Of a stretch of 64,000 nt of DNA, positions 1 to 64,000 are shown one piece after another (position 1 is the stretch's first letter; each line of letters begins with the position of its first letter). The position numbers were made by a program, and so were the translations under genes. The stretch comes from Streptomyces sp. NBC_00510 (GTDB taxonomy: Bacteria > Actinomycetota > Actinomycetes > Streptomycetales > Streptomycetaceae). Location: the NCBI GenBank assembly GCA_036013505.1, contig CP107851.1, forward strand, positions 1,674,001 through 1,738,000, in the 5' to 3' direction. The notes beneath the pieces are model-generated. The model saw nothing but the letters and a program-made list of their open reading frames with translations, was not told the DNA's origin and made no database searches.

Positions 1-837
1 CGTGAGGCCGTACCGCTCGACGGCCGCGCGGCCGGCGACCACGAGGGCGGCGGCGCCGTCGGAGAGCGGCGAGGAGGAGCCGGCGGTCACGATGCCTTCC
101 TCGCGGAAGATGGTCCGCAGGGTCCCGAGCTTCTCCAGGGTGGTGGAGGGACGCGGGCCCTCGTCACGGGTGACCTCGCCGCCCTTGACGGCGACCGGCA
201 CGATCTCGCGGTCGAAACGGCCGGCCTCCTGGGCCGCGACGGCCCGCCGGTGGCTGCGCAGCGCGAAGGCGTCGGAGTCGGCGCGGCTGATCCCGTCCAG
301 GGCGGCGACCTCCTCCGCGGTCTCCCCCATGGACAGCGTGTCCTTGGCGGTGAAGCGCGGGTTGGTGAAGCGCCAGCCCAGGGAGGTGTCGTACACCTCG
401 CCGGGCTTGGCCCACGGGGTGCCGGGCTTGGCCATCACCCAGGGGGCACGGGTCATGGACTCCACACCGCCGGCGACCACCAGGTCGGCCTCGCCGGAGC
501 GGATCGCCTGCGCCGCCGAGGCGACGGCGGTGAGCCCGGAGGCACACAGCCGGTTGACGGTGTAGCCGGGCACCGTGTGCGGCAGGCCGGCCAGCAGCAC
601 GGCCATCCGGGCGACGTCGCGGTTGTCCTCGCCCGCCTGGTTCGCGGCGCCGAGGATCACCTCGTCCACGGCACCGGCCGGGATCCCGGCGCGGCTCACG
701 GCCTCGCCGACCACCAGGGCCGCCAGGTCGTCGGGGCGCACGGAGGCCAGGGCGCCGCCGTAACGGCCCTGCGGGGTGCGCGCGCCGTCGATCAGGAAGA
801 CCTCGTCTGCGGGTCGCGCGGGGAGGGGCTGGGACAT
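1..837 (-). CDS. Acetyl-CoA acetyltransferase / 3-oxoadipyl-CoA-type thiolase, C-terminus cut by window edge
   Basis: The 279 visible residues start at ATG 837 and run off the left edge. The thiolase N-domain is clear: DEVFLIDGARTP at the start, the nucleophilic Cys in NRLCASGLTA, GGVESMTRAPWV, and the SSSPLSDGAAALV loop. The C-terminal GHPLG and CxG motifs lie outside the window. It is divergent from paaI-paaK, which suggests it performs the terminal thiolysis of phenylacetate degradation (PaaJ-like). It resembles the pcaF product at 37.4 kb but is a separate copy. Family sure; substrate inferred from neighbours only. Confidence 0.9.
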   Translation of the reverse strand, partial: MSQPLPARPADEVFLIDGARTPQGRYGGALASVRPDDLAALVVGEAVSRAGIPAGAVDEVILGAANQAGEDNRDVARMAVLLAGLPHTVPGYTVNRLCASGLTAVASAAQAIRSGEADLVVAGGVESMTRAPWVMAKPGTPWAKPGEVYDTSLGWRFTNPRFTAKDTLSMGETAEEVAALDGISRADSDAFALRSHRRAVAAQEAGRFDREIVPVAVKGGEVTRDEGPRPSTTLEKLGTLRTIFREEGIVTAGSSSPLSDGAAALVVAGRAAVERYGLT

Positions 838-894
838 GCGTTCCACCTCTTGACAGGCAGTTCGGATGCTGGATTACCTTGGGTGCCGCACGCT

Positions 895-914
895 AACCGA
901 ATGTTCGGTCGGTT
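895..914. promoter_or_regulatory. Candidate TetR-type (PaaR-like) operator between the divergent thiolase and paaI
   Basis: An interrupted palindrome of AACCGA and TCGGTT separated by 8 bp lies in the gap between the two divergent starts (837 and 946). ACCGA/TCGGT half-sites are typical of TetR-family regulators of acyl-CoA and phenylacetyl-CoA genes. No such regulator gene is nearby in the window, so the protein that binds is inferred. Confidence 0.45.
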
Positions 915-945
915 CACAAGGGTGGTGACGATCGTGAGGGATGCC

Positions 946-1359
946 ATGGACGCGACACAGGGCCCGGCGGAGAGCATGTTCGCCGCCGACAAGGCGTCGC
1001 AGAGCCTGGGCATCGAGCTGCTGGAGACCGGCGAGGGGACGGCCGTGGTGCGCATGACCGTCACGCCCGCGATGGTCAACGGGCACGGGATCGCCCACGG
1101 GGGCTACCTCTTCCTGTTCGCCGACACCGCCTTCGCCTGCGCCTGCAACAGCCACGGCCCGGTGACGGTGGCCGCCGGGGCGGACATCTCCTTCGTAGCC
1201 CCCGTCCACGAGGGCGACGAACTGGTCGCCACCGCGCAGGAGCGCACCCGCTTCGGCCGCAGCGGCATCTACGACGTGAGCATCCTGCGGGGCGACCAGG
1301 TGGTGGCGGAGTTCCGCGGGCGCAGCCGCAGCATCGGACGCACGAAGGAGAACGGATGA
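946..1359 (+). CDS. paaI: PaaI-family hydroxyphenylacetyl-CoA thioesterase
   Basis: A single hotdog-fold thioesterase of 137 aa, the usual PaaI length. The characteristic segment NGHGIAHGGYLFLFADTAFA is present at about residues 45-64, followed by ADISFVAPVHEGD. PaaI hydrolyses dead-end CoA thioesters to rescue CoA during phenylacetate degradation. ATG 946 is preferred because GAGGG lies 5 bp upstream; in-frame ATG 901 and GTG 934 also exist, but 901 falls inside the putative operator. Its TGA overlaps the paaK ATG (ATGA), so the pair is translationally coupled. Confidence 0.88.
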   Translation: MDATQGPAESMFAADKASQSLGIELLETGEGTAVVRMTVTPAMVNGHGIAHGGYLFLFADTAFACACNSHGPVTVAAGADISFVAPVHEGDELVATAQERTRFGRSGIYDVSILRGDQVVAEFRGRSRSIGRTKENG

Positions 1360-2702
1360 GCAGCGAGCCGACGGACCGGGCGACCGCGGGGGCGCGCCTG
1401 GGAGAGCCGCTCCCCGACGGCCTGCTGGACGCCGCCGAGAAGCTGGGCCCCGGAGAGCTGCGGGAGCTGCAGCTCACCCGGCTCCGGGCGACGCTGCGCC
1501 ACGCGTACGACAACGTCGAGGCCTACCGGAAGAAGTTCGACGGGGCCGGGCTGCGCCCCGAGGACTGCGCGAGCCTGGACGACCTGGCGCGCTTCCCGTT
1601 CACCACCAAGGCCGACCTGCGCGACAACTACCCCTTCGGCATGTTCGCCGTGCCCATGGACCAGGTGCGCCGCGTCCACGCCTCCAGTGGCACGACCGGC
1701 CTGCCGACCGTGGTGGGCTACACCGAGAACGACCTGTCCATGTGGGCCGACGTGGTGGCCCGTTCCATACGCGCCGCCGGCGGGCGCCCCGGCCACAAGG
1801 TGCACGTCTCCTACGGCTACGGCCTGTTCACCGGCGGCCTGGGCGCGCACTACGGCGCGGAGCGCGCCGGGTGCACGGTGATCCCCGCCTCCGGCGGCAT
1901 GACGGCCCGTCAGGTGCAGATCATCCAGGACTTCCAGCCCGAGATCATCATGGTCACCCCGTCGTACATGCTGACCCTGCTGGACGAGTTCGAGCGCCAG
2001 GGCGTCGACCCGCGCGGCACCTCGCTGCGGATCGGCATCTTCGGCGCGGAGCCGTGGACGGAGGAGATGCGCCGGGAGATCGAGGAGCGCATGGACATCC
2101 ACGCCGTCGACATCTACGGCCTGTCCGAGGTGATCGGCCCGGGCGTCGCCCAGGAGTGCGTGGAGACCAAGGACGGCCTGCACGTGTGGGAGGACCACTT
2201 CTACCCCGAGGTGGTGGACCCGATCACGGGCGAGCCGGTACCGGAGGGCGGGGAGGGCGAGCTGGTCTTCACCTCCCTCACCAAGGAGGCGCTGCCGATC
2301 ATCCGTTACCGCACCCGCGACCTGACCCGGCTGCTGCCCGGCACCGCGCGCCCCGCCTTCCGCCGCATCCAGAAGATCACCGGCCGCTCCGACGACATGA
2401 TCATCCTGCGCGGGGTGAACGTCTTCCCCAGCCAGATCGAGGAGATCGTGCTGCGCACGCCCGGCGTGGCCCCGCACTTCCAGATCCGGCTCACCAAGCG
2501 CGGCCGCATGGACCACATGGAGGTCGTCGTCGAGGCGCGCCCCGATGCCGGGGCCGCCACGCGCGAGGAGGCGGCACGCTCCATCGCGGCGGGCGTCAAG
2601 GACGGCGTGGGCGTCAGCGTCGAGGTGACGGTCGTCGACCCCGACACCGTCGAGCGGTCCGTCGGCAAGATCCGCCGCGTACGGGACCTGCGGGCCGGGT
2701 AG
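1356..2702 (+). CDS. paaK: Phenylacetate-CoA ligase
   Basis: A 448-aa adenylate-forming enzyme that converts phenylacetate, ATP and CoA to phenylacetyl-CoA, the first committed step of the paa route. Seen: the P-loop SSGTTGLPT near residue 110, YGYGLF, the IFGAEPWT segment, VDIYGLSEVIGPG, the RTRDLT hinge region, and a C-terminal domain with GRSDDMIILRGVNVFPSQIEE. Length matches PaaK. Coupled to paaI through a 4-bp overlap. The multicomponent paaABCDE epoxidase genes are not in the window. Confidence 0.92.
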   Translation: MSSEPTDRATAGARLGEPLPDGLLDAAEKLGPGELRELQLTRLRATLRHAYDNVEAYRKKFDGAGLRPEDCASLDDLARFPFTTKADLRDNYPFGMFAVPMDQVRRVHASSGTTGLPTVVGYTENDLSMWADVVARSIRAAGGRPGHKVHVSYGYGLFTGGLGAHYGAERAGCTVIPASGGMTARQVQIIQDFQPEIIMVTPSYMLTLLDEFERQGVDPRGTSLRIGIFGAEPWTEEMRREIEERMDIHAVDIYGLSEVIGPGVAQECVETKDGLHVWEDHFYPEVVDPITGEPVPEGGEGELVFTSLTKEALPIIRYRTRDLTRLLPGTARPAFRRIQKITGRSDDMIILRGVNVFPSQIEEIVLRTPGVAPHFQIRLTKRGRMDHMEVVVEARPDAGAATREEAARSIAAGVKDGVGVSVEVTVVDPDTVERSVGKIRRVRDLRAG

Positions 2703-2748
2703 CGGCGCGCCCCCACGCCCCCGCCCCCACACCCTCGGCCGCATCACG

Positions 2749-2800
2749 TTGACATGCAGCCGTCCGGCTGCCTATGTTCGACAGGCAGCCGGACGGCTGC
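2749..2800 (+). promoter_or_regulatory. Promoter with two palindromic operators for the ArsR-SRPBCC gene
   Basis: TTGACA (2749-2754) and TATGTT (2773-2778) form a promoter with an 18-bp spacer. A 16-bp dyad, GCAGCCG-TC-CGGCTGC, fills the spacer (2756-2771). A near-copy, GCAGCCG-GA-CGGCTGC, lies just downstream over the expected transcription start (2785-2800). The two copies also form an 18-bp perfect inverted repeat around a 9-bp centre. Placement predicts tight autorepression by the ArsR-type protein that starts at 2826. Confidence 0.75.
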
Positions 2801-2825
2801 GTTTTCGGGACGGCGGGGAAGCGGG

Positions 2826-3620
2826 ATGGACGAGGTCTTCAAGGCGCTGGCCGACGCCAGCCGCCGGCGGCTGCTGGACAGCCTCAACGCGCGCAACGGG
2901 CAGACCCTGCGCGAGCTGTGCGCGGGGCTGGACATGGCCCGCCAGTCGGTCAGCAAGCACCTGGCCGTGCTGGAGGAGGCCCGGCTGGTCACCACGGTCC
3001 GGCGGGGCCGGGAGAAGCTGCACTACCTCAACGCCGCACCGATCAACGCCGTCGCCGAACGATGGATCGACCGGTACGACCGCGAGCGCGCGCAGGCGCT
3101 CGCCGACCTCCAGAGGGCATTGGAGCAGGCACCCATGAGCGAGTCCGCATTCGTCTACACGACCTACGTCCGCACCACGCCCGAGCGCCTCTGGCAGGCG
3201 CTGACCGACCCGGCGTTCACGCGCCGCTACTGGGGCGTCGCCTTCGAGACCGACTGGGCGGCCGGCTCGGCCATGGTCTGGGAGGAGGGCGGCGCCCGCA
3301 CCACCGATCCCGCCCAGGTCGTGCTGGAGTCCGATCCGCCGCGCCGGCTCTCCTACACCTGGCACACCTTCACCCCGGAGTGGGCGGAGAACGCGGGGGT
3401 GAGCGAGGAGGTGCGCGCCCGGCTGGCCGGGGATCGCCGCTCCCAGGTGACGTTCGAGATCGAATCGCTCGGGGAGACGGTCAGACTGACCGTCGTCCAC
3501 GAGGCCCACGACCCGGACAGCGGGGTGCTGGGCATGGTCTCCCAGGGCTGGCCCGCCCTCGTTTCGGGCCTGAAGACGCTGCTGGAGACCGGTGAGCCGC
3601 TGCCCGGGCCGCAGGCTTAG
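2826..3620 (+). CDS. ArsR-family HTH fused to an SRPBCC (AHSA1-like) domain
   Basis: 264 aa. Residues 1-95 are an ArsR/SmtB winged helix (FKALADASRRRLLDSL, then RQSVSKHLAVLEEARLV) with no cysteine metal site, so it is of the self-sufficient non-metal type. Residues from about 104 are an SRPBCC/START-like ligand-binding domain (TTPERLWQALTDPAFTRRYW, then a C-terminal GWPALVSGLKTLLETG). These halves are often separate adjacent genes; here they are one chain. ATG 2826 is chosen because the upstream in-frame ATG lies inside the promoter dyads. Probably an autorepressor; ligand unknown. Confidence 0.85.
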   Translation: MDEVFKALADASRRRLLDSLNARNGQTLRELCAGLDMARQSVSKHLAVLEEARLVTTVRRGREKLHYLNAAPINAVAERWIDRYDRERAQALADLQRALEQAPMSESAFVYTTYVRTTPERLWQALTDPAFTRRYWGVAFETDWAAGSAMVWEEGGARTTDPAQVVLESDPPRRLSYTWHTFTPEWAENAGVSEEVRARLAGDRRSQVTFEIESLGETVRLTVVHEAHDPDSGVLGMVSQGWPALVSGLKTLLETGEPLPGPQA

Positions 3621-3731
3621 GCCACGGCCCGGCCGCCGGTGCCGGTTCTCCGTGAACGGGCCCCGGGCGCGGCCTCCCGTCGTGGCCGGGCCGCCGGTGG
3701 CCCCGGGCACCACCCGCTCCGTCCGGCGCGG

Positions 3732-4988
3732 CTACAGGCTGCGTTGGGCGTCATCGCGACCGCTCACCGGCGCGCCGTCCGCCGCGGTGCCGAGGACTGG
3801 GCCGACCCCGGCGGTACGCCCGCGCATCGACCGCTCCCCGGCCGCCGCGACGACGGTGAGCAGGAGGGTCAGACCGACACCGGCCAGGATCGCGACGTCC
3901 GGCCCGACCACCCTGAGCAGCGCACCGGAGAGACTGCCCGCCGCGGCGTAGCCCGCGCCCACGGCGGCGTACATCACCGAGTAGCCGGCGGCGAGCGCGC
4001 TGGCGGGCAGGACCTGCCGCAGTTGCAGGTTCCGGGTGAGCATCGCCCCGGCCTGCAGGACACCGGCGACGAGCAGGATCGCGCCCATCCACGGCGCCGA
4101 CGGCAGTACGGCGACGAGCGCCACGCACGCCGACACCGCGAGCAGCAGGACCAGCGACTGCACGGGCAACCGCCCCGGCCAGCCGGCGCGCAGGCCGTAC
4201 AGGAAGGACCCGACCCCCGACCCCGCTGCGAACCCGGCGAGCAGCGGCCCGGCGAGGCCGAGTGCGATCCCCCGGTGCTCCAGGAGTGCCGGCAGGATCA
4301 GCTCGGCGAGGGCGAGCAGGGACAGGGACGCGGCGCCTGTGACGTAGACCGGCCAGGCCCGGGTCGTGATCCGCAGCATCGACTCACCACCGCGGTCCCG
4401 GTGGTCGGTCCGCCATCCCGCGGGCAGTGCCCACAGCCCGGCCACCGAGGCCGCCATGAGGACGGCGGCGAGCAGCAGCGGGGTGTACGGGGCCACGCCG
4501 AGCGCGAGCCCCGTCACCGCGGCCGGGCTCACCGCCCAGATCCCGAAGGTCAGCACCGACTCGGCGCTCAGGGCCTGCGTCACGGCCCGTTCCGGCACGA
4601 TCGAGGTGAGCAGCTGCCGCATGCCACCCGGGGCCGCGGCGGGAGCGGCCCCCGCCAGGAACGCGAAGCCGGCCAGGACGACGGGGTGGGCATCGGGCAG
4701 GACCCCGAGCCCGGCGAAGCCCACGGCCCCCGCCGCGAGCCCCACCGCCAGCTGCGGCCGTGCCCGCTCGGCCTCCAGCCGCATGCCGAGCAGGGGCGCC
4801 CCGACGATCTCCCCGATCACGTAGGCGGCGGCGAGCAGCGCCCCGAACGTGTAGCCACCGGGCCGCTCCCGCACCAGGAACACCAGCGCGAGCGGTGCCA
4901 TGGCCACCGGCATCCGCGCTCCCACGGCCACGGCCCCCCAGGTCAGGACGGGCCGGATGAGGACGTGGCGGTACATGCCCAGCGACAT
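3732..4988 (-). CDS. MFS-type permease
   Basis: A hydrophobic protein of 418 aa with about 12 predicted membrane segments separated by a charged central loop (GWRTDHRDRGGES), the usual 6+6 MFS layout. It has Gly/Ala-rich helices but no substrate-diagnostic motif that I can name. ATG 4988 (MSLGMYRH) is preferred to an upstream in-frame start because the segment in front is Pro/Gly-rich and not membrane-like. It lies 57 bp downstream of the acetyl-xylan esterase gene on the same strand and could be the last gene of the xyloside operon, but efflux of an unrelated compound is equally possible. Confidence 0.75.
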   Translation of the reverse strand: MSLGMYRHVLIRPVLTWGAVAVGARMPVAMAPLALVFLVRERPGGYTFGALLAAAYVIGEIVGAPLLGMRLEAERARPQLAVGLAAGAVGFAGLGVLPDAHPVVLAGFAFLAGAAPAAAPGGMRQLLTSIVPERAVTQALSAESVLTFGIWAVSPAAVTGLALGVAPYTPLLLAAVLMAASVAGLWALPAGWRTDHRDRGGESMLRITTRAWPVYVTGAASLSLLALAELILPALLEHRGIALGLAGPLLAGFAAGSGVGSFLYGLRAGWPGRLPVQSLVLLLAVSACVALVAVLPSAPWMGAILLVAGVLQAGAMLTRNLQLRQVLPASALAAGYSVMYAAVGAGYAAAGSLSGALLRVVGPDVAILAGVGLTLLLTVVAAAGERSMRGRTAGVGPVLGTAADGAPVSGRDDAQRSL

Positions 4989-5045
4989 GGGGGCGACCGT
5001 AGCCGGGGGTCCGGTACCCGGCAACAGGTTTGCCGGGGCGGGGCG

Positions 5046-6011
5046 TCAAAGCCGTGAGCGCAGGAAGGCCAGTGCCTCCTCGTCGTCGTCGATGGCGCCG
5101 CCCTCGTGCCCGTTCCAGGGCCAGACGGCGATCTCCTTGGGTCCCGCGTACGCGTTGTACGCGGCGAAGACCGTCGAGGGCGGCGTGATCTCGTCCATCA
5201 GGGCCGCGGAGAAGCGGGCCGGTACCCGGGCGCGGGCGGCGAAGTTGACGCCGTCGAAGTAGGACAGGGTGCGCATGGCCCGCTCGGCGTTGCCGCGGTG
5301 CACGGCGAGGTAGCGGCCGATCTCGCGGTACGGGTCCGCGTCCGTGATCACCGTGGCCCGGGGGAAGTCGCACAGGAACGGGACGTGCGCCACCAGGGCG
5401 TGGACCTCGGGGGCGAGGGCGGCCACGGCGAGCGCGGTGCCGCCGCCCTGGCTCGCGCCGAGGACGGCGATCCGGCCGGGGTCCACCGAGGGCAGCGTGC
5501 GGACCGCGTCCACGGCACGGACGGCGTCCGTGAACAGGCGGCGGTAGTAGTACGTGCGGGGGTCGTCGATGCCGCGGGTCATCATCCCGGGGGCCTGCGG
5601 GCCCGTGGTGCCGGAGTCGGGGGTGTCGCCGCGGCTCCAGCCCGACCCCTGGCCACGGGTGTCCATGTGGAGGTGGGCGAAACCCGCCGACGCCCACAGC
5701 AGGTTGTCCAGGGCGTGGCCCCGGCCGCCGCCGTAGCCGACGTACTGGACGACCGCGGGCAGGGGTCCCTCGGCACCGTGCGGCAGCCGCAGCCAGGCCC
5801 GCACCGGTTCACCGCCGTAGCCGGGGAAGGTGACGTCGAAGACGCGCACCGTGTGCAGCCGCGGACCGGGCGCGGGGGTGACGGTGACGGCCGCGGTCCC
5901 GGCGGCGCGCGACTCGGCGAGCGTCGTCCGCCAGAAGTCGTCGAAGTCGGCGGGCGCGGTCTGGGTGCTGCGGTGGTCCCGCAGTTCGGCCTCGGGGAGA
6001 TCGGTGAACAA
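5046..6011 (-). CDS. Acetyl-xylan esterase / cephalosporin C deacetylase family (CE7)
   Basis: 321 aa with an alpha/beta-hydrolase fold. The nucleophile elbow is GASQGGG, and the catalytic His lies in WPWNGHEGG near the C-terminus, as in CE7 acetyl esterases. RGQGSG and DTRG-type oxyanion-region segments are also visible. No signal peptide, so it probably removes acetyl groups from imported xylo-oligosaccharides in the cytoplasm. The start is TTG 6011, supported by CGGAG 6 bp upstream and a 14-bp gap from the GH43 stop. It closes the xyloside operon. Confidence 0.87.
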   Translation of the reverse strand: MFTDLPEAELRDHRSTQTAPADFDDFWRTTLAESRAAGTAAVTVTPAPGPRLHTVRVFDVTFPGYGGEPVRAWLRLPHGAEGPLPAVVQYVGYGGGRGHALDNLLWASAGFAHLHMDTRGQGSGWSRGDTPDSGTTGPQAPGMMTRGIDDPRTYYYRRLFTDAVRAVDAVRTLPSVDPGRIAVLGASQGGGTALAVAALAPEVHALVAHVPFLCDFPRATVITDADPYREIGRYLAVHRGNAERAMRTLSYFDGVNFAARARVPARFSAALMDEITPPSTVFAAYNAYAGPKEIAVWPWNGHEGGAIDDDEEALAFLRSRL

Positions 6012-6025
6012 CGTCGGCTCCGTGG

Positions 6026-7639
6026 TCAGGGGGCGAGAGGCCGGTAGTCGAACCAGTCGATGTCGGCGACGGTGGTGGAGGAGGCGCCGTGGGCGGTGGC
6101 GTACGGGCCGAGCCAGACGCCGAGGAAGCCACCCGCGCGGGGCGAGCTGAGGAATCCGCCGTCCACGGAGGTCAGTTCGGCCTCCGCCCCGGGCCCGGCG
6201 CCGGCGGGGGCGTAGCGCAGCCCGTAGCGCTGGCCCTCGGCGTGGATGCGCAGGACCACCGGGCCCGGGGGCAACGGCGCCTGTGCGACCAGGTGTTGCT
6301 CGCCCCGCGTACGGACCGCGGCGAGCACGCGGCGGCCGCCGCGCCCGTCACCGGCCACCGCGAGCACCAGATGGTCCGCCTCGGACTGGCGGACGGCGAG
6401 CCCCGCCCACTCCTGCGGCGTCCCGGGCGCCACGTCGAGGAGCGCGGACACGCTGACGTCCTGGTGCTGCTGGCGCCGGCCCAGGAAACAGGGGGTGCCG
6501 GCCTCGGCGAGCGTGGAAGGCCCGAGCGGCAGCCGGAGCGAGCCGGGACGTCCGGTGAGCGACCAGAAGGGTTCCCCGGTGCGCACCTGGTTCCACCGCG
6601 GGTCCAGCCGTGGGCCGTCGAAGTCGTCGCGCACCGGCTCCCGGTGGGGCCCGTCCGAGGACCCGGCGACCGCGGGCGGACGGAACGGGCCGAGCGTGGT
6701 GCCGACTCCGGGCGCGAAGAGCGGCCAGCCGTCCTCCCAGCGCACCGGGACGAGGAAGGTCTCCCGCCCGAGGTTGGGGTGGTACCCGCCGTACGGACGG
6801 CTGCCCAGCAGCACCGCCCACCAGTGCCCCTCCGCCGTACGCACCAGGTCGGCGTGGCCGACGCCCACGACGGGGAAGTCACGGCCCAGGTGCCGGTGGG
6901 TGAACACCGGGTTGGCCGGGTTCCCGGTGTACGGACCGGTGACGTGGTCGGCGCGGGCGACGCTGACGGCGTGCCCGTGCTCGGTGCCGCCCTCCGCCGC
7001 CAGCAGGTAGTAGCGGCCGTCCACCGTGTACAGGTGGGGTCCCTCGGCCCACACGGCGCCGTGCAGCGCCCCGCGCCACAGCAGGTGCTCGGGGCCGGTC
7101 AGCGTCAGCTGCGCGGCGTCGAACTCCCGCAGCCAGACGTCGGTCTGCCCCTCCCACTCCCCCGGTTCCGCGAGCCGCGTGCCGGTGCACCAGGCGCGGC
7201 CGTCGTCGTCGAAGAACAGGGAGGGGTCGACGCCGGGCGCGTCGTCCAGCCACACCGGGTCGCTCCACGGCCCGGCGGGGTCGGTGGCGGTGACGACGAA
7301 GGTGCCGCCCCGGTCGGTGCCGCCCACCAGGGTGGTCACGACGTAGAAGCGGCCCTGGTGGTGCCGGATCGTCGCGGCGAAGATCCCCTCGGAGGAGGCG
7401 ACGGTGCCGAGGTCCACCTGCGAGGGCCGGTCCAGGACGTGCCCGATCGGCCGCCAGTGGACCAGGTCGCGGCTGTGGAACACCGGGATGCCCGGGAAGT
7501 ACTCGAACGTCGAGGTCACCAGGTAGAAGTCGGCCCCGACCCGGCAGACGCTCGGGTCGGGATGGCAGCCCGGCAGGACGGGGTTGACGACGTTCGCCGT
7601 CGACACGGCCGCCTCCCCCGTCCCTTCGGGCAGGCTCAC
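6026..7639 (-). CDS. Glycoside hydrolase family 43 beta-xylosidase / arabinofuranosidase
   Basis: 537 aa. A five-blade GH43 domain begins at NPVLPGCHPDPS (catalytic-base Asp), with GVDPSLFFDDDG (pKa-modulating Asp) and WAEGPHLY (acid Glu). A C-terminal beta-sandwich of about 200 aa follows, as in XynB-type beta-xylosidases. No signal peptide, so the enzyme should act on imported oligosaccharides. The GTG start at 7639 overlaps the TGA of the GH3 gene (GTGA), so the two are coupled. Specificity between xylose and arabinose is not resolved by sequence reading. Confidence 0.9.
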   Translation of the reverse strand: MSLPEGTGEAAVSTANVVNPVLPGCHPDPSVCRVGADFYLVTSTFEYFPGIPVFHSRDLVHWRPIGHVLDRPSQVDLGTVASSEGIFAATIRHHQGRFYVVTTLVGGTDRGGTFVVTATDPAGPWSDPVWLDDAPGVDPSLFFDDDGRAWCTGTRLAEPGEWEGQTDVWLREFDAAQLTLTGPEHLLWRGALHGAVWAEGPHLYTVDGRYYLLAAEGGTEHGHAVSVARADHVTGPYTGNPANPVFTHRHLGRDFPVVGVGHADLVRTAEGHWWAVLLGSRPYGGYHPNLGRETFLVPVRWEDGWPLFAPGVGTTLGPFRPPAVAGSSDGPHREPVRDDFDGPRLDPRWNQVRTGEPFWSLTGRPGSLRLPLGPSTLAEAGTPCFLGRRQQHQDVSVSALLDVAPGTPQEWAGLAVRQSEADHLVLAVAGDGRGGRRVLAAVRTRGEQHLVAQAPLPPGPVVLRIHAEGQRYGLRYAPAGAGPGAEAELTSVDGGFLSSPRAGGFLGVWLGPYATAHGASSTTVADIDWFDYRPLAP

Positions 7640-9984
7640 CTGGACTCCTCCGGTGCGCCGGTGACCAGCGCGTGCAGCCGCCGGGTGTGGTCCACCTGCC
7701 GTGCCAGGCCGGTCAGTTCGGCCCGTACGGTGAACCGGACGTCGGTGCTGGAGGCCCCCAGCCGCACCTCCAGCTCCCCCGGTTCCACGACGCGGCGGCC
7801 GTCCCGGCCGGTGAAGGCGGCGACGTCGGCGGGGACCGTGACGCCGATGCGCCGCGCCTCGCCCGCCTCCAGCGGCACCCGGAGGTAGCCGACGAGCCGC
7901 TGCACCGGCTGGACGACGGAGGCGATCGGGTCGTGCAGGTAGACCTGGACGACCTCGCTGCCCGCGCGCCCGCCGGTGTTGCGGACGGTGAAGGACAGCT
8001 CGACCTCGCCGTCGGTGCCGGTGACGGCCCGGCCGTCGGCGCCGCCGTGCACCTCCGGCGCGGACCACTCGAAGGCCGTGTACGTCAGCCCGTGGCCGAA
8101 GCCGAAGGCCGCGGCCGGGTCGATGTTGGAGACCTCGCTGGCCCGCGCGAGCGGCGCGGCGAGGTAGGTGGAGGGCTGGACGCCCGGGTGCCGGGGCACG
8201 CTCACCGGCAGCCGCCCGGACGGGTTGATCCGCCCGCTCAGCACTCCGGCCAGGGCCGGGGTGCCCTCCTGTCCCGGGAAGAAGGTCTGGACGACGGCCG
8301 CGGCCTCGTCCACGGCCCGTCCGAGGGCGTAGGGGCGGCCGGCCAGCAGGGTGAGCACGACGGGCGTCCCCGTGTCGAGGAGCGCGTCGAGCAGCCGCTG
8401 CTGCACGCCGGGCAGGGTGAGCGACTCCGCGTCGCAGCCCTCACCGCTGGTGCCGCGGCCGAAGAGCCCGGCGCGGTCGCCCAGCGCGGCGACCACCACG
8501 TCGGCGTCGAGGGCCGCGCGCACGGCCGCCGCGATGCCGGAGACATCGCTGTCATCGACGCCGCAGCCCGCCACGGTCACGATCTCGGAGCCGGGGAACT
8601 CCGCCACCAGGGCCTGGCGCAGCGTGGGCAGGTCGATGCCGAGCGGGGTGTCCGGGTGCTGCGCGCCGACGTGCACGGGGAAGGAGTAGCAGCCCAGCAC
8701 GGCGGTCGGGGTCTCCGCCTGGGGACCGACGAGCGCGATGCGGGCGGGCCGCGCCAGGGGCAGGGTGCCGTCGTTGCTCAGCAGGACGGCGGACCGCTCG
8801 GCGAGGCGCCGCGACAGGTCCCGGTGGGCGGTGGAGTTCAGGTCGACCGTGCCGCGCAGGCCCTGCGGGTCGGTGAGGTCGGCCCCGGCGAGCGCGGACG
8901 GCACCGGGCTCCACCCGGGGTCGAGCAGGCCGAGCTGCGCCTTCTGGGTCAGGACGCGGCGCAGCGCGCGGTCCACGAGCTTCTCGTCGACCAGGCCCGC
9001 GGCGACGGCGTCCCGCAGCGGCTGCCCGAAGGTCTTGACGGTGGGGAGCTCCACGTCCACGCCGGCGTGCAGCGCGGTGCCCGCGGCGTCCGCCCAGTCG
9101 GCGGCGACGCCGTGCAGGGTCTTGAGGAAGGCGATCCCGAAGTAGTCGGCGACCACGGTCCCGTCGAAGCCCCAGGCGTCCCGGAGCAGCCCCGTCAGCA
9201 GCTCCTCGTCGGCGGCCGAGGGGACGCCGTCGGTGTCGGTGTACGCGTGCATCACGGACCGGACGCCGCTCTCCCGGACCGCCATCTCGAAGGGCGGCAG
9301 GACGACGTCCGCGCGCTCCCGCGGGCCCATGCTGACCGGCGCCAGGTTGCGCCCGGCGCGGGAGGCGGAGTAGCCGGCGAAGTGCTTCAGGGTGGCCACG
9401 ATGCCCGCGGACTCCAGGCCCTGGATGTACGCGGTGGCGATGGTCCCGACGAGGTACGGGTCCTCGCCGATGGTCTCCTCGACCCGGCCCCAGCGCGCGT
9501 CGCGCACGACGTCGAGGACCGGGGCCAGACCCTGGTGGACGCCGACCGAGCGCATGTCGCGGCCGATGGCCGCGGCCATCACCCGGACCAGCTCGGGGTC
9601 GAAGGAGGCGCCCCAGGACAGCGGGACGGGATAGGTGGTCGCGCCCCAGGCCGCGAAGCCCGCGAGGCACTCCTCGTGGGCCATGGCCGGGATGCCGAAC
9701 CGGTTGGCCCCGGCGATCCGTTGCTGGGTGCGCATCAGGGACAGCGCGCCCAGGGCGGGGTCGACGGGGACGGTGCCGAAGGGCCGGGTGAGCTGGCCGA
9801 GGCCGTCCGGCAGGAGGTCGTCCAGGCGGGGCGGCTCGTCCATGTCGTGCTGGTGGGGGGCCACTTCGGCGCCCTCGCTGGAGGCGCCGACCCAGACGCC
9901 GTAGAGCTGGGCGATCTTCTCGTCCAGGGTCATGTCGCGGATCAGCGCCTCGACGCGGGAGTCGGCGGTCACGTTGTCGTTCAC
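7636..9984 (-). CDS. bxlA: Glycoside hydrolase family 3 beta-xylosidase (BxlA-like)
   Basis: A cytoplasmic GH3 enzyme of 782 aa. It has the N-terminal TIM barrel (nucleophile Asp in TVVADYFGIAF near residue 280), the second alpha/beta domain and a C-terminal fibronectin III-like domain (VRNTGGRAGSEVVQVYLHD). KHFAGYSASRAGRN carries the substrate-binding Lys-His. It starts at GTG 9984, overlapping the stop of the upstream permease. In Streptomyces bxl operons the last gene after the ABC transporter is this intracellular beta-xylosidase, so the symbol rests on gene order plus family. Confidence 0.87.
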   Translation of the reverse strand: MNDNVTADSRVEALIRDMTLDEKIAQLYGVWVGASSEGAEVAPHQHDMDEPPRLDDLLPDGLGQLTRPFGTVPVDPALGALSLMRTQQRIAGANRFGIPAMAHEECLAGFAAWGATTYPVPLSWGASFDPELVRVMAAAIGRDMRSVGVHQGLAPVLDVVRDARWGRVEETIGEDPYLVGTIATAYIQGLESAGIVATLKHFAGYSASRAGRNLAPVSMGPRERADVVLPPFEMAVRESGVRSVMHAYTDTDGVPSAADEELLTGLLRDAWGFDGTVVADYFGIAFLKTLHGVAADWADAAGTALHAGVDVELPTVKTFGQPLRDAVAAGLVDEKLVDRALRRVLTQKAQLGLLDPGWSPVPSALAGADLTDPQGLRGTVDLNSTAHRDLSRRLAERSAVLLSNDGTLPLARPARIALVGPQAETPTAVLGCYSFPVHVGAQHPDTPLGIDLPTLRQALVAEFPGSEIVTVAGCGVDDSDVSGIAAAVRAALDADVVVAALGDRAGLFGRGTSGEGCDAESLTLPGVQQRLLDALLDTGTPVVLTLLAGRPYALGRAVDEAAAVVQTFFPGQEGTPALAGVLSGRINPSGRLPVSVPRHPGVQPSTYLAAPLARASEVSNIDPAAAFGFGHGLTYTAFEWSAPEVHGGADGRAVTGTDGEVELSFTVRNTGGRAGSEVVQVYLHDPIASVVQPVQRLVGYLRVPLEAGEARRIGVTVPADVAAFTGRDGRRVVEPGELEVRLGASSTDVRFTVRAELTGLARQVDHTRRLHALVTGAPEESR

Positions 9985-10799
9985 TTTCCTCCGACGCCCA
10001 TGAGCCCCTGCACGAGGGCACGGCGGGCGAACAGGTAGACGAGCAGGACGGGGATCGTGGACAGCACCACGGCGGCCAGCAGGCCGGGGATGTTGATGCC
10101 GTACTGGGTCCGGAAGTTGTAGAGGCCCAGCGTGATCACCTTGGTCTCCTCGGACTGGGTGAGCACGAGGGGGAAGAGGAAGCCGTTCCACGCCTGCAGG
10201 GCGGAGAAGACGACGATCGTCGACAGTCCGCTACCGGACAGCGGCAGGACGAGCTGGAAGAAGGTCCGCCGGACGGAGGCGCCGTCCATGGCCATCGCCT
10301 CGAACAGGTCGGAGGTGATGTCGCGCATCGTGCCGGTCAGGATCAGCGTGCACACCGGCAGGCAGAACGCCGCCGTCGGCAGGATGATGCCGATGAGGTT
10401 GTCGTAGAGCCCGGCCTTGCTGATGACGTAGAACATCGGGACGATCACGGCCTGCGCGGGGATGGCCAGGCCCAGCAGGAAGAGCCGGAACACCCCGGAG
10501 GTGCCCCGGCCCCGGTTGCGGACGATGGTGAACGCCAGCGGCGGCACGAGCAGCAGCACGATGGCCACCACGCTGACCGTGACGACGACCGTGTTGAGGA
10601 AGTACTGCCCGAAGCCGTTGCTGAAGTCCTGGACGTAGTTGTCCAGCGTGAAGGAGCGGGGGAAGGCCAGCGGGCCGTTGGCGCTGTACTCGGCGCGCGT
10701 CTGCACGGTGGCGCCGAGCATGACGTACAGCGGCAGGCCCACCAGCGCGAGCCACAGCAGGGCGCCCAGGCCCGCCAGGTAGTTGGGGCGGCGCCTCAT
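9981..10799 (-). CDS. bxlG: Sugar ABC transporter permease (MalG/LacG type)
   Basis: 272 aa with about six membrane helices. The EAA loop is EAMAMDGASVRRTFFQLVLPLSG, giving contact with a MsiK-like ATPase encoded elsewhere (no ATPase gene is in this operon, as usual for Streptomyces sugar importers). ATG 10799 overlaps the stop of the partner permease (ATGA). It forms the xylo-oligosaccharide channel with the product of the 10799-11728 gene. Symbol by analogy to the bxlEFGA operon. Confidence 0.87.
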   Translation of the reverse strand: MRRRPNYLAGLGALLWLALVGLPLYVMLGATVQTRAEYSANGPLAFPRSFTLDNYVQDFSNGFGQYFLNTVVVTVSVVAIVLLLVPPLAFTIVRNRGRGTSGVFRLFLLGLAIPAQAVIVPMFYVISKAGLYDNLIGIILPTAAFCLPVCTLILTGTMRDITSDLFEAMAMDGASVRRTFFQLVLPLSGSGLSTIVVFSALQAWNGFLFPLVLTQSEETKVITLGLYNFRTQYGINIPGLLAAVVLSTIPVLLVYLFARRALVQGLMGVGGK

Positions 10800-11728
10800 C
10801 AGAGCCCCTCCTTGGTGCCGGCCATCTTGTCGTAGCCGGAGACGCGGACGACGATCAGTGAGATCACGGTGGCGACGACGACGAGCATCAGCGCGACCGC
10901 GGCGCCCGCGCCGAAGTCGAACCCCTTGAAGGCCTTGTCGTACATGTAGTAGGCGCTGATGGTGGTGTCGGTGCCGGGGCCGCCCTGGGTGAGGATCAGC
11001 ACCGTGTCGAAGGTGGTGAGACCGCCGACGATCATCAGGATCATCGAGGTGATGATCGAGTTGCGCAGCTGCGGCAGCGTGATGTGGAAGAACTGCCGTA
11101 CGGTGCCGGCGCCGTCGATCTGCGCGGCCTGGTAGAGCACCTGCGGGATCGCCCGGGTCGCGCCCTGGTAGATCAGGGCGTGGAACGGGGTGAACTGCCA
11201 GGTGCTGACGAACACCAGCACGCCGATCGCGGCGGTCTGCGTGCCGAAGAGGTTGCCGTCGCCGAACAGCCAGCGTGCCTGCGAGGGCACACCGAAGTTC
11301 GGGTCGAGCAGCGCGCGCCACAGCACCGACACGGCGGTCGCGGACAGCAGCAGCGGCACGAAGAAGACCGCCGACAGCACGGCGCGGTTGCGCTGGGGAC
11401 CGGCCGCCCAGACGCCGAGCAGGATGCTCAGCGGGGTCTGGACGACGACGCCCAGCACGGTGAGCAGCACGCTCAGCCAGAGGCTCTTGATCATGACGGG
11501 GTCCTGGAAGACCCGGACCCAGGTGTCGAAGCCCGCGTACTCGGGCGAGCCCAGTCCGCTCCAGGTGGTGAAGGAGAGGACCGCGACCAGCACCAGCGGT
11601 ACGACGGCGAACAGGGCGAAGAAGATCGTGGCGGGGAGCGCCCAGGCGAGGCCCGGCCGGCCGATGGTACGGCCGGCCGGGCGCTGCGTCTGCCGCTTGC
11701 CCGTCACGGAGGCAGTGAGGGAGACCAT
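10799..11728 (-). CDS. bxlF: Sugar ABC transporter permease (MalF type)
   Basis: 309 aa. A basic cytoplasmic N-terminus (KRQTQRPAGR) precedes about six membrane helices. An EAA-like loop (QAAQIDGAGTVRQFFHITLPQL) sits near residue 210. Start ATG 11728 is 14 bp after the binding-protein stop. It pairs with the next gene to form the membrane channel of a CUT1-class importer, which in this context most likely carries xylobiose and other xylo-oligosaccharides. Confidence 0.87.
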   Translation of the reverse strand: MVSLTASVTGKRQTQRPAGRTIGRPGLAWALPATIFFALFAVVPLVLVAVLSFTTWSGLGSPEYAGFDTWVRVFQDPVMIKSLWLSVLLTVLGVVVQTPLSILLGVWAAGPQRNRAVLSAVFFVPLLLSATAVSVLWRALLDPNFGVPSQARWLFGDGNLFGTQTAAIGVLVFVSTWQFTPFHALIYQGATRAIPQVLYQAAQIDGAGTVRQFFHITLPQLRNSIITSMILMIVGGLTTFDTVLILTQGGPGTDTTISAYYMYDKAFKGFDFGAGAAVALMLVVVATVISLIVVRVSGYDKMAGTKEGL

Positions 11729-11742
11729 GCGGGACGTCGCTC

Positions 11743-13047
11743 TCAGGAGGTGGGCAGGGCCTGCATGGCCTTGATGAAGCCGTCCGCGTCGACCTGGCCG
11801 TTGAAGAACTGCTGCACGGCCTGGTGGATCGGCGTGATGCCCGACGGCGGGTAGGCCTGGTCCCACGACAGCTGGAACGAGGGCGCCTTCTGGACCAGGT
11901 CGAACTGGTACTTCAGGTAGTCCGGGTTGTCGGCCGAGTCGAGGAACTTGGTGGTGTTCGTGGTGGTCGGCAGGTTGCCGATGGCCAGCTGCTGCTTCAC
12001 GAAGTCGTCGGAGTACATCAGCTTGAGGAAGTCCGCGACGGCTTCCGGGTGCTCGGTCTTCTTCAGCACCGAGTAGAAGTTGTTGGTGTTGCCGACGACG
12101 TTCGCGGCGTCACCCTTGCCGCCGGTGACGGTCGGGAAGTTGGTGTAGCCGAGGTCGTTCTTGGCGAAGTCCGGGCTGGCGTCCTGCTGCGTGGAGTACT
12201 CCCAGGAGCCCATGAGCTCGAAGCCGGCCTTGCCGCTGGCGAGGAGCTGGGGCGAGCCGCCGTCGGTGAACTTCACCGAGTCGAAGTTGGTGCCGAAGGC
12301 GCCGGCGTCGATGAGCTCCTTGAGCATGCCCAGCGCCTTCTTGCTGTCCTCGCTCTCCCAGGCGCTCTTGTCGCCGCCGAGCGCCTTGGTGAACAGCTCC
12401 GGGCCGGCGACGCGGTCGTAGAGGTACTCGAACCACATCAGCGTCGGCCACTGGTCGCCGCCGCCGAGCGCGATCGGGGTGACGCCCTTGGCCTTGAGCT
12501 TCTTGACCGCGTCGATGAGCTCGTCCCAGGTCTGCGGGGGCTGCACGCCGGCGTCCGCGAGGACCTTCTTGTTGTTGAACATCAGCACCGGCTGGGTGCC
12601 GCGCATCGGCACGCCGTAGGACTTGCCGTCGACGACCGCGGTGTTGAAGACCGAGGACAGGAAGTTGTCCTTCAGGCCCGGGTCCTTCTTGATGAAGTCG
12701 TCGAGCGGGAGCAGCAGACCGGCCTTCACGAACGGCTGGATGCTGCCGCCACCCCAGTTGAAGAAGACGTCGGGGGCCTGCTTGGTGTTGATGACGGTCT
12801 GCAGCTTCTGCTGGTAGTCCGCACCGGGGACCGTGTCGAGGACGGCCTTGACCTTCGAGGTCTTGTTGAACTCGGCGACGATCGCCTTCTCCACCTTGTT
12901 CGCGGAGTCGCCGTACACGAGGACGTGAATCGTCCCGGAATCGCCTCCCGCGGAGGCGCCATCACCGCCGCAGGCGGTCAGGGTCAGGCCCAGTGCCAGT
13001 GTCGCGCCGCCGGCGACGGCACGGGGGAACCACGCACGCTTCTTCAT
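11743..13047 (-). CDS. bxlE: Sugar-binding lipoprotein of the xyloside ABC importer
   Basis: 434 aa; extracellular solute-binding protein family 1. The N-terminus MKKRAWFPR is followed by a hydrophobic stretch and lipobox LTAC with the lipidated Cys at residue 26. Typical features are APDVFFNWGGG near residue 95 and GSWEYS. First gene of the operon; ATG 13047 is preferred to upstream in-frame starts, which would extend across the operators at 13059-13088. It should deliver xylo-oligosaccharides to the two permeases downstream. Confidence 0.88.
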   Translation of the reverse strand: MKKRAWFPRAVAGGATLALGLTLTACGGDGASAGGDSGTIHVLVYGDSANKVEKAIVAEFNKTSKVKAVLDTVPGADYQQKLQTVINTKQAPDVFFNWGGGSIQPFVKAGLLLPLDDFIKKDPGLKDNFLSSVFNTAVVDGKSYGVPMRGTQPVLMFNNKKVLADAGVQPPQTWDELIDAVKKLKAKGVTPIALGGGDQWPTLMWFEYLYDRVAGPELFTKALGGDKSAWESEDSKKALGMLKELIDAGAFGTNFDSVKFTDGGSPQLLASGKAGFELMGSWEYSTQQDASPDFAKNDLGYTNFPTVTGGKGDAANVVGNTNNFYSVLKKTEHPEAVADFLKLMYSDDFVKQQLAIGNLPTTTNTTKFLDSADNPDYLKYQFDLVQKAPSFQLSWDQAYPPSGITPIHQAVQQFFNGQVDADGFIKAMQALPTS

Positions 13048-13058
13048 GATCGACCTCT

Positions 13059-13088
13059 CGAAAGTTTCGGCCGCTTTGCCGAAATTCG
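13059..13088. promoter_or_regulatory. Two CGAA-N-TTCG operators for the LacI-type repressor
   Basis: Site 1 is CGAAAGTTTCG (13059-13069) and site 2 is CGAAATTCG (13080-13088). Both are palindromes around a single central base, with centres 20 bp apart (two helical turns). They sit directly in front of the binding-protein gene. Short CGAA-N-TTCG repeats are the sites reported for the BxlR repressor of Streptomyces xylosidase operons. Xylobiose-type inducers would release the repressor; that part is family knowledge. Confidence 0.75.
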
Positions 13089-13187
13089 CCTGACGACGGA
13101 CCGTAGGCTCCCCCTTCGCCGGGGTCAACAGCGTGGAATTGACGCGACCAAACCGTTACCGAACGGCGGTGCTCTATCCTGTGCCGC

Positions 13188-14237
13188 ATGCGTGATGATG
13201 AGACCGAGGGCCGGATCACCCTGGCCGACGTGGCTTCGAAAGCGGGCGTGTCACTTTCGACAGTTTCGAAGGTGCTCAACGGACGTCCCGATGTGGCCGC
13301 GCCGACCCGGAGCAAGGTCGAGCGCCTGCTGGAGGCGAACGGCTACCAGCGCCCCTCCCCCACCCAGCCCGAGTCGCGGCTGATCGAGATCGTCTTCCAC
13401 GAGCTCGAGAGCGTCTGGGCGATGGAGCTCATCCGGGGCGTGGAGAACGTCGCCAAGAGCCGCAACATGAGCGTGGTGCTCACCGAGAGCGGCACCCGCC
13501 ACGCCCCCGGACCCGAGTGGATCGAGGGCGTGCTGCGCCGCCGGCCGCTCGGCGTGGTCCTGGTCTTCTCCTCGCTGCCCGACGACATCAAGCGCAAGCT
13601 GCGTTCACGGGCCATCAACTTCGTGATCATCGACCCGGCCGGCGATCCCGAACCCGACGTCCCGTCCGTGGGCTCGGCGAACTGGGCCGGCGGCGTCGCG
13701 GCCACCCGGCACCTCATCGACCTCGGCCACCGCCGCATCGGCATCATCACCGGGCCCGACGACATGCTGTGCTCCCTGGCCCGCCTCGACGGCTTCCGCT
13801 CGGCCATGGGCATGGCGGGGCTCACCGTCGACAACGACCTGATCCGCTACGGGGACTTCCACGTCCAGGGCGGGCACGACGGGGCCATCGCCCTGCTGGA
13901 GCGGCCCGACCCGCCGACCGCCATCTTCGCCGGCAGCGACCTGCAGGCGCTCGGCGTCCTGGAGGCGGCCCGGGTCAAGGGCCTGCAGGTGCCGCGCGAC
14001 CTGTCCGTGGTGGGCTACGACGACATCCCGCTCGCCCAGTGGGCGAGCCCGTCGCTCACCACCGTCAACCAGCCGCTGGTCGAGATGGCCGAGGAGGCCG
14101 CCCGGATGCTGCTCCGGCTGTCCCAGCCCGACGAGGTCGGCGACAAGAGCAACACCCGTATGGAGCTGGGCGTCAGACTGGTCGTCAGGAAGAGCACGGC
14201 ACCGCCGCACGACGCCGGGGCGACGCGCGGGGACTGA
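13188..14237 (+). CDS. bxlR: LacI-family repressor of the xyloside operon (BxlR-like)
   Basis: 349 aa. The N-terminal LacI HTH (ITLADVASKAGVSLSTVSKVL) and hinge (RSKVERLLEANGY) are followed by a periplasmic-binding-protein-like sensor with HLIDLGHRRIGIITG and VVGYDDIPLAQWASPSLTTV. It is divergent from the transporter operon, with 140 bp between starts holding the two CGAA-N-TTCG sites. TATCCT at 13175-13180 ends 7 bp before the ATG, so its transcript may be leaderless. Regulator of the operon by position; symbol by analogy. Confidence 0.87.
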   Translation: MRDDETEGRITLADVASKAGVSLSTVSKVLNGRPDVAAPTRSKVERLLEANGYQRPSPTQPESRLIEIVFHELESVWAMELIRGVENVAKSRNMSVVLTESGTRHAPGPEWIEGVLRRRPLGVVLVFSSLPDDIKRKLRSRAINFVIIDPAGDPEPDVPSVGSANWAGGVAATRHLIDLGHRRIGIITGPDDMLCSLARLDGFRSAMGMAGLTVDNDLIRYGDFHVQGGHDGAIALLERPDPPTAIFAGSDLQALGVLEAARVKGLQVPRDLSVVGYDDIPLAQWASPSLTTVNQPLVEMAEEAARMLLRLSQPDEVGDKSNTRMELGVRLVVRKSTAPPHDAGATRGD

Positions 14238-14452
14238 CCACAGGAAGGGCGCGGAGCGGGCGCACGGCATCGCCGGCGGGGGCGCGGGACACCCTCGCGG
14301 AGGGCTGTGTGACGAAGGCCACACCCGATGTCAACGCCTTTCGGAGTGGCGGTGATTACCGCGGGCGGGTGGCGGGAAATGCTCGCTATGGCCGAGGCCG
14401 AGAGCCCGGTCTGCCCCGCTGGTGGGCGTTCTTCTGAGGGGGAGATGCACCC

Positions 14453-14890
14453 ATGCGCACCCATGCACGACACAGCCGCGGCGAACGCACGCTGGTGGCG
14501 CTCGAGGAGGAGCACGAACGTCGCGAGCCGTTCGAGCTGCTGACGGCGGACGACGCCGAAGACGCCTTCGACGACGAAGGCTTTGAGATCTTCCGGGTGC
14601 ACTGCCCCGACTGTGCCCGCCCGATCGCGCTCTTCACCGACGAGGACGTCCTGCCCCAGCACGCGCTGTGCGCCTCGCCGTGGAACCCCTTCGGGCTGAC
14701 GGTCTGCCCCGGCTCGGGGCGTGCCACCGCCGAGGCCTCGCCGGCCCCCGGCGACGCCCGGGACGACGACACGGAGTGGGGCGCGCTGCTGACGCTCCCC
14801 GCCGGGCTGGACTGGCGCACGCAGCCGTTCTCCCACGTGGGCGGACCCGGTTCGCGGCCGATCCGCGTGCCGTTCCAGCGCGCGGCCTGA
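14453..14890 (+). CDS. Small acidic protein with a CPDC motif, function unknown
   Basis: 145 aa. After a basic start (MRTHARHSRGER) comes a strongly acidic stretch (TADDAEDAFDDEGFE), then FRVHCPDCARPIALF with a CxxC pair, and further Cys in ALCASP and VCPGSG. The CxxC...C...C spacing could be a small zinc site, but I do not recognise a family. GAGGGGGAG lies 8 bp before ATG 14453. Monocistronic, convergent with the acyl-CoA dehydrogenase gene; a strong hairpin separates them. Confidence 0.65.
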   Translation: MRTHARHSRGERTLVALEEEHERREPFELLTADDAEDAFDDEGFEIFRVHCPDCARPIALFTDEDVLPQHALCASPWNPFGLTVCPGSGRATAEASPAPGDARDDDTEWGALLTLPAGLDWRTQPFSHVGGPGSRPIRVPFQRAA

Positions 14891-14910
14891 CCCGCGCCCC
14901 CGTACGCACG

Positions 14911-14943
14911 GTGCCGCGCCGCCCCCGCCGGGCGGCGCGGCAC
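14911..14943. terminator. Bidirectional hairpin terminator
   Basis: A perfect 14-bp inverted repeat (arms 14911-14924 and 14930-14943, GTGCCGCGCCGCCC on the left) has a 5-base loop and lies between two convergent genes. There is no T-run, as is common for Streptomyces terminators. Confidence 0.75.
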
Positions 14944-14950
14944 GACCGTC

Positions 14951-16129
14951 TCAGCGCTCCTTGCTCTCCGGCCCCGCGAGGCTGCGGGCGATCACCATGC
15001 GCTGGATCTGGTTGGTGCCCTCGACGATCTGCAGCACCTTGGCCTCGCGCATGTACCGCTCGACGGGGAAGTCGGCGGTGTAGCCGTAGCCCCCGAGCAG
15101 CTGCACCGCGTCCGTGGTCACCTGCATCGCGGCGTCCGTGCAGAACAGCTTGGCCATGGCCGCCTGCCGGGTGAACGGCCGGCCCGCGTCCCGCAGCCGG
15201 GCCGCCGCGAGGTACAGCGCCCGGCCGGCCTCGATCTTGGTGGCCATGTCGGCGATCATGAAGCGCAACCCCTGGAAGTCCACGACGGGACGGCCGAACT
15301 GCTGCCGGGTCATCCCGTACGCGAGCGCCTCGTCGAGCGCGGCCTGGGCGACGCCGATGGCGCAGGCGGCGATGCCGAGGCGGCCGGAGTCGAGCGCGGC
15401 CAGCGCGATGGTGAAGCCCTGGCCCTCGTCGCCGACGCGGCGGCTGTCGGGGACGGTCACGCCGTCGAAGTGGACCTGGGCCGTGGGCGACCCCTTCATG
15501 CCCATCTTCTTCTCCGGGACCGCCGCGGTCAGGCCCTCCGCGTCGCCGGGCACCAGGTACGCGGTGATGCCGCGCGGGCCCTCGGCGCCGCTGCGGGCGA
15601 GCACCGTGTAGAAGTCCGCGACACCGCCGTGGGTGATCCACGCCTTGGTGCCTTCGATCCGCCACGCGTCGCCCTCACGGGTGGCACGGGTCCGCAGAGA
15701 CGCGGCGTCGGAGCCGGAGGCGGGCTCGGAAAGGCTGTAGGCACCAAGCAGGGAGCCGCCGAGCATGGCCGGCAGGTGCTCGGTGCGCTGCTCCTTGCTG
15801 CCGAACTGGGCGACCGCGTGGCAGGCCAGGGTGTGCACGCTCACCCCGAGACCGACGGTCAGGCGCGCCGCCGCCAGTTCCTCCAGGACCTGCAGGTAGA
15901 CCTCGTACGGCTGGCCACCGCCGCCGTACTCCTCCGGGTAGGGCAGTCCGAGCAGCCCCGCCTCGCCGATGAGGCGGAAGACCTCGCGCGGGAAGACGCC
16001 CCCGTCCTCCTCCTCGGCCGCCCTGGGCTTGATCTCCCGCTGGGCCAGCTCGCGTACGAGCGCGAGCAGGTCGCGGGCCTCCTCGGTGGGAAGCTGTCGG
16101 TCCACCGGCTGAAGGCCGTCGTGGGACAT
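14951..16129 (-). CDS. Acyl-CoA dehydrogenase
   Basis: 392 aa, the normal length for a soluble FAD-dependent acyl-CoA dehydrogenase. Seen: the FAD/substrate segment YSLSEPASGSDAASLRT, RIEGTKAWITHGGVADFY, the C-domain RQQFGRPVVDFQGLRF, QLLGGYGYTADFPVERYMREAK, and the catalytic-base region LQIVEGTNQIQR. It performs alpha-beta dehydrogenation of an acyl-CoA with electrons going to ETF. No pathway partner is adjacent, so chain-length or branched-chain specificity cannot be read. A GGGAGGAG ribosome site precedes ATG 16129. Confidence 0.9.
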   Translation of the reverse strand: MSHDGLQPVDRQLPTEEARDLLALVRELAQREIKPRAAEEEDGGVFPREVFRLIGEAGLLGLPYPEEYGGGGQPYEVYLQVLEELAAARLTVGLGVSVHTLACHAVAQFGSKEQRTEHLPAMLGGSLLGAYSLSEPASGSDAASLRTRATREGDAWRIEGTKAWITHGGVADFYTVLARSGAEGPRGITAYLVPGDAEGLTAAVPEKKMGMKGSPTAQVHFDGVTVPDSRRVGDEGQGFTIALAALDSGRLGIAACAIGVAQAALDEALAYGMTRQQFGRPVVDFQGLRFMIADMATKIEAGRALYLAAARLRDAGRPFTRQAAMAKLFCTDAAMQVTTDAVQLLGGYGYTADFPVERYMREAKVLQIVEGTNQIQRMVIARSLAGPESKER

Positions 16130-16466
16130 GGCGGCACTCTCCTCCCTGTCGGGCGCTGCGGCGGCGTCCGCACAGGGTGTGGCGGCGCTACCGGGTTGTC
16201 GACCGTAGACCGATGGTCTCCTGCCGGGTCACGGCATGGTCCGACCTGCGGCTTCGGCGCGTTGGAGTATGCCCGATCGGAGGTGTCGGAGTCACGGGGT
16301 GCCAGGCCCTCCGGAGCGTGCGGCGGCGGATTTTTTCATACCGCGCGCCCGTGGGCGGGCTTTTCGCAAGGCTGTACGGGTCATGGGGCCGTTCGGGTTA
16401 GCGTCGTCCCGCGCGCGGTGCGCGTGCGGGGCGTGTGCCGCCCGCGCCAGGAGTCGAGGAAAGGTG
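16130..16466. other. 337-bp gene-free gap between divergent acyl-CoA dehydrogenase and lipoprotein genes
   Basis: This gap must carry the promoters of both flanking genes. Near the right end GAGGAAAGG (16456-16464) is the lipoprotein ribosome site. I found no strong dyad, repeat or convincing -35/-10 pair, and the short open frames in it lack a ribosome site and coding character. Confidence 0.4.
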
Positions 16467-16907
16467 ATGCCGGTGTCCGTGTTCCGTTCGTGGGGCCCGA
16501 AGGTGGCCGCGGTGGCGGTCGTCGCGTTGGCGGTGGCGGGCTGCGGCGGCCAGGACACGGATGCGGCGGGCGGTCCGGTCGCCCTGGAGCGGATCGGCGA
16601 GGCCGTCGGGTGCACCCCGCAGCTGCAGACCGACGTGGAGGAGCTGCGCCAGGGGGCGTGCACGACGGCACGCGGTGCCTATGTGATGCTCACCTTCGCC
16701 AGCGAGGCCGGCCAGAAGTCGTGGCTGGAGGAGGCGGAGCCGTACGGCGGCTCCTACCTGATCGGGGAGCGCTGGGTGGTGGAGGCGGATCCCGAGGCGC
16801 TGGCGCCGGTGCGCGAGAAGCTGGGCGGCAGGGTCGAGGAGGGGGCGCACCACGGCGGGCACTCCGCCGCGTCGCCCTCGGCACCCGCGTCCGCCACGAG
16901 CCGGTAG
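16467..16907 (+). CDS. Small secreted lipoprotein, function unknown
   Basis: 146 aa. The signal peptide ends in lipobox AVAGC (Cys 26). The mature part has two further Cys (GCTPQ and GACTTA) that could form a disulfide, and reads like a small alpha/beta extracellular domain (RGAYVMLTFASEAGQKSWLEEAE, trimmed here). A His-rich tail (GAHHGGHSA) precedes a disordered Ala/Ser C-terminus. GAGGAAAGG precedes ATG 16467. I do not recognise the family. Confidence 0.75.
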   Translation: MPVSVFRSWGPKVAAVAVVALAVAGCGGQDTDAAGGPVALERIGEAVGCTPQLQTDVEELRQGACTTARGAYVMLTFASEAGQKSWLEEAEPYGGSYLIGERWVVEADPEALAPVREKLGGRVEEGAHHGGHSAASPSAPASATSR

Positions 16908-17090
16908 CGGGCCGCGGGGGCCCCGTCCCGTCGCCCTCCGCGAGGACCACCGCCGGTCGGATCGCACCGTCAAGTCCCGAACATCAGCGACGTGACGTGC
17001 ACCGACGGCCAAGGCCTACCGGAGGCGTGTGCGCGACCGCCGACCGGCGGGACGGGCACGCACCCGCCCCCAGGACGAAGGAGCCTCGCC

Positions 17091-17624
17091 ATGCCCCGTA
17101 TCCCCCACCTCCGGCGCCGCTCGGTGCTGATGGCCGTGGCGGCCGCGGGCGCGGTCGGCGCGCTCGTGTCGCCGGGTGCCTACGCGGCGGCGCCCGCACC
17201 GGTGACCGTCACCTACGACGCCCGGGCGGCGGGCGAGTTCACCGGCGCGGTCGCCGGCGCCGTCGCCGCGTGGGCCGAGGCGGTGGACAACGTGACCTTC
17301 GTGCCGGTGGCGCCCGGCCGGGTCGCGGACGTCACCATCGTCGCCTTCGACGGCTGGTCCTACGCGGAACAGGAGGAACCCGGCCGCGGCACCGTCCACA
17401 TCGGCCGCCGGGCGGTGGACGAGGGCTACGACCCGACGCAGATCGCGACGCAGGAGCTGGGCCACATCCTCGGTCTCGACGACAAGAAGCCCGGGTCCTG
17501 CTCCAGCCTGATGTCGGGGAGCACGGCCGGCACCTCGTGCCGCAGCCTCCAGCCGGACGAGGCCGAACGGAGCCCCGTGGAGCGCATGTTCGCCGCACGC
17601 CCGCCGGTCGCCGAGGCCGCGTGA
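17091..17624 (+). CDS. Snapalysin-like secreted protein (M7 family) with altered zinc motif
   Basis: 177 aa. A signal peptide (HLRRRSVLMAVAAAG... AYAA) is followed by a mature domain that matches the small neutral protease of Streptomyces in size and layout. The zinc motif should be HExxHxxGxxD; here it reads QELGHILGLDD (residues 121-131). The first zinc ligand is Gln 121 (codon CAG at 17451-17453), while Glu 122, His 125 and Asp 131 remain. The Met-turn (SLMSG, Met 141) and a Cys pair (137, 150) are intact. GAAGGAG precedes the ATG. Catalysis is doubtful. No LysR activator gene is next to it. Confidence 0.8.
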   Translation: MPRIPHLRRRSVLMAVAAAGAVGALVSPGAYAAAPAPVTVTYDARAAGEFTGAVAGAVAAWAEAVDNVTFVPVAPGRVADVTIVAFDGWSYAEQEEPGRGTVHIGRRAVDEGYDPTQIATQELGHILGLDDKKPGSCSSLMSGSTAGTSCRSLQPDEAERSPVERMFAARPPVAEAA

Positions 17625-17637
17625 CCCCGGTCCCGGC

Positions 17638-17688
17638 AGGGCGGGGCCCGGCACACGGCGGCTTGCGCCTCATGTGCCGGGCCGCCCT
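17638..17688 (+). terminator. Hairpin after the snapalysin-like gene
   Basis: GCCCGGCACA (17646-17655) pairs with TGTGCCGGGC (17673-17682). Beyond a 2-base bulge the stem continues with AGGGC/GCCCT. It lies between the convergent snapalysin-like and roadblock genes. Moderate support. Confidence 0.5.
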
Positions 17689-17713
17689 CGGCCGCGGGCT
17701 CGTGGGGGGCGGG

Positions 17714-18088
17714 TCAGACCTCCAGGTCGGCTTCGATGCGCCTGAGCTGGTGGCGGGCCATCGCCAGGTTCGCCCGATCCTTGTCCAGCGCGACGTAGAG
17801 GAACAGCCCCTTGCCCGAGCGGCCGGTCAGCAGCCGGATCATGTGGATCTGGGTGTTGAGCGTGATCAGGATGTCCTCGATGTGCTCCTTGAGGTTGAGC
17901 ATCTCCATGGTGCGCATCTTGGCGCGGACCACGTCGGTGTTGCCCGCGGCCGCGACGGTCAGGTCGAGGTCCTTGGAGCCCCCGAGGGTGCCCAGGGCCA
18001 TGCCGCTGCCGTAGTCCACGAGAGCGACGCCCAGGACGCCCTCGATCGACGTCATTACATCCTTCAGCGCGGTCTCGGTGTTGGCCAT
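17714..18088 (-). CDS. Roadblock/LC7 domain protein (third of three)
   Basis: 124 aa, one roadblock/LC7 (MglB-like) domain: ALKDVMTSIEGVLGVALVDY, then MLNLKEHIEDILITL and TGRSGKGLFLYVALDKDRANLA. Such proteins dimerise and usually act as GAPs or scaffolds for Ras-like GTPases. A good ribosome site (GGAAGTGAG) precedes ATG 18088. It is 116 bp behind roadblock 2, so it may have its own promoter. No GTPase or histidine-kinase-like conservon gene is adjacent. Confidence 0.88.
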   Translation of the reverse strand: MANTETALKDVMTSIEGVLGVALVDYGSGMALGTLGGSKDLDLTVAAAGNTDVVRAKMRTMEMLNLKEHIEDILITLNTQIHMIRLLTGRSGKGLFLYVALDKDRANLAMARHQLRRIEADLEV

Positions 18089-18204
18089 TGCGGTCTCACT
18101 TCCTTGTCGTTGAGTTCTCTGACGTGACGAATGCCTGGGTCCGGTAACGGCGCGGCCGCGTGCGGTGCCCGACGGCTTGTCGGCTGATGAGCTGGGTCCT
18201 ACGG

Positions 18205-18681
18205 TCATTTCCGCTCCTGACGTTGGAGCGCGAGGTCGACGAGATCCTCGATCCGTCGACTGGATCGGCGTGCCTCCAGGTGCAGGCGGCCCACGTTGGA
18301 GCCGGGTCCCGCCACCAGGGCGAGGGCCATGGCCCCGCCGGCGGCGTAGGCGGCGATGTACCCGCGGTCGCCCCTGACGAGCAGTTCCCGGAAGCCGCCG
18401 CATTCGGTGGCCTCCGTGATGCGGGCCGCCACGCCCAGTGCCGCGGCGGTCAGCGCGGCGACCCCCTCCGGTTCCGGCCCGCTCAGGTCGTGCGCGACGA
18501 CCAGGCCGTCGACGCTGGCGACGAGCCCGCCCGTCAGGTGCGGCACCCTCGCCCGCAGGCTCCGGAGTTCGGCCAGTACATCGGCTTCGAGTGCCACCAG
18601 CTGTCTCCTTCCGGCGAGCTGCCGCAGAGCCTTCCTCCACGGTCGTTCGGCGGGCGCCGGGCGGGTCGGCAGGGCGCTCAC
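18205..18681 (-). CDS. Roadblock/LC7 domain protein (second of three)
   Basis: 158 aa. A basic N-terminal extension (ERPWRKALRQLAGRRQ) is followed by a roadblock domain: LRARVPHLTGGLVASVDGLVVAHDL, then ECGGFRELLVRGDRGYIAAYAAG, trimmed in the middle. The C-terminal helix (RRSSRRIEDLVDLALQRQ) is basic. GTG 18681 overlaps the stop of the DUF4388-like gene (GTGA), which implies a coupled product. More divergent than the other two roadblock proteins of this operon. Confidence 0.85.
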   Translation of the reverse strand: MSALPTRPAPAERPWRKALRQLAGRRQLVALEADVLAELRSLRARVPHLTGGLVASVDGLVVAHDLSGPEPEGVAALTAAALGVAARITEATECGGFRELLVRGDRGYIAAYAAGGAMALALVAGPGSNVGRLHLEARRSSRRIEDLVDLALQRQERK

Positions 18682-19643
18682 AGGCGGGCCTCCAGGGCGG
18701 CACGAAGTCGTAGCAACAGGGCGACTGAGGGATCGGAGGACGACAGGACCGCCGGCTGCGGTCCGCCGTGGGCGAAGGGCGCAGGCGCCACCGGTGGCAG
18801 CGGCGCGGGCGGCACCGACGCGGGCGGCACGGGCGCTGAGCGCGCCGGAGCCGCGGGTGCCTGGGCGCGGACCGGCATGCTGATCCGGCCGGTCGCGGCC
18901 AGCCGACGGACGTCCAGCAGGGTCGCGAAGGCGGAACGTCCCAGGTGCCAGGCGATCTGGACCGGCGTACGGGATCCGTCCGCCGCCGCCAGCACCGCCA
19001 ATTGGGCGGGCGTGGGGGCCCTGGCCCGGCCGCCCCGCACCTCGCCCTCGGAGCGGGGGACGACGGGGCCGGCGTCGGTGTCGTCCCACGGCCAGGCCCG
19101 CTCCAGTTGCGCGCGGCGCCGCTGCGCCTCCCTGGCCACGCGCTGGGCGGGGACCGGCCGGGAGATGGGACCCAGCCGGGAGGTGGCACCCGGCTGGAAC
19201 CGGTCGGGTTCCGAGTCGGGCAGCAGGGTGAAGTAGGCGGCGTCGAAGAGCGCCAGCAGGTGGCACAGCTCGAGCTCCCCGCGGGCCACCCGCCCGGTGT
19301 CGACGAGGTGCCCGCCGACGCCACGCTCGGCGCTCGCGGTGGTGACCGCCTCGCGCCACTGGTCCGGGGAGAGCAGCCCGCAGGCCATGAGCCGTACCCC
19401 GAGGTCGGGGGCGCAGGGGCTCTCGGCGTGGACGATCGCCCCCTCGCGCAGGTAGACCGCCCCCGCCGATCCGTACAGCGCCCCGCTGGCCCTCGCCTCC
19501 GCGAGCCGGGCCAGCGCGGCGGTGAAGGCGTACGCGCCCACCACCCCGGCGCGGACCTGGGCCGGCGCGCCACCGCGCGCCGGAATGCGCCGGGGCAGAC
19601 CGCGCACGGCCAGTGCCGGCCGCCCCGCCTCCGTGCCCGTCAT
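18678..19643 (-). CDS. DUF4388/PatA-N-like protein with proline-rich linker
   Basis: 321 aa. Residues 30-150 resemble the DUF4388 module (GALYGSAGAVYLREGAIVHAE; LLSPDQWREAV; CHLLALFDAAYFTLLPD). Then comes an Arg/Ala-rich segment, a short winged-helix-like region (PTPAQLAVLAAADGSRTP; LLDVRRLAATGRI), a Pro/Ala linker (about residues 265-300) and a final amphipathic helix (VALLLRLRAALEARL). ATG 19643 overlaps the stop of roadblock 1, and its own stop overlaps the start of roadblock 2. Probably the hub that links the roadblock dimers; role inferred. Confidence 0.7.
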   Translation of the reverse strand: MTGTEAGRPALAVRGLPRRIPARGGAPAQVRAGVVGAYAFTAALARLAEARASGALYGSAGAVYLREGAIVHAESPCAPDLGVRLMACGLLSPDQWREAVTTASAERGVGGHLVDTGRVARGELELCHLLALFDAAYFTLLPDSEPDRFQPGATSRLGPISRPVPAQRVAREAQRRRAQLERAWPWDDTDAGPVVPRSEGEVRGGRARAPTPAQLAVLAAADGSRTPVQIAWHLGRSAFATLLDVRRLAATGRISMPVRAQAPAAPARSAPVPPASVPPAPLPPVAPAPFAHGGPQPAVLSSSDPSVALLLRLRAALEARL

Positions 19644-20023
19644 ACGAGCACCAGCCGCTCGGCGATGGACTGCAGCCCGAGCCGGGCGACGGCCAGGTTG
19701 GCCATCGACCGGTCCAGCCACAGGTAGAGGATGACGTCGCTGTCGAAGGAGGTGTCGAGGAAGCGGATGAGGTGGTAACTCCCCGGGGCGGTGATGATGA
19801 TGTCCTCGACCGGCACCCTTCCGGACTCCTTCGCGGTGAAGGTACCGCCCTCCACGACCGCCCGCGCCGCCTCGGTGGTGTCCGCGGCGGCCGCCTCGTG
19901 ACCGTGTCCCGGCTCCTGCCCGACCGCCCCGAGGAGCAGGCCGCTGCTCCAGTCGACCACGCTCGCCCCGAGCACACCGGGAATCGCCAGCGCCTCGGAA
20001 AGGCACTCGTCTATGCCGGGCAC
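19640..20023 (-). CDS. Roadblock/LC7 domain protein (first of three)
   Basis: 127 aa with one roadblock domain: CLSEALAIPGVLGASVVDWS, a central AAADTTEAARAVVEGG, VEDIIITAPGSYHLIRFL, and SDVILYLWLDRSMANLAVAR. GTG 20023 is preferred to GTG 20029 because GAAGG (20031-20035) is then 7 bp away rather than 1. It is the first gene of a tightly overlapping run with the DUF4388-like and second roadblock genes. Confidence 0.87.
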   Translation of the reverse strand: MPGIDECLSEALAIPGVLGASVVDWSSGLLLGAVGQEPGHGHEAAAADTTEAARAVVEGGTFTAKESGRVPVEDIIITAPGSYHLIRFLDTSFDSDVILYLWLDRSMANLAVARLGLQSIAERLVLV

Positions 20024-20158
20024 GCGCACCCCTTCGCCGCCACTTCTGGTATACGGAACAGCACGGAACGTTACTCATCCCGTACGCGAAAAAGGTGAGT
20101 TGGGGCATTTTCCGGAGGCATGTGCGGGCGACTCGCTAGGATTCGCCGCCCCTTGTGA

Positions 20159-21502
20159 TCAGTCGGCGCAATTGTCCTCTGGACCGCCCCTGGCGATCCG
20201 CGCGAGGACGCCCAGCGCGTCGCCCAGGACCTGCGGGGACGGCGAGGCGAGGCCGATCCGTACGGCGTGCGGCGCGCTGCCGCGGCCCGCGGCGAAGGCG
20301 GCCGCGGGGGTGACGGCGATGCCCTGCCGGGCGGCGGCCGCGACGAAGGTGTCGGCGCGCCAGGGCCCGGGCAGCCGCCACCAGCAGAAGCAGGCACGCG
20401 GATCCGCCGTGACCGAGAACCCGGCGAGGCGCTCGGCGGCGATGCGGGCCCGCGCGGCCGCGTCACGCCGCTTGGCCGCCACCACCGCGTCCACGGCGCC
20501 GTCGGCGATCCACCGGCAGGCGGCGGCCAGCGCGAAACCGGAGGCCGCCGTGGCCGCCGAGCGCAAGGCCGCGGAAACCGGGGCGGATAGCTCCCGCGGA
20601 GTGAGCACGACGCCGGCGGTGAGCCCGGGGGCGAGCCGCTTGGAGAGGCTGTCGACCAGGACCACGCGGTCGGGGGCGTACGCCGCGAGCGGCGGCGGGG
20701 CGTCCGCGGCGAGGAATCCCCAGACGGCGTCCTCGACGGCGTGCAGGCCCAGCCGGCCGAGGGTGTCGGCGAGTTCGGCCCGGCGGCCCTCCGGCATGGT
20801 GACGCCGAGCGGATTGTGCAGGGTGGGCTGGGTGTAGAGCGCGTGCAGCGGGGCGGCCCGGTGGAGTTCCGCGAGGGCGTCGGGACGCAACCCGTGCTCG
20901 TCGCAGGCGACGGGGACGAGCGCGATCCCGAGCCGCGTGGCGAGCGCCTTGACCACGGGGTAGGTGAGCGCCTCCACGGCGAGCCGGCCGCCGGGCGGGA
21001 CGAGCGCGGCCAGGGCGGCGGCGATGGCCTGGCGTCCGTTGCCCGCGAAGAGCAGCCGCCCGGGGTCGGGGCGTGGGCCGGTACGGGCGAGCAGTTCGGC
21101 GAAGGCGTCGCGCGCGGCCGGGGTGCCCGCGGCGGTCAGCGGGCGCAGCGCGGCACCGAGGACGTCGGGGCGCTGCAGCGCGGCGAGCGCAGGGGCGAGC
21201 AGCTGCGACTGGCCCTCGGCGACGGGGTGGCTCAGCTCCAGGTCGATCCGCTGGGGTGCCGGCTCGGCGAGGGCGGGTCCCGTGGCGGGCGGTGCGGCAC
21301 GCACGAAGGTGCCGCGTCCCACCTCGCCCACGACCAGGCCGCGGCGGGCGAGTTCGGCGTAGACGCGGATCGCCGTGGAGTTGGCGATGCCGTGCGCCCG
21401 CGCGAAGGTCCGCTGCGGTACGAGCCGGTCGCCGGGGCGCAGCCGTCCGGCGGCGATGTCGGCCGCCACGGCGTCGGCGACCGTGCGGTAGTCGTCCCTC
21501 AC
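20159..21502 (-). CDS. MocR-type regulator: GntR winged helix fused to aminotransferase class I fold
   Basis: 447 aa. The GntR/WhiC-type HTH (DDYRTVADAVAADIAAGRLRPGDRL, trimmed; then STAIRVYAELARRGLVVGEVGRGTFV) is followed by a PLP aminotransferase fold: TQPTLHNPLGVTMP, AVEDAVWGFLA, and the PLP-Lys region VLVDSLSKRLAPGL. It starts at GTG 21502 and is divergent from an alpha/beta hydrolase gene. The gap holds two 13-bp direct repeats, the operator style of MocR proteins such as PdxR and GabR. Effector unknown; probably pyridoxal phosphate plus an amine. Confidence 0.87.
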   Translation of the reverse strand: MRDDYRTVADAVAADIAAGRLRPGDRLVPQRTFARAHGIANSTAIRVYAELARRGLVVGEVGRGTFVRAAPPATGPALAEPAPQRIDLELSHPVAEGQSQLLAPALAALQRPDVLGAALRPLTAAGTPAARDAFAELLARTGPRPDPGRLLFAGNGRQAIAAALAALVPPGGRLAVEALTYPVVKALATRLGIALVPVACDEHGLRPDALAELHRAAPLHALYTQPTLHNPLGVTMPEGRRAELADTLGRLGLHAVEDAVWGFLAADAPPPLAAYAPDRVVLVDSLSKRLAPGLTAGVVLTPRELSAPVSAALRSAATAASGFALAAACRWIADGAVDAVVAAKRRDAAARARIAAERLAGFSVTADPRACFCWWRLPGPWRADTFVAAAARQGIAVTPAAAFAAGRGSAPHAVRIGLASPSPQVLGDALGVLARIARGGPEDNCAD

Positions 21503-21526
21503 TGTTCCCCCTTTGAAGCGATTCCC

Positions 21527-21582
21527 CTATTGCACCGAGAGCAAAGATGCTATTGCACCGAGCGGGGCGGGGAACCTAGCAT
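21527..21582. promoter_or_regulatory. Direct-repeat operator and hydrolase promoter
   Basis: CTATTGCACCGAG occurs twice in the same direction (21527-21539 and 21550-21562; 23 bp start to start). The second copy includes TTGCAC (21553-21558), which with TAGCAT (21577-21582, 18-bp spacer) makes a promoter for the hydrolase gene at 21613. A MocR protein bound to both repeats would cover the -35 box. Confidence 0.65.
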
Positions 21583-21612
21583 CGCGGTCAACTCCCCTGC
21601 GGGACGGCGAAC

Positions 21613-22443
21613 ATGCGAGACGAGGCGATCCCCTTGGCGACGGCATCGGTCAACGGCGTCACACTGGCGTACGACGACGAGGGGGACGGGCCCGGCACCC
21701 CCCTGGTGCTGGTGCACGGCCATCCCTTCGACCGCTCGATGTGGGCCCCGCAGGTCCCCGCGGCGGCGGCCGGCCGCCGGGTGGTCGTGCCGGACCTGCG
21801 CGGCTACGGCGCGAGCGAGGTGGTCCCGGGGGTCACCCCGCTGGAGACCTTCGCGCGCGACATCGCCGCCCTGATGGACCACCTGGGCGTACCGGAGGCC
21901 GTCGTCGGCGGGCTGTCGATGGGCGGTCAGATCGTCATGGAGTTCCAGCGGCTGTTCCCCGGCCGGGTGGCCGGGCTCGTGCTCGCCGACACCTTCCCCG
22001 GCGCCGAGACGGCGGAGGGGCGGCGGGCCCGGGACGCGATGGCCGAGCGGCTGCCGGCCGAGGGGATGGCCGGCTACGCCAGCGAGGTGCTCGACCGGAT
22101 GATCACGCCCCGCAACGTGACCGCGCTCCCCGAAGTGGCCGCGCACGTGCTGCGGATGATGCGCGGCACCTCCCCGGAGGGCGCCGCGGCGGCCCTGCGC
22201 GGCCGGGCCCGGCGGCCCGACTACGGGGCCGTGCTGACCGCGGTCCGGGTGCCCACGCTGATCGTGGTCGGCCGGGACGACGTGTACACCCCCGTCGCCG
22301 AGGCCGAGGCCATGCACGCGGCTGTCCGCGGCTCGCGGCTCGTGGTCGTCGAGGACGCCGGGCACCTGCCGAACCTGGAGCGGCCCGAGGAGTTCAACGA
22401 CGCTCTGCGGCGGTTCCTCGACGTCCTCGACGTGCGTCCCTGA
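21613..22443 (+). CDS. Alpha/beta hydrolase
   Basis: 276 aa, canonical alpha/beta-hydrolase fold. It shows LVLVHGHPFDRSMW (oxyanion region), DLRGYGAS, nucleophile elbow GLSMGGQI, the acid strand VGRDDVYTP, and the catalytic His in EDAGHLPNLERPEEF. No signal peptide. It is the only likely structural target of the adjacent MocR regulator. Possible roles are esterase or C-C hydrolase; substrate unknown. Confidence 0.85.
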   Translation: MRDEAIPLATASVNGVTLAYDDEGDGPGTPLVLVHGHPFDRSMWAPQVPAAAAGRRVVVPDLRGYGASEVVPGVTPLETFARDIAALMDHLGVPEAVVGGLSMGGQIVMEFQRLFPGRVAGLVLADTFPGAETAEGRRARDAMAERLPAEGMAGYASEVLDRMITPRNVTALPEVAAHVLRMMRGTSPEGAAAALRGRARRPDYGAVLTAVRVPTLIVVGRDDVYTPVAEAEAMHAAVRGSRLVVVEDAGHLPNLERPEEFNDALRRFLDVLDVRP

Positions 22444-22474
22444 GCCGGTGGACGCCGTGCCCCCGCCCCTGTGC

Positions 22475-24631
22475 TCAGGGCGTGGTGTCGACCAGCGAGA
22501 GCGAGTGGAGGCGGTCGGGCGGGCCGGGCCTCGCGTAGTACCAGCCCTGCGCGGTGTCGCAGCCCAGCGCGCGCAGGTGCTCGGCCTGGGTGCCGGTCTC
22601 GACGCCCTCCACCGTCACCGACAGCCCGAGGGTGTGCGCCAGGTCGACGACGATCTCCACGATCTTCACGTCCACCGGGTCGGCCTGCTGCTGCTGCATC
22701 CCGCGCGTGAAGGAGCGGTCGAGCTTGAGCGTGGTGATGGGCAGCCGGCGCAGGGAGGCGAGGTTGGAGTAGCCGGTGCCGAAGTCGTCGAGGGCGATGG
22801 CCATGCCGAGTTCGGCGAACTCCCGCAACGGGCGCAGCAGTTCCTCGTCGGCGCCGATGAAGGCGCTCTCGGTGACCTCCAGGCACAGCGCGGTCGGCTC
22901 CAGCCCGGCGTCCTTGATCACCGCGAGGGTCTCCGGGACGAGGCCGGGGTGGCCGAGCTGGGCCGGGGAGAGGTTGACGTTGATCCGCAGCGGGTGGCCG
23001 TCGCTGCGCGGGAACTGCCAGTCCCGGGCCTGCCAGGCGGCCTGCTGCAGCACCCAGTGGCCGAGCGGCACGATCAGCCCGGTGCTCTCGGCGAGCGGGA
23101 TGAACTGGTCGGGACCGAGGATCCCGTGCACCGGATGGCACCAGCGCACCAGTGCCTCGGCGCCGCGGACGCTGCCGTCGCCGAGCCGTACCAGCGGCTG
23201 GTACTCGATGAAGAACTCGCCGCGCTCCAGGGCCGTCGGCAGCCGGTTGGTCAGCCCGTGCCGGGTGATGGCGCGCGCGTCGGAGTCGGGGTCGGCCAGC
23301 TCGAAGCGGTTCCCGCCCGCGGCCTTGGCCCGGTACATCGTGATGTCGGCGCTGCGCAGCACCTCGGCGGGGCCCAGGGAGCCGGCCTGGCCCTCGACGA
23401 TGCCGATGCTGCACCGTACGGACAGCTCGCGGCCGTCCACCCGGATCGGGTCGGCCAGCGCGGCCAGGATCAGGTCGGCGAGGCCGGTGATGTCCGCGCG
23501 GCTGGCGGGGTTGACGACCAGTGCGGCGAACTCGTCGCCGCCGATGCGGGCCACGAGCTGGTCGGGCGAGCTGACGCAGGCCTGGAGGCGTTCGGCGACG
23601 GCGACCAGGAGCCGGTCGCCGATGGCGTGGCCGAGGCTGTCGTTGACGTCCTTGAAGCCGTCCAGGTCGAGGTAGCAGACGCCGACGCCCACGCCCTCGG
23701 GGCCGTTCAGCGTCTGCTCCAGGCGCTCGAAGAAGAGGTTGCGGTTGGCCAGGCCGGTGAGCGCGTCGTGGGTCGCCTCGTGCCGGAGCCGCTCGCTGAG
23801 CAGGCGCTCCTCGGTGATGTCCTCCATCAGCGCGAGCATGTACTGCGGGGTCCCGCCGGCGTCGCGCAGCAGGGAGACCGTCAGGTTGGTCCACAGCGCG
23901 GTGCCGTCGGGCCGGTAGTAGGCCTTCTCGATGCGGTAGTGGTCGCGCTCGCCCCGGTTGAGCTGGCGCTGCATCTCCCAGACCTCGGGGGCGTCGTCGG
24001 GGTGCGCCCAGTCGTAGACGTTCCTGCTGCGGATGTGGCGTTCCAGGCCGCCGAACATGGTGGTGAGGGCGGCGTTGACGTCCAGGATGCGGCCGTCCAT
24101 GTCGGCGATGCCGATGCCTATGGACGCGTCCTGGAAGACCGCCCGGAAACGGACCTCGCTCTCGTGCAGGGCCTGCTCGGTGGCGGCCCGGGCGGCCAGC
24201 GCCGCCTTGGAGAGGGCCTCCTGCTCGGTCCGCGTGCGTTCCTGCAGGGCGCGGGCGTACCCGGCGGCCACCCAGTGCTGGAGGCGGTTGCAGCGGGTGC
24301 GGCCGTCCTCGGGGAACAGGGCGGGGCCGGGCGGGCAGTACAGCAGCAGGTAGGCGTCGACGACGTCGAGGATGCGGGGCAGCGCCTCGGGGTCGGTGCA
24401 GTGCGCGGCCACGAGCGCGGCGCCGACCTCCGCGGCCGGGCGGGGGTCGAAGGGCTGCGCGCGCAGCGTGGCGTCCAGACGCGCGGCGAGCGGGAGCAGG
24501 TACTCCTCGAACTCGCCGCGTGTCATGGAGGTGGCGGTGGCCGGGTAGATCGCCCGGCTCCAGATGATCGCGAAGCGCCGCAGGCTGTCGGCGGGCTCCG
24601 GCTCCGGGCCGGGCTCCCTGCTCACGGTCAC
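22475..24631 (-). CDS. rmdA: PAS-GGDEF-EAL c-di-GMP turnover protein (RmdA-like)
   Basis: 718 aa, cytoplasmic. An N-terminal helical region (about 1-150) is followed by a PAS/PAC unit (FRAVFQDASIGIGIADMDG; MEDITEERL), GGDEF (ARIGGDEFAAL intact) and EAL (GAEALVRW, NVNLSP, LEVTES, ALDDFGTGYSNL, VEGVET all present). The allosteric RxxD site before GGDEF is degenerate (SSPD). Both enzymatic halves keep their key residues, so net activity cannot be assigned. Layout and size match Streptomyces RmdA. GTG 24631 overlaps the stop of the DUF574 methyltransferase gene (GTGA). Confidence 0.88.
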   Translation of the reverse strand: MTVSREPGPEPEPADSLRRFAIIWSRAIYPATATSMTRGEFEEYLLPLAARLDATLRAQPFDPRPAAEVGAALVAAHCTDPEALPRILDVVDAYLLLYCPPGPALFPEDGRTRCNRLQHWVAAGYARALQERTRTEQEALSKAALAARAATEQALHESEVRFRAVFQDASIGIGIADMDGRILDVNAALTTMFGGLERHIRSRNVYDWAHPDDAPEVWEMQRQLNRGERDHYRIEKAYYRPDGTALWTNLTVSLLRDAGGTPQYMLALMEDITEERLLSERLRHEATHDALTGLANRNLFFERLEQTLNGPEGVGVGVCYLDLDGFKDVNDSLGHAIGDRLLVAVAERLQACVSSPDQLVARIGGDEFAALVVNPASRADITGLADLILAALADPIRVDGRELSVRCSIGIVEGQAGSLGPAEVLRSADITMYRAKAAGGNRFELADPDSDARAITRHGLTNRLPTALERGEFFIEYQPLVRLGDGSVRGAEALVRWCHPVHGILGPDQFIPLAESTGLIVPLGHWVLQQAAWQARDWQFPRSDGHPLRINVNLSPAQLGHPGLVPETLAVIKDAGLEPTALCLEVTESAFIGADEELLRPLREFAELGMAIALDDFGTGYSNLASLRRLPITTLKLDRSFTRGMQQQQADPVDVKIVEIVVDLAHTLGLSVTVEGVETGTQAEHLRALGCDTAQGWYYARPGPPDRLHSLSLVDTTP

Positions 24632-25443
24632 GCCTTGCGGCCGACGCCCGCGTACCCGCTGAAGACGACCGGGTCGAGCTCGTCGTCGTCCGCGCCGTCG
24701 GGGCGCCACAACGGCGCGGAGACCAGGCCGGGTTCGACGAGGTCGAAGCCGTCGAAGAAGCGCTCGACCTCGGCCCGTGACCGCATGATCAGCGGCGAGC
24801 TCGCGCTGCGGTAGACGTTTTCGACCCGCTCCCCCTCCTCGGGTCTGCGCGGGCCTCCCTCGACCGAGGCGTGGGTGACGACCAGCAGGCTGCCGGGGGC
24901 GATGGCGTCGCGCAGTTCGGCCACGGCCTTGGCCGGCTCGTCGGCGTCCTCGAGGAAGTGCAGGACCGCGACAAGCAGCAGCGCGACCGGGCGCTCCAGG
25001 TCGATGAGCCCGCGCACCTGCGCGCTGTCCAGGATGTCACGGGGCGAGCGCAGGTCGGCGGCGACGATGGCGGCGTTCTCGTGGCCCTCCAGCACGGCAC
25101 GGCTGTGGGCGACGGCGACCGGGTCGTGGTCGACGTAGACGACGTGTGCGCCGGGACTGGCGGCCTGGGCGACCTCGTGGACGTTGCCGAAGGTGGGGAT
25201 GCCGGAGCCGATGTCGAGGAACTGGGTGATGCCCTGGTCGACGGAGTAACGCACGGCCCTGCGCATGAACGCCCGGTTGGCCTGCATGATCTTCGGCAGC
25301 CCCGGAAAGGCCTCGATGGCCCGCCGTCCCGCCTCCCGGTCGACCTCGAAGTTGTGCGAGCCGCCCAGGTAGTAGTCGTAGATGCGGGACACGCTCGGCA
25401 CGGAAAGATCGATCCCCTGGGGGGCCCAGGCAGGACGCTCCAT
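24628..25443 (-). CDS. DUF574 SAM-dependent methyltransferase
   Basis: 271 aa, typical for this actinobacterial family. The signature SRIYDYYLGGSHNFEVDREA near the N-terminus is diagnostic. The SAM-binding region is FLDIGSGIPTFGNVHEVAQ and VVYVDHDPVAVAHSRA. ATG 25443 has GGAG upstream. Its stop overlaps the rmdA-like start, so the two are coupled. The substrate of DUF574 enzymes is not known to me; several lie beside signalling genes in Streptomyces. Confidence 0.87.
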   Translation of the reverse strand: MERPAWAPQGIDLSVPSVSRIYDYYLGGSHNFEVDREAGRRAIEAFPGLPKIMQANRAFMRRAVRYSVDQGITQFLDIGSGIPTFGNVHEVAQAASPGAHVVYVDHDPVAVAHSRAVLEGHENAAIVAADLRSPRDILDSAQVRGLIDLERPVALLLVAVLHFLEDADEPAKAVAELRDAIAPGSLLVVTHASVEGGPRRPEEGERVENVYRSASSPLIMRSRAEVERFFDGFDLVEPGLVSAPLWRPDGADDDELDPVVFSGYAGVGRKA

Positions 25444-25476
25444 CAACGGCTCCAGCTCGTCGGCGATCAGGATGCG

Positions 25477-25494
25477 TGGTCGTGGACACGACCA
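25477..25494. promoter_or_regulatory. 18-bp palindrome upstream of the DUF574 gene
   Basis: TGGTCGTG-GA-CACGACCA is a perfect dyad with a 2-bp centre, 34 bp before the DUF574 start codon. It could be an operator or a stem in the leader RNA. No regulator can be assigned. Confidence 0.5.
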
Positions 25495-25580
25495 TGTGCG
25501 AGAGAGGCTACTGATCGACCGTTCGAGAGGACACAAGAAATGGAAATATTCGATCCGTTTTCGGTCACAGACCAAAGGCA

Positions 25581-25616
25581 TGTGCCCTGTTCCCCACAAG
25601 CGGGGAACAGGGCACA
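25581..25616 (-). terminator. Terminator of the rpf gene
   Basis: A perfect 15-bp stem (25581-25595 with 25602-25616; TGTGCCCTGTTCCCC on the plus strand) with a 6-base loop lies 33 bp after the rpf stop. It is followed on the minus strand by a short T-run (CCTTTGG). Confidence 0.8.
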
Positions 25617-25648
25617 GCCTACTGCCGGATGACGGTGGATCAGTTCGA

Positions 25649-26990
<1,342 letters not shown>

Positions 26991-27022
26991 CAGCGGCAGG
27001 ACTAGGCGTTCTACCCGGAAGA

Positions 27023-27049
27023 ATCTCGCAGGAATTTGTCCTGCGAGAT
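27023..27049 (-). other. Perfect 11-bp stem-loop at the 5' end of the predicted rpf leader RNA
   Basis: ATCTCGCAGGA (27023-27033) and TCCTGCGAGAT (27039-27049) flank a 5-base loop. It begins about where the transcript from the promoter at 27054-27083 should start, and precedes the riboswitch. It lacks a T-run, so an intrinsic terminator is unlikely. Possibly a 5'-stabilising stem or a DNA operator. Confidence 0.6.
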
Positions 27050-27053
27050 CTGG

Positions 27054-27083
27054 AAGCTAAACGACGGAATCGTCCCGGAGCAA
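27054..27083 (-). promoter_or_regulatory. Predicted rpf promoter
   Basis: On the minus strand, TTGCTC (27083-27078), an 18-bp spacer, then TAGCTT (27059-27054). Initiation near 27047 would give a leader of about 247 nt that contains the stem-loop and the riboswitch. Confidence 0.5.
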
Positions 27084-27266
27084 GGACCGGAATCACGCCC
27101 CCCGGCGGACCGCAAGTCGATCATTCGCTTCTGTGACTTTACGTGAGAAGTGTCCGCTCTGTGTAGGCGGAAAACTGGCCCACGGTAATTGCGCGACATC
27201 ACCCGGTGAAATCCGGTGGGAAAATTCGACGCTGCGTCGCCCGCGGCCTCCGCTGCGTGTTCGGCG

Positions 27267-27282
27267 CGTGACACCCATCACG
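27267..27282. promoter_or_regulatory. Crp-like site
   Basis: CGTGA-N6-TCACG (core GTGACACCCATCAC) matches the general Crp/FNR half-site arrangement. Streptomyces rpfA is known to be a Crp target, which makes the location apt. However, it is over 200 bp upstream of the predicted rpf start point, so it could serve another promoter. The surrounding stretch 27100-27330 is noticeably richer in A/T than the genes and otherwise holds nothing I can name. Confidence 0.45.
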
Positions 27283-27627
27283 CATCGATTCCCTACGCAT
27301 GCACTGTGGACGCATATGTCCGGTTAGGCGGCTTAATGCCGGATAAGGCAGGACGTGTTCCGGTCCAACCCGCCCCGGACCGCGCCGTCCTGAGGTCCCC
27401 CCGGAGGAACGCCCCCCGGATCCAACCGCCGAGGAGGGTCCGCGATTCCCGGACGGGCCGCTCCGGGGCGGTCCGTTGTGTGGCGTGCGCCACAACCACC
27501 CCTCCGGTGGGGCGGGAAGGGGACGTGCACGACGGCCGCCGTCCGGAAAACGGACGTGACAGCGCCGATTGGGCGACGGTAGCCTCCCAATCCCGCACAT
27601 TTTCTTACATCGCCCGGGAGCCCTCGC

Positions 27628-28635
27628 GTGCCCTACCTCGCCGCCGACGACCGCTACGCCTCGATGGAATACCGCAGGACCGGGCGCAGCGGGGTGCTGC
27701 TGCCCGTCGTGTCCCTGGGCCTGTGGCACAACTTCGGCGACACCTCGCCGCTGGAGAACCAGCGCGCGGTGCTGCGCCGCGCCGTCGACCGTGGCGTGGT
27801 CCACATCGACCTGGCCAACAACTACGGCCCGCCCGCCGGCTCGGCCGAGGCCAACTTCGGCACCCTCTTCGCCCAGGACTTCCGCCCGTACCGCGACGAG
27901 CTCTTCATCGCGACCAAGGCCGGGTACGACATGTGGCCGGGACCGTACGGCGAGTGGGGCAGCCGCAAGTACCTGCTCTCGTCGCTGGACCAGTCGCTGG
28001 GCCGCATGGGCCTGGACCACGTGGACGTCTTCTACTCGCACCGCTTCGACCCGGACACGCCCCTGGAGGAGACCATGGGCGCCCTGGACTCCGCGGTCCG
28101 CCAGGGCAAGGCCCTGTACGCCGGCATCTCCAACTACCCCGCCGAGGCGCACCGCCGGGCGACGGAGATCCTGCGCGAGCTGGGCACCCCGCTGCTGATC
28201 CACCAGGCCGCCTACAGCATCCTCCAGCGCGACCCGGAGGCCGGCGTCCTCGACGCCGTCGGCGACACCGGCACCGCGCTCATCGCGTACTCGCCGCTCG
28301 CCCAGGGCCAGCTCACCGACCGCTACCTCGAGGGCGTGCCGGCCGATTCGCGGATGGCGCTCGGCCACTTCCTCAAGCGCGACGCCCTGACCGAGCGGAA
28401 GCTCACCTTCCTGCACGCCCTCAACAAGCTCGCCGGCGAGCGCGGCCAGACCCTGGCGCAGCTGGCCCTGAGCTGGGTGCTGCGCGACCCGCGGGTCGTC
28501 TCCGTCCTCATCGGCGCGAGCAGCGTCGCCCAGCTCGACCAGAACCTCGCCGCCCTGGACGCGGGCCCGCTCACCGCGGAAGAGCTCGCCGAGATCGACC
28601 GCCTCTCGGCGGAGGCGGGCGTCCGCGTCCCGTAA
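27628..28635 (+). CDS. Aldo/keto reductase (YghZ / Kv-beta-like)
   Basis: 335 aa. The N-terminus YLAADDRYASMEYRRTGRSG is typical of the YghZ (L-glyceraldehyde 3-phosphate reductase) group. The AKR motifs are VVHIDLANNYGPP (catalytic Asp/Tyr), TKAGYDMWPGPYG (catalytic Lys), and the NADPH-binding C-terminal VSVLIGASSVAQLDQNL. It starts at GTG 27628 behind GGGAG; ATG 27664 is possible but would cut the family N-terminus. Monocistronic, with a strong terminator after it. Confidence 0.88.
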   Translation: MPYLAADDRYASMEYRRTGRSGVLLPVVSLGLWHNFGDTSPLENQRAVLRRAVDRGVVHIDLANNYGPPAGSAEANFGTLFAQDFRPYRDELFIATKAGYDMWPGPYGEWGSRKYLLSSLDQSLGRMGLDHVDVFYSHRFDPDTPLEETMGALDSAVRQGKALYAGISNYPAEAHRRATEILRELGTPLLIHQAAYSILQRDPEAGVLDAVGDTGTALIAYSPLAQGQLTDRYLEGVPADSRMALGHFLKRDALTERKLTFLHALNKLAGERGQTLAQLALSWVLRDPRVVSVLIGASSVAQLDQNLAALDAGPLTAEELAEIDRLSAEAGVRVP

Positions 28636-28653
28636 CGACCGCCCCACGCACAG

Positions 28654-28686
28654 GACCGGGCCGGCCCCGCGGGGGCCGGCCCGGTC
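28654..28686. terminator. Bidirectional hairpin terminator
   Basis: A perfect 15-bp inverted repeat (28654-28668 and 28672-28686; GACCGGGCCGGCCCC on the left) with a 3-base loop separates the convergent aldo/keto reductase and GNAT genes. Confidence 0.78.
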
Positions 28687-28701
28687 GCGTCGGCGCCCGG
28701 C

Positions 28702-29334
28702 TCAGGCGAGACGGGCTTCCAGCGCGCCGCGGACGCCCGGCCACTCGCCGGCGAGGATGGAGTAGTACGCGCTGTCGCGGACGGTGCCGTCCACGGCGAG
28801 GGTGTGGGCGCGGCGGATGCCCTCGAAGCGGCCGCCGATGCGCTCGATCGCCGCACGGGAGCGCGCGTTGCGCGCGTCCGTCTTCAGGGTGACGCGCAAC
28901 ACGTCCCACACGTCGAACGCGTGGGTGAGCAGCAGCAGCTTCGCCTCGGTGTTGCAGGGGGTGCGCTGGGCGGAGGCGGCGAGCCAGGTGCTGCCGATCT
29001 CGGCGACGGTGGGCACCGCGCCGCTGCGGGGCACCGAGCGGCCGGCGGGCCAGGCCGGGGTGGCCGTCCAGTGGTCGAGATCGAGGAACCGCGTGGAGCC
29101 GATGAGGGCGTCCCTCTGGACGTCCCGCACGGCGAAGGGGAGCGCGGCCCCGGTCGCCTGGTCCTGGAGGGCCTCCTCGACGTAGCGCGCCATCGCCTCG
29201 CGGTCGGCCGGCACCTTTGTGTAGGCGTACGTGTCGCGGGATTCGTCGGCGGCGCGCAGCAGCCCGTCCGCGTGGGCGTCGCTCAGCGGCTCCAGGCGGA
29301 CGTGCTTGCCTTCCAAGGTCACGGGTTCGGGCAT
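28702..29334 (-). CDS. GNAT family N-acetyltransferase (RimJ-like)
   Basis: About 210 aa. N-terminal [20 protein letters not shown] is typical of the RimJ/RimL-like Acetyltransf_3 group. Later come GSTRFLDLD, the GSTWLA strand, and the acetyl-CoA region [26 protein letters not shown] 29334 is preferred to GTG 29364 because the family alignment begins at the former. Substrate unknown: a protein N-terminus or a small amine. Confidence 0.83.
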
Positions 29335-29427
29335 GCCCCGGATGCTGGTGTCCGGCCGGGTCACCCGTCAAGCGCGTTTCCGCGGGGCGCGTCGGAGGCC
29401 GGGCGTCATGGATGCGAAAATGGGCGC

Positions 29428-29925
29428 ATGAACAGCAACGACGTGTTCTTCGACATCACGATCGACGGCGAGCCCGCCGGACGGATCGTGTTCACCCTGT
29501 TCGACGACGTGGTCCCCAAGACCGCGCGGAACTTCCGTGAGCTCGCCACCGGCGAGCACGGCTTCGGTTTCGAGGGTTCGCACTTCCACCGCGTGATCCC
29601 CGACTTCATGCTCCAGGGAGGCGACTTCACCGCCGGCAACGGCACCGGTGGCAAGAGCATCTACGGTGAGAAGTTCGCCGACGAGAACTTCCAGCTCAAG
29701 CACACCAAGCCCGGCCAGCTCTCCATGGCCAACGCGGGCCCGAACACCAACGGCTCGCAGTTCTTCATCACCACGATCGTCACCGACTGGCTCGACGGCA
29801 AGCACGTGGTCTTCGGCGAGGTCGTCGACGGCATGGACATCGTCAAGAAGATCGAGTCGCTCGGCTCGCGCACCGGCGCGACCAGCGCCCGCATCGAGAT
29901 CGCCAAGTCCGGTACGGTCGCCTGA
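29428..29925 (+). CDS. cypA: Cytosolic cyclophilin, peptidyl-prolyl isomerase
   Basis: 165 aa, the size of Streptomyces cyclophilin A. The complete fold is visible: [20 protein letters not shown], the catalytic Arg in [33 protein letters not shown], and [17 protein letters not shown]. It catalyses cis-trans isomerisation of Xaa-Pro bonds. No signal peptide. Start ATG 29428. Followed by a strong bidirectional terminator. Confidence 0.95.
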
Positions 29926-29938
29926 CCCGGCTCCGCGA

Positions 29939-29975
29939 AGCGGCCCGGCACCGGAACGACCGGTGCCGGGCCGCT
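29939..29975. terminator. Bidirectional hairpin terminator
   Basis: A perfect 16-bp stem (29939-29954 with 29960-29975; AGCGGCCCGGCACCGG) with a 5-base loop lies between the convergent cyclophilin and phospholipase genes. Confidence 0.8.
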
Positions 29976-29986
29976 CGGCGTACGGG

Positions 29987-30436
29987 TCAGCCGAAGGCCT
30001 TGACCGCCTGGTAGTAGGTCCAGGCGGTGCTGTTGCAGGCGGTCGCGGTGGCGCCGCCGTAGCCGGCGCAGATGCGCTTGAGGTCCTCGTAGAAGGCACT
30101 GTCGAGGCGGCTCTTGTTGGCGGAGAAGGAGCCCATCGCCTTGTAGTTGCGGTAGCCGAAGTCGTGCCGGGCGCAGGAGTTCTGGAACGGGAAGCCGAAG
30201 GGGTTGTCCGGGGAGCTGCTGCAGTAGTCGGTGGACCAGTCGAAGCCGTAGGCCGCCCAGGCCCCCTGGTTGCCGCGGGCGGACCACCAGGCGTTGTAGC
30301 TCGAGGCGCTGGTCTGGGTCCAACCGGCGAGCACCTGGGCCTTGTCGGCGGGGGCGGCCTGGGCGGGGACGGTGAAGACGACGGTGGCGACGGCGGCGAC
30401 CGCGGTGGCGGCGAAGCCGGTCGTGATTCGGCGCAT
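29987..30436 (-). CDS. Secreted phospholipase A2 (prokaryotic type)
   Basis: 149 aa. Signal peptide MRRITTGF... ends at VPAQAAPA (about residue 30). The mature part has the HD catalytic dyad in SCARHDFGYRNY (His 91, Asp 92) and exactly four Cys (72, 88, 123, 134), giving the two disulfides known for the Streptomyces violaceoruber enzyme. It hydrolyses sn-2 acyl bonds of phospholipids with Ca2+, outside the cell. ATG 30436 is the start nearest the signal peptide. Confidence 0.92.
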   Translation of the reverse strand: MRRITTGFAATAVAAVATVVFTVPAQAAPADKAQVLAGWTQTSASSYNAWWSARGNQGAWAAYGFDWSTDYCSSSPDNPFGFPFQNSCARHDFGYRNYKAMGSFSANKSRLDSAFYEDLKRICAGYGGATATACNSTAWTYYQAVKAFG

Positions 30437-30700
30437 GGGGACTCCAGTCACTGACGGGCGCGGTGTGACGCGCGGGCATGGCGGTGCAACCGGATGCGGA
30501 ACCGAACAGGTGGTACTGGCGTGCGAAGCCAGAATGGGGCCCCAGGGGTCTATGCGAGTAGATGCCGGACGGCAAAACTTGCATGAACATGACGACATGC
30601 CGCCGACGGTGGACGTCGACGGCACGTCAAGAGGCTGACACCGTTGTCTGGTTCACTGACCCGCTGAGCCCGCGGGCCGCCCGTCCGCCCCTACGGGACG

Positions 30701-31375
30701 TCAGGCGGCGGGCGTGCGCGGCCGGTCCCCGTGCTCCCCGGACCCGCCGTGCTCCCGGGGCTCCCCGGACTCCGTACGCTCCCACCGCGGATGGTGACGG
30801 CGCGCCCATTGCGGCGTGACGAACCCGGTGCGCATCCCCAGCCGCGCCTGCGGGTCGTTGGCCGCCATCCACAGGTGTCCCGCGACCACCACGGCCACCG
30901 CCAGGGCCAGCCAGTCGTGGACGAAGGTCGCGCCGGTACGCCACACCAAGCCGCTCAGGTGCGGGAACATCATCAGCAGCCCGGTGCCGAGCATGACGAG
31001 CACCGCGCCCGCGGCGAAGGACGCGTACAGCTTCTGCCCGGCGTTGAACTTCCCCGCCACACGCAGGTCGTGGGGCACGCGGCGCAGCGCGTCCCGCAGC
31101 CAGTCCCGGTCGTACGGGGCGAACCGGTTGAGCAGCCGCAGGTCGCGCCGGAAGGCGCGGGAGGCGAGGCCCGCGAGGGCGGGCAGCGGCAGGGCGATGC
31201 CGGACCATTCGTGCACGGTGACCACCAGCCGCCTGCGGCCGACGAGTTCGGCGAGCGGGGGCAGGTAGAGGGCCGCCGCCGTGAAGAGGCAGACCAGCAT
31301 CAGGGCGGCCGTGCTGCGGTGCACCCAGCGCTCGCCGCGGGTGAAGCGGCGCACGGTCTCAGGACGTGGGGTCAT
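30701..31375 (-). CDS. Membrane haem-b subunit (cytochrome b561 / formate dehydrogenase gamma-like)
   Basis: 224 aa with four membrane helices carrying candidate haem-ligand His residues (RWVHRSTAALM, VVTVHEWSG, FVHDWLALAVAVVVAGHLW). A cytoplasmic Arg/Glu-rich tail follows. It overlaps the 3' end of the upstream molybdenum oxidoreductase gene by 17 bp and so is coupled to it. Probably passes quinol electrons to, or takes them from, that enzyme. Confidence 0.83.
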   Translation of the reverse strand: MTPRPETVRRFTRGERWVHRSTAALMLVCLFTAAALYLPPLAELVGRRRLVVTVHEWSGIALPLPALAGLASRAFRRDLRLLNRFAPYDRDWLRDALRRVPHDLRVAGKFNAGQKLYASFAAGAVLVMLGTGLLMMFPHLSGLVWRTGATFVHDWLALAVAVVVAGHLWMAANDPQARLGMRTGFVTPQWARRHHPRWERTESGEPREHGGSGEHGDRPRTPAA

Positions 31376-32069
31376 CGTGGCGTCCGTTCGAGCGGCCGAC
31401 CCAGGCGTCGACGTCGTAGCCGTAGTGCTCCCAGTAGCCGGGCCGCACGTCCTGGGTGACCTCGATGCCCGAGAGCCACTTGGCGGACTTGTAGAAGTAC
31501 ATCGGCGCCACGTAGAGCCGCACGGGGCCGCCGTGGGCCGTGGTCACCGGCTTGTCCTGCATCCGCAGGGCGACCAGGACGTCGTCCCTGCGGGCCTGTT
31601 CGAGGGTGAGGCTCTCGCTGTAGACCCCGTCGAAGCAGGTGAAGCGCACGGCACCGGCACCGTCCTGCACGCCCGCAAGGTCGAGGAGGTGGGACAGCCG
31701 CACCCCCTCGAAGGGCGTGCCCGGCACGCGCCACCCGGTCACGCACTGCACGTCGCGCACCATCCTGGTCTGCGGCATCGCCCGCAGGTCGGCCAGGGTG
31801 TGGGTGGCCTTCCGGTCGACGAGGCCGGAGACGGTGAGGCGGTAGTCGGTCGCGTCCCGGTGGGGAACGGAGTCCGCCACGTTGTAGATGCGGAAGCCGC
31901 CGCCCCCGGGGAGCAGTCCGCTGAGCCCGGTGGGGTCCTTCCCCGCCACCTGGGAGAGCGCCGAGTCCAGGCCGTCCTGCACGCGGCTGCCGAACGTCAC
32001 CCCCAGGGCGCCCAGCCCGAGCATCCCGAGTACCACGCGCCGGCCGACCGGCGTGCCGTTGCCTTCCAT
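31359..32069 (-). CDS. Molybdopterin-dependent oxidoreductase (sulfite oxidase / MsrP family)
   Basis: 236 aa. A Tat-like N-terminus (VGRRVVLGMLGLGALG) is followed by the molybdopterin fold with the Mo-ligand Cys in VRDVQCVTGW (Cys 109), GVRLSHLLDLAGV, and HGGPVRLYVAPMYFYKSAKWL. With the haem-b partner encoded next to it, it resembles MsrPQ (methionine sulfoxide reductase of the envelope), but substrate is inferred. ATG 32069 is chosen so that the twin-Arg lies near the N-terminus. Confidence 0.85.
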   Translation of the reverse strand: MEGNGTPVGRRVVLGMLGLGALGVTFGSRVQDGLDSALSQVAGKDPTGLSGLLPGGGGFRIYNVADSVPHRDATDYRLTVSGLVDRKATHTLADLRAMPQTRMVRDVQCVTGWRVPGTPFEGVRLSHLLDLAGVQDGAGAVRFTCFDGVYSESLTLEQARRDDVLVALRMQDKPVTTAHGGPVRLYVAPMYFYKSAKWLSGIEVTQDVRPGYWEHYGYDVDAWVGRSNGRHDDPTS

Positions 32070-32150
32070 ACGTCTCACCGTAAGCCCGCGCGATGTGGTT
32101 GCGGCCGCCGGGGCGCCACATGAGGCAAGGCCCACGAGGTCCGGCTCCGG

Positions 32151-33332
32151 CTAGCCGATCTCCAGGCCCGCGTAGTTCTCGGCGAGTTCGGCCGCCGCGT
32201 GCGGGGAGGCGGCGATCCGGTCGAGCTGGGAGATCTGCAGCCGGGTGTCGAAGTCGCTCTGCGCCGGGTCGGTGTGCAGGGTCGTGGTCATGAACCAGGA
32301 GAAGTGCTCGGCACGCCACACCCGCCGCAGGCAGGTGTCGGAGTAGGCGTCGAGCAGGGCGGTGGAACCGGTCTCCGCCAGGTCGGCGAGGGCACGGGCC
32401 AGGACGATGACGTCGGCGGCGGCCAGGTTGAGGCCCTTGGCGCCGGTCGGCGGCACGATGTGCGCGGCGTCGCCGGCGAGCAGCACGCGGCCCCAGCGCA
32501 TCGGCTCGGTCACGAAGCTGCGCATCGGCAGCACGGCCTTGGAGGTGATGGGGCCGCGCTCCAGCTTCCAGTCCCCGTCGACGGCGAAGCGGGCGTCCAG
32601 TTCGTCCCAGATCCGCTCGTCGGACCAGTCGGCGGGATCGGTGCCGCCCGGCACCTGCAGGTAGAGCCGGCTGACCTGGGGGGAGCGCATGCTGTGCAGC
32701 GCGAAGCCGCGGGGCGAGTGGGCGTAGATCAACTCCTCGCAGGACGGCGCGACGTCGGCGAGGATCCCCAGCCACGAGAAGGGGTACACCCGCTCGTATG
32801 TCCGCCGGGCGTGCTCCGGGACCGCCGCGCGCGTCACGCCGTGGAAGCCGTCGCAGCCGACGACGTAGTCGCAGGTGAGGGTCTTCTCCCGGCCCTCGTG
32901 GCGGTAGCGGACCACCGGGTGGTCCGTGTCCGCCCCCTCGACCGCGTGCACATGGGCGCCGAACAGCAGCGGCGCCCCGTCCTGGAGCTGGAGGGCGATC
33001 AGGTCCTTGACGACCTCGGTCTGGGCGTAGACCCACACGCGCCGGCCACCGGTGAGGGCCGGGAAGTCCAGGCGGTGGGAGCGGCGGTCCCAGCGCAGCT
33101 CGATGCCGTCGTGGACCAGGCCCTCGCGGTCCAGGCGCGCGCCCGCGCCCGACGAGCGGAGCACGTCGACCGTGCCCTGTTCCAGGATCCCGGCGCGCTG
33201 GCGCTGCTCGACGTAGTCGCGGTCGCGGCTCTCCAGGACGACGCAGTCGATGCCGGAGCGATGGAGCAGACGGGCCAGCAGGAGGCCCGCGGGGCCGGCG
33301 CCGACGATGCCGACGGTGGTGTGTTGCTGCAT
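32151..33332 (-). CDS. pobA: 4-hydroxybenzoate 3-monooxygenase
   Basis: 393 aa, class A flavoprotein monooxygenase of PobA length. The FAD Rossmann motif is VGIVGAGPAGLLLARLL, the second FAD motif DYVVGCDGFHGVTR, and GDAAHIVPPTGAKGLNLAAAD is the flavin-ribityl region. It makes protocatechuate from 4-hydroxybenzoate with NAD(P)H and O2, feeding the pca genes upstream. ATG 33332 lies 8 bp after the pcaL stop with a GGAGAAC ribosome site, so it is the last gene of the pca operon. Confidence 0.95.
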   Translation of the reverse strand: MQQHTTVGIVGAGPAGLLLARLLHRSGIDCVVLESRDRDYVEQRQRAGILEQGTVDVLRSSGAGARLDREGLVHDGIELRWDRRSHRLDFPALTGGRRVWVYAQTEVVKDLIALQLQDGAPLLFGAHVHAVEGADTDHPVVRYRHEGREKTLTCDYVVGCDGFHGVTRAAVPEHARRTYERVYPFSWLGILADVAPSCEELIYAHSPRGFALHSMRSPQVSRLYLQVPGGTDPADWSDERIWDELDARFAVDGDWKLERGPITSKAVLPMRSFVTEPMRWGRVLLAGDAAHIVPPTGAKGLNLAAADVIVLARALADLAETGSTALLDAYSDTCLRRVWRAEHFSWFMTTTLHTDPAQSDFDTRLQISQLDRIAASPHAAAELAENYAGLEIG

Positions 33333-33340
33333 GTGTTCTC

Positions 33341-34516
33341 CTACTCCTCTTCTTCCTCGAGGATGCGGTTCGCCACGGCGAACGCGGCGTTGGCCGCGGG
33401 AACGCCGCAGTAGACGGCGGACTGGAGCAGGACCTCCTGGATCTCCTCCCAGGTCAGGCCGTTGTGCCGCGCGGCGCGCACGTGCATCGCCAGCTCGTCG
33501 AGGTGGCCGTGGGCCACCAGCGCGGTGAGGGTGATGCAGCTGCGGGTCCTGCGGCTCAGGCCCGGCCGGGTCCAGATCTCGCCCCATGCGTAGCGGGTGA
33601 TGAAGTCCTGGAAGGGGGCGGTGAAGGCGGTGGTGCGGGCGATCGCCCGGTCGACGTGCGCGTCACCGAGCACGGCACGGCGGACGGCCATGCCCTCGGT
33701 GTGGCGGGCGCCGTCGTCGGCGGCCGGCTCGGTGGCGAAGTGCTGCAGGAGCGCCGCGAGGACGGGGGCCGGACGCTCGACGCCGGCCAGGTGGGCGGCG
33801 TGCGCCACCTCGGTGAGGCTCGCGCCCGGGATGCCGTCGGCGAGGACACGGGCGTCCGCGACCGGGGTCGCCGGGTCGCCGCGGCCCGCGACGACGAGGG
33901 TGGGCGCGGTGATCCGGGGCAGGTCGGCGCGTACGTCGTAGGCGGCGAGGGCGTCGCAGAGGGTCGCGTACGCCTCCGGGTCGGCGGCGCGCAGGTCGTC
34001 CAGGAGGGCGCCGACGGCGGGGTCACCGGCGAACTCCGGGGTGAACCAGCGGGTGGCCGCGGTGTCGGCGACGGGTCCCGTGCCCTTCGCCCTGACCAGG
34101 GCAGCGCGTTCCCGCCAGCCGTCCGGGTCGCCGAAGTCGGCGGAGGAGCACACGATCGCGAGCGCGGCGACCCGTTCGGGGTGGTGGATCGCGAGCCAGG
34201 TCCCCACGGCCCCGCCGAGGGAGACGCCGGCGTAGGCGAAGCGGTCGGCGCCGAGCGCGTCGGCGAGGGCGAGCACCGAGCGGGCCAGGTCCTCGACCGC
34301 GCCGTCCTCCGGGAGCAGCGAGGCGGGGCTGCCGCCGTGCCCGGGCAGGTCCCAGCGGATGACGCGGTGGCCGCGGGCGAGGGCGGGGACCTGCGGGTCC
34401 CACACGGCGAGCGAGGTGCCCAGGCTCGGCCCGAGGATCAGCGGCGGCAGGCCGGGGGCGCCGTCCACCCGGTGGTGCGGCGGTCGGGGCTCCACGGCCT
34501 CGTACGGCGTGCTCAT
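33341..34516 (-). CDS. pcaL: PcaL: fused 3-oxoadipate enol-lactonase and 4-carboxymuconolactone decarboxylase
   Basis: 391 aa in two parts. Residues 1-255 are an alpha/beta hydrolase (ILGPSLGTSLAVWDPQ, elbow AGVSLGGAVG, VVAGRGDPATP, catalytic His in HAAHLAGVERP), the PcaD activity. Residues from about 265 are the decarboxylase PcaC (GMAVRRAVLGDAHVDRA; RTRSCITLTALVAHGHLDELAMH, trimmed; EIQEVLLQSAVYCGVPAAN). The fusion is characteristic of actinomycetes. It converts 4-carboxymuconolactone to 3-oxoadipate. Confidence 0.94.
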   Translation of the reverse strand: MSTPYEAVEPRPPHHRVDGAPGLPPLILGPSLGTSLAVWDPQVPALARGHRVIRWDLPGHGGSPASLLPEDGAVEDLARSVLALADALGADRFAYAGVSLGGAVGTWLAIHHPERVAALAIVCSSADFGDPDGWRERAALVRAKGTGPVADTAATRWFTPEFAGDPAVGALLDDLRAADPEAYATLCDALAAYDVRADLPRITAPTLVVAGRGDPATPVADARVLADGIPGASLTEVAHAAHLAGVERPAPVLAALLQHFATEPAADDGARHTEGMAVRRAVLGDAHVDRAIARTTAFTAPFQDFITRYAWGEIWTRPGLSRRTRSCITLTALVAHGHLDELAMHVRAARHNGLTWEEIQEVLLQSAVYCGVPAANAAFAVANRILEEEEE

Positions 34517-34585
34517 GCGGGCTCCTCGCGGATGGTGCTGACGGGTGCGTACGGCGGTGTCACGGCGCCCTTCACGGCCCGGCGG

Positions 34586-34605
34586 CCGGGCGGGCGCCCG
34601 CCCGG
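34586..34605. repeat. Perfect 20-bp GC palindrome in the pcaB-pcaL gap
   Basis: CCGGGCGGGC followed directly by its complement GCCCGCCCGG. It lies in the only sizeable gap of the pca operon (34517-34669). It could be an attenuator or an RNA-processing or stability element; nothing else was seen in the gap. Confidence 0.5.
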
Positions 34606-34669
34606 GTCCGAAGTCCCCCGGACATGGCGTACCCCGATCGGCCCGGGTCGCGGAAGGGGGCGTGGGCGG

Positions 34670-36100
34670 TCACGAGGACGTCCCCGTGGGGCCGGGGCGG
34701 CGCAGGGCGCGGTCGACGAGCGCGCCGGCCGACCCCGTGTAGCGGGTGGGGTCGGTGAGCTCCCGGAGGCGTCCCTCGGGGAGGAGGCCGCCGAGGGCCG
34801 GGTCCTGCGCCAGGGCGTCGTCGAGGGCGATCCCCTCCTCGGTGACGCGCCTGGAGGCCCGGGCGAGGGCGGACTTGGCCTCGCCGCGGCCCATGAGAGC
34901 GGTCAGGGCCGCGGCGAGACGTTCGGTGACCACCAGACCGCCCGTCGTGCCGAGGGTCTCGCGCATGCGGTGCGGGTGGACGCGCAATCCCGCGGCGAGT
35001 CCGGCGGCGTCCCGGGCGGCGCCGCCGACAAGGCGCAACGCCTCGCGCAGGGGCTGCCATTCGGTGTGCCAGGCACCGGCCGGGCGTTCGTCCTCCGCGG
35101 CCAGGGAGCCGTACAGCACGGCGGCGAGCGCCGGCACTTGGCGGGCCGTGGCGGCGATGAGCGTGGCGCGGACGGGGTTGGCCTTGTGGGGCATGGCCGA
35201 GGAACCGCCGCCGGCGCCCTCGGTGACCTCGCCGATCTCGGTGCGCGACAGCACCAGTACGTCGGCGGCGACCTTGCCCAGCGCGCCCGCCGTGAAGGCG
35301 AGTGCCCCGGCGAGGTCGGCGACGGGCGTCCGCAGGGTATGCCAGGGCAGCACGGGCTCCGCCAGCCCGGTCTCGGCGGCGTAGGCGGCGAGGAGCCGCG
35401 GAGCGGTGGCGGCGCTCGTGCCCGGGGCGGTGCCGTCCGCCTCGGCGAAGGCGCCGAAGGCGGCGAGCGTGCCGGCGGCACCGCCGAGTTGCGCGGGCAG
35501 GTCGCCGCGGACGGCGGTCAGCCGGTCGTGCGCGTCGAGGACGAGGGAGCGCCAGCCGGCCGCCTTGAGCCCGAAGGTGGTGGGGACGGCGTGCTGCGTC
35601 AGCGTGCGTCCCGCCATCGGGGTGTCGCGGTGCTCCGTGGCGAGCCGTCCGAACGCCCCGGCCGCGGCGGCGAGGTCGTCCAGGACGGGGTGCAGCGCGC
35701 GGGACGCGACGAGCATCGCCGCGGTGTCCAGGATGTCCTGGCTGGTGGCGCCGCGGTGCACATAGGGGGCGGCGTTCGCGTCCCGCTCCCCCACCGCCTC
35801 GGTCAGGTCGGCCACCAGCGGGATCACCGGGTTGCCGCCGGCCCGGGCGCGCAGCGCGAGGTCACGCGGGTCGAACCGGCCGGGCTCCGCCGCGGCGGCG
35901 GTCACCGCGGCCGCCGCGGACGCCGGCGCGAGCCCGAGCGCGGCCTGCGCCCTGGTCAGTGCGGCCTCCGCGTCGAGCATGCCCCGTACGAAGGCGGCGT
36001 CCCCGGTCGCCTCCTCGGCGGCCGACCCGGCCCGGACCGGGGAGAGCAGGCCGACGTCCGCGGCGGGGTCAGTCGAAGGCAAGGAAGACCGTCTCCTCAT
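34670..36100 (-). CDS. pcaB: 3-carboxy-cis,cis-muconate cycloisomerase
   Basis: 476 aa, fumarase/aspartase superfamily. Seen: VHRGATSQDILDTA, HRDTPMAGRTLTQHAVPTTF, and the superfamily signature GGGSSAMPHKANPVRA. It lactonises 3-carboxymuconate. ATG 36100 overlaps the pcaG end by 32 bp; TTG 36082, which has AGGAG about 10 bp upstream and a start like other PcaB proteins, is an alternative that would shorten the overlap. Confidence 0.93.
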   Translation of the reverse strand: MRRRSSLPSTDPAADVGLLSPVRAGSAAEEATGDAAFVRGMLDAEAALTRAQAALGLAPASAAAAVTAAAAEPGRFDPRDLALRARAGGNPVIPLVADLTEAVGERDANAAPYVHRGATSQDILDTAAMLVASRALHPVLDDLAAAAGAFGRLATEHRDTPMAGRTLTQHAVPTTFGLKAAGWRSLVLDAHDRLTAVRGDLPAQLGGAAGTLAAFGAFAEADGTAPGTSAATAPRLLAAYAAETGLAEPVLPWHTLRTPVADLAGALAFTAGALGKVAADVLVLSRTEIGEVTEGAGGGSSAMPHKANPVRATLIAATARQVPALAAVLYGSLAAEDERPAGAWHTEWQPLREALRLVGGAARDAAGLAAGLRVHPHRMRETLGTTGGLVVTERLAAALTALMGRGEAKSALARASRRVTEEGIALDDALAQDPALGGLLPEGRLRELTDPTRYTGSAGALVDRALRRPGPTGTSS

Positions 36101-36641
36101 GAACTCCGTCGTACTGGAGCCGGACGTCGAAGCGGTGGACGCGCCCGCCCTCCGGAGTGGCGACCAGGGTGGCGCGCCGCTGCGGCTCCAGGGAGCCGAG
36201 CAGCGGGTCGCCCTCGGCGTCGCCGAGGTAGACCCGGGTGTGCAGGTGGTGGAGGAGACCCCGGGCGAAGACGATCAGCGACAGGTACGGGACGCCGCCG
36301 GGCGGGAGCGTGCGCATCACGTAGTGTCCGTCCGCGTCGGTGGCGATGCGCCCGAAGCCGGTGAAGACCAGTCCGTCGCGCCCCAGGACCGCCCCGGTGA
36401 CCTGGTCGCGGCGCAGCGAACCGGGGGCGCCGTGCCGGGAGCCGTCGGGGGCGGGCTGCCAGACCTCGATGAGCGCGTCGGGGACGGGCTGCCCCGCGCC
36501 GTCGTAGACCCAGCCGTGGACGGTGACGGTGTCCGGGTGCCCGGCGGGGGCGAGGTCGCCGCCCTGGGGGAACGGCAGCGCGTAGCCGTAGAAGGGGCCG
36601 ACGGTCTGCGACGGCGTGGGGGCGGGTGCCTTGTCGCTCAT
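36069..36641 (-). CDS. pcaG: Protocatechuate 3,4-dioxygenase alpha subunit
   Basis: 190 aa. An intradiol dioxygenase-fold protein with SQTVGPFYGYALPF at the N-terminus, TVHGWVYDGAGQPVPDALIEVWQ, and FARGLLHHLHTRVYLGD. The alpha subunit lacks the full iron-ligand set and pairs with PcaH. ATG 36641 overlaps the pcaH stop (ATGA). Confidence 0.94.
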   Translation of the reverse strand: MSDKAPAPTPSQTVGPFYGYALPFPQGGDLAPAGHPDTVTVHGWVYDGAGQPVPDALIEVWQPAPDGSRHGAPGSLRRDQVTGAVLGRDGLVFTGFGRIATDADGHYVMRTLPPGGVPYLSLIVFARGLLHHLHTRVYLGDAEGDPLLGSLEPQRRATLVATPEGGRVHRFDVRLQYDGVHEETVFLAFD

Positions 36642-37423
36642 CGGCCCTCCTCGATCCAGGTGGCGGCCGGGCCGTCCAGGACGATGTCCCAGCGGTAGCC
36701 GAGCGACCATTCGGGGGTGGACAGGTCGTGGTCGTACGTCGCGACCAGCCGCTGCCGGGCCGAGTCGTCGGTGACGGACTGCAGGATCGGGTCGTATGCG
36801 AAGAGCGGGTCCCCGGGGAAGTACATCTGGGTGACCAGGCGCTGGGTGAACGCCGGGCCGAAGAGCGAGAAGTGGATGTGGGCCGGGCGCCAGGCATTGA
36901 TGTGGTTGCGCCAGGGGTAGGCGCCGGGCTTGATGGTGACGAACTCGTAGGTGCCGTCGTCCCCGGTCAGGGTGCGGCCGACGCCCGTGAAGTTGGGGTC
37001 CAGCGGGGCGGGATGGTCGTCCCGCTGGTGCGCGTAGCGACCGGAGGCGTTGGCCTGCCAGATCTCGACGAGCTGGCCGCGCACGGGCCGGCCCGCGCGG
37101 TCCAGGACGCGCCCCGTGACCTTGATGCGCTCGCCCAGCGGCTCGGCCTGGTGCTGCCGCGTCAGGTCGTGGTCGAGGGCGGTGACGTCGGTGACGCCGA
37201 AGACCGGGCCCGAGAGCTCGACGGCCTCGGGGTCGCCGGCCGCCGCCCCCGCCGCCACCAACGGGCGCTTGGGATGCCGCAGGACGCTGCTCCGGTAGGG
37301 CGCGTAGCCCCGGTCGGGGTGGTCCTCGGCGACGCCGCCGTCGGCACGTCGCTTGGCGTAGGCCGCGCGCTCGTCGGCGATCTCGGCGGAGATCTGGCCC
37401 TGGGTGAGGGGGCGGCTGCTCAT
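36638..37423 (-). CDS. pcaH: Protocatechuate 3,4-dioxygenase beta subunit
   Basis: 261 aa. Carries the non-haem Fe(III) ligands: Tyr in SGRYAHQRDD, and the Tyr-His-His cluster in PGAYPWRNHINAWRPAHIHF. RGQLVEIWQANASGRY is also diagnostic. With PcaG it cleaves protocatechuate between its two hydroxyls to 3-carboxy-cis,cis-muconate. Start ATG 37423, 11 bp after the pcaF stop. Confidence 0.95.
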   Translation of the reverse strand: MSSRPLTQGQISAEIADERAAYAKRRADGGVAEDHPDRGYAPYRSSVLRHPKRPLVAAGAAAGDPEAVELSGPVFGVTDVTALDHDLTRQHQAEPLGERIKVTGRVLDRAGRPVRGQLVEIWQANASGRYAHQRDDHPAPLDPNFTGVGRTLTGDDGTYEFVTIKPGAYPWRNHINAWRPAHIHFSLFGPAFTQRLVTQMYFPGDPLFAYDPILQSVTDDSARQRLVATYDHDLSTPEWSLGYRWDIVLDGPAATWIEEGR

Positions 37424-37434
37424 GCGGAGGGCTC

Positions 37435-38628
37435 CTACCTTTCCAGGACGAGGGCGAGGCCCTGCCCGACGCCGATGCACAGGGCGGCGAGGCCGGTGCC
37501 CGAGCCCGCGGCCGCGAGCTGGTGGGCGACGGCGCCGGCGATGCGGGCGCCGGAGGCGCCGAGCGGGTGGCCGACGGCGATGGCGCCGCCGCGCGGGTTG
37601 ACGATCGAGGGGTCGAGCTCGGGCCATCCGGCGAGGCAGCCGAGCACCTGCGAGGCGAAGGCCTCGTTGAGTTCGACGGTGGTGAGGTCGCCGAAGCCCG
37701 TGCCGGCCTTGGCCAGCGCCTTGCGGACGGCCTCGACGGGGGCGAGGCCGAAGTAGTCGGGCTCGATGCCGGTGACGGCCGAGGCGCGGATGCGCGCGAG
37801 CGGCTCGCGACCGGTGGCCTTCAGGCCCTCCTCGTCCACGACGAGCAGCGCGGCCGCTCCGTCGTTGAGGGGCGAGGAGTTGCCCGCGGTGACGGTGCCG
37901 CCGTCCTTGCGGAAGGCGGGCTTGAGGCGGGCGAGCGCCTCCATGGAGGTGGTGTCGCGGATCGTCTCGTCGCGCGGCAGGTCCACGCCGTCGACCGGGA
38001 CGACCTCGGCCTCGTACAGGCCGTCCTTCCAGGCGCGGGCCGCCTTCTCGTGGCTGGCGACGGCGAAGGCGTCCTGCTGCTCCCTGGTGATGCCGTGCCG
38101 GTCGGCAATCAGCTCGGCACTCTCGCCGAGCGGGATGGTCCACCGCGGGTCCATCCTCGGGTTGACCATGCGCCAGCCGAGGGTGGTGGAGTACAGCTCC
38201 TGGTGGCCCGCCGGGAAGGCTCGTTCGGGCTTGGGCAGCACCCAGGGGGCGCGGCTCATGGACTCCACGCCGCCGGCGATGGCGACGGAGACGTCGCCGA
38301 CGGCCACGGCGCGGGCGGCTTGGATCACGGCCTCCATGCCGGAGCCGCAGAGCCGGTTGACCGTGGTGCCGGGCACGGTGACGGGCAGCCCGGCGAGCAG
38401 TGCGGCCATCCTGGCGACGTTGCGGTTGTCCTCGCCCGCGGCGTTGGCGTCACCGAAGAAGACGTCGTCGATCCGGGCCGGGTCGAGCTCGGGCGTACGG
38501 GCCACCAGCGAGGCCACGACGTGCGCCGCGAGGTCGTCGGGACGCACTCCTGACAGGGCGCCGCCGTACTTGCCGACCGGGGTACGGACGGCGTCGACGA
38601 CGTACACCTCACGCAGCTGCCCGCTCAT
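37435..38628 (-). CDS. pcaF: 3-oxoadipyl-CoA thiolase
   Basis: 397 aa, complete thiolase. The active site has Cys in [10 protein letters not shown], His in [12 protein letters not shown], and the second Cys in LCIGVGQG. It splits 3-oxoadipyl-CoA into acetyl-CoA and succinyl-CoA. ATG 38628 overlaps the pcaJ stop. Close relative of the edge-truncated thiolase at 1-837. Confidence 0.94.
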
Positions 38629-39281
38629 CGGGCGCTCCCTTCTGCGGCGACGGCGACGTGCACCGGGGCCGCGGTCTTGTCCAGGATCTCCTGCGTGGTG
38701 ACCCCGGGGGCCCTCTCCACGAGGACGAGTCCCCCGTCGGTGACGTCGAGGACGCCCAGGTCGGTGATGATCCGGTCCACGCAGGCCCGGCCGGTGAGCG
38801 GCAGGGCGCACTCCTGGAGGATCTTGGGGCTGCCGTCCTTGGCGGTGTGGGTCATGGTGACGATGACCCGCCGGGCACCGTGCACCAGGTCCATCGCGCC
38901 GCCGATGCCGGTGACGAGCTTGCCCGGGACGGCCCAGTTCGCCAGGTCGCCGCGGGCGGAGACCTGCATGGCGCCGAGCACGGCGGTGTCGATGTGACCA
39001 CCGCGGATCATCCCGAAGGACAGCGCGGAGTCGAAGAAGGCCGCGCCGGGCAGGACGGTGACGGTCTCCTTGCCCGCGTTGATCAGGTCGGGGTCGACCT
39101 CCTCCTCGTAGGGGAAGGGACCCGTGCCGAGGATGCCGTTCTCGGACTCCAGGACGACCTCGACGCCCTCGGGGAGGTGGTTGGGGATCAGCGTCGGCAG
39201 GCCGATGCCGAGGTTGACGTACTCGCCGTCGCGCAGTTCCCGGGCCGCGCGGGCGGCCATCTCGTCGCGTGTCCAGGCCAT
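38625..39281 (-). CDS. pcaJ: 3-oxoadipate CoA-transferase subunit B
   Basis: 218 aa, CoA-transferase family I beta subunit. The catalytic Glu lies in [30 protein letters not shown] and [18 protein letters not shown] are also family segments. It transfers CoA from succinyl-CoA to 3-oxoadipate with PcaI. ATG 39281 shares one base with the pcaI stop (TGATG). Confidence 0.94.
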
Positions 39282-40051
39282 CAGGACAGCACCTCCCTGG
39301 CGGTGACCGTACGGAATTCGATCTTCTTGTCGGCGGCCTGCTCCGGGGTGAGCGCCACCACGCGCTGGACGAAGATGCCGGGCAGGTGCACCTGGTCGGG
39401 GTCGATCGCGCCGGGCTCGACGAGTTCCTCGACCTCGGCGACGGTGATCCGGCCGGCCATCGCGGCGAGCGGGTTGAAGTTGCGGGAGGCCTTGTTGAAG
39501 ACCAGGTTGCCGTGGCGGTCGCCCTTGGCTGCGCGGACCAGCGCGAAGTCGGTGGTGATGCCGCGCTCCAGGACGTACTCGACGCCGTCGAACGCGCGCA
39601 CCTCCTTCGGCTCGGAGGCCAGTGCCACGCCTCCGTCCCCGTCGTAGCGCCAGGGCAGGCCGCCCTCGGCGACCTGGGTGCCGACGCCGGCCGGGGTGTA
39701 GAAGGCGGGGATGCCGCAGCCGCCGGCACGCAGGCGCTCGGCAAGGGTGCCCTGCGGGATCAGTTCGAGCTCCAGCTCACCGGCCAGGTACTGGCGGGCG
39801 AACTCCTTGTTGGCCCCGATGTAGCTGCCGGTGACGCGGGCGATGCGGCGCGCGGCGAGCAGGACCGCGAGGCCCGAGTCGAGGGCGCCGCAGTTGTTGG
39901 AGACGACGGCGAGACCGCTGACCCCGGCTTCGTAGAGGGCCTGGACCAGCGTGTTCGGCACGCCGCTCAGGCCGAAGCCGCCGACCGCCAGTGACGCGCC
40001 GTCCTGGACGTCCGCTACGGCCTCAGCGGCCGAGGCGACCACCTTGTCCAT
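39281..40051 (-). CDS. pcaI: 3-oxoadipate CoA-transferase subunit A
   Basis: 256 aa, CoA-transferase family I alpha subunit: [46 protein letters not shown], and [10 protein letters not shown]. First gene of the pca operon, start ATG 40051. A perfect palindrome lies 27-42 bp upstream in its leader and probably mediates protocatechuate-dependent control. Confidence 0.93.
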
Positions 40052-40077
40052 CCTGCGCCCACCTTCTTGTTCGTCCA

Positions 40078-40138
40078 GTGAACTTAAGTTCACAATTGCT
40101 TGTGCCCGAGTGTGATCCTCGGGCGCCCGCTCTGTCAA
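40078..40138 (-). promoter_or_regulatory. pcaI control region: 16-bp perfect palindrome and -35 box
   Basis: GTGAACTTAAGTTCAC (40078-40093) is a perfect palindrome in the pcaI leader. On the minus strand TTGACA (40138-40133) is a good -35 box, with only a weak -10 (near 40110-40115). The dyad would then lie just downstream of the start point, a repressing position. The divergent double-IclR protein is the obvious candidate to bind. Confidence 0.65.
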
Positions 40139-40188
40139 CGTTCCGGGGCGGTACGGTTTCGACGACGTTCCGCCACGCTGGAGTGCTG

Positions 40189-41856
40189 ATGACACCGCTG
40201 ACCACCGCGACCGCTCCCCCGCCGCAGGAGGCCGTCGGCCCCCTCGTCCGGGGACTGGCGGTGCTGCGCGAGCTGGCCGCGGCGGACGGCCGGCGCTCGG
40301 TCGGCGACCTCGTGCGGGCCACCGGCCTGGCGCGGTCCACGGTGGACCGGGTGGTCAGCACGCTCGTCCGCACCGGGTACCTGCGGGTCGAGGGCCGGGA
40401 CGCCGTCCTCGCCCCCCGGCTGATGGAACTCGGCAACGCCTACCTCGCCGCCAGCAGCTTCCCCGACCTGCTGGGACCGCTCGCCGACGCCCTCGCCGAC
40501 GGCCTGGACGAGTCGGTGTCCATCGCCGTGCCGGACGGCGACGGGGTCCGCTTCGTCCACCAGGCGACCCGTCGCCGCGCGATGTCCCTGACCTTCCGCA
40601 TCGGCGACCAGCTGCCGGCCGAGCGCGGCGCCCCCGGGGCGCTCTTCGCCGGCGACTGGGACGACGCCGGATGGGAGCGCTGGCGCCATCGCCGCGCGGC
40701 GGACCCGCTGGACACCGGCTTCCCCGCGCTGCCCCGCGGACACGGGGACGCCGCCGCCTCCTTCCCGGAGCGGGTCGCCGCGGCGCGTACCCACGGCTGG
40801 TCGGCGGACGACCAGCTGATCGAGCCGGGACTGATCGCCGTCGCCGTGCCCGTACGGGACACCGCCGGGAAGCCGGTGTGCGCGGTGAGCGTGGTCAGCC
40901 ACACCAGCAGGCACAGCGCCGAGTCGCTGCGCGAGGCCGTGCTGCCCCGGCTGCGGGAGACGGTCGCGGCCATGGAGGACGCCCTCTCGCGACCCGCCGA
41001 CGCCCCCGCCCCCTCCCCCGCCGACGCGTCGCCCTCGCCCGCCGCCTGGACGCGGGCCTCCAAGCAGGAGCTCGGACCGGAGTTCGTGGAGTCCCTGGCC
41101 CGCGGGCTCGCCGTGCTCACCGCCTTCGGCGGGGGCCGGGCCGAACTCCCCCTCACCGCCGTCGCCGAGGCCACCGGGCTGGCCCGCGCCACCGCGCGGC
41201 GCTCCCTCATCACCCTGGAGCACCTGGGCTACGTCGCCTCCGAGGGCCGCCTCTTCCGGCTCACCCCGCACGTGCTGGAGCTGGGCTGCGCCCACCTGTC
41301 GCGGCTGACGCTCCCCGAGATCGCCCGGCCCCATCTGATCGAACTGGTCGGGGCGGTGCACGACTCCGCGTCGATGGCGGTGCTGTCCGGCGAGCACATC
41401 CAGTACGTGGCGCGCGTGCCCACCGTCCGCATCATGAGCGTCAACATCACGGTCGGCACACGCTTCCCGGCCTACGCCACCGCGATGGGCCGCGTCCTGC
41501 TGGCGGGGCTGCCCGCCCGGGAACGCGCGGCACACCTCGCGCGCACCGGCTTCACACGGCTGACCCGGCACACCGTCACGGACGCACCGCGTCTGGCCCG
41601 CGTCCTCGACGAGGTCGCCGCCGAGGGGCACGCCCTGGTCAGCGAGGAGCTGGAGGAGGGCCTGCGGTCCATCGCCGTCCCCGTCCGCGACCGCGGCGGC
41701 CGGGTGGTGGCCGCGGTCAACGTCTCCATGCACGCCAGCCGCCGCTCCGTGGAGCAGTCGCGCTCCGAACTGCTGCCCCCGCTCCTCGAGGCCGCCGCGC
41801 GCATCGGCGACGACCTGTGCGTGGTGGGCCGCTACGCGCGCGTACCGGTCGGCTGA
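40189..41856 (+). CDS. Tandem (double) IclR-family regulator of the pca operon
   Basis: 555 aa made of two complete IclR modules. Module 1: HTH about 15-75 (VRGLAVLRELAAADGRRSVG; LARSTVDRVVSTLVRTGYL), effector domain to about 265. A Pro/Ala/Ser linker covers about 268-290. Module 2: HTH from about 300 (LARGLAVLTAFGGG; LARATARRSLITLEHLGYV), effector domain to the end (ARVPTVRIMSVNITVGTRFPAYATAMGR, trimmed). IclR proteins normally act as dimers of single modules. ATG 40189 has GGAG 5 bp upstream. Divergent from pcaI, in the place where a MarR-type PcaV sits in some Streptomyces. Confidence 0.88.
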   Translation: MTPLTTATAPPPQEAVGPLVRGLAVLRELAAADGRRSVGDLVRATGLARSTVDRVVSTLVRTGYLRVEGRDAVLAPRLMELGNAYLAASSFPDLLGPLADALADGLDESVSIAVPDGDGVRFVHQATRRRAMSLTFRIGDQLPAERGAPGALFAGDWDDAGWERWRHRRAADPLDTGFPALPRGHGDAAASFPERVAAARTHGWSADDQLIEPGLIAVAVPVRDTAGKPVCAVSVVSHTSRHSAESLREAVLPRLRETVAAMEDALSRPADAPAPSPADASPSPAAWTRASKQELGPEFVESLARGLAVLTAFGGGRAELPLTAVAEATGLARATARRSLITLEHLGYVASEGRLFRLTPHVLELGCAHLSRLTLPEIARPHLIELVGAVHDSASMAVLSGEHIQYVARVPTVRIMSVNITVGTRFPAYATAMGRVLLAGLPARERAAHLARTGFTRLTRHTVTDAPRLARVLDEVAAEGHALVSEELEEGLRSIAVPVRDRGGRVVAAVNVSMHASRRSVEQSRSELLPPLLEAAARIGDDLCVVGRYARVPVG

Positions 41857-41935
41857 GGGGCCTGTGGACAAGTGGTCCACGCCGTCCGCGAGCGGGCATC
41901 ATCGAGGGGCACGGGGGACGCGGAGGGGGTGACCG

Positions 41936-43843
41936 ATGAGCGCGGTGTGGGCGTCGTTACGGGCGCTGTTGGCGATCGTGCTGCTGGCGGGTCTGGTCGT
42001 GCTGATCGGCGGGCTCGGGCTCGGCGTGCTGGGTCTGCTCGGTCCCTTCCTGCTCGCGGCCCGGGACGGTCACGCCGACCTCGCCATGCGCGGTGTCATC
42101 GTCGCGGCGGCCGCCGTCCCGCTGCTGCTGAGCATCGTCCAGGGGCTGGGCGCGATCACCCGGGCGGCGCCGCTGCGGGCGGACGCGGTACCGGTGTCCC
42201 GCGAAGAGGCTCCCGCGCTGTGGGAACTGGCCACCGGCATCGCCTGGCGGGTCGGGGCGCGCCCGCCGGACGTGCTGCTGCTGACCGGGGACGCCAACGC
42301 GTCCGTGTCCGAGGACGGGGCCGCGCTGGGCCTGCTGTCCGGGCAGCGCCGGCTCCACCTGGGCCTGCCCCTGCTGGCGAGCCTCACCCACGCGGAGCTG
42401 AGGGCCGTGCTGGCCCACGAGTTCGGCCACTTCTCCCACCGCCACACGCGCTTCGGGGCCGTCGCGTACCGGTGCGACGCCGCCCTGGCCACGACCCTCG
42501 GCCAGTGGAACACCGGGACGAGGTGGTTCTCCGTCCCGCACCTCGTGGTGCGCGGCTCCGTACGGCTGTACGCGCTGGTCTTCCGGTGGCTCACCTTCGC
42601 GGTACGACGCCGCCAGGAGCTCGAGGCGGACCGCACGGCCGCGCGCCTGGCCGGGCGCGAGGTGACGGCGTCGGCGCTGCGCGCGACGCACGGCACCGCG
42701 GTGGCGTGGCGGAGGTTCCAGCGGGAATGGCTCGATCCGGCCGCCCTGGTGGGGATGCACCCCGACAACCCCTACCTGGCGTTCCGTTCGCTCCTCGGTG
42801 AGCTGGGCGTCCGGCGCGTACCGGTGGACGACGACCGCATCCGCTCGCGCCGGCGCGACTCGCACCCGCCGCTCGGTCTCAGGCTGCGCCGTCTCCGGGA
42901 ACTCGACGTCCCGCCCGGGGAGGACGACGGGAGTGGCGCGCTCCGGCTGCTCCCCGAGGACGTGGGACGTGTGCTCGAGGAACTGCGCGGTCCGCCGGCC
43001 CACAGCCGCACGACCGTCCCGTGGGAGCGCTGGATCGAGCTCTCCGCCAATCGTGTGGCGGGCACACGCGCCTGGGACCTCCTGCGTGCCGCGTCGCGCG
43101 CGACCGGGGAGCGGCTCCCGGGGCTGGACACCGTGCTGCGCCTGCTCGCCGACGACGGACCGGGCGCACTGGCCCAGGAGTTCGACGGCACCGGCGAGGA
43201 GCTGGCGCAGGCGTTGCACGCGCTGGTGGGCCACACCTTGCTCCGGGAGGGGCGGGCCGCCTGGGTCCCGCTGTGGGGCGGGAGCACCCGCCTGGTGTGC
43301 GACGGCCTGGCCGACGACGGGCTGCGCGTGCTCGTCACGGAGGCGCTCTCCGAGCCGCCCCAACTCGACCGGCTGCGGCTCCACCTCACGCTCCTGGACG
43401 TGGACCCCGACCGCTCTGGGCCCCCCGATCCGGCGCATCCGTGGCTGGCGGAGGAACCGGGCGACGCGAAGGAGCCGTCGTTCCAGGGATGGCGGTTCAC
43501 GACCGTGGTGGATCCCGACGCGGAGCAGCAGAGGAAGCACCAGACCCGCGTGGGGCTCGTCACGGTCGGCGCCGCCGCTCTCGTCGGGATCATCGTGGCG
43601 ATCGCCGGCGGCGGCGACGACACGACACCGTCGCCCGGCGGGACGCCCTGTCACGTCGTCAACGGCAGCCTGGAGTGCGGCCCGGGCCTACCCGGCGCGA
43701 CCGGCTACCAGCCGGCCCAGGACTGGCGGACGGCTTTCCCCCCGACCTACCCGACCTACCCGACCTACCTACCGAGCCTGCTGCCCGTCCCGAGCATCAG
43801 CTTCTCGCTGCGCCCGCTCGCACCCGTGGCTTCCGGCGGCTGA
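41936..43843 (+). CDS. Membrane M48-like metallopeptidase with proline/tyrosine-rich tail
   Basis: 635 aa. Two N-terminal membrane helices are followed by the zinc motif AHEFGHFSHRH (His 161, Glu 162, His 165) and a further ligand candidate in RRQELEADRTAARLAG, as in HtpX/Ste24 peptidases. A long soluble region follows, then a third membrane helix (VGLVTVGAAALVGIIVAIAG) and an extracytoplasmic tail with two Cys and repeated PTY units. Larger than HtpX. Possibly membrane-protein quality control. Convergent with the C39-like peptidase gene, 25 bp apart. Confidence 0.83.
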   Translation: MSAVWASLRALLAIVLLAGLVVLIGGLGLGVLGLLGPFLLAARDGHADLAMRGVIVAAAAVPLLLSIVQGLGAITRAAPLRADAVPVSREEAPALWELATGIAWRVGARPPDVLLLTGDANASVSEDGAALGLLSGQRRLHLGLPLLASLTHAELRAVLAHEFGHFSHRHTRFGAVAYRCDAALATTLGQWNTGTRWFSVPHLVVRGSVRLYALVFRWLTFAVRRRQELEADRTAARLAGREVTASALRATHGTAVAWRRFQREWLDPAALVGMHPDNPYLAFRSLLGELGVRRVPVDDDRIRSRRRDSHPPLGLRLRRLRELDVPPGEDDGSGALRLLPEDVGRVLEELRGPPAHSRTTVPWERWIELSANRVAGTRAWDLLRAASRATGERLPGLDTVLRLLADDGPGALAQEFDGTGEELAQALHALVGHTLLREGRAAWVPLWGGSTRLVCDGLADDGLRVLVTEALSEPPQLDRLRLHLTLLDVDPDRSGPPDPAHPWLAEEPGDAKEPSFQGWRFTTVVDPDAEQQRKHQTRVGLVTVGAAALVGIIVAIAGGGDDTTPSPGGTPCHVVNGSLECGPGLPGATGYQPAQDWRTAFPPTYPTYPTYLPSLLPVPSISFSLRPLAPVASGG

Positions 43844-43868
43844 CCGCGGCCGCCGGGGCCACCGGGAT

Positions 43869-45263
43869 CTAGAGCACCCCGATCCGCTGCAGTGCCCGGG
43901 CCTGGCGGCCCGAGGGCCGCAGGGGCCAGTACAGGTAGCAGACGCCGCCCGTGCCGCTGCGCAGCTGCCCGTCGGCGGTGTAGCGCTTCGTCCTGAGCCA
44001 GATGGTTTCAAATTGCGACCGCTTGTAGACGCGGCGCACCGAGGCGTCGTCGGGGCTCGCGGGGTCGTTGGCGATGACGTCGCCGTCGGCGGTGAAGCCG
44101 ATGACGCACATCAGGTGCCCGGAGGTCCCGTACCCCGCGCCGTCGAGTTCACCGGCGAGGAAGGACTGGGACGTTATCACCGGGATGCCGGCCCTGATCA
44201 GCAGTTCGATGTCGTTCAGGCCGCGCAGCCGGGTGATGACGCCGACCATGTCGTGGTACGTGGCCGCGTAGGCCGCGTTGAACGGCCAGTTGCCGCAGCC
44301 CTCGTACTGGCTGTCGTAGGTGTAGCGGGCGGCGTGGTCGACCTGGGGGTCCGCGTAGGAGGGGTCGACCCAGGCCAGGTCGGCGGCGGCCGGCTTGCGG
44401 TCCCAGTACTCGATGACCATCTGGGAGCCCGTCGGGCTGCACCAGGCCTCGCCACCGTTGTCGTACTGCGGGTACTGCCCCTTGTGGATCTCCTGCGAGT
44501 AGCGCGGCACGGGCAGTTCGACCCCCCTTCCCACGCCCGGCACGGACGCCGGAACCGTGAAGCGGTCCGGGACGTCGGAGGCCATGGCGCCGAGCCGCCA
44601 GACGGTGGGGGTGACCCGGGAGCCGGGGGTGCGCAGCAGGGTGAGCCGCAGGCGGTACGAGGCGAGCCGCAGGCCCGAGGCGGGCTCGTCGACGGAGAGG
44701 GTGTCGGTCCAGACGCTGCTCCTGCCGTCGCTCTGGTCGTCGACGGAGGTGCGCTTGATGTCGGCGTCGCCGGAGGCCCAGCGGCCCATCACGTACCAGG
44801 GGGACCGGCTGCCGTCGGTGTACGTGGCGCCCAGCTCGACCTGGATCCAGGTGCCGGGTGGCGTGCGGGCGTTCCAGGAGGCGACGATCTCGGTCGCCGG
44901 GTGCCGCGGGGTGTGCTCGGGGGAGGTCCAGGTGGCGGTCTCCCACGTGGCGGTGATCCGGGTGTGCGGGTCGGTGTACTCCATCGTGCCGGTGGGCCGC
45001 AGGATCGCCACGCCGGGGCGCGGACCGGGCACGACACCGGTGCCGGAGCCCCGTCCGCGGTGCCAGTCGGCCCATCGCGTCCAGGCCCGGTAGTCCACGG
45101 CGGCCGCGTCGCCGTCGTGGGCGCCCGGCCTGCCCACCACGTCGTCGGCCAGGTCGCAGTCGTCCGCGCCGGACGCGGCGAAGGCCCGCGGAGCGGTCGT
45201 CGCCGCGGCTGCCGCCGCGATGGCGGCGGCCAGCACCGTACGACGTGGGGTCGGTCGGGTCAT
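43869..45263 (-). CDS. Secreted C39-like cysteine peptidase family protein
   Basis: 464 aa. A signal peptide with RR (TPRRTVLAAAIAA... RAFAASG) is followed by an N-terminal beta-rich region (residues about 60-270) and a C-terminal papain-like C39 domain: YSQEIHKGQYPQYDNGGEAW (Cys follows in AWCSPTGSQM), WPFNAAYAATYHDMVG, and the catalytic His in TSGHLMCVIGF followed by VIANDPASPDD. Bacteriocin-type C39 domains cut after GG, but here the domain is free and secreted. ATG 45263 is chosen at the signal peptide. Confidence 0.83.
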   Translation of the reverse strand: MTRPTPRRTVLAAAIAAAAAATTAPRAFAASGADDCDLADDVVGRPGAHDGDAAAVDYRAWTRWADWHRGRGSGTGVVPGPRPGVAILRPTGTMEYTDPHTRITATWETATWTSPEHTPRHPATEIVASWNARTPPGTWIQVELGATYTDGSRSPWYVMGRWASGDADIKRTSVDDQSDGRSSVWTDTLSVDEPASGLRLASYRLRLTLLRTPGSRVTPTVWRLGAMASDVPDRFTVPASVPGVGRGVELPVPRYSQEIHKGQYPQYDNGGEAWCSPTGSQMVIEYWDRKPAAADLAWVDPSYADPQVDHAARYTYDSQYEGCGNWPFNAAYAATYHDMVGVITRLRGLNDIELLIRAGIPVITSQSFLAGELDGAGYGTSGHLMCVIGFTADGDVIANDPASPDDASVRRVYKRSQFETIWLRTKRYTADGQLRSGTGGVCYLYWPLRPSGRQARALQRIGVL

Positions 45264-45555
45264 GGCGGGTGTCCCCCTGTCATGGGCATGGACGACAGGT
45301 GCACAACTATCGCTCCACGCGGGCTTTTCGACCAGCGCCCCCGAAAGGATCCGGGCATGTTCATTGGTCGACACCTCTGACACAGACAATGGCGGGACCC
45401 GGTAAACCGTCAAGCATATCCGCCGCCGTTTCGGCCTAATTCCTCATATTGAACTACCGGAAAAGCATCGAACGGAGTGTCATACGGCGACTCGGGCCGA
45501 CCGGTGAGAATGTGGCGCCGCTGGCCGACCGCACGCCGCCCGGAGGAATCGCCCG

Positions 45556-46728
45556 ATGACACTCGCCGCCGCCAGGGGCAGACGCACGCTGGCCGGCCTC
45601 GCCCTGCTGATCACCGGGGCCGCCGGGTGGCAGGCGTCCGCGGGCGAGGCGGCCACACCGCTCCCGGCCGCCTGCGCGACGTCGGTGCCCTTCCGGTCCG
45701 GGACGCAGGGGTACCACACCTTCCGCATCCCGGCGGTCGTACGCATCGGCGGGACCACCGTCCTCGCCTTCGCCGAGGGGCGCCGCAACTCCGGGGCGGA
45801 CGACGGTGACATCGACGTCGTGCTCCGGCGCTCCTACGACGGCGGCTGCACCTGGGAGCCGCTCCAGCTGATCGCCGACGCCGGTACCGAGACCTTCGGC
45901 AACCCCGCCCCGGTGGTGGATCCCCGCACCGGGCGCGTCGTGCTGCTGATCTGCCGCGACACCGGCCCGGAACGGCTCGTCTACGAACTGCACAGCGACT
46001 CGGGCGGCCTGACCTGGTCCCCGCCCCGCGACATCACCTCCGAGGTCAAACCCGCCAACTGGCGCTGGTACGCGACGGGTCCCGGGCACGCCATCGCCCT
46101 GAGGAGCGGCCCGCACGCCGGACGCCTGCTGGTGCCCGCCAACCACACGTCCGTCCTGGCCGGCGTGACGGTGCACGGCGCCCACGCGCTCTACAGCGAC
46201 AACGGCGGCCAGGACTGGCACATCGGCTTCGTCCAGGCCCTCCCCGGGGACTGGCTGAACCTCAACGAGAGCACGATGGCCGAACTCCCCGGCGGCCGGG
46301 TCTACGTCAACAGCCGTGACGACCGCGGATTCTCCGCCCCCACCCGTGCCGACGCCTACAGCTCCGACGGCGGGCTCAGCATCGACGGCATCTTCCGGCC
46401 GCAGGGCGCCCTGGAGGGTCCCGAAGTGCAGGGCAGCGTACTGCGCACCCAGGACGGGGCGCTGCTGTACTCGGGCCCGGCCTACCCCGCGAAACGCCGC
46501 AGGATGACCCTCCGGGTCAGCGGGGACCAGGGCGCCTCGTGGACGTCCGAACCCCCCGTCGGCGAACGTCCCGCGGCCTACTCCGACCTCGTCGAACTCG
46601 CCGACGGCACGGTCGGTCTGCTCTACGAGACCGGGATCACCTCTCCGTACGAGTCGTTGACGTTTGCCCGGTTGACGCAAGGGCCGAACGGATGGATTCC
46701 CACATTCGGTGCCCTCAGGGGTCGTTGA
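45556..46728 (+). CDS. Secreted exo-alpha-sialidase (GH33)
   Basis: 390 aa. Signal peptide (GRRTLAGLALLITGAAGWQA), then a six-bladed propeller with the FRIP motif (HTFRIPAVV, active-site Arg) and four Asp-box repeats (SYDGGCTW, SDSGGLTW, SDNGGQDW, SGDQGASW). Active-site Tyr/Glu region: NESTMAELPGG and YSDLVELADG. It removes terminal sialic acids from glycans. ATG 45556 is behind GGAGG. The upstream divergent gap (45264-45555) is A/T-richer than average but shows no clear box. Confidence 0.9.
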   Translation: MTLAAARGRRTLAGLALLITGAAGWQASAGEAATPLPAACATSVPFRSGTQGYHTFRIPAVVRIGGTTVLAFAEGRRNSGADDGDIDVVLRRSYDGGCTWEPLQLIADAGTETFGNPAPVVDPRTGRVVLLICRDTGPERLVYELHSDSGGLTWSPPRDITSEVKPANWRWYATGPGHAIALRSGPHAGRLLVPANHTSVLAGVTVHGAHALYSDNGGQDWHIGFVQALPGDWLNLNESTMAELPGGRVYVNSRDDRGFSAPTRADAYSSDGGLSIDGIFRPQGALEGPEVQGSVLRTQDGALLYSGPAYPAKRRRMTLRVSGDQGASWTSEPPVGERPAAYSDLVELADGTVGLLYETGITSPYESLTFARLTQGPNGWIPTFGALRGR

Positions 46729-46765
46729 TCAGGGTCCACCGAGCGATCGTCCACGAGGAGAACGA

Positions 46766-47035
46766 ATGATGCGCATCGCGAAGGCCGCGGCCCTGACCGC
46801 TGTCGCCGGCGCCACCGTGATGGGTGCCGCAGGCGCCGCCGGCGCGACCGACCACGGTCGCGGCTACGACCACGGCGGTGCCTCGGCCCAGGCCGCCGCC
46901 GTCGGCTCGCCCGGTGTCGCCAGCGGCAACGTCATCCAGATCCCGGTCAGCGTGCCGATCAACCTGTGCGGCAACACCGTCAACATCATCGCGCTGCTCA
47001 ACCCCGCGCTCGGCAACGCCTGCGTCAACGCGTGA
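46766..47035 (+). CDS. Short chaplin (aerial-hyphae hydrophobic surface protein)
   Basis: 89 aa. A signal peptide (RIAKAAALTAVAGATVMGAA) is followed by a short Gly/His/Tyr spacer and one chaplin domain: SGNVIQIPVSVPINLCGNTV and NIIALLNPALGNACVNA, with the two conserved Cys that make the intramolecular disulfide. No sortase signal, so it is a short chaplin (ChpD-H class). The start codon is doubled (ATGATG at 46766); GAGGAG precedes it. Only 37 bp after the sialidase stop, so it may be partly read through from that gene. Confidence 0.93.
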   Translation: MMRIAKAAALTAVAGATVMGAAGAAGATDHGRGYDHGGASAQAAAVGSPGVASGNVIQIPVSVPINLCGNTVNIIALLNPALGNACVNA

Positions 47036-47069
47036 TCCGGCGCCCCCACGAGGGGCACGGAAAGAACGC

Positions 47070-47107
47070 CCAGAGGGGCGTACGGGAAATCCCGTACGCC
47101 CTTCTGG
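47070..47107. terminator. Bidirectional intrinsic terminator
   Basis: An 18-bp stem (47070-47087 with 47090-47107, one G-T wobble) with a tiny A-rich loop is followed on the plus strand by CTTTTC. It lies between the convergent chaplin and threonine-aldolase-like genes. One of the few here with a T-run. Confidence 0.85.
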
Positions 47108-47117
47108 CTTTTCGGAT

Positions 47118-48215
47118 TCAGGCGGAATGGGCGGCCATTTCCTCGGCCAGCGCCGCCGCGAAGGAATCCACGTCCTCCTCCGTGGTGTCGAACGAGCACA
47201 TCCAGCGGACCTCACCGGTCGACTCGTCCCAGAAGTAGAAGCGGTAGCGCTTCTGCAGCCGTTCACTGACCTCACGCGGCAGCCGCGCGAAGACCGCGTT
47301 GGCCTGGACGGGGCGGACGACGGTGACGCCCTCGACGGCGCGGACGGCCGACTCCAGGCGCCGGGCCATCGCGTTGGCGTGACCGGCGCTGCGCAGCCAC
47401 AGGTCACCGGCGAGCAGCGCCTCGAACTGCACCGAGACGAAGCGCATCTTGGAGGCGAGCTGCATGGACAGCTTCCGCAGGTGCTTCATCGCCCGCACCC
47501 GCTCCGGGTTCAGCACCACGACGCACTCGCCCAGCAACAACCCGTTCTTGGTGCCGCCGAAGGAGAGGACGTCCACGCCCGCGTCGGTGGTGAACTCCCG
47601 CAGCGGCACCCCGAGGGTGGCCGCGGCGTTGGCGATCCGCGAGCCGTCGAGGTGGACGGCGAGGCCCCGTTCGTGGGCGTGGTCGCAGATCGCGCGGATC
47701 TCCTCGGGCGTGTAGCAGGTGCCCAGTTCGGTGGACTGCGTGATCGAGACGACCTGCGGCTGCGCGCGGTGCTCGTCGTCGAAGCCCCAGGCCTCCCGGT
47801 CGATCAGCTCGGGGGTGAGCTTGCCGTCCGGGGTGGGCACGGTGAGCAGCTTCAGGCCGCCCATCCGCTCCGGGGCGCCGCCCTCGTCCACGTTGATGTG
47901 GGCGGAGGCGGCGCAGACGACCGCGCCCCAGCGCTCGGTCAGCGCCTGCAGGGCCACGACGTTGGCGCCGGTGCCGTTGAAGACCGGGAAGGCCTCGGCC
48001 CGCGGGCCGAAGTGGCCGCGGAAGACCTCCTGCAGATGGGCGGTGTAGTCGTCCTCGCCGTAGGCGACCTGGTGGCCGCCGTTGGCGAGCGCGATCGCCG
48101 CCAGCACCTCGGGGTGGACGCCCGCGTAGTTGTCGCTGGCGAAGCCCCGGACCCGGGGGTCGTGGTGCCGGACCGCGTCGGTCGGGGGTGCGGTCACGGG
48201 CGGGGTGTCAGCCAC
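47118..48215 (-). CDS. Threonine aldolase / beta-eliminating lyase family PLP enzyme
   Basis: 365 aa, fold type I PLP enzyme of the low-specificity threonine aldolase family. N-terminal GFASDNYAGVHPEVL, VFNGTGANVVALQAL, AHINVDEGGAPE, HLDGSRIANAAATLG, and the PLP-Lys in SFGGTKNGLLLGE. It would cleave beta-hydroxy amino acids to glycine and an aldehyde. GTG 48215 (GGAA upstream) overlaps the SDR end by 22 bp; GTG 48197, which gives a GTGA overlap, is possible. Last gene of a three-gene operon. Confidence 0.85.
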   Translation of the reverse strand: MADTPPVTAPPTDAVRHHDPRVRGFASDNYAGVHPEVLAAIALANGGHQVAYGEDDYTAHLQEVFRGHFGPRAEAFPVFNGTGANVVALQALTERWGAVVCAASAHINVDEGGAPERMGGLKLLTVPTPDGKLTPELIDREAWGFDDEHRAQPQVVSITQSTELGTCYTPEEIRAICDHAHERGLAVHLDGSRIANAAATLGVPLREFTTDAGVDVLSFGGTKNGLLLGECVVVLNPERVRAMKHLRKLSMQLASKMRFVSVQFEALLAGDLWLRSAGHANAMARRLESAVRAVEGVTVVRPVQANAVFARLPREVSERLQKRYRFYFWDESTGEVRWMCSFDTTEEDVDSFAAALAEEMAAHSA

Positions 48216-48988
48216 TGGCGGGTTCCGTTCACTTCCTCGGCGGGCCGGTTCCACACGTCGGCGATGGCGTCGGCCAAATCGGTCACATCGGTGAAGCCCG
48301 CGAACTTGGCGTTCGGGCGCTCCTTGCGCATCTGCTCGTGCACCAGGGCCTTGATCACCAGCACGGTGGCCGCGGCGCTCGGGGCGTGCTCCCCCGCGAG
48401 CTTGCGGAAGGAGTCTCCCATGGCCAGCGTCCACGCCTCGGCCGCGGCCTTGGCCGCGGCGTACGCGGCGTTGCCCGCGGTGGGCTGGGTGGCCCCGGCG
48501 GCGCTGATCAGCACGTAGCGCCCGAAGGGGCTGGAGAGCAGCCCGTCGTGGAAGGCGAGCGAGGTGTTCTGGACGGTGCGGATGAGGAGCTTCTCCAGGA
48601 AGTCCCAGTCCGCGAGGTCGGTCTCCTGGAAGGAGGCCGATCCGCGCCAGCCGCCGACCAGGTGGACCATGCCGTCGATCCGGCCGTGCTCCTTCTCGAT
48701 CCGGCCCGCCCACTCGCGGGTGGCGTCCAGGTCGAGGAGGTCGACGATGTCCCCGGTGATCCCGGCGCCGCCCGCGTCGAAGCGGGCCAGGTCCACGGCC
48801 TCGGCGAGCCGCTCCGGGTTGGCGTCCGCGGCGATGACCCAGGCGCCGGCACGGGCCAGCCGCTGCAGCGTCGCGCGTCCGGCGGGGCCGCCGGCCCCCG
48901 CCACCGCGATCACGGCTCCGGCCAGGGGTCCCCTGGCCGCCTCGTTGGCTTCCGTCATCTCCGCCGCCTCCTCGCCTGGATCGGTCAC
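48194..48988 (-). CDS. Short-chain dehydrogenase/reductase
   Basis: 264 aa. The nucleotide-binding motif is atypical (VIAVAGAGGPAGRATLQRLA) but is followed by VIAADANPERL, MVHLVGGWRG, and catalytic ISAAGATQ...AYAAAKAA (Ser, Tyr and Lys in the usual spacing). GTG 48988 overlaps the DUF6421 stop. Product unknown; its fixed place between DUF6421 and an aldolase-type enzyme suggests a shared small-molecule route. Confidence 0.85.
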   Translation of the reverse strand: MTDPGEEAAEMTEANEAARGPLAGAVIAVAGAGGPAGRATLQRLARAGAWVIAADANPERLAEAVDLARFDAGGAGITGDIVDLLDLDATREWAGRIEKEHGRIDGMVHLVGGWRGSASFQETDLADWDFLEKLLIRTVQNTSLAFHDGLLSSPFGRYVLISAAGATQPTAGNAAYAAAKAAAEAWTLAMGDSFRKLAGEHAPSAAATVLVIKALVHEQMRKERPNAKFAGFTDVTDLADAIADVWNRPAEEVNGTRQWLTPRP

Positions 48989-50403
48989 GCGGCCACCTGA
49001 CCCGTGCCGCGGGCCGTGATGCCCTTGGTCGAGGCGATCACATCACGCAGCTTCTTGGCCAGGGCCTCGTAGAACATGCTGAGCGGAAATTCGTCCGGCA
49101 GCACGTCGTCCACGAGCTTCCGCGGCGGCTGGTCGAGGTCCAGGGCCTCCGGGCCCTTGGCCCAGACCGAACCGGGGTGCGGTGAGAGGTAGCCGGCGAC
49201 GAGGTCGTAGGCGGCCAACCAGTGCACGAGCTTGGGGCGGTCGATGCCGTCCCGGTAGAGCTTCTCGATCTCGGCGCACAGCTGGTTGGTCACCTGCGGG
49301 GCGCGCTGCCAGTCGATGTGGAGCTTGTTGTCCGTCCAGCGTACGGCGTCGTGCTTGTGCAGGTACGCGAAGAGCAGCTGGCCGCCGAGGCCGTCGTAGT
49401 TGCGGACGCGGTCGCCGGTGACCGGGAAGCGGAAGAGGCGGTCGAAGAGGATCGCGTACTGGACGTAGCGGCCCATGCCGTGGCCCTCGGCCTCCAGCTT
49501 CACGGCCTCCTTGAAGGTCGTGAGGTCGCAGCGCAGCTCCTCCAGGCCGTACATCCAGAACGGCTGCCGCTGCTTGATCATGAAGGGGTCGAAGGGCAGG
49601 TCGCCGTGGCTGTGCGTGCGGTCGTGGATCATGTCCCACAGCGTGAAGGTCTGCTGGCTGAGGTCCTGGTCCGCCAGCAGTTCCTCGGCGTCCTCGGGGA
49701 GCGCGAGACCGAGGGTGTCCACGGCGGCGCGGCTCACGGCGCGGAAGCGGGCGGCCTCGCGGTCGCAGAAGATGCCGCCCCAGGTGAAGCGCTCGGGCGC
49801 CTCGCGGACGGCGACGGTCTCGGGGAAGAGCACCGCGGAGTTCGTGTCGTACCCGGGGGTGAAGTCCTCGAAGGTGATCGGCACGAAGAGGGGGTTGTCG
49901 TAGCGGGTGCGCTCCAGCTCGGACAGCCACTGCGGCCAGACGACGCGCAGCGCGACGGCCTCCAGGTTGCGGTCCGGGTTGCCGTTCTGCGTGTACATCG
50001 GGAACACCACGAGGTGCTCCAGGCCGTCCTGGCGGTCGGCCGCGGGGTGGAAGGCCAGCAGCGAGTCGAGGAAGTCCGGCACCGCGAAGCCGCCCTCGGC
50101 CCAGCGGCGCAGGTCCACGACCAGGGCCTCGTGGTAGGCCTTGTCGTGCGGCACGAGCGGGGAGAGGTCCTCGACGGCGCGGACCACCCGGTCCAGGGCG
50201 CTCTCGACGGCGGCGCGCCCGGGCGCACCCTCCGCGGAGAAGTCGACCGAGCCGTCCTTGCTCTGCCAGGGACGGATCTCCTCCACCGCCTGCTTCAGGA
50301 CCGCCCATGCCGGATGCCGGACAATGCCGCCGCCGGACACACCGGTCTCGCTGGTGGCTGCGCTGTCTATCGATGCCGCTGCCGGCGACAGAATTTCCGT
50401 CAT
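48985..50403 (-). CDS. DUF6421 family protein, function unknown
   Basis: 472 aa, soluble and without signal peptide. Striking conserved-looking segments rich in potential catalytic or metal residues: TLWDMIHDRTHSHGDLPFDP (about residues 256-275), FWMYGLEELRCDL, and RVRNYDGLGGQLLFAYLHKHD. The His/Asp cluster suggests a metal-dependent enzyme, but I recognise no characterised family. First gene of the operon with an SDR and a threonine-aldolase-like enzyme; promoter at 50441-50468. Confidence 0.75.
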   Translation of the reverse strand: MTEILSPAAASIDSAATSETGVSGGGIVRHPAWAVLKQAVEEIRPWQSKDGSVDFSAEGAPGRAAVESALDRVVRAVEDLSPLVPHDKAYHEALVVDLRRWAEGGFAVPDFLDSLLAFHPAADRQDGLEHLVVFPMYTQNGNPDRNLEAVALRVVWPQWLSELERTRYDNPLFVPITFEDFTPGYDTNSAVLFPETVAVREAPERFTWGGIFCDREAARFRAVSRAAVDTLGLALPEDAEELLADQDLSQQTFTLWDMIHDRTHSHGDLPFDPFMIKQRQPFWMYGLEELRCDLTTFKEAVKLEAEGHGMGRYVQYAILFDRLFRFPVTGDRVRNYDGLGGQLLFAYLHKHDAVRWTDNKLHIDWQRAPQVTNQLCAEIEKLYRDGIDRPKLVHWLAAYDLVAGYLSPHPGSVWAKGPEALDLDQPPRKLVDDVLPDEFPLSMFYEALAKKLRDVIASTKGITARGTGQVAA

Positions 50404-50439
50404 GACCCCTCCTTCGCTGAAGAACCTCTTGTCGGCCCA

Positions 50440-50468
50440 CCGTATATACGGCAGCTTCTCCCGTTCAA
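50440..50468 (-). promoter_or_regulatory. Promoter of the DUF6421 operon with a palindrome over the -10 box
   Basis: On the minus strand, TTGAAC (50468-50463), a 16-bp spacer, then TATACG (50446-50441). The -10 lies within a perfect 12-bp palindrome CCGTATATACGG (50440-50451). About 37 bp separates the -10 from ATG 50403. Confidence 0.6.
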
Positions 50469-50631
50469 GTGGAGGCGGAGGAGATTCTTCCGCGGGAAGG
50501 GCCCCGGACCGTGGATCTTCCTGCGGGCGGCCGCGCCGTTCATCCCGCGTTCGGCCCTGTGCCGCAAGGGGCCGCTAGGCTGCGAGCGTCCCGTCGATCA
50601 CCCGCAGCACCCAGCACGGAAGCGATCCCCC

Positions 50632-51327
50632 TTGAGTTTTCTCACCGTCGGCCATCGCGGTGTCATGGGCGTCGAGCCCGAGAACACCCTCCGCTCCTTC
50701 GTCCGCGCCGAGCGCGAGGACATGGACCAGATCGAGCTCGACCTGCACCTCAGCAAGGACGGCGCCCTGATCGTCATGCACGACGTGAAGGTCGACCGCA
50801 CCACGGACGGCTCCGGGCCGATCGGCGACCTCACCCTGGACGAGCTGCGCGAGCTGGACGCGGGCGCCGGTGAGCGGATCCCGGTGTTCGAGGAGGTCCT
50901 GGACGCGGTCGCCAAGCCGATCCAGGCCGAGATCAAGGACGTCGCTGCGGCCCGCGTACTGGCCGAGGTGATGCGCGAGCGCGACCTGGTCGAGCGCGTC
51001 GACGTGCTGTCCTTCCACGACGAGGCGCTCGCCGAGATCCGCGAGTGCCTGCCCGACGTGCGCACCGTGCTGGTCGCCCAGGGCCCCATGGGCGCGGAGA
51101 TCGTCACCCGGGCCCAGGCGGTCGGCGCGAAGCTCGTCAGCCTGAGCCTGCGGCGGATCAGCCTGGCGCTGGTGCAGGAGTGCCACCGCGCGGGGATCTC
51201 GGTGATCGCCTGGACCGTGAACACCCCCGCCGACCTCGCGCTGGCACGGGCCCTCGGCCTCGACGGCGTCGTCACCGACATGCCGGCCGTCAAGCGCGCG
51301 GTCGAGGGCGGCCTCACCGACTGGTGA
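50632..51327 (+). CDS. Glycerophosphodiester phosphodiesterase
   Basis: 231 aa, GDPD TIM-barrel. N-terminal VGHRGVMGVEPENTLRSF (catalytic His and Glu), QIELDLHLSKDGALIVMHDV (metal Glu/Asp and catalytic His), and a C-terminal VIAWTVNTPADLALAR followed by GLDGVVTDMP. It hydrolyses glycerophosphodiesters to glycerol 3-phosphate and an alcohol. The start is TTG 50632 behind GGAAG; no ATG or GTG fits the family N-terminus. No signal peptide. Confidence 0.9.
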   Translation: MSFLTVGHRGVMGVEPENTLRSFVRAEREDMDQIELDLHLSKDGALIVMHDVKVDRTTDGSGPIGDLTLDELRELDAGAGERIPVFEEVLDAVAKPIQAEIKDVAAARVLAEVMRERDLVERVDVLSFHDEALAEIRECLPDVRTVLVAQGPMGAEIVTRAQAVGAKLVSLSLRRISLALVQECHRAGISVIAWTVNTPADLALARALGLDGVVTDMPAVKRAVEGGLTDW

Positions 51328-51379
51328 CCCGCCCGCCCCGCAACACGCCCGACACAACCGTCCGGCATGCGGGATCCGG

Positions 51380-51393
51380 CCACGATGTCGTGG
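51380..51393. promoter_or_regulatory. 14-bp palindrome upstream of the amino-acid transporter operon
   Basis: CCACGA-TG-TCGTGG is a perfect dyad 33 bp before the binding-protein start. It may be an operator; no regulator gene is adjacent. Confidence 0.4.
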
Positions 51394-51426
51394 ACATCCG
51401 GCGCCCGGCGGTGCCAATGTCCCGCC

Positions 51427-52338
51427 ATGCGTACCGCATTCGCCCTCCGGGTTCCCGCGCGCCTCACCTCCGCCGCGGCGGTCCTCGTCCTCGGCCTCAC
51501 CGCGGCGGCGTGCGCCCCGCAGGAGGACTCCGCCTCCCGCGGCCCCTCGTCGCCCGCAGGCTCCGCCCCGGCCTCGGCCGGGGCGTCCTGCGCACCGGGC
51601 AAGCTGGACACCCGTACCGCGGACGTCCTCACGATCGGCACCGACAACCCCGCCTACGCCCCCTGGTTCCAGGACAACAAGCCGGCCAACGGCAAGGGGT
51701 ACGAGTCCGCGGTCGCCTACGCGGTGGCGAAGCGGCTGGGCTACGGCAAGGGCGCCGTCACCTGGCGGACGGTCGCCTTCAACAACGCCTTCGCCCCCGG
51801 CGCCAAGTCCTTCGACTTCGACATCAACCAGGTCTCCGTCACCGCGGACCGCCGGAAGGCCGTGGACTTCTCCTCCGGCTACTACGACGTGCGCCAGGCC
51901 GTCGTCGCCCTGAAGGACTCCCCGGCCGCGAACGCCACGGACGTCGCCGCGCTGAAGAAGGTCAAGCTGGGCGCCCAGGTCGGCACGACGAGCCTCGACC
52001 TCATCAACGACGAGATCAAGCCGGAGCGCACCGCGGCCGTCTACCAGAAGAACGACCTCGCCGTCGCCGCCCTCAAGAACGGCCAGGTGGACGCCATCGT
52101 CGTCGACCTGCCCACCGCCTTCTACATCACCTCCGCGGAACTGGACGACGCCAAGGTCGTCGGCCAGTTCGCGACCACCGCCGGCGCACAGGAGCAGTTC
52201 GGCCTCGTCCTGGACAAGGGCAGCCCGCTCACCGCCTGCGTCACCGAGGCCGTCGACGCCCTGCGGGCGGACGGCACGCTCGCGAAGCTGGAGCAGCAGT
52301 GGCTGTCCGACGCGGTCGGCGCACCGGTGCTCAAGTGA
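51427..52338 (+). CDS. Amino-acid ABC transporter substrate-binding lipoprotein
   Basis: 303 aa, solute-binding protein family 3. The signal peptide ends in lipobox TAAAC (Cys 29). The mature domain has DVLTIGTDNPAYAPWF, GYESAVAYAVAKRLGY, FDINQVSVTADRRKAVDFSS, and GAQVGTTSLDLI, the pattern of polar amino-acid binders. It starts at ATG 51427 and overlaps the permease start (GTGA). Ligand not resolved. Confidence 0.9.
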   Translation: MRTAFALRVPARLTSAAAVLVLGLTAAACAPQEDSASRGPSSPAGSAPASAGASCAPGKLDTRTADVLTIGTDNPAYAPWFQDNKPANGKGYESAVAYAVAKRLGYGKGAVTWRTVAFNNAFAPGAKSFDFDINQVSVTADRRKAVDFSSGYYDVRQAVVALKDSPAANATDVAALKKVKLGAQVGTTSLDLINDEIKPERTAAVYQKNDLAVAALKNGQVDAIVVDLPTAFYITSAELDDAKVVGQFATTAGAQEQFGLVLDKGSPLTACVTEAVDALRADGTLAKLEQQWLSDAVGAPVLK

Positions 52339-53210
52339 CGCTCGGCGAGGAACTGCACAAGGACGCGTACACGCCGTCGCAGCGGCGCCTTGAGCGGGAG
52401 CGCCACCGGCGGGCCCGCACGCGCCGCGCGACGGCGATCGCCGCGACGAGCACCCTGGTCACAGCGGCGGTGCTCTGTCTGGGCATCACGGGCTCCCCCG
52501 GCTGGCCACGGGTCCGGGAGACCTTCCTCAGCGGTCACTACGCGCGCCTCGCCCTGCCCAAGGTCCTCGACGGCCTGCTCCTCAACCTGCGGCTGCTGGT
52601 GATCTGCGGCGCGATCGTGCTGGTCCTCGGCCTGCTGCTGGCCGTGGTCCGGACGCTGCGCGGTCCCGTGTTCTTCCCGCTCCGGGCACTGGCGGTCGCG
52701 TACGTCGACTTCTTCCGCGGCCTGCCGCTGATCATCTGCCTGCTGGCGGTGATCTACGGAGTCCCGGCGCTGCGCCTGCAGGGGGTGCCCACGAACCCAG
52801 TCGTGCTGGGCGGCGCGGGTCTGGTGCTCACCTACTCCGCCTACGTGGCCGAGGTCTTCCGGGCGGGCATCGAGAGCGTCCACCCGAGCCAGCGCGCCGC
52901 CGCCCGCTCGCTGGGGCTGAGCGGTGCGCAGACCCTCCGGCACGTCGTCCTGCCGCAGGCCGTGCGGCGTGTCGTGCCACCGCTCCTGAACGACCTGGTG
53001 TCCTTGCAGAAGGACACCGGCCTGGTCTCCATCGCCGGGGTGATCGACGCCGTCTACGCGGCGCAGATCATCACCAGCCAGACCTTCAACTACACCCCCT
53101 ACGTCGTGGCCGGGCTGGCCTTCGTGGCCCTCACCATCCCCATGACCCGGTTCACCGACTGGGTCACCGCGCGCATGAACCGGCGCCAGTCACAGGGAGG
53201 CACCGTATGA
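52335..53210 (+). CDS. Amino-acid ABC transporter permease
   Basis: 291 aa. A long basic cytoplasmic N-terminus (RRLERERHRRARTRRA) precedes HisM/GlnP-type membrane helices. VDFFRGLPLIICLLAV and the EAA loop QRAAARSLGLSGAQTLRHVV followed by LPQAVRRVVPPLLNDLVSL are typical. A single permease gene suggests a homodimeric channel. GTG 52335 overlaps the binding-protein stop. Confidence 0.9.
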   Translation: MTLGEELHKDAYTPSQRRLERERHRRARTRRATAIAATSTLVTAAVLCLGITGSPGWPRVRETFLSGHYARLALPKVLDGLLLNLRLLVICGAIVLVLGLLLAVVRTLRGPVFFPLRALAVAYVDFFRGLPLIICLLAVIYGVPALRLQGVPTNPVVLGGAGLVLTYSAYVAEVFRAGIESVHPSQRAAARSLGLSGAQTLRHVVLPQAVRRVVPPLLNDLVSLQKDTGLVSIAGVIDAVYAAQIITSQTFNYTPYVVAGLAFVALTIPMTRFTDWVTARMNRRQSQGGTV

Positions 53211-53959
53211 CCGAGTCACCCGTCCTGCGGTTGGAGTCGGTCCGCAAGGGCTTCGGCGGCTCCCTCGTGCTGCGGGACGTGGATCTGGAGGTCCCGCAGC
53301 ACACGGTCACCGCCCTGATCGGCGCCTCCGGCTCGGGGAAGTCCACGCTGCTGCGCTGCGCCAACCTCCTGGAGGAGGTCGACGACGGCGCGATCTTCCT
53401 GGACGGCGAGGAGATCACCCACCCACGGGCCGACCCGGACGCGGTCCGGCGGCGCATCGGCGTGGTCTTCCAGGCGTACAACCTCTTCCCGCACATGACG
53501 GTGCTGGACAACATCACCCTGGCACCGCGCCGCGTGCACGGCGCCCCCCGCCGCGACGCCGAGGCGCGGGCCCACGAGCTGCTCGGCCGCCTCGGTCTCG
53601 ACGGCAAGGCGCGTGAGTACCCGGACCGGCTCAGCGGCGGGCAGCAGCAGCGGGTGGCGATCGTCCGGGCGCTGGCGGTCAGGCCCCGGCTGCTGCTGCT
53701 CGACGAGATCACCGCGGCGCTCGACCCCGAACTGGTCGGCGAGGTGCTGGGCGTCGTCCGGGACCTCAAAGAGGACGGCATGACCATGCTCATCGCCACC
53801 CACGAGATGGGCTTCGCCCGCGAGGTCGCCGACCAGGTCTGCTTCCTCGACGGCGGCGTGGTGCTCGAACGCGGCGCGCCCGCCGACGTCTTCGGCGCGC
53901 CCGCGCACGAGCGCACCCGGCGTTTCCTGTCGCGGATCGTCGAGGCCGGGCGGCTCTGA
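53207..53959 (+). CDS. Amino-acid ABC transporter ATP-binding protein
   Basis: 250 aa, GlnQ-type ATPase. Walker A GASGSGKST, Q-loop VFQAYNLFPHMTV, signature RLSGGQQQRVAIVRAL, Walker B LLLLDEITAALDPELV, and switch His in IATHEMGFAREVAD. ATG 53207 overlaps the permease stop. It completes a three-gene importer. Confidence 0.95.
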   Translation: MTESPVLRLESVRKGFGGSLVLRDVDLEVPQHTVTALIGASGSGKSTLLRCANLLEEVDDGAIFLDGEEITHPRADPDAVRRRIGVVFQAYNLFPHMTVLDNITLAPRRVHGAPRRDAEARAHELLGRLGLDGKAREYPDRLSGGQQQRVAIVRALAVRPRLLLLDEITAALDPELVGEVLGVVRDLKEDGMTMLIATHEMGFAREVADQVCFLDGGVVLERGAPADVFGAPAHERTRRFLSRIVEAGRL

Positions 53960-53967
53960 GGCGGCCG

Positions 53968-54513
53968 TCAGCCGAGCTGCTTGACCAGCAGCTCGAAGGC
54001 GAGGTCGTCGCGCGTGGGCAGCCCGAACCGCGCGTCGCCGTACGGGAAGGGGCTGGTACGGCCGGTCCGCGCGTAGCCGCGGCGCACGTACCAGGCGATC
54101 AGGTCCTCGCGCTGCGTGATCACCGTCATGTGCATCTCGTCCGCCGCCCACTCCTCGCGGGCCCGCCGCTCCGCCTCGGCGAGAACCACCTTGCCCAGAC
54201 CGCCGCCCTGCAGGGCCGGGCGCACGGCGAACATCCCGAAGTAGGCGTGCCCGTCGCGGTTCTCGAGCTGGCAGCAGGCCACGACGACGCCGTCCGCCTC
54301 GACCGCGAGGATGAGGCTGCGCTCGCCGTCGATGACGGCCGCCACGCCCTCGGGATCGGTGCGCTGGCCCTCGAGCAGGTCCGCCTCCGTCGTCCACCCG
54401 GTGCGGCTCGCCTCGCCGCGGTACGCCGACTCGATCAGCGCGACGAGGGCGGGGACGTCCTCACGGGTGGCGGTACGGAAGACGGGGCGGGCAACGGGCT
54501 GCGCGGTCTCCAT
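53968..54513 (-). CDS. GNAT family N-acetyltransferase
   Basis: 181 aa. FRTATREDVPALVALIESAY at the start, central VVACCQLENRDGHAYFGMFAV, and the acetyl-CoA motif RPALQGGGLGKVVLAEAERRA, followed by IAWYVRRGYARTGR. A complete GNAT domain. ATG 54513 at the family start. Convergent with the ABC transporter genes. Substrate unknown. Confidence 0.86.
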   Translation of the reverse strand: METAQPVARPVFRTATREDVPALVALIESAYRGEASRTGWTTEADLLEGQRTDPEGVAAVIDGERSLILAVEADGVVVACCQLENRDGHAYFGMFAVRPALQGGGLGKVVLAEAERRAREEWAADEMHMTVITQREDLIAWYVRRGYARTGRTSPFPYGDARFGLPTRDDLAFELLVKQLG

Positions 54514-54836
54514 GGCGGGGGTGTCCTCTCTGCGGCGGCGACTCGTCCCGAGGCTAGCCGGTCGTGCCGGGAGGGCGGCACGAAACCCCTGGCCCGTACG
54601 TGCCGCACGAACTCCTCGGGCGGCGCGCATCCGCGCCGGCGCACCCACTGCTCCCAGACCAGGTCCCACGTCCAGGTGCCGTCGGTGGCCCGCCCGAGGC
54701 GGACGTTCTCCTGCGGCCCTTCGGAGAGCGGATCCGGAGCGGGGCTCACGGCCATGACGAGGATCCGGCCCCCCGCGAGGTAGTCGGCGAGCGGCTCGCG
54801 CAGTTCCCCGGGCAGGCTCCCCGGGACGAGAAGCAC
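54435..54836 (-). CDS. Small unknown protein or gene remnant
   Basis: About 133 aa from GTG 54836. The N-terminal 85 residues look coding (PGELREPLADYLAGGRILVM; TWTWDLVWEQWVRRRG; PPEEFVRHVRARGF), while the last 45 are low-complexity and overlap the GNAT start by 79 bp. It lies in the same frame as the gene at 54915-55391, separated only by that gene's TAG and 26 start-less codons. It may be a decayed gene, a short gene or an extension product; not resolved here. Confidence 0.4.
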   Translation of the reverse strand: MLLVPGSLPGELREPLADYLAGGRILVMAVSPAPDPLSEGPQENVRLGRATDGTWTWDLVWEQWVRRRGCAPPEEFVRHVRARGFVPPSRHDRLASGRVAAAERTPPPWRPRSPLPAPSSVPPPVRTSPPSSR

Positions 54837-54914
54837 CTGACGGCCCCTGCCGCGGCCGACGCGGACGGGAGCGGCGGTGCGGACGGGGTGGCCGTGGGCG
54901 GCCGGGTTGGCGGG

Positions 54915-55391
54915 CTACCGGCGTCCGGGCGCGGTGGGCACGAAGCGCTCCTCGCCCGTGGGCGGTTCCCCGGCCTCCAAGGTGACGGCGAACCCGCCCT
55001 CCCTCAGACGGGCGGCCAGCAGCGCCGTCTCCGGCTCCGTTCCCCGCTCGCCCGCCACGGCGAGCGCGCGCAACCGGCCGCGGACCTCGGAGAGCGGCAC
55101 GCCGAACACCTCCCGCACCGTCTTGAGCGCACGCGCGCCCGCGGCGCCGGGGAGCGGCTCGGCGCGCAGCACCACCTCGCCGTGTGCGGCGACCAGGGCG
55201 GCGCTGACGTACGCGGGGACCTCGTCGCGGCCGCACTCCACCTCGGCGGACCCGCACGCCTCGCAGGCGCCCTCCACGCTCCAGTGCGCCACGCCGTCGA
55301 TGACGACCACGCCGGCGTGGTAGCCGGCCTCGGCGCCGCAGCGGGTGCACGTCCTGAAGAGCGGGGCGATCGCGCCGGGGCCGTGGTCCAT
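54915..55391 (-). CDS. Zinc-ribbon-containing hypothetical protein
   Basis: 158 aa. Four Cys in two CxxC pairs (RTCTRCGAE; GACEACGSAE) flank a beta-strand region and should bind zinc. The C-terminal part has EVRGRLRALAVAGERGTEPE and LREGGFAVTLEAGE. I do not recognise a named family; ribosomal L7/L12-like tails in some Streptomyces proteins look similar. ATG 55391. Confidence 0.6.
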   Translation of the reverse strand: MDHGPGAIAPLFRTCTRCGAEAGYHAGVVVIDGVAHWSVEGACEACGSAEVECGRDEVPAYVSAALVAAHGEVVLRAEPLPGAAGARALKTVREVFGVPLSEVRGRLRALAVAGERGTEPETALLAARLREGGFAVTLEAGEPPTGEERFVPTAPGRR

Positions 55392-55464
55392 GCGGGGCAG
55401 CCTCGCGGAAGCGGGGGCGCCGTGTCAGCCGGTTTTCCCGGCGGCGCGTGGGTAGCTTCGGGCC

Positions 55465-55851
55465 GTGACGAACGTACTGAGCAGCAGGATCCTGCTCCGG
55501 CCGACCGATCTCGACAGGTCCCGCGCCTTCTACCGCGACGACCTGGGACTGGCGGTCTACCGCGAGTTCGGGCCGTGGGAGGAGCGCGGCACCGTGTTCT
55601 TCCTGGGCGGGGGCTTCCTTGAGGTCTCGGGGCACGCCGACGGGCCGCCCGCCCCCGGGCTCCAGCTGTGGCTCCAGGTCGAGGACGTGGCGCAGTGCCA
55701 CCGCCGCTTCGCCGGGCGCGGGGTCCGGATCGTGCGGGAGCCCGTGAAGGAGCCCTGGGGGCTGATCGAGATGTGGATCGAAGATCCGGACGCCGTACGG
55801 ATCTGCGTGGTGGAGGTCCCCGCGGACCACCCTCTGCGTTACCGGGCGTAG
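55465..55851 (+). CDS. VOC family (glyoxalase/bleomycin-resistance-like) protein
   Basis: 128 aa, two beta-alpha-beta-beta-beta units: ILLRPTDLDRSRAFYRDDLG and LQLWLQVEDVAQCHRRFAGR, ending WIEDPDAVRICVVEVP. Starts at GTG 55465. Such small proteins may be metal-dependent lyases or antibiotic-sequestering proteins. Nothing adjacent narrows this. Confidence 0.83.
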   Translation: MTNVLSSRILLRPTDLDRSRAFYRDDLGLAVYREFGPWEERGTVFFLGGGFLEVSGHADGPPAPGLQLWLQVEDVAQCHRRFAGRGVRIVREPVKEPWGLIEMWIEDPDAVRICVVEVPADHPLRYRA

Positions 55852-55861
55852 GGCTCCGCGG

Positions 55862-57025
55862 TCACGAGTCGAGCCAGGCCGTGATGTCGTCGGTGTGCTC
55901 GCCCAGGCGGGGTGGGCGGCGGTCGTAGCGGGGCGGGGTGCGGGAGAGGCCGATCGGGTTCGCCGTGACGTCCAGGGCGGGTCCGTCGCCGTGGAGCGTG
56001 GCGCGCGGGGCGAGCCCGAGCCGTTCGGCGAGGCCGAAGGCCTGGGCCAGGTCGTTGACCGGGCCGCAGGGCACCCCCAGCGGCGTCAGGCGGTCGAACC
56101 ACTCGGCCGCGGTGCGCCCGCGCAGCGACCGGCCGAGCCGCTCGGCGAGTTCGCCGGCGTGGGCGACGCGGTCGGCGTTGGAGGCGTAACGGGGGTCGCG
56201 GGCGAGCTCCGGTGCGTCCAGGCCCTCGCACAGCGCCGCGAACTGCCGGTCGTTGCCGACGGCGACGACCAGGGGGCGGTCCGCGGCACGGAAGACCTCG
56301 TACGGCGCGATGGAGGGGTGGCGGTTGCCCAGGATGCCCGGCACGACCCCCGCGAGGGTGAAGCCGCCCGCCTGGTTGACCAGGCTGGACAGTAGGCAGG
56401 AGAGCAGGTTGACCTCGACGTGCTGTCCCTCGCCGGTCGCGTCCCGGTGGCGCAGTGCGGCCAGCACGCCGATCGCCGCGTGCAGGCCGGTGAGCACGTC
56501 GACGAGGGCCACCCCGGCCTTGACCGGCTCCCCGGGGCCGGGCCCGGTGACGCTCATGAGGCCGCCGACCGCCTGGACCAGCAGGTCGTAACCGGGCAGG
56601 GCCGCGCCTTCGCCGGTGCCGAAGCCGGTGACGGAGCAGTAGACGACACCGGGGTTGAGGGACCGGGCCGCGTCGTAGCCGAGGCCGTACTTGTCCATGG
56701 TGCCGGGGCGGAAGTTCTCGAACAGGACGTCGGCGCGGCGCACCAGTTCCGCGGCCCGGCGGCGGTCCGCGGCGTCGCGCAGGTCGAGCGCGACCGACCG
56801 CTTGTTGCGGTTGACGGACAGGAAGTAGGTTGACTCCCCGTGCGCGTGGGGCGGCCCCCAGGCCCGGGTGTCGTCCCCGGTGTCCGGGTGCTCGACCTTG
56901 ATGACGTCGGCGCCGAGGTCGGCCAGCAGCATCGTGGCGTAGGGCGCGGCCAGGACGCGCCCGAAGTCGGCGATCAGCACGCCGGACAGGGGTGCCGCCG
57001 GTGCGGGGACGTCCGTGCCGGTCAT
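55862..57025 (-). CDS. CaiB/BaiF family III CoA-transferase
   Basis: 387 aa. The family III pattern is clear: LSGVLIADFGRVLAAPYATM, DLGADVIKVEHPDTGDDTRAW, FENFRPGTMDKYGLGYD, and the catalytic Asp in ALPGYDLLVQAVGGLMSVTG. It moves CoA between carboxylic acids. ATG 57025 overlaps the stop of the MocR-type gene upstream (ATGA), so a regulator and an enzyme are coupled. Substrate unknown. Confidence 0.9.
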   Translation of the reverse strand: MTGTDVPAPAAPLSGVLIADFGRVLAAPYATMLLADLGADVIKVEHPDTGDDTRAWGPPHAHGESTYFLSVNRNKRSVALDLRDAADRRRAAELVRRADVLFENFRPGTMDKYGLGYDAARSLNPGVVYCSVTGFGTGEGAALPGYDLLVQAVGGLMSVTGPGPGEPVKAGVALVDVLTGLHAAIGVLAALRHRDATGEGQHVEVNLLSCLLSSLVNQAGGFTLAGVVPGILGNRHPSIAPYEVFRAADRPLVVAVGNDRQFAALCEGLDAPELARDPRYASNADRVAHAGELAERLGRSLRGRTAAEWFDRLTPLGVPCGPVNDLAQAFGLAERLGLAPRATLHGDGPALDVTANPIGLSRTPPRYDRRPPRLGEHTDDITAWLDS

Positions 57026-58494
57026 CGGGCCACCCCGTCCGTGCCCGCCCCGTCCACGCCGGTCTCGGCGCAGGCCGCGGCGAACCGGCGGACGCCCTCG
57101 GCGATCTCCTCGGTGCCGCTGGTGTCGGCGAAGCTGAGGCGGACGTACGGGGCCGGGGCCTCGGCGGCGAAGTAGGGGCGGCCGGGAGCGACGGCGGTGC
57201 CGGCGCGCAGCGAGGCGGCGGCGAGGGCGGACTCGTCCGTGCCGTCCGGGAGCCGCAGCCAGAGCTGGTAGCCGCCGACCGGGACGCGGACACGGGACAC
57301 CAGGCCCGGCAGTTCGCGGTGGAGGGCGGCGAGCATGGCGTCACGGCGGTCGCGCAGGCCCGCGGAGACGGCGCGCAGATGGCGGGGCCAGGCGGGGGCG
57401 CCGACGAGTTCGAGGGTGGCCTCCTGCAGGGGGCGCGGTACGAAGAAGCTGTCGACGATCTGGATGGCGCGCAGCCGCTCCATGACCGGGCCGCGGGCGA
57501 CGAGGGCGCCGACGCGCAGGCTGGGCGAGGTGGGCTTGGTCAGCGAGGTGACGTGGACGACGGTGCCGTAGGGGTCGTCCACGACCAGGGGCGGCGGCGG
57601 TTCGGCGCCGTGGCCGAGGCGCCGGGCGAAGTCGTCCTCGACGAGGAAGGCCCCGGCGGCGTGGGCGATCTCGGTGATCCGCCGGCGGCGGTCGGCGGCG
57701 AGGACGGCGCCGGTGGGGTTCTGGAAGAGCGGCTGGCAGAAGAAGACCCGGGCGCCGGTGGCGGCGAAGGCGTCGGCGAGCAGGTCCGGGCGCACGCCGT
57801 CGTCGTCCATGGGGACGGGGACGGGACGCAGCCCGGCCGCGCGGGCGACGGCCATGGCGCCCGGGTACGTCGGCGACTCGACCAGCACCGGCGAGCCGGG
57901 CGGGGCGAGCGCGCGCAGCGCGGTGGTGAGCGCGGCCTGGCCGCCCGCGGTGACCAGGACGTTGGCGGGGCCGAGGGTGCCGCCGGGGCCGCCGACCTCG
58001 CGTGCGAACCAGGCCCGTAGCGCGGTCAGTCCCTCCAGCGGTGGCATCTCCCAGGCGCCGGGGCGGCGGGCGGCGCGGGCGAGCGCGGCCCCGAGCGCCT
58101 GCTCGGGCTGGAGCGAGGGGTGCAGATAGCCGCCGTTGAAGGCGATCACCCCGGGCGGCGGGACGGCGAGGCTGGTGGTCACGCCGGAGGCGTCGACGAC
58201 CCTGGGCGTGGATTCGCCGTGCTCCTCGACGGTGAGGGCGACCTGCTGCCAGGAGGTGTCGACCGGACGCGGGCCGTCGGCGACGCGCCGGGCACGGTAG
58301 GCGCCCGCGCCGGGGCGGGTGACGACCAGGCCCTCGGCGGCGAGCGCGGCCAGGGCCCGGGAGACCGTGACCGGGCTGACGCCGAAGCGCTCGACGAGGA
58401 CACGGCTCGACGGCAGCTTCTCACCGGGCGAGTAGCGGTGGAGCTCATCTCTCAGGGTGTCCGCAACATTTCCCGAACTGCTACCGTTGGTCAT
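57022..58494 (-). CDS. MocR-type regulator (GntR HTH plus aminotransferase fold)
   Basis: 490 aa. GntR HTH: DTLRDELHRYSPGEKLPSSR and VLVERFGVSPVTVSRALAAL. The aminotransferase-like domain has VLVTAGGQAALTTALRALAP, FFCQPLFQNPTGAVL, FLVEDDFARRL, and the PLP-Lys in VVHVTSLTKPTSPSLRVG. ATG 58494 overlaps the ATG of the divergent exporter gene at TCATGA. TATTGT about 8 bp before the start suggests a leaderless mRNA. Confidence 0.87.
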   Translation of the reverse strand: MTNGSSSGNVADTLRDELHRYSPGEKLPSSRVLVERFGVSPVTVSRALAALAAEGLVVTRPGAGAYRARRVADGPRPVDTSWQQVALTVEEHGESTPRVVDASGVTTSLAVPPPGVIAFNGGYLHPSLQPEQALGAALARAARRPGAWEMPPLEGLTALRAWFAREVGGPGGTLGPANVLVTAGGQAALTTALRALAPPGSPVLVESPTYPGAMAVARAAGLRPVPVPMDDDGVRPDLLADAFAATGARVFFCQPLFQNPTGAVLAADRRRRITEIAHAAGAFLVEDDFARRLGHGAEPPPPLVVDDPYGTVVHVTSLTKPTSPSLRVGALVARGPVMERLRAIQIVDSFFVPRPLQEATLELVGAPAWPRHLRAVSAGLRDRRDAMLAALHRELPGLVSRVRVPVGGYQLWLRLPDGTDESALAAASLRAGTAVAPGRPYFAAEAPAPYVRLSFADTSGTEEIAEGVRRFAAACAETGVDGAGTDGVAR

Positions 58495-58517
58495 GACAGT
58501 ACACAATAGCGCTACCG
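58480..58517. promoter_or_regulatory. Divergent control region with GCTACCG direct repeats and overlapping start codons
   Basis: GCTACCG occurs at 58480-58486 and 58511-58517 (31 bp, about three turns apart) on either side of the shared TCATGA (58491-58496 region). TACCGT (58482-58487) can be the -10 of the plus-strand gene and TATTGT (minus strand) that of the regulator. Both would give leaderless transcripts and place each promoter inside the other gene. Confidence 0.55.
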
Positions 58518-59398
58518 CCGTCCCGTCGATAGCGGTCGGGAGCCGTACAGGTGGCACCGCCCTCGCCGGGCTGGGCGTCGCCGCCTTCTCGCTGACCTTT
58601 CCCGCGACACACTGGGCGCTCACAGGGCTCGGCCCCTGGTCCGCCACCACCGTCCGGGGTGTGCTGGCCGCGGCCGTGGCGGGGGCCTGTCTGGCCGCCA
58701 CGCGGGCTCCGCTGCCCGACCGCCGCCACTGGGCGGCGCTCGCGGTCGTGGCGCTCGGTGTCGTCCTCGGGTTCCCCCTGCTGACCACCCTGGCGCTGCG
58801 CACCACCGACACCTCGCACGCCGCCGTCGTCGTGGGCGCGCTGCCCCTGGTCACCGCCGTGCTGGCCGCCGTACGCGTCGGGACACGCCCGTCGGTGCCG
58901 TTCTGGTCGGCCGCGGTCGCGGGCGGGGCCGTCGTGGTGTGCTTCGCCCTGTGGCAGGGCGGCGGCGCCCTGACCACGGGTGACCTCTTCCTCTTCGCGT
59001 CGCTGCTGGTCTGCGCGGCCGGTTACGTCGAGGGCGGACGGCTGGCCTCGGTCATGCCGGGCTGGCAGGTCATCGGGTGGGCGCTGGTCGGAGCGCTGCC
59101 CCTGACGGTGCCGGCGGCGGGGGTGGCGCTCGCGCTCGAGCCGGTCCACCTCGGCGGCCGGGCGGTGGCCGGGCTGCTCTGGGTCTCGGTGGTGTCCCAG
59201 TTCCTCGGGCTGATGGTCTGGTACCGGGGCATGGCCGCCATCGGCGTCGCGCGCGCCAGCCAGTTGCAGCTGGCCCAGCCGTTGCTGACGCTGGTCTGGG
59301 CGGCCGCGCTGCTCGGCGAGGACCTGGGCGCACTGACCGCACCCGCGGCGCTGGCGGTCCTCGTCTGCGTGGCGGTCACCCAGCGGGCCCGCAGCTGA
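58493..59398 (+). CDS. EamA/DMT-family transporter
   Basis: 301 aa with ten membrane helices in two EamA repeats. The first has GLGVAAFSLTFPATHWALTG and LRTTDTSHAAVVVGALPLV; the second has MVWYRGMAAIGVARASQLQL and AQPLLTLVWAAALLGEDLG. Likely exports a metabolite under control of the divergent MocR protein; many such pairs concern amino acids or vitamin B6 analogues (inference). ATG 58493 overlaps the regulator start. Confidence 0.87.
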   Translation: MTVHNSATAVPSIAVGSRTGGTALAGLGVAAFSLTFPATHWALTGLGPWSATTVRGVLAAAVAGACLAATRAPLPDRRHWAALAVVALGVVLGFPLLTTLALRTTDTSHAAVVVGALPLVTAVLAAVRVGTRPSVPFWSAAVAGGAVVVCFALWQGGGALTTGDLFLFASLLVCAAGYVEGGRLASVMPGWQVIGWALVGALPLTVPAAGVALALEPVHLGGRAVAGLLWVSVVSQFLGLMVWYRGMAAIGVARASQLQLAQPLLTLVWAAALLGEDLGALTAPAALAVLVCVAVTQRARS

Positions 59399-59500
59399 GG
59401 CCGCGGGCGGCCCGGCCGCGCTCCCCCGGTACGCCCGTGCGCTGGAGTGTGCGCCGCCGGGTCCGGGCATCCTCCGGGCAGGAGCCGAAGGAGGCCGCTC

Positions 59501-60100
59501 ATGCACGGACCGCCGCTGGTGGCCTGGCTGCTCGTGGTGCTGGGCGCCGCCACGGGGGCGTACTGCCTGTTCCGCACCCGGCTCGGCTGCCCCGGCACCG
59601 GGCCCGACCAGCGTCGGGTGGCGCGTGCGGAGGCGCTGATGGGCATGGGCATGGCCGTGATGGCGGTGCCGGTGTCCGTCCTCGATCCGCCGCAGTGGGT
59701 CGCCGCGGCCTTCGGTCTGGTCTTCGGCGCGGCGGCGGTGCGCGCGCTGCTGCTGGCCCGGCACGACGCGCACCATCTGCACCATGCCGTCGGCGCGGGG
59801 GCGATGGTCTATATGGCGGTGGCCATGGCCGGGGCGGGCGCCGCGGGTGCCGCCGGCGGCGCGGCCCACGCCGGTCACGCGCCCGCGGGCACGCCCGCGA
59901 CGACCGGGCTGCTGCTGGCGTACTTCGCGATATACGTCCTGGCGGCGGGCGTCCGACTGCTCTCGGTGCCCGTCACCGTCACGGCGGCCGGTGCGGCTCC
60001 GGCGGGAGGAGTCGTGCCGGTGGCGCACGCGCCCGAACTGGCCTCGGCGTGCCGCGTGTCCATGGCGATAGGGATGTTCGCCATGCTCCTGACGCTCTGA
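59501..60100 (+). CDS. DUF5134 integral membrane protein
   Basis: 199 aa with about six membrane helices. His-rich segments: ARHDAHHLHHAVGAGAMVYM and AHAGHAPAG, the sort of pattern seen in metal- or haem-binding membrane proteins of this actinobacterial family. GAAGGAGG precedes ATG 59501. It lies before an M56 peptidase gene and a PAP2 gene on the same strand. Function unknown. Confidence 0.78.
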   Translation: MHGPPLVAWLLVVLGAATGAYCLFRTRLGCPGTGPDQRRVARAEALMGMGMAVMAVPVSVLDPPQWVAAAFGLVFGAAAVRALLLARHDAHHLHHAVGAGAMVYMAVAMAGAGAAGAAGGAAHAGHAPAGTPATTGLLLAYFAIYVLAAGVRLLSVPVTVTAAGAAPAGGVVPVAHAPELASACRVSMAIGMFAMLLTL

Positions 60101-60172
60101 CGGCAGTGAGGCGCGTCACTTTCCCCTCGAAGAACGTACCCGTGTGCGGTGACGCCCTCATAGTGTGGCGGC

Positions 60173-61111
60173 ATGACCGTCCCGCTCGCGCTGCTCCTGC
60201 TCGGTGCGGTGGCGGCCGCCATGGCCCCACGCCTGCTCACCCGCGCCACCTGGCCCGAGCGGGAACCGGTGCTGGCCCTGTGGGTGTGGCAGTGCGTGAT
60301 CGGCGCGGTCCTGCTGTGCCTGTTCCTGGCCATGGCCCTCAGCGCCTCCGCCACGTGGACCTGGCTGCGCGAGGGACTGTTCGCCTTCGCGCCCCATGAC
60401 GTCGTCGACGCGTACGAGCTGCCCGGTTACGGGCCGTGGGCGGGTTATCTGGCGGTCCTGCTGGCCTGCGGCGGCATCTGGACGGCGGCCATGCTCGTCC
60501 GGGAGATCCGCAGGGCCGGCGCCCGGCAGCGGGCGCGCCGCGCCGAACTGCGGGCCCGCTCGCCGCGGCTGCCCGGTGAGGCGGCCGCCTCCGACGAGCG
60601 GCTGGTCGTCCTGGAGAGCGACCGCCCGGACGCCTGGTGGCTGACCGGCCCGCGGCCGCAACTGGTGATCACCACGGCTGCCCTGCGTCGCCTGAAGGGA
60701 CGTCAGCTCGACTCCGTCCTCGCCCACGAGCAGGGCCACGCGCGGGCCCGGCACGACGTCCTCCTGCACAGCGCCGGCGCGCTGGCCTCGGGCTTCCCGC
60801 AGGTGCCGGTCTTCGCCGCGTTCCGTGACCAGGTGCACCGGCTCGTCGAACTCGCCGCCGACGACATTGCCTCACGCCGCTTCGGGCGGCTCACCACCGC
60901 CCTGGCCCTGGTCGAACTCAACGAGGACCGCGGCGTTTTCGGCCCCTGCCCGGCACCGGACGCGCAGGTCCCGGTCCGCGTCAACAGGCTGCTGGACCCC
61001 GCGCCGCGGCTCACCCGCCTCGGCCGCGCCCGCGCGTCCGCGTGCGCGCTGCTGATCCCGGTGGTGCCGTTGCTCGTGGCCTTCGGCCCCGGAATCGGGG
61101 CGCTCACGTAG
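60173..61111 (+). CDS. M56-family membrane metallopeptidase (BlaR1-like, no sensor domain)
   Basis: 312 aa. Membrane helices flank a cytoplasmic zinc peptidase domain: QLDSVLAHEQGHARARHDVL (His 185, Glu 186, His 189) and VELAADDIASRRFG with the third-ligand region. Such proteins often cleave a BlaI/MecI-type repressor, but no BlaI gene is present nearby in the window. Starts at ATG 60173. Followed 10 bp later by the PAP2 gene. Confidence 0.87.
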   Translation: MTVPLALLLLGAVAAAMAPRLLTRATWPEREPVLALWVWQCVIGAVLLCLFLAMALSASATWTWLREGLFAFAPHDVVDAYELPGYGPWAGYLAVLLACGGIWTAAMLVREIRRAGARQRARRAELRARSPRLPGEAAASDERLVVLESDRPDAWWLTGPRPQLVITTAALRRLKGRQLDSVLAHEQGHARARHDVLLHSAGALASGFPQVPVFAAFRDQVHRLVELAADDIASRRFGRLTTALALVELNEDRGVFGPCPAPDAQVPVRVNRLLDPAPRLTRLGRARASACALLIPVVPLLVAFGPGIGALT

Positions 61112-61121
61112 CCTCGGCTGC

Positions 61122-61832
61122 ATGCACGCCCCTCCCGCACCGTCCGACGTCCGGGACCCCGACCGTGCCCTGCGCACCGCGTGCCTGAGCCAGTGCGCGG
61201 CGGCCTGCGCCGCCTTCCTGCTGCTGCTCGGGCTCGTCGTGGCGCGCTGGGGGCCGTTGCTGGCCGCCGACCGCGGCATCACCGTGGAGCTGCACGCCGT
61301 CGCGGTGCGGCACTCCGGCTGGACCCGGCTCAACCGCGTCCTCACCGACTGGGTCTGGGATCCGCTGACGATGCGTCTGCTGCTGCTCGCGGCCGTGGTG
61401 TGGCTGCTCGTGCGGCGCGAGAACCGCCAGGCCCTGTGGCTGGTGCTGGCCGGCACCCTGGGCTGGGTGCTCCAGCAGTCCGCCAAGGCCCTCGTCGGCC
61501 GGGAACGCCCGCGCTGGCCGGACCCCGTCGACTCGGCGGCCTACGCGGCGTTCCCCTCCGGCCACGCGATGACCGCCGCGCTCGTCTGCGGCGCCCTGCT
61601 GTGGCTGCTGCTGCTCCGCCTGCCGGCCCGCTCCCCGTGGCGCGTGGCCGCCTGCGCCGTCGCCTTCGTGTCCGTCGCCGGCGTCGGCTTCACCCGCGTC
61701 TACCTCGGCGTCCACTGGCCCTCCGACGTCCTGGGCGGCTGGCTGCTCGCGGCGGCCGTCCTCACCGGTACGGCAGCGCTCTGCGAACCGTGGCGCACGG
61801 ACGCCGCGGAGCAGGACCGTACGTCCTCGTGA
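61122..61832 (+). CDS. PAP2-family membrane phosphatase
   Basis: 236 aa with about six membrane helices and the full PAP2 signature: KALVGRERPRWPD, FPSGHAMTAALVCG, and TRVYLGVHWPSDVLGGW. It dephosphorylates lipid phosphates such as undecaprenyl pyrophosphate or phosphatidate. It follows the M56 gene by 10 bp and is probably cotranscribed. Confidence 0.9.
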   Translation: MHAPPAPSDVRDPDRALRTACLSQCAAACAAFLLLLGLVVARWGPLLAADRGITVELHAVAVRHSGWTRLNRVLTDWVWDPLTMRLLLLAAVVWLLVRRENRQALWLVLAGTLGWVLQQSAKALVGRERPRWPDPVDSAAYAAFPSGHAMTAALVCGALLWLLLLRLPARSPWRVAACAVAFVSVAGVGFTRVYLGVHWPSDVLGGWLLAAAVLTGTAALCEPWRTDAAEQDRTSS

Positions 61833-61995
61833 GGCGCCCTGCGGACCGGCCCGGGTGGCGGGTGCCGCCCGGACGGACGGTGGCGACGAGGACCCCGCCG
61901 GTCGTGGCCGAAAGTTGTGCGGGTTCAGGGGAGATCGAGGCACCCGGGCGGCTGCCCTGCCGCGCTGTCGCTACCGGCTGGTATCCATGTGCGGC

Positions 61996-62529
61996 ATGGA
62001 CACCGAACACGCCTCCCCCGAGGACCTCGCCGCGCTCCGCGCGGCCTTCGACGTCGACGACGGCGGTGCGTCGGCGCTCGGCTGGGAGGCCGTCCACGCC
62101 TTCGAGGCGCGGCACGGGGTGGTACTGCCCGAGCCCTACCGGACGTTCGTCGCCGAGATCACCGACGGCTCCTTCCAGGGGCCTCCCGACTTCGGGCTCG
62201 TCGGCCTGGAGGAGTTGCCGGACGACTGGGGCGACGACCCGGCCGGACGCGACCTCGGCCGCCCCTTCCCCCTGACGTCGGCGTGGATCTGGGAGGACGA
62301 CGACCGCCCCGAGGAGGAACTCGCGCCGCTGCGCGCCCAGGTGTTCGACCACGGCTCGATCGTGCTCGGCACGGACGGCTGCGGCATGTACTGGCACCTC
62401 GTCGTCACCGGTCCGCAGCGCGGCCGGGTGTGGAACATCACCGGCGAGGGCGCCTGCCCGTTCGACGCGGGGTTCGCCGGCTGGGTCGGGCACTGGGCGG
62501 CCGGGAAGCCCTGGTTCGACGCCTCCTGA
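61996..62529 (+). CDS. SMI1/KNR4 (SUKH) domain protein
   Basis: 177 aa. The SUKH fold shows AFEARHGVVLPEPYRTFVAE, a central PDFGLVGLEELPDDW, and the C-terminal VFDHGSIVLGTDGCGMYWHL, trimmed, then GRVWNITGEGACPFD. SUKH proteins are often immunity factors to polymorphic toxins, but no toxin gene is adjacent. ATG 61996 is preferred: TATCC about 9 bp upstream fits a leaderless start; ATG 61987 is also in frame. Confidence 0.82.
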   Translation: MDTEHASPEDLAALRAAFDVDDGGASALGWEAVHAFEARHGVVLPEPYRTFVAEITDGSFQGPPDFGLVGLEELPDDWGDDPAGRDLGRPFPLTSAWIWEDDDRPEEELAPLRAQVFDHGSIVLGTDGCGMYWHLVVTGPQRGRVWNITGEGACPFDAGFAGWVGHWAAGKPWFDAS

Positions 62530-62594
62530 CCAGGGCCCGGCCGACACCGGGTTCCGGTGTTGACCGGGAAGCCGGGGCGGGGAGGATGGCGGAC

Positions 62595-63290
62595 ATGACC
62601 ATCAAGGGATACATGTTCGACTTCTCCGGGACCCTGCTGCGGGCCGAGCCCGCCCGGCGCTGGCTGGGCACGGTGCTGGAGCGGCTGGGGATCACCCTCG
62701 GCAAGGCGGAGCTGGCGGCGTACGCGGAGCGCCTGGAGCGGGCCGGCGGGCTTCCGGGCGGCGCGCCGCCGGAGCGGGTGCCGGCGCGGCTGGAGCGGCT
62801 GTGGCAGGAGCGGGACCTGTCGGCGGAGCACCACCGCGCGGCGTTCACCGCGCTGGCGCGGGAGGTCGAGCTGCCGTGGGAGGAGGCCTACGGAGCCCTG
62901 TACGACCGGCACATGGAGCCTGACGCCTGGTCACCGTACCCGGACGCGATGGGGGTGCTCGGGGAGTTGCGGCGCCGGGGCGTGCCGGTGGCGGTGGTGA
63001 GCAACATCGGGTGGGACCTGCGGCCGGTGTTCCGCGCGCACGGTCTGGAAGGGCTGGTGGACGTCTTCGTCCTGAGCTTCGAGCACGGCGTCCAGAAGCC
63101 GGACCCACGGCTGTTCCGCATCGCGTGCGAGGGGCTGGGGCTGCCGCCGGAGCGCGTCGCGATGGTCGGGGACGACCGGCGTGCGGACGGCGGGGCGGCG
63201 GCGCTGGGCTGCGCGGTGCACCTGGTGGACCCCCTGCCGGTGGAGCAGCGGCCGTCGGGGTTGCTGCCCGTGCTGGACCTGACCGCGTGA
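62595..63290 (+). CDS. HAD-superfamily hydrolase with DFSGT motif I
   Basis: 231 aa. Motif I reads MFDFSGTLLRAEP: the first Asp is present, but the usual second Asp of DxD is Ser. Motif II VAVVSNIGWDLRP, motif III Lys in HGVQKPDPRLFRIA, motif IV AMVGDDRRADGGAAALG. An alpha-helical cap sits between motifs I and II. ATG 62595 has GGAGG 9 bp upstream; ATG 62586 is too close to it. Phosphatase or dehalogenase; substrate unknown. Confidence 0.85.
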   Translation: MTIKGYMFDFSGTLLRAEPARRWLGTVLERLGITLGKAELAAYAERLERAGGLPGGAPPERVPARLERLWQERDLSAEHHRAAFTALAREVELPWEEAYGALYDRHMEPDAWSPYPDAMGVLGELRRRGVPVAVVSNIGWDLRPVFRAHGLEGLVDVFVLSFEHGVQKPDPRLFRIACEGLGLPPERVAMVGDDRRADGGAAALGCAVHLVDPLPVEQRPSGLLPVLDLTA

Positions 63291-63425
63291 CGGTGGTGTG
63301 AGGGCGCCGGGCCGGGCGGTGCGGAAGTGCGGTACCCGGCGGTCCCCCGCGCCGCCGGGTACGTGCACCTCACCCCCGTGACCCGCATGAGCATGCCACT
63401 CACGCACGGTCAGCCCTGAGTATAT

Positions 63426-63438
63426 TGGCTCCGAGCCA
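63426..63438. promoter_or_regulatory. Candidate TetR autoregulatory operator
   Basis: TGGCTC-C-GAGCCA is a perfect palindrome around one base, directly after TATATT (63421-63426), a good -10 box. It is 20 bp before the TetR start. A repressor here would block initiation of its own gene. Confidence 0.55.
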
Positions 63439-63457
63439 GTCAACGCAGGAGTAAAGC

Positions 63458-64000
63458 ATGTCCCCTCGGCGACCGTCGGTCAATGAAGCGATGCGCCGGC
63501 GTTCACGGGAACGTCTGCTGCAGGCGACGGTCGAACTGGTGGAGGAACGCGGGTTCGAGGCCACGACGCTCGGGGACATCGCCGACCGCGCGGGTTCGGC
63601 GCGCGGTCTGGTGTCGTACTACTTCCCCGGCAAGCGGCTGCTGCTGCAGGCGGCGGCCCACCGGCTGATGCACACCGAGCTGGCCGCGGCGCTGGAGCGG
63701 GAACCCGGGCCCGCCGACGGCCGCGAGGTGCTGGCCCGGGCGATCGACGCCGTCCTGGCGCTGCCCGTGCACCATCCCGTCGTCATGCGCGCGCACATGG
63801 CCGGCATCCTCCAGGCGTCCGGGTTCAGCGAGTGCGAGGAGCGGCAGCGCCTGGCCGAGTTGCTCCTGGGCGCCGTCCGGGCGTGGGGCTCGGCGGACCC
63901 CGAGCAGGACTACCGGATGCTGCGGGCCCTGCTCATGGGCGGGGTGTTCGCGCAGTTGATCCCGGGCGCGGCGATGCCGCTGCCGCGGCTGCGGGCCGAC
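63458..64000 (+). CDS. TetR-family regulator, C-terminus cut by window edge
   Basis: 181 codons are visible with no stop before the edge. N-terminal TetR HTH: RRRSRERLLQATVELVEERG, then TLGDIADRAGSARGLVSYYF with PGKRLLLQAA. The ligand-binding helices follow (VMRAHMAGILQASGFSECEE). GGAG is 7 bp before ATG 63458. Probably a repressor of itself and of genes beyond the right edge. Confidence 0.88.
   Translation, partial: MSPRRPSVNEAMRRRSRERLLQATVELVEERGFEATTLGDIADRAGSARGLVSYYFPGKRLLLQAAAHRLMHTELAAALEREPGPADGREVLARAIDAVLALPVHHPVVMRAHMAGILQASGFSECEERQRLAELLLGAVRAWGSADPEQDYRMLRALLMGGVFAQLIPGAAMPLPRLRAD

Follow-up and report, generated by a model that had tools for sequence, protein, structure and literature searches.

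A conserved GTPase-less roadblock cassette of Streptomycetaceae and its possible connection to conservon GTPases

Gene content and layout of the cassette

The window analyzed here is a 64,000-nucleotide stretch of contig CP107851.1 of Streptomyces sp. NBC_00510. Four minus-strand genes at 17714–20023 constitute a unit coding for a protein of the RB1/RB3 roadblock family (RB1), a multi-domain sensor-scaffold (D) and two further roadblocks, RB2 and RB3 (Table 1). The original prediction of a four-gene unit without a GTPase, kinase or separate DUF742 gene is borne out. The starts adopted for RB1 and RB2 both differ from those of the longest open reading frames: for RB1, the GTG at 20023 is favored over that at 20029, with the orthologues opening with MPGIDECL, and for RB2 the most likely start is the GTG at 18597, which is preceded by the Shine-Dalgarno-like GAAGGAGA and coincides with where the orthologues also begin. 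The earlier description of the set as one overlapping operon is accurate for RB1 and D, which share an ATGA overlap, but not for the remaining genes, as gaps of 80 and 116 nt separate D from RB2 and RB2 from RB3, respectively. Over 20 loci the median gaps are −4 (RB1–D), 79.5 (D–RB2) and 109 nt (RB2–RB3), with the RB1–D gap being exactly −4 nt in 15 of the 20 gene-called loci. Promoter and terminator scans of positions 17400–20400 found none. Convergent to the cassette lies a gene for a Peptidase M7 (snapalysin-like) protein (16992–17624, plus strand; Pfam E 1e-17), and the product of a nearby minus-strand gene (22475–24631) resembles, by eye, a PAS-GGDEF-EAL cyclic-di-GMP protein.

Table 1. 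Features of the cassette, in window positions
Feature	Position	Strand	Description	Basis
RB1	19640..20023	-	127 aa, member of the RB1/RB3 family, starting at GTG 20023	
D	18678..19643	-	321 aa sensor-scaffold; ATGA overlap with RB1	
D residues 59-177	19113..19469	-	DUF4388 (PATAN)-like	Pfam PF14332 E 8e-4
D residues 212-252	18888..19010	-	winged-helix-like, DUF742/CvnC-related	HTH_47 E 0.17; CvnC profile
D residues 305-320	18684..18731	-	conserved terminal helix, consensus DPDxALLRRLRDALEA	alignment
RB2	18205..18597	-	130 aa, CvnB/MglB-type roadblock	
Shine-Dalgarno-like GAAGGAGA of RB2	18604..18611	-		sequence
RB3	17714..18088	-	124 aa, roadblock, unnamed cross-phylum family	

RB2 and the RB1/RB3 family

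In a Pfam scan of the window proteins only RB2 matches the Robl_LC7 profile (PF03259; E 6e-15, 55 bits against a cut-off of 23, scanned with its longer start), with RB1 and RB3 showing no match. Profile searches with RB2 recover CvnB5 (3leq, 3e-9) and Thermus MglB (1e-4), and profile-profile comparisons unite it with CvnB (E 2e-11) and with the roadblock of proteobacterial operons, RBB (E 9e-13). Thus, on the strength of its sequence relationships RB2 is a CvnB/MglB-type roadblock. It shares with both CvnB and RBB a stripe of small residues on helix α2, the face by which roadblocks contact GTPases. At the same time, it is distinguished from CvnB by an α3 motif, NVGRLH.E.R, which is invariant in 20/20 RB2 proteins and lacking in CvnB, and in the RB2 tree the versions from the present cassette (cassette A) and from a second kind described below (cassette B) are joined (89/90) separately from CvnB (95/95).

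RB1 and RB3 are, by profile comparison, one unnamed family (hhalign E 4e-22), which is absent as a named family from Pfam and NCBIfam. This family has no detectable sequence similarity to CvnB or RB2 in profile comparisons (E ≥ 0.26), and none of the sequence searches linking it to known roadblocks succeeded; the weak matches are to LAMTOR5 in 12 of 57 RB3 relatives (best E 0.006) and to Robl_LC7 in three of the same 57 and in 3/15 RB1 homologues (best E 0.015). Its assignment to the roadblocks comes instead from an AlphaFold2 model of RB3 (57-sequence input; pLDDT 86.3, pTM 0.81) with the element order a-b-b-a-b-b-b-a. In Foldseek searches with this model roadblocks head the list (E 1e-7 to 1e-5), with TM-scores of 0.72–0.80 for roadblocks other than MglC, among them 0.80 for S. 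avermitilis 3kye_C and 0.78 for MglB, and the VIA Z values are 16.7 for an Asgard roadblock, 16.6 for MglB and 15.7 for LAMTOR2. The predicted fold thereby makes the identification of RB3 as a roadblock secure. Accordingly, of the three roadblocks in the original prediction, RB2 is confirmed by a direct profile match and RB3 by its predicted fold, and RB1 would be a roadblock through its homology to RB3. Orthology of RB3 to MglC is less secure than the fold: M. xanthus MglC has the top Foldseek E-value (1.3e-7), but its superposition is poorer (TM 0.58, Z 12.1) and sequence searches found no match to MglC.

Domain architecture of D

The sequence of D suggests a DUF4388 (PATAN)-like N-terminal half, a DUF742/CvnC-like winged helix (wHTH), a proline-rich linker and a conserved terminal helix. 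The first of these agrees with the original proposal: the PF14332 match, at 19.8 bits, falls under the curated cut-off of 25, and among 20 D homologues 14 match the profile at E ≤ 0.1, the best with 4e-4; a genome search with PF14332 found nothing at 1e-3. The linker and terminal helix, too, are seen in the alignment as described earlier. The claim that DUF742 is missing holds for a separate gene but not for the domain, as the wHTH of D is itself DUF742-like: hhalign aligns it to CvnC with E 1.5e-5 and a probability of 80%, and Pfam DUF742 matches 2/20 D homologues (best 0.009), though a search with a CvnC HMM at E ≤ 1e-3 recovers no D. Searches of the PDB with D yielded weak regulator matches only (E ≥ 0.2).

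The wHTH raises the alternative that D binds DNA as a transcriptional regulator under roadblock control. A plasmid-borne D is annotated as a "transcriptional regulator", and Wuichet and Sogaard-Andersen (PMC4316618) proposed a role in gene regulation for the Group 3 protein, in which receiver-like and wHTH-like regions are combined. However, in profile comparisons the wHTH of D comes closest to CvnC (DUF742) and not to any classical DNA-binding family, HTH matches are weak (HTH_47 in 3/20 D homologues, best 0.012), and no conserved target gene adjoins the cassette across 20 loci. We therefore consider direct DNA-binding regulation unlikely.

In a single-sequence model of D (pLDDT 40.5 overall) the terminal helix alone is confident (block pLDDT 72–83). 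A helix pattern, composed after inspection of the D tails themselves, is found in 18 of 20 cassette D tails (shuffled mean 2.4, max 8), in 46 of 65 D tails from the GTPase-type operons discussed below (shuffled mean 5.7, max 14) and in 0/13 D tails of cassette B. As profiles, the Streptomyces and proteobacterial versions of D show no match over their length (E 0.013, probability 3%); CvnC is matched separately by Streptomyces D (1.5e-5) and by D of the GTPase-type operons (5.6e-5). Hence, the wHTH, linked via CvnC, appears to be the sole part common to both kinds of D.

Conservation of the four-gene order

A close relative of D (E < 1e-39) is present in 28 of 37 genomes of Streptomycetaceae. 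In the 20 of these in which gene order was examined (17.6–20 kb per locus) the order RB1-D-RB2-RB3 is kept at 20/20 loci, and a phylum-wide draw, in which RB3 is found in 19 of 296 genomes, contributed seven further four-gene loci with the same order. Conservation of the order beyond the strain, set beforehand as the test of the idea, is thus observed at 27/27 loci. RB3 is 78–100% identical across most of the genus. The surroundings vary, with every other protein cluster confined to at most five of the 20 loci; as the four-gene order recurs in 27 genomes despite such differing neighborhoods, it is more than a chance arrangement. GTPase, CvnA and CvnC HMMs found none near the 27 cassettes, the only hits being weak ABC-ATPase matches in L089 and L092; within Streptomycetaceae, then, a GTPase is not part of the unit. 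The same four genes are also present on a linear Streptomyces plasmid.

Cassette B combines D and RB2 with a divergent RB3 in 11/11 loci; an RB1-like gene was called in 8 of the 11. Gene calls throughout come from a simple purpose-made caller, which may miss short genes; at L213 a 494-nt gap lies at the expected RB2 position. The NBC_00510 genome itself has a second D–RB2 pair (L010:876-2796, 2.94 Mb) followed by a gene for a 145-aa protein, with no RB3 called nearby and a D tail lacking the helix pattern. In single-contig genomes the distance from cassette A to the contig end is 3–17% in 10 genomes of the same genus as against 34–46% in five genomes of genus g17. In the latter genus one neighboring gene, which we take to resemble urocanate hydratase, is common to 4/7 cassette A loci.

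GTPase-bearing operons with RB3 relatives

The Streptomyces RB3 family is connected to a proteobacterial RB3 family by a profile match of E 2e-43. We surveyed the genome loci of the best 80 of the 591 matches listed to a Comamonas RB3, a sample that favors Proteobacteria. Among these best 80 of 591, 66 loci have a same-strand GTPase with a P-loop and 62 the full set of D, GTPase, roadblock and RB3; Microbacteriaceae are among them. By their operon make-up, as distinct from a GTPase tree, these would be of the Group 3 MglA kind, the neighborhood of which was published by Wuichet and Sogaard-Andersen in 2014 (PMC4316618). Such systems (e.g., the mgl locus of Snodgrassella) resemble the Streptomyces cassette in having a sensor-plus-wHTH protein and roadblocks of two types, including an RB3-like one; RB2 as well as RB3 of the cassette has a match among the proteobacterial profiles. 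In contrast, it lacks an MglA-family GTPase and has RB1 as an extra component, and its D, with a PATAN-like N-domain where Group 3 has a receiver-like or BLUF domain, is not homologous over its length. Accordingly, the initial statement that no described function was known for this arrangement was too strong, since distant RB3 relatives sit in GTPase operons of a known type (66/80, best 80 of 591). With respect to the RB1-D-RB2-RB3 set itself, our search of the open-access literature found no paper.

In the RB3 tree, which omits the GTPase-linked RB3 of L218 and L219, a 97/96 branch divides 13 GTPase-operon rows from the remaining 44, suggesting that the GTPase-less state is old. This bears on whether the cassette is the decaying remains of an operon that once had a GTPase, as related operons elsewhere still do. 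The four genes, however, stay together and are well conserved in 27 genomes, RB3 retains its high identity over most of the genus, and in the tree the rows without a GTPase stand apart. Given this conservation, we regard decay as very improbable.

Linkage of RB3 to conservons

Streptomyces species have many conservon G-protein systems, the wiring of which is poorly understood. At least seven P-loop-containing conservon GTPases are encoded in the NBC_00510 genome. A conservon lies within the stretch examined at eight of 24 loci with an orphan RB3 (L109, L232–L236 (family f3), L231 and L238). In family f3, where 8 of the 11 RB3 matches outside cassette B were covered (G049:C26, G050:C937 and G050:C945 being left out), 6/8 orphan loci adjoin a conservon in divergent orientation at 400–750 nt; in genus g17 it is 2/6, with the conservon 1.6–1.8 kb upstream, and in the other groups 0/10. 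The gene calls include the complete Cvn quartet at six of the eight conservon-linked loci, the exceptions being L236, without a called CvnB, and L231, where CvnA and CvnB fall within one call. The eight conservon-linked RB3 genes occupy two places in the RB3 tree. RB3 is apparently an extra component of the conservons that it adjoins; it goes unmentioned in the accessible text of PMC13343842, and the RB1/RB3 family lies outside the conservon core published there. The cassette resembles conservons (CvnA–D) in RB2, which is CvnB-like, and, going by the profile comparison, in the wHTH of D, which would be CvnC-like, but has neither the histidine-kinase-like CvnA nor the Ras-like GTPase CvnD.

Of the two functions entertained at the outset, these conservon-linked RB3 genes lend support to the recruitment of a GTPase encoded elsewhere. 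The other remains a rival, namely a self-contained scaffold or polarity complex in which hetero-oligomers of the three roadblocks would form on D and serve to localise or tether some target without a nucleotide switch. It would account for the absence of a GTPase from all 27 cassettes, the separation of the GTPase-operon rows from the other 44 in the RB3 tree and the travel of cassettes on plasmids. Against it, RB2 retains the α2 face found in GTPase-coupled roadblocks, and in Proteobacteria, Microbacteriaceae and family f3 the RB3 genes show linkage to GTPase systems. We hold such GTPase independence to be somewhat unlikely.

A proposed complex serving GTPases in trans

We posit, with a probability of about 0.5, that the cassette specifies a RomR/MglC/MglB-like complex without an MglA of its own, which would serve conservon GTPases in trans. 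In Myxococcus, the terminal helix of RomR binds MglC, which bridges to MglB, and MglA-GTP breaks the MglC–MglB contact, with MglC not binding MglA (PMC10329633, PMC12719032, PMC7949163). With this chain, from the RomR C-terminal helix through MglC to MglB, as the model, we infer the protein contacts, the GTPase in trans and the direction of signalling as follows. D, which also bears the CvnC-like winged helix, would receive an input via its PATAN-like domain and dock by its terminal helix on an RB3/RB1-family dimer; this dimer would itself hold the RB2 dimer. RB2 might then act through its small-residue α2 face on one or more CvnD proteins made elsewhere, and CvnD-GTP could break the RB3–RB2 contact, as MglA-GTP does with MglC–MglB.

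This trans-GTPase reading is favored by the cassette having the same kinds of parts as the Myxococcus complex except for MglA: a sensor-domain scaffold with a disordered proline-rich linker and terminal helix, one MglB-type and one non-MglB-type roadblock. It is further favored by the preserved α2 stripe of RB2 alongside the seven or more P-loop conservon GTPases of the same genome. Also consistent with it are the 27/27 ordered loci without GTPase, CvnA or CvnC matches, the profile matches of RB2 to CvnB and the proteobacterial roadblock, those of RB3 to proteobacterial RB3, with a GTPase at 66/80 such loci (best 80 of 591 listed), the orphan RB3 genes adjoining conservons (8/24), the predicted roadblock fold of RB3 with MglC as best Foldseek E-value, and the D-tail helix pattern (18/20 and 46/65, for a pattern composed post hoc). 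On the other side, MglC is not nearest to RB3 by superposition and sequence searches found no match to it, and the D profiles of Streptomyces and Proteobacteria do not match. In further departures from the Myxococcus complex, there are two RB1/RB3-type proteins, D has a PATAN-like domain and wHTH in place of the receiver domain, and the acidic, tryptophan-bearing sequence seen in RomR is missing from the tail of D. As for the conservon partnership, no conservon adjoins 16 of the 24 loci with an orphan RB3 or any of the 27 cassettes.

The Ragulator (LAMTOR), in which several different roadblocks likewise assemble on one scaffold, suggests a variant: a bacterial hub in the form of a GTPase-free platform, built from a single sensor scaffold and three different roadblocks, that would serve several conservon GTPases. 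The weak LAMTOR5 signal (12/57, best E 0.006) and the superposition of the RB3 model on LAMTOR2 (Z 15.7) are in line with this, but neither the wrapped scaffold nor the Rag-like GTPases have counterpart evidence in the cassette, and we view the hub as rather unlikely. If it were real, it would integrate the states of several conservon GTPases rather than that of one cognate GTPase.

As far as our searches show, the four-gene GTPase-less set, the cross-phylum RB1/RB3 family and the linkage of this family to conservons are apparently new. PMC4316618 already includes the GTPase-bearing kind, a PATAN–MglB neighborhood and an actinobacterial MglB clade consisting exclusively of orphans, and states that as of 2014 no orphan MglB had been characterized; the cassette provides a defined and testable orphan set. 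A conserved cassette with regulators but no switch would be a missing link among conservon systems, and RB3 would represent an unnamed cross-phylum family common to GTPase systems of Group 2 (conservon) and of the Group 3-like kind.

RB3 relatives on plasmids and viral contigs

Searches of phage records for RB3 found none; a relative is encoded on four IMG/VR viral contigs (L209–L212). Relatives are carried by plasmids of Deinococcus (56%), Comamonas (51%), Agarilytica (50%), Acinetobacter (48%) and Hymenobacter (37%). On a plasmid of Deinococcus sp. QL22 (L126:4363-5320) an annotated DUF4388 gene immediately precedes the RB3 homologue, extending the PATAN–RB3 pairing beyond Actinomycetota. 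On an Agarilytica plasmid (L115:6001-8072) RB3 shares an operon with genes for a blue-light-sensing BLUF protein, a Ras-like GTPase and a roadblock; one D of the GTPase-type operons is such a BLUF protein (8e-23), and the Agarilytica operon possibly represents light input to a bacterial small GTPase.
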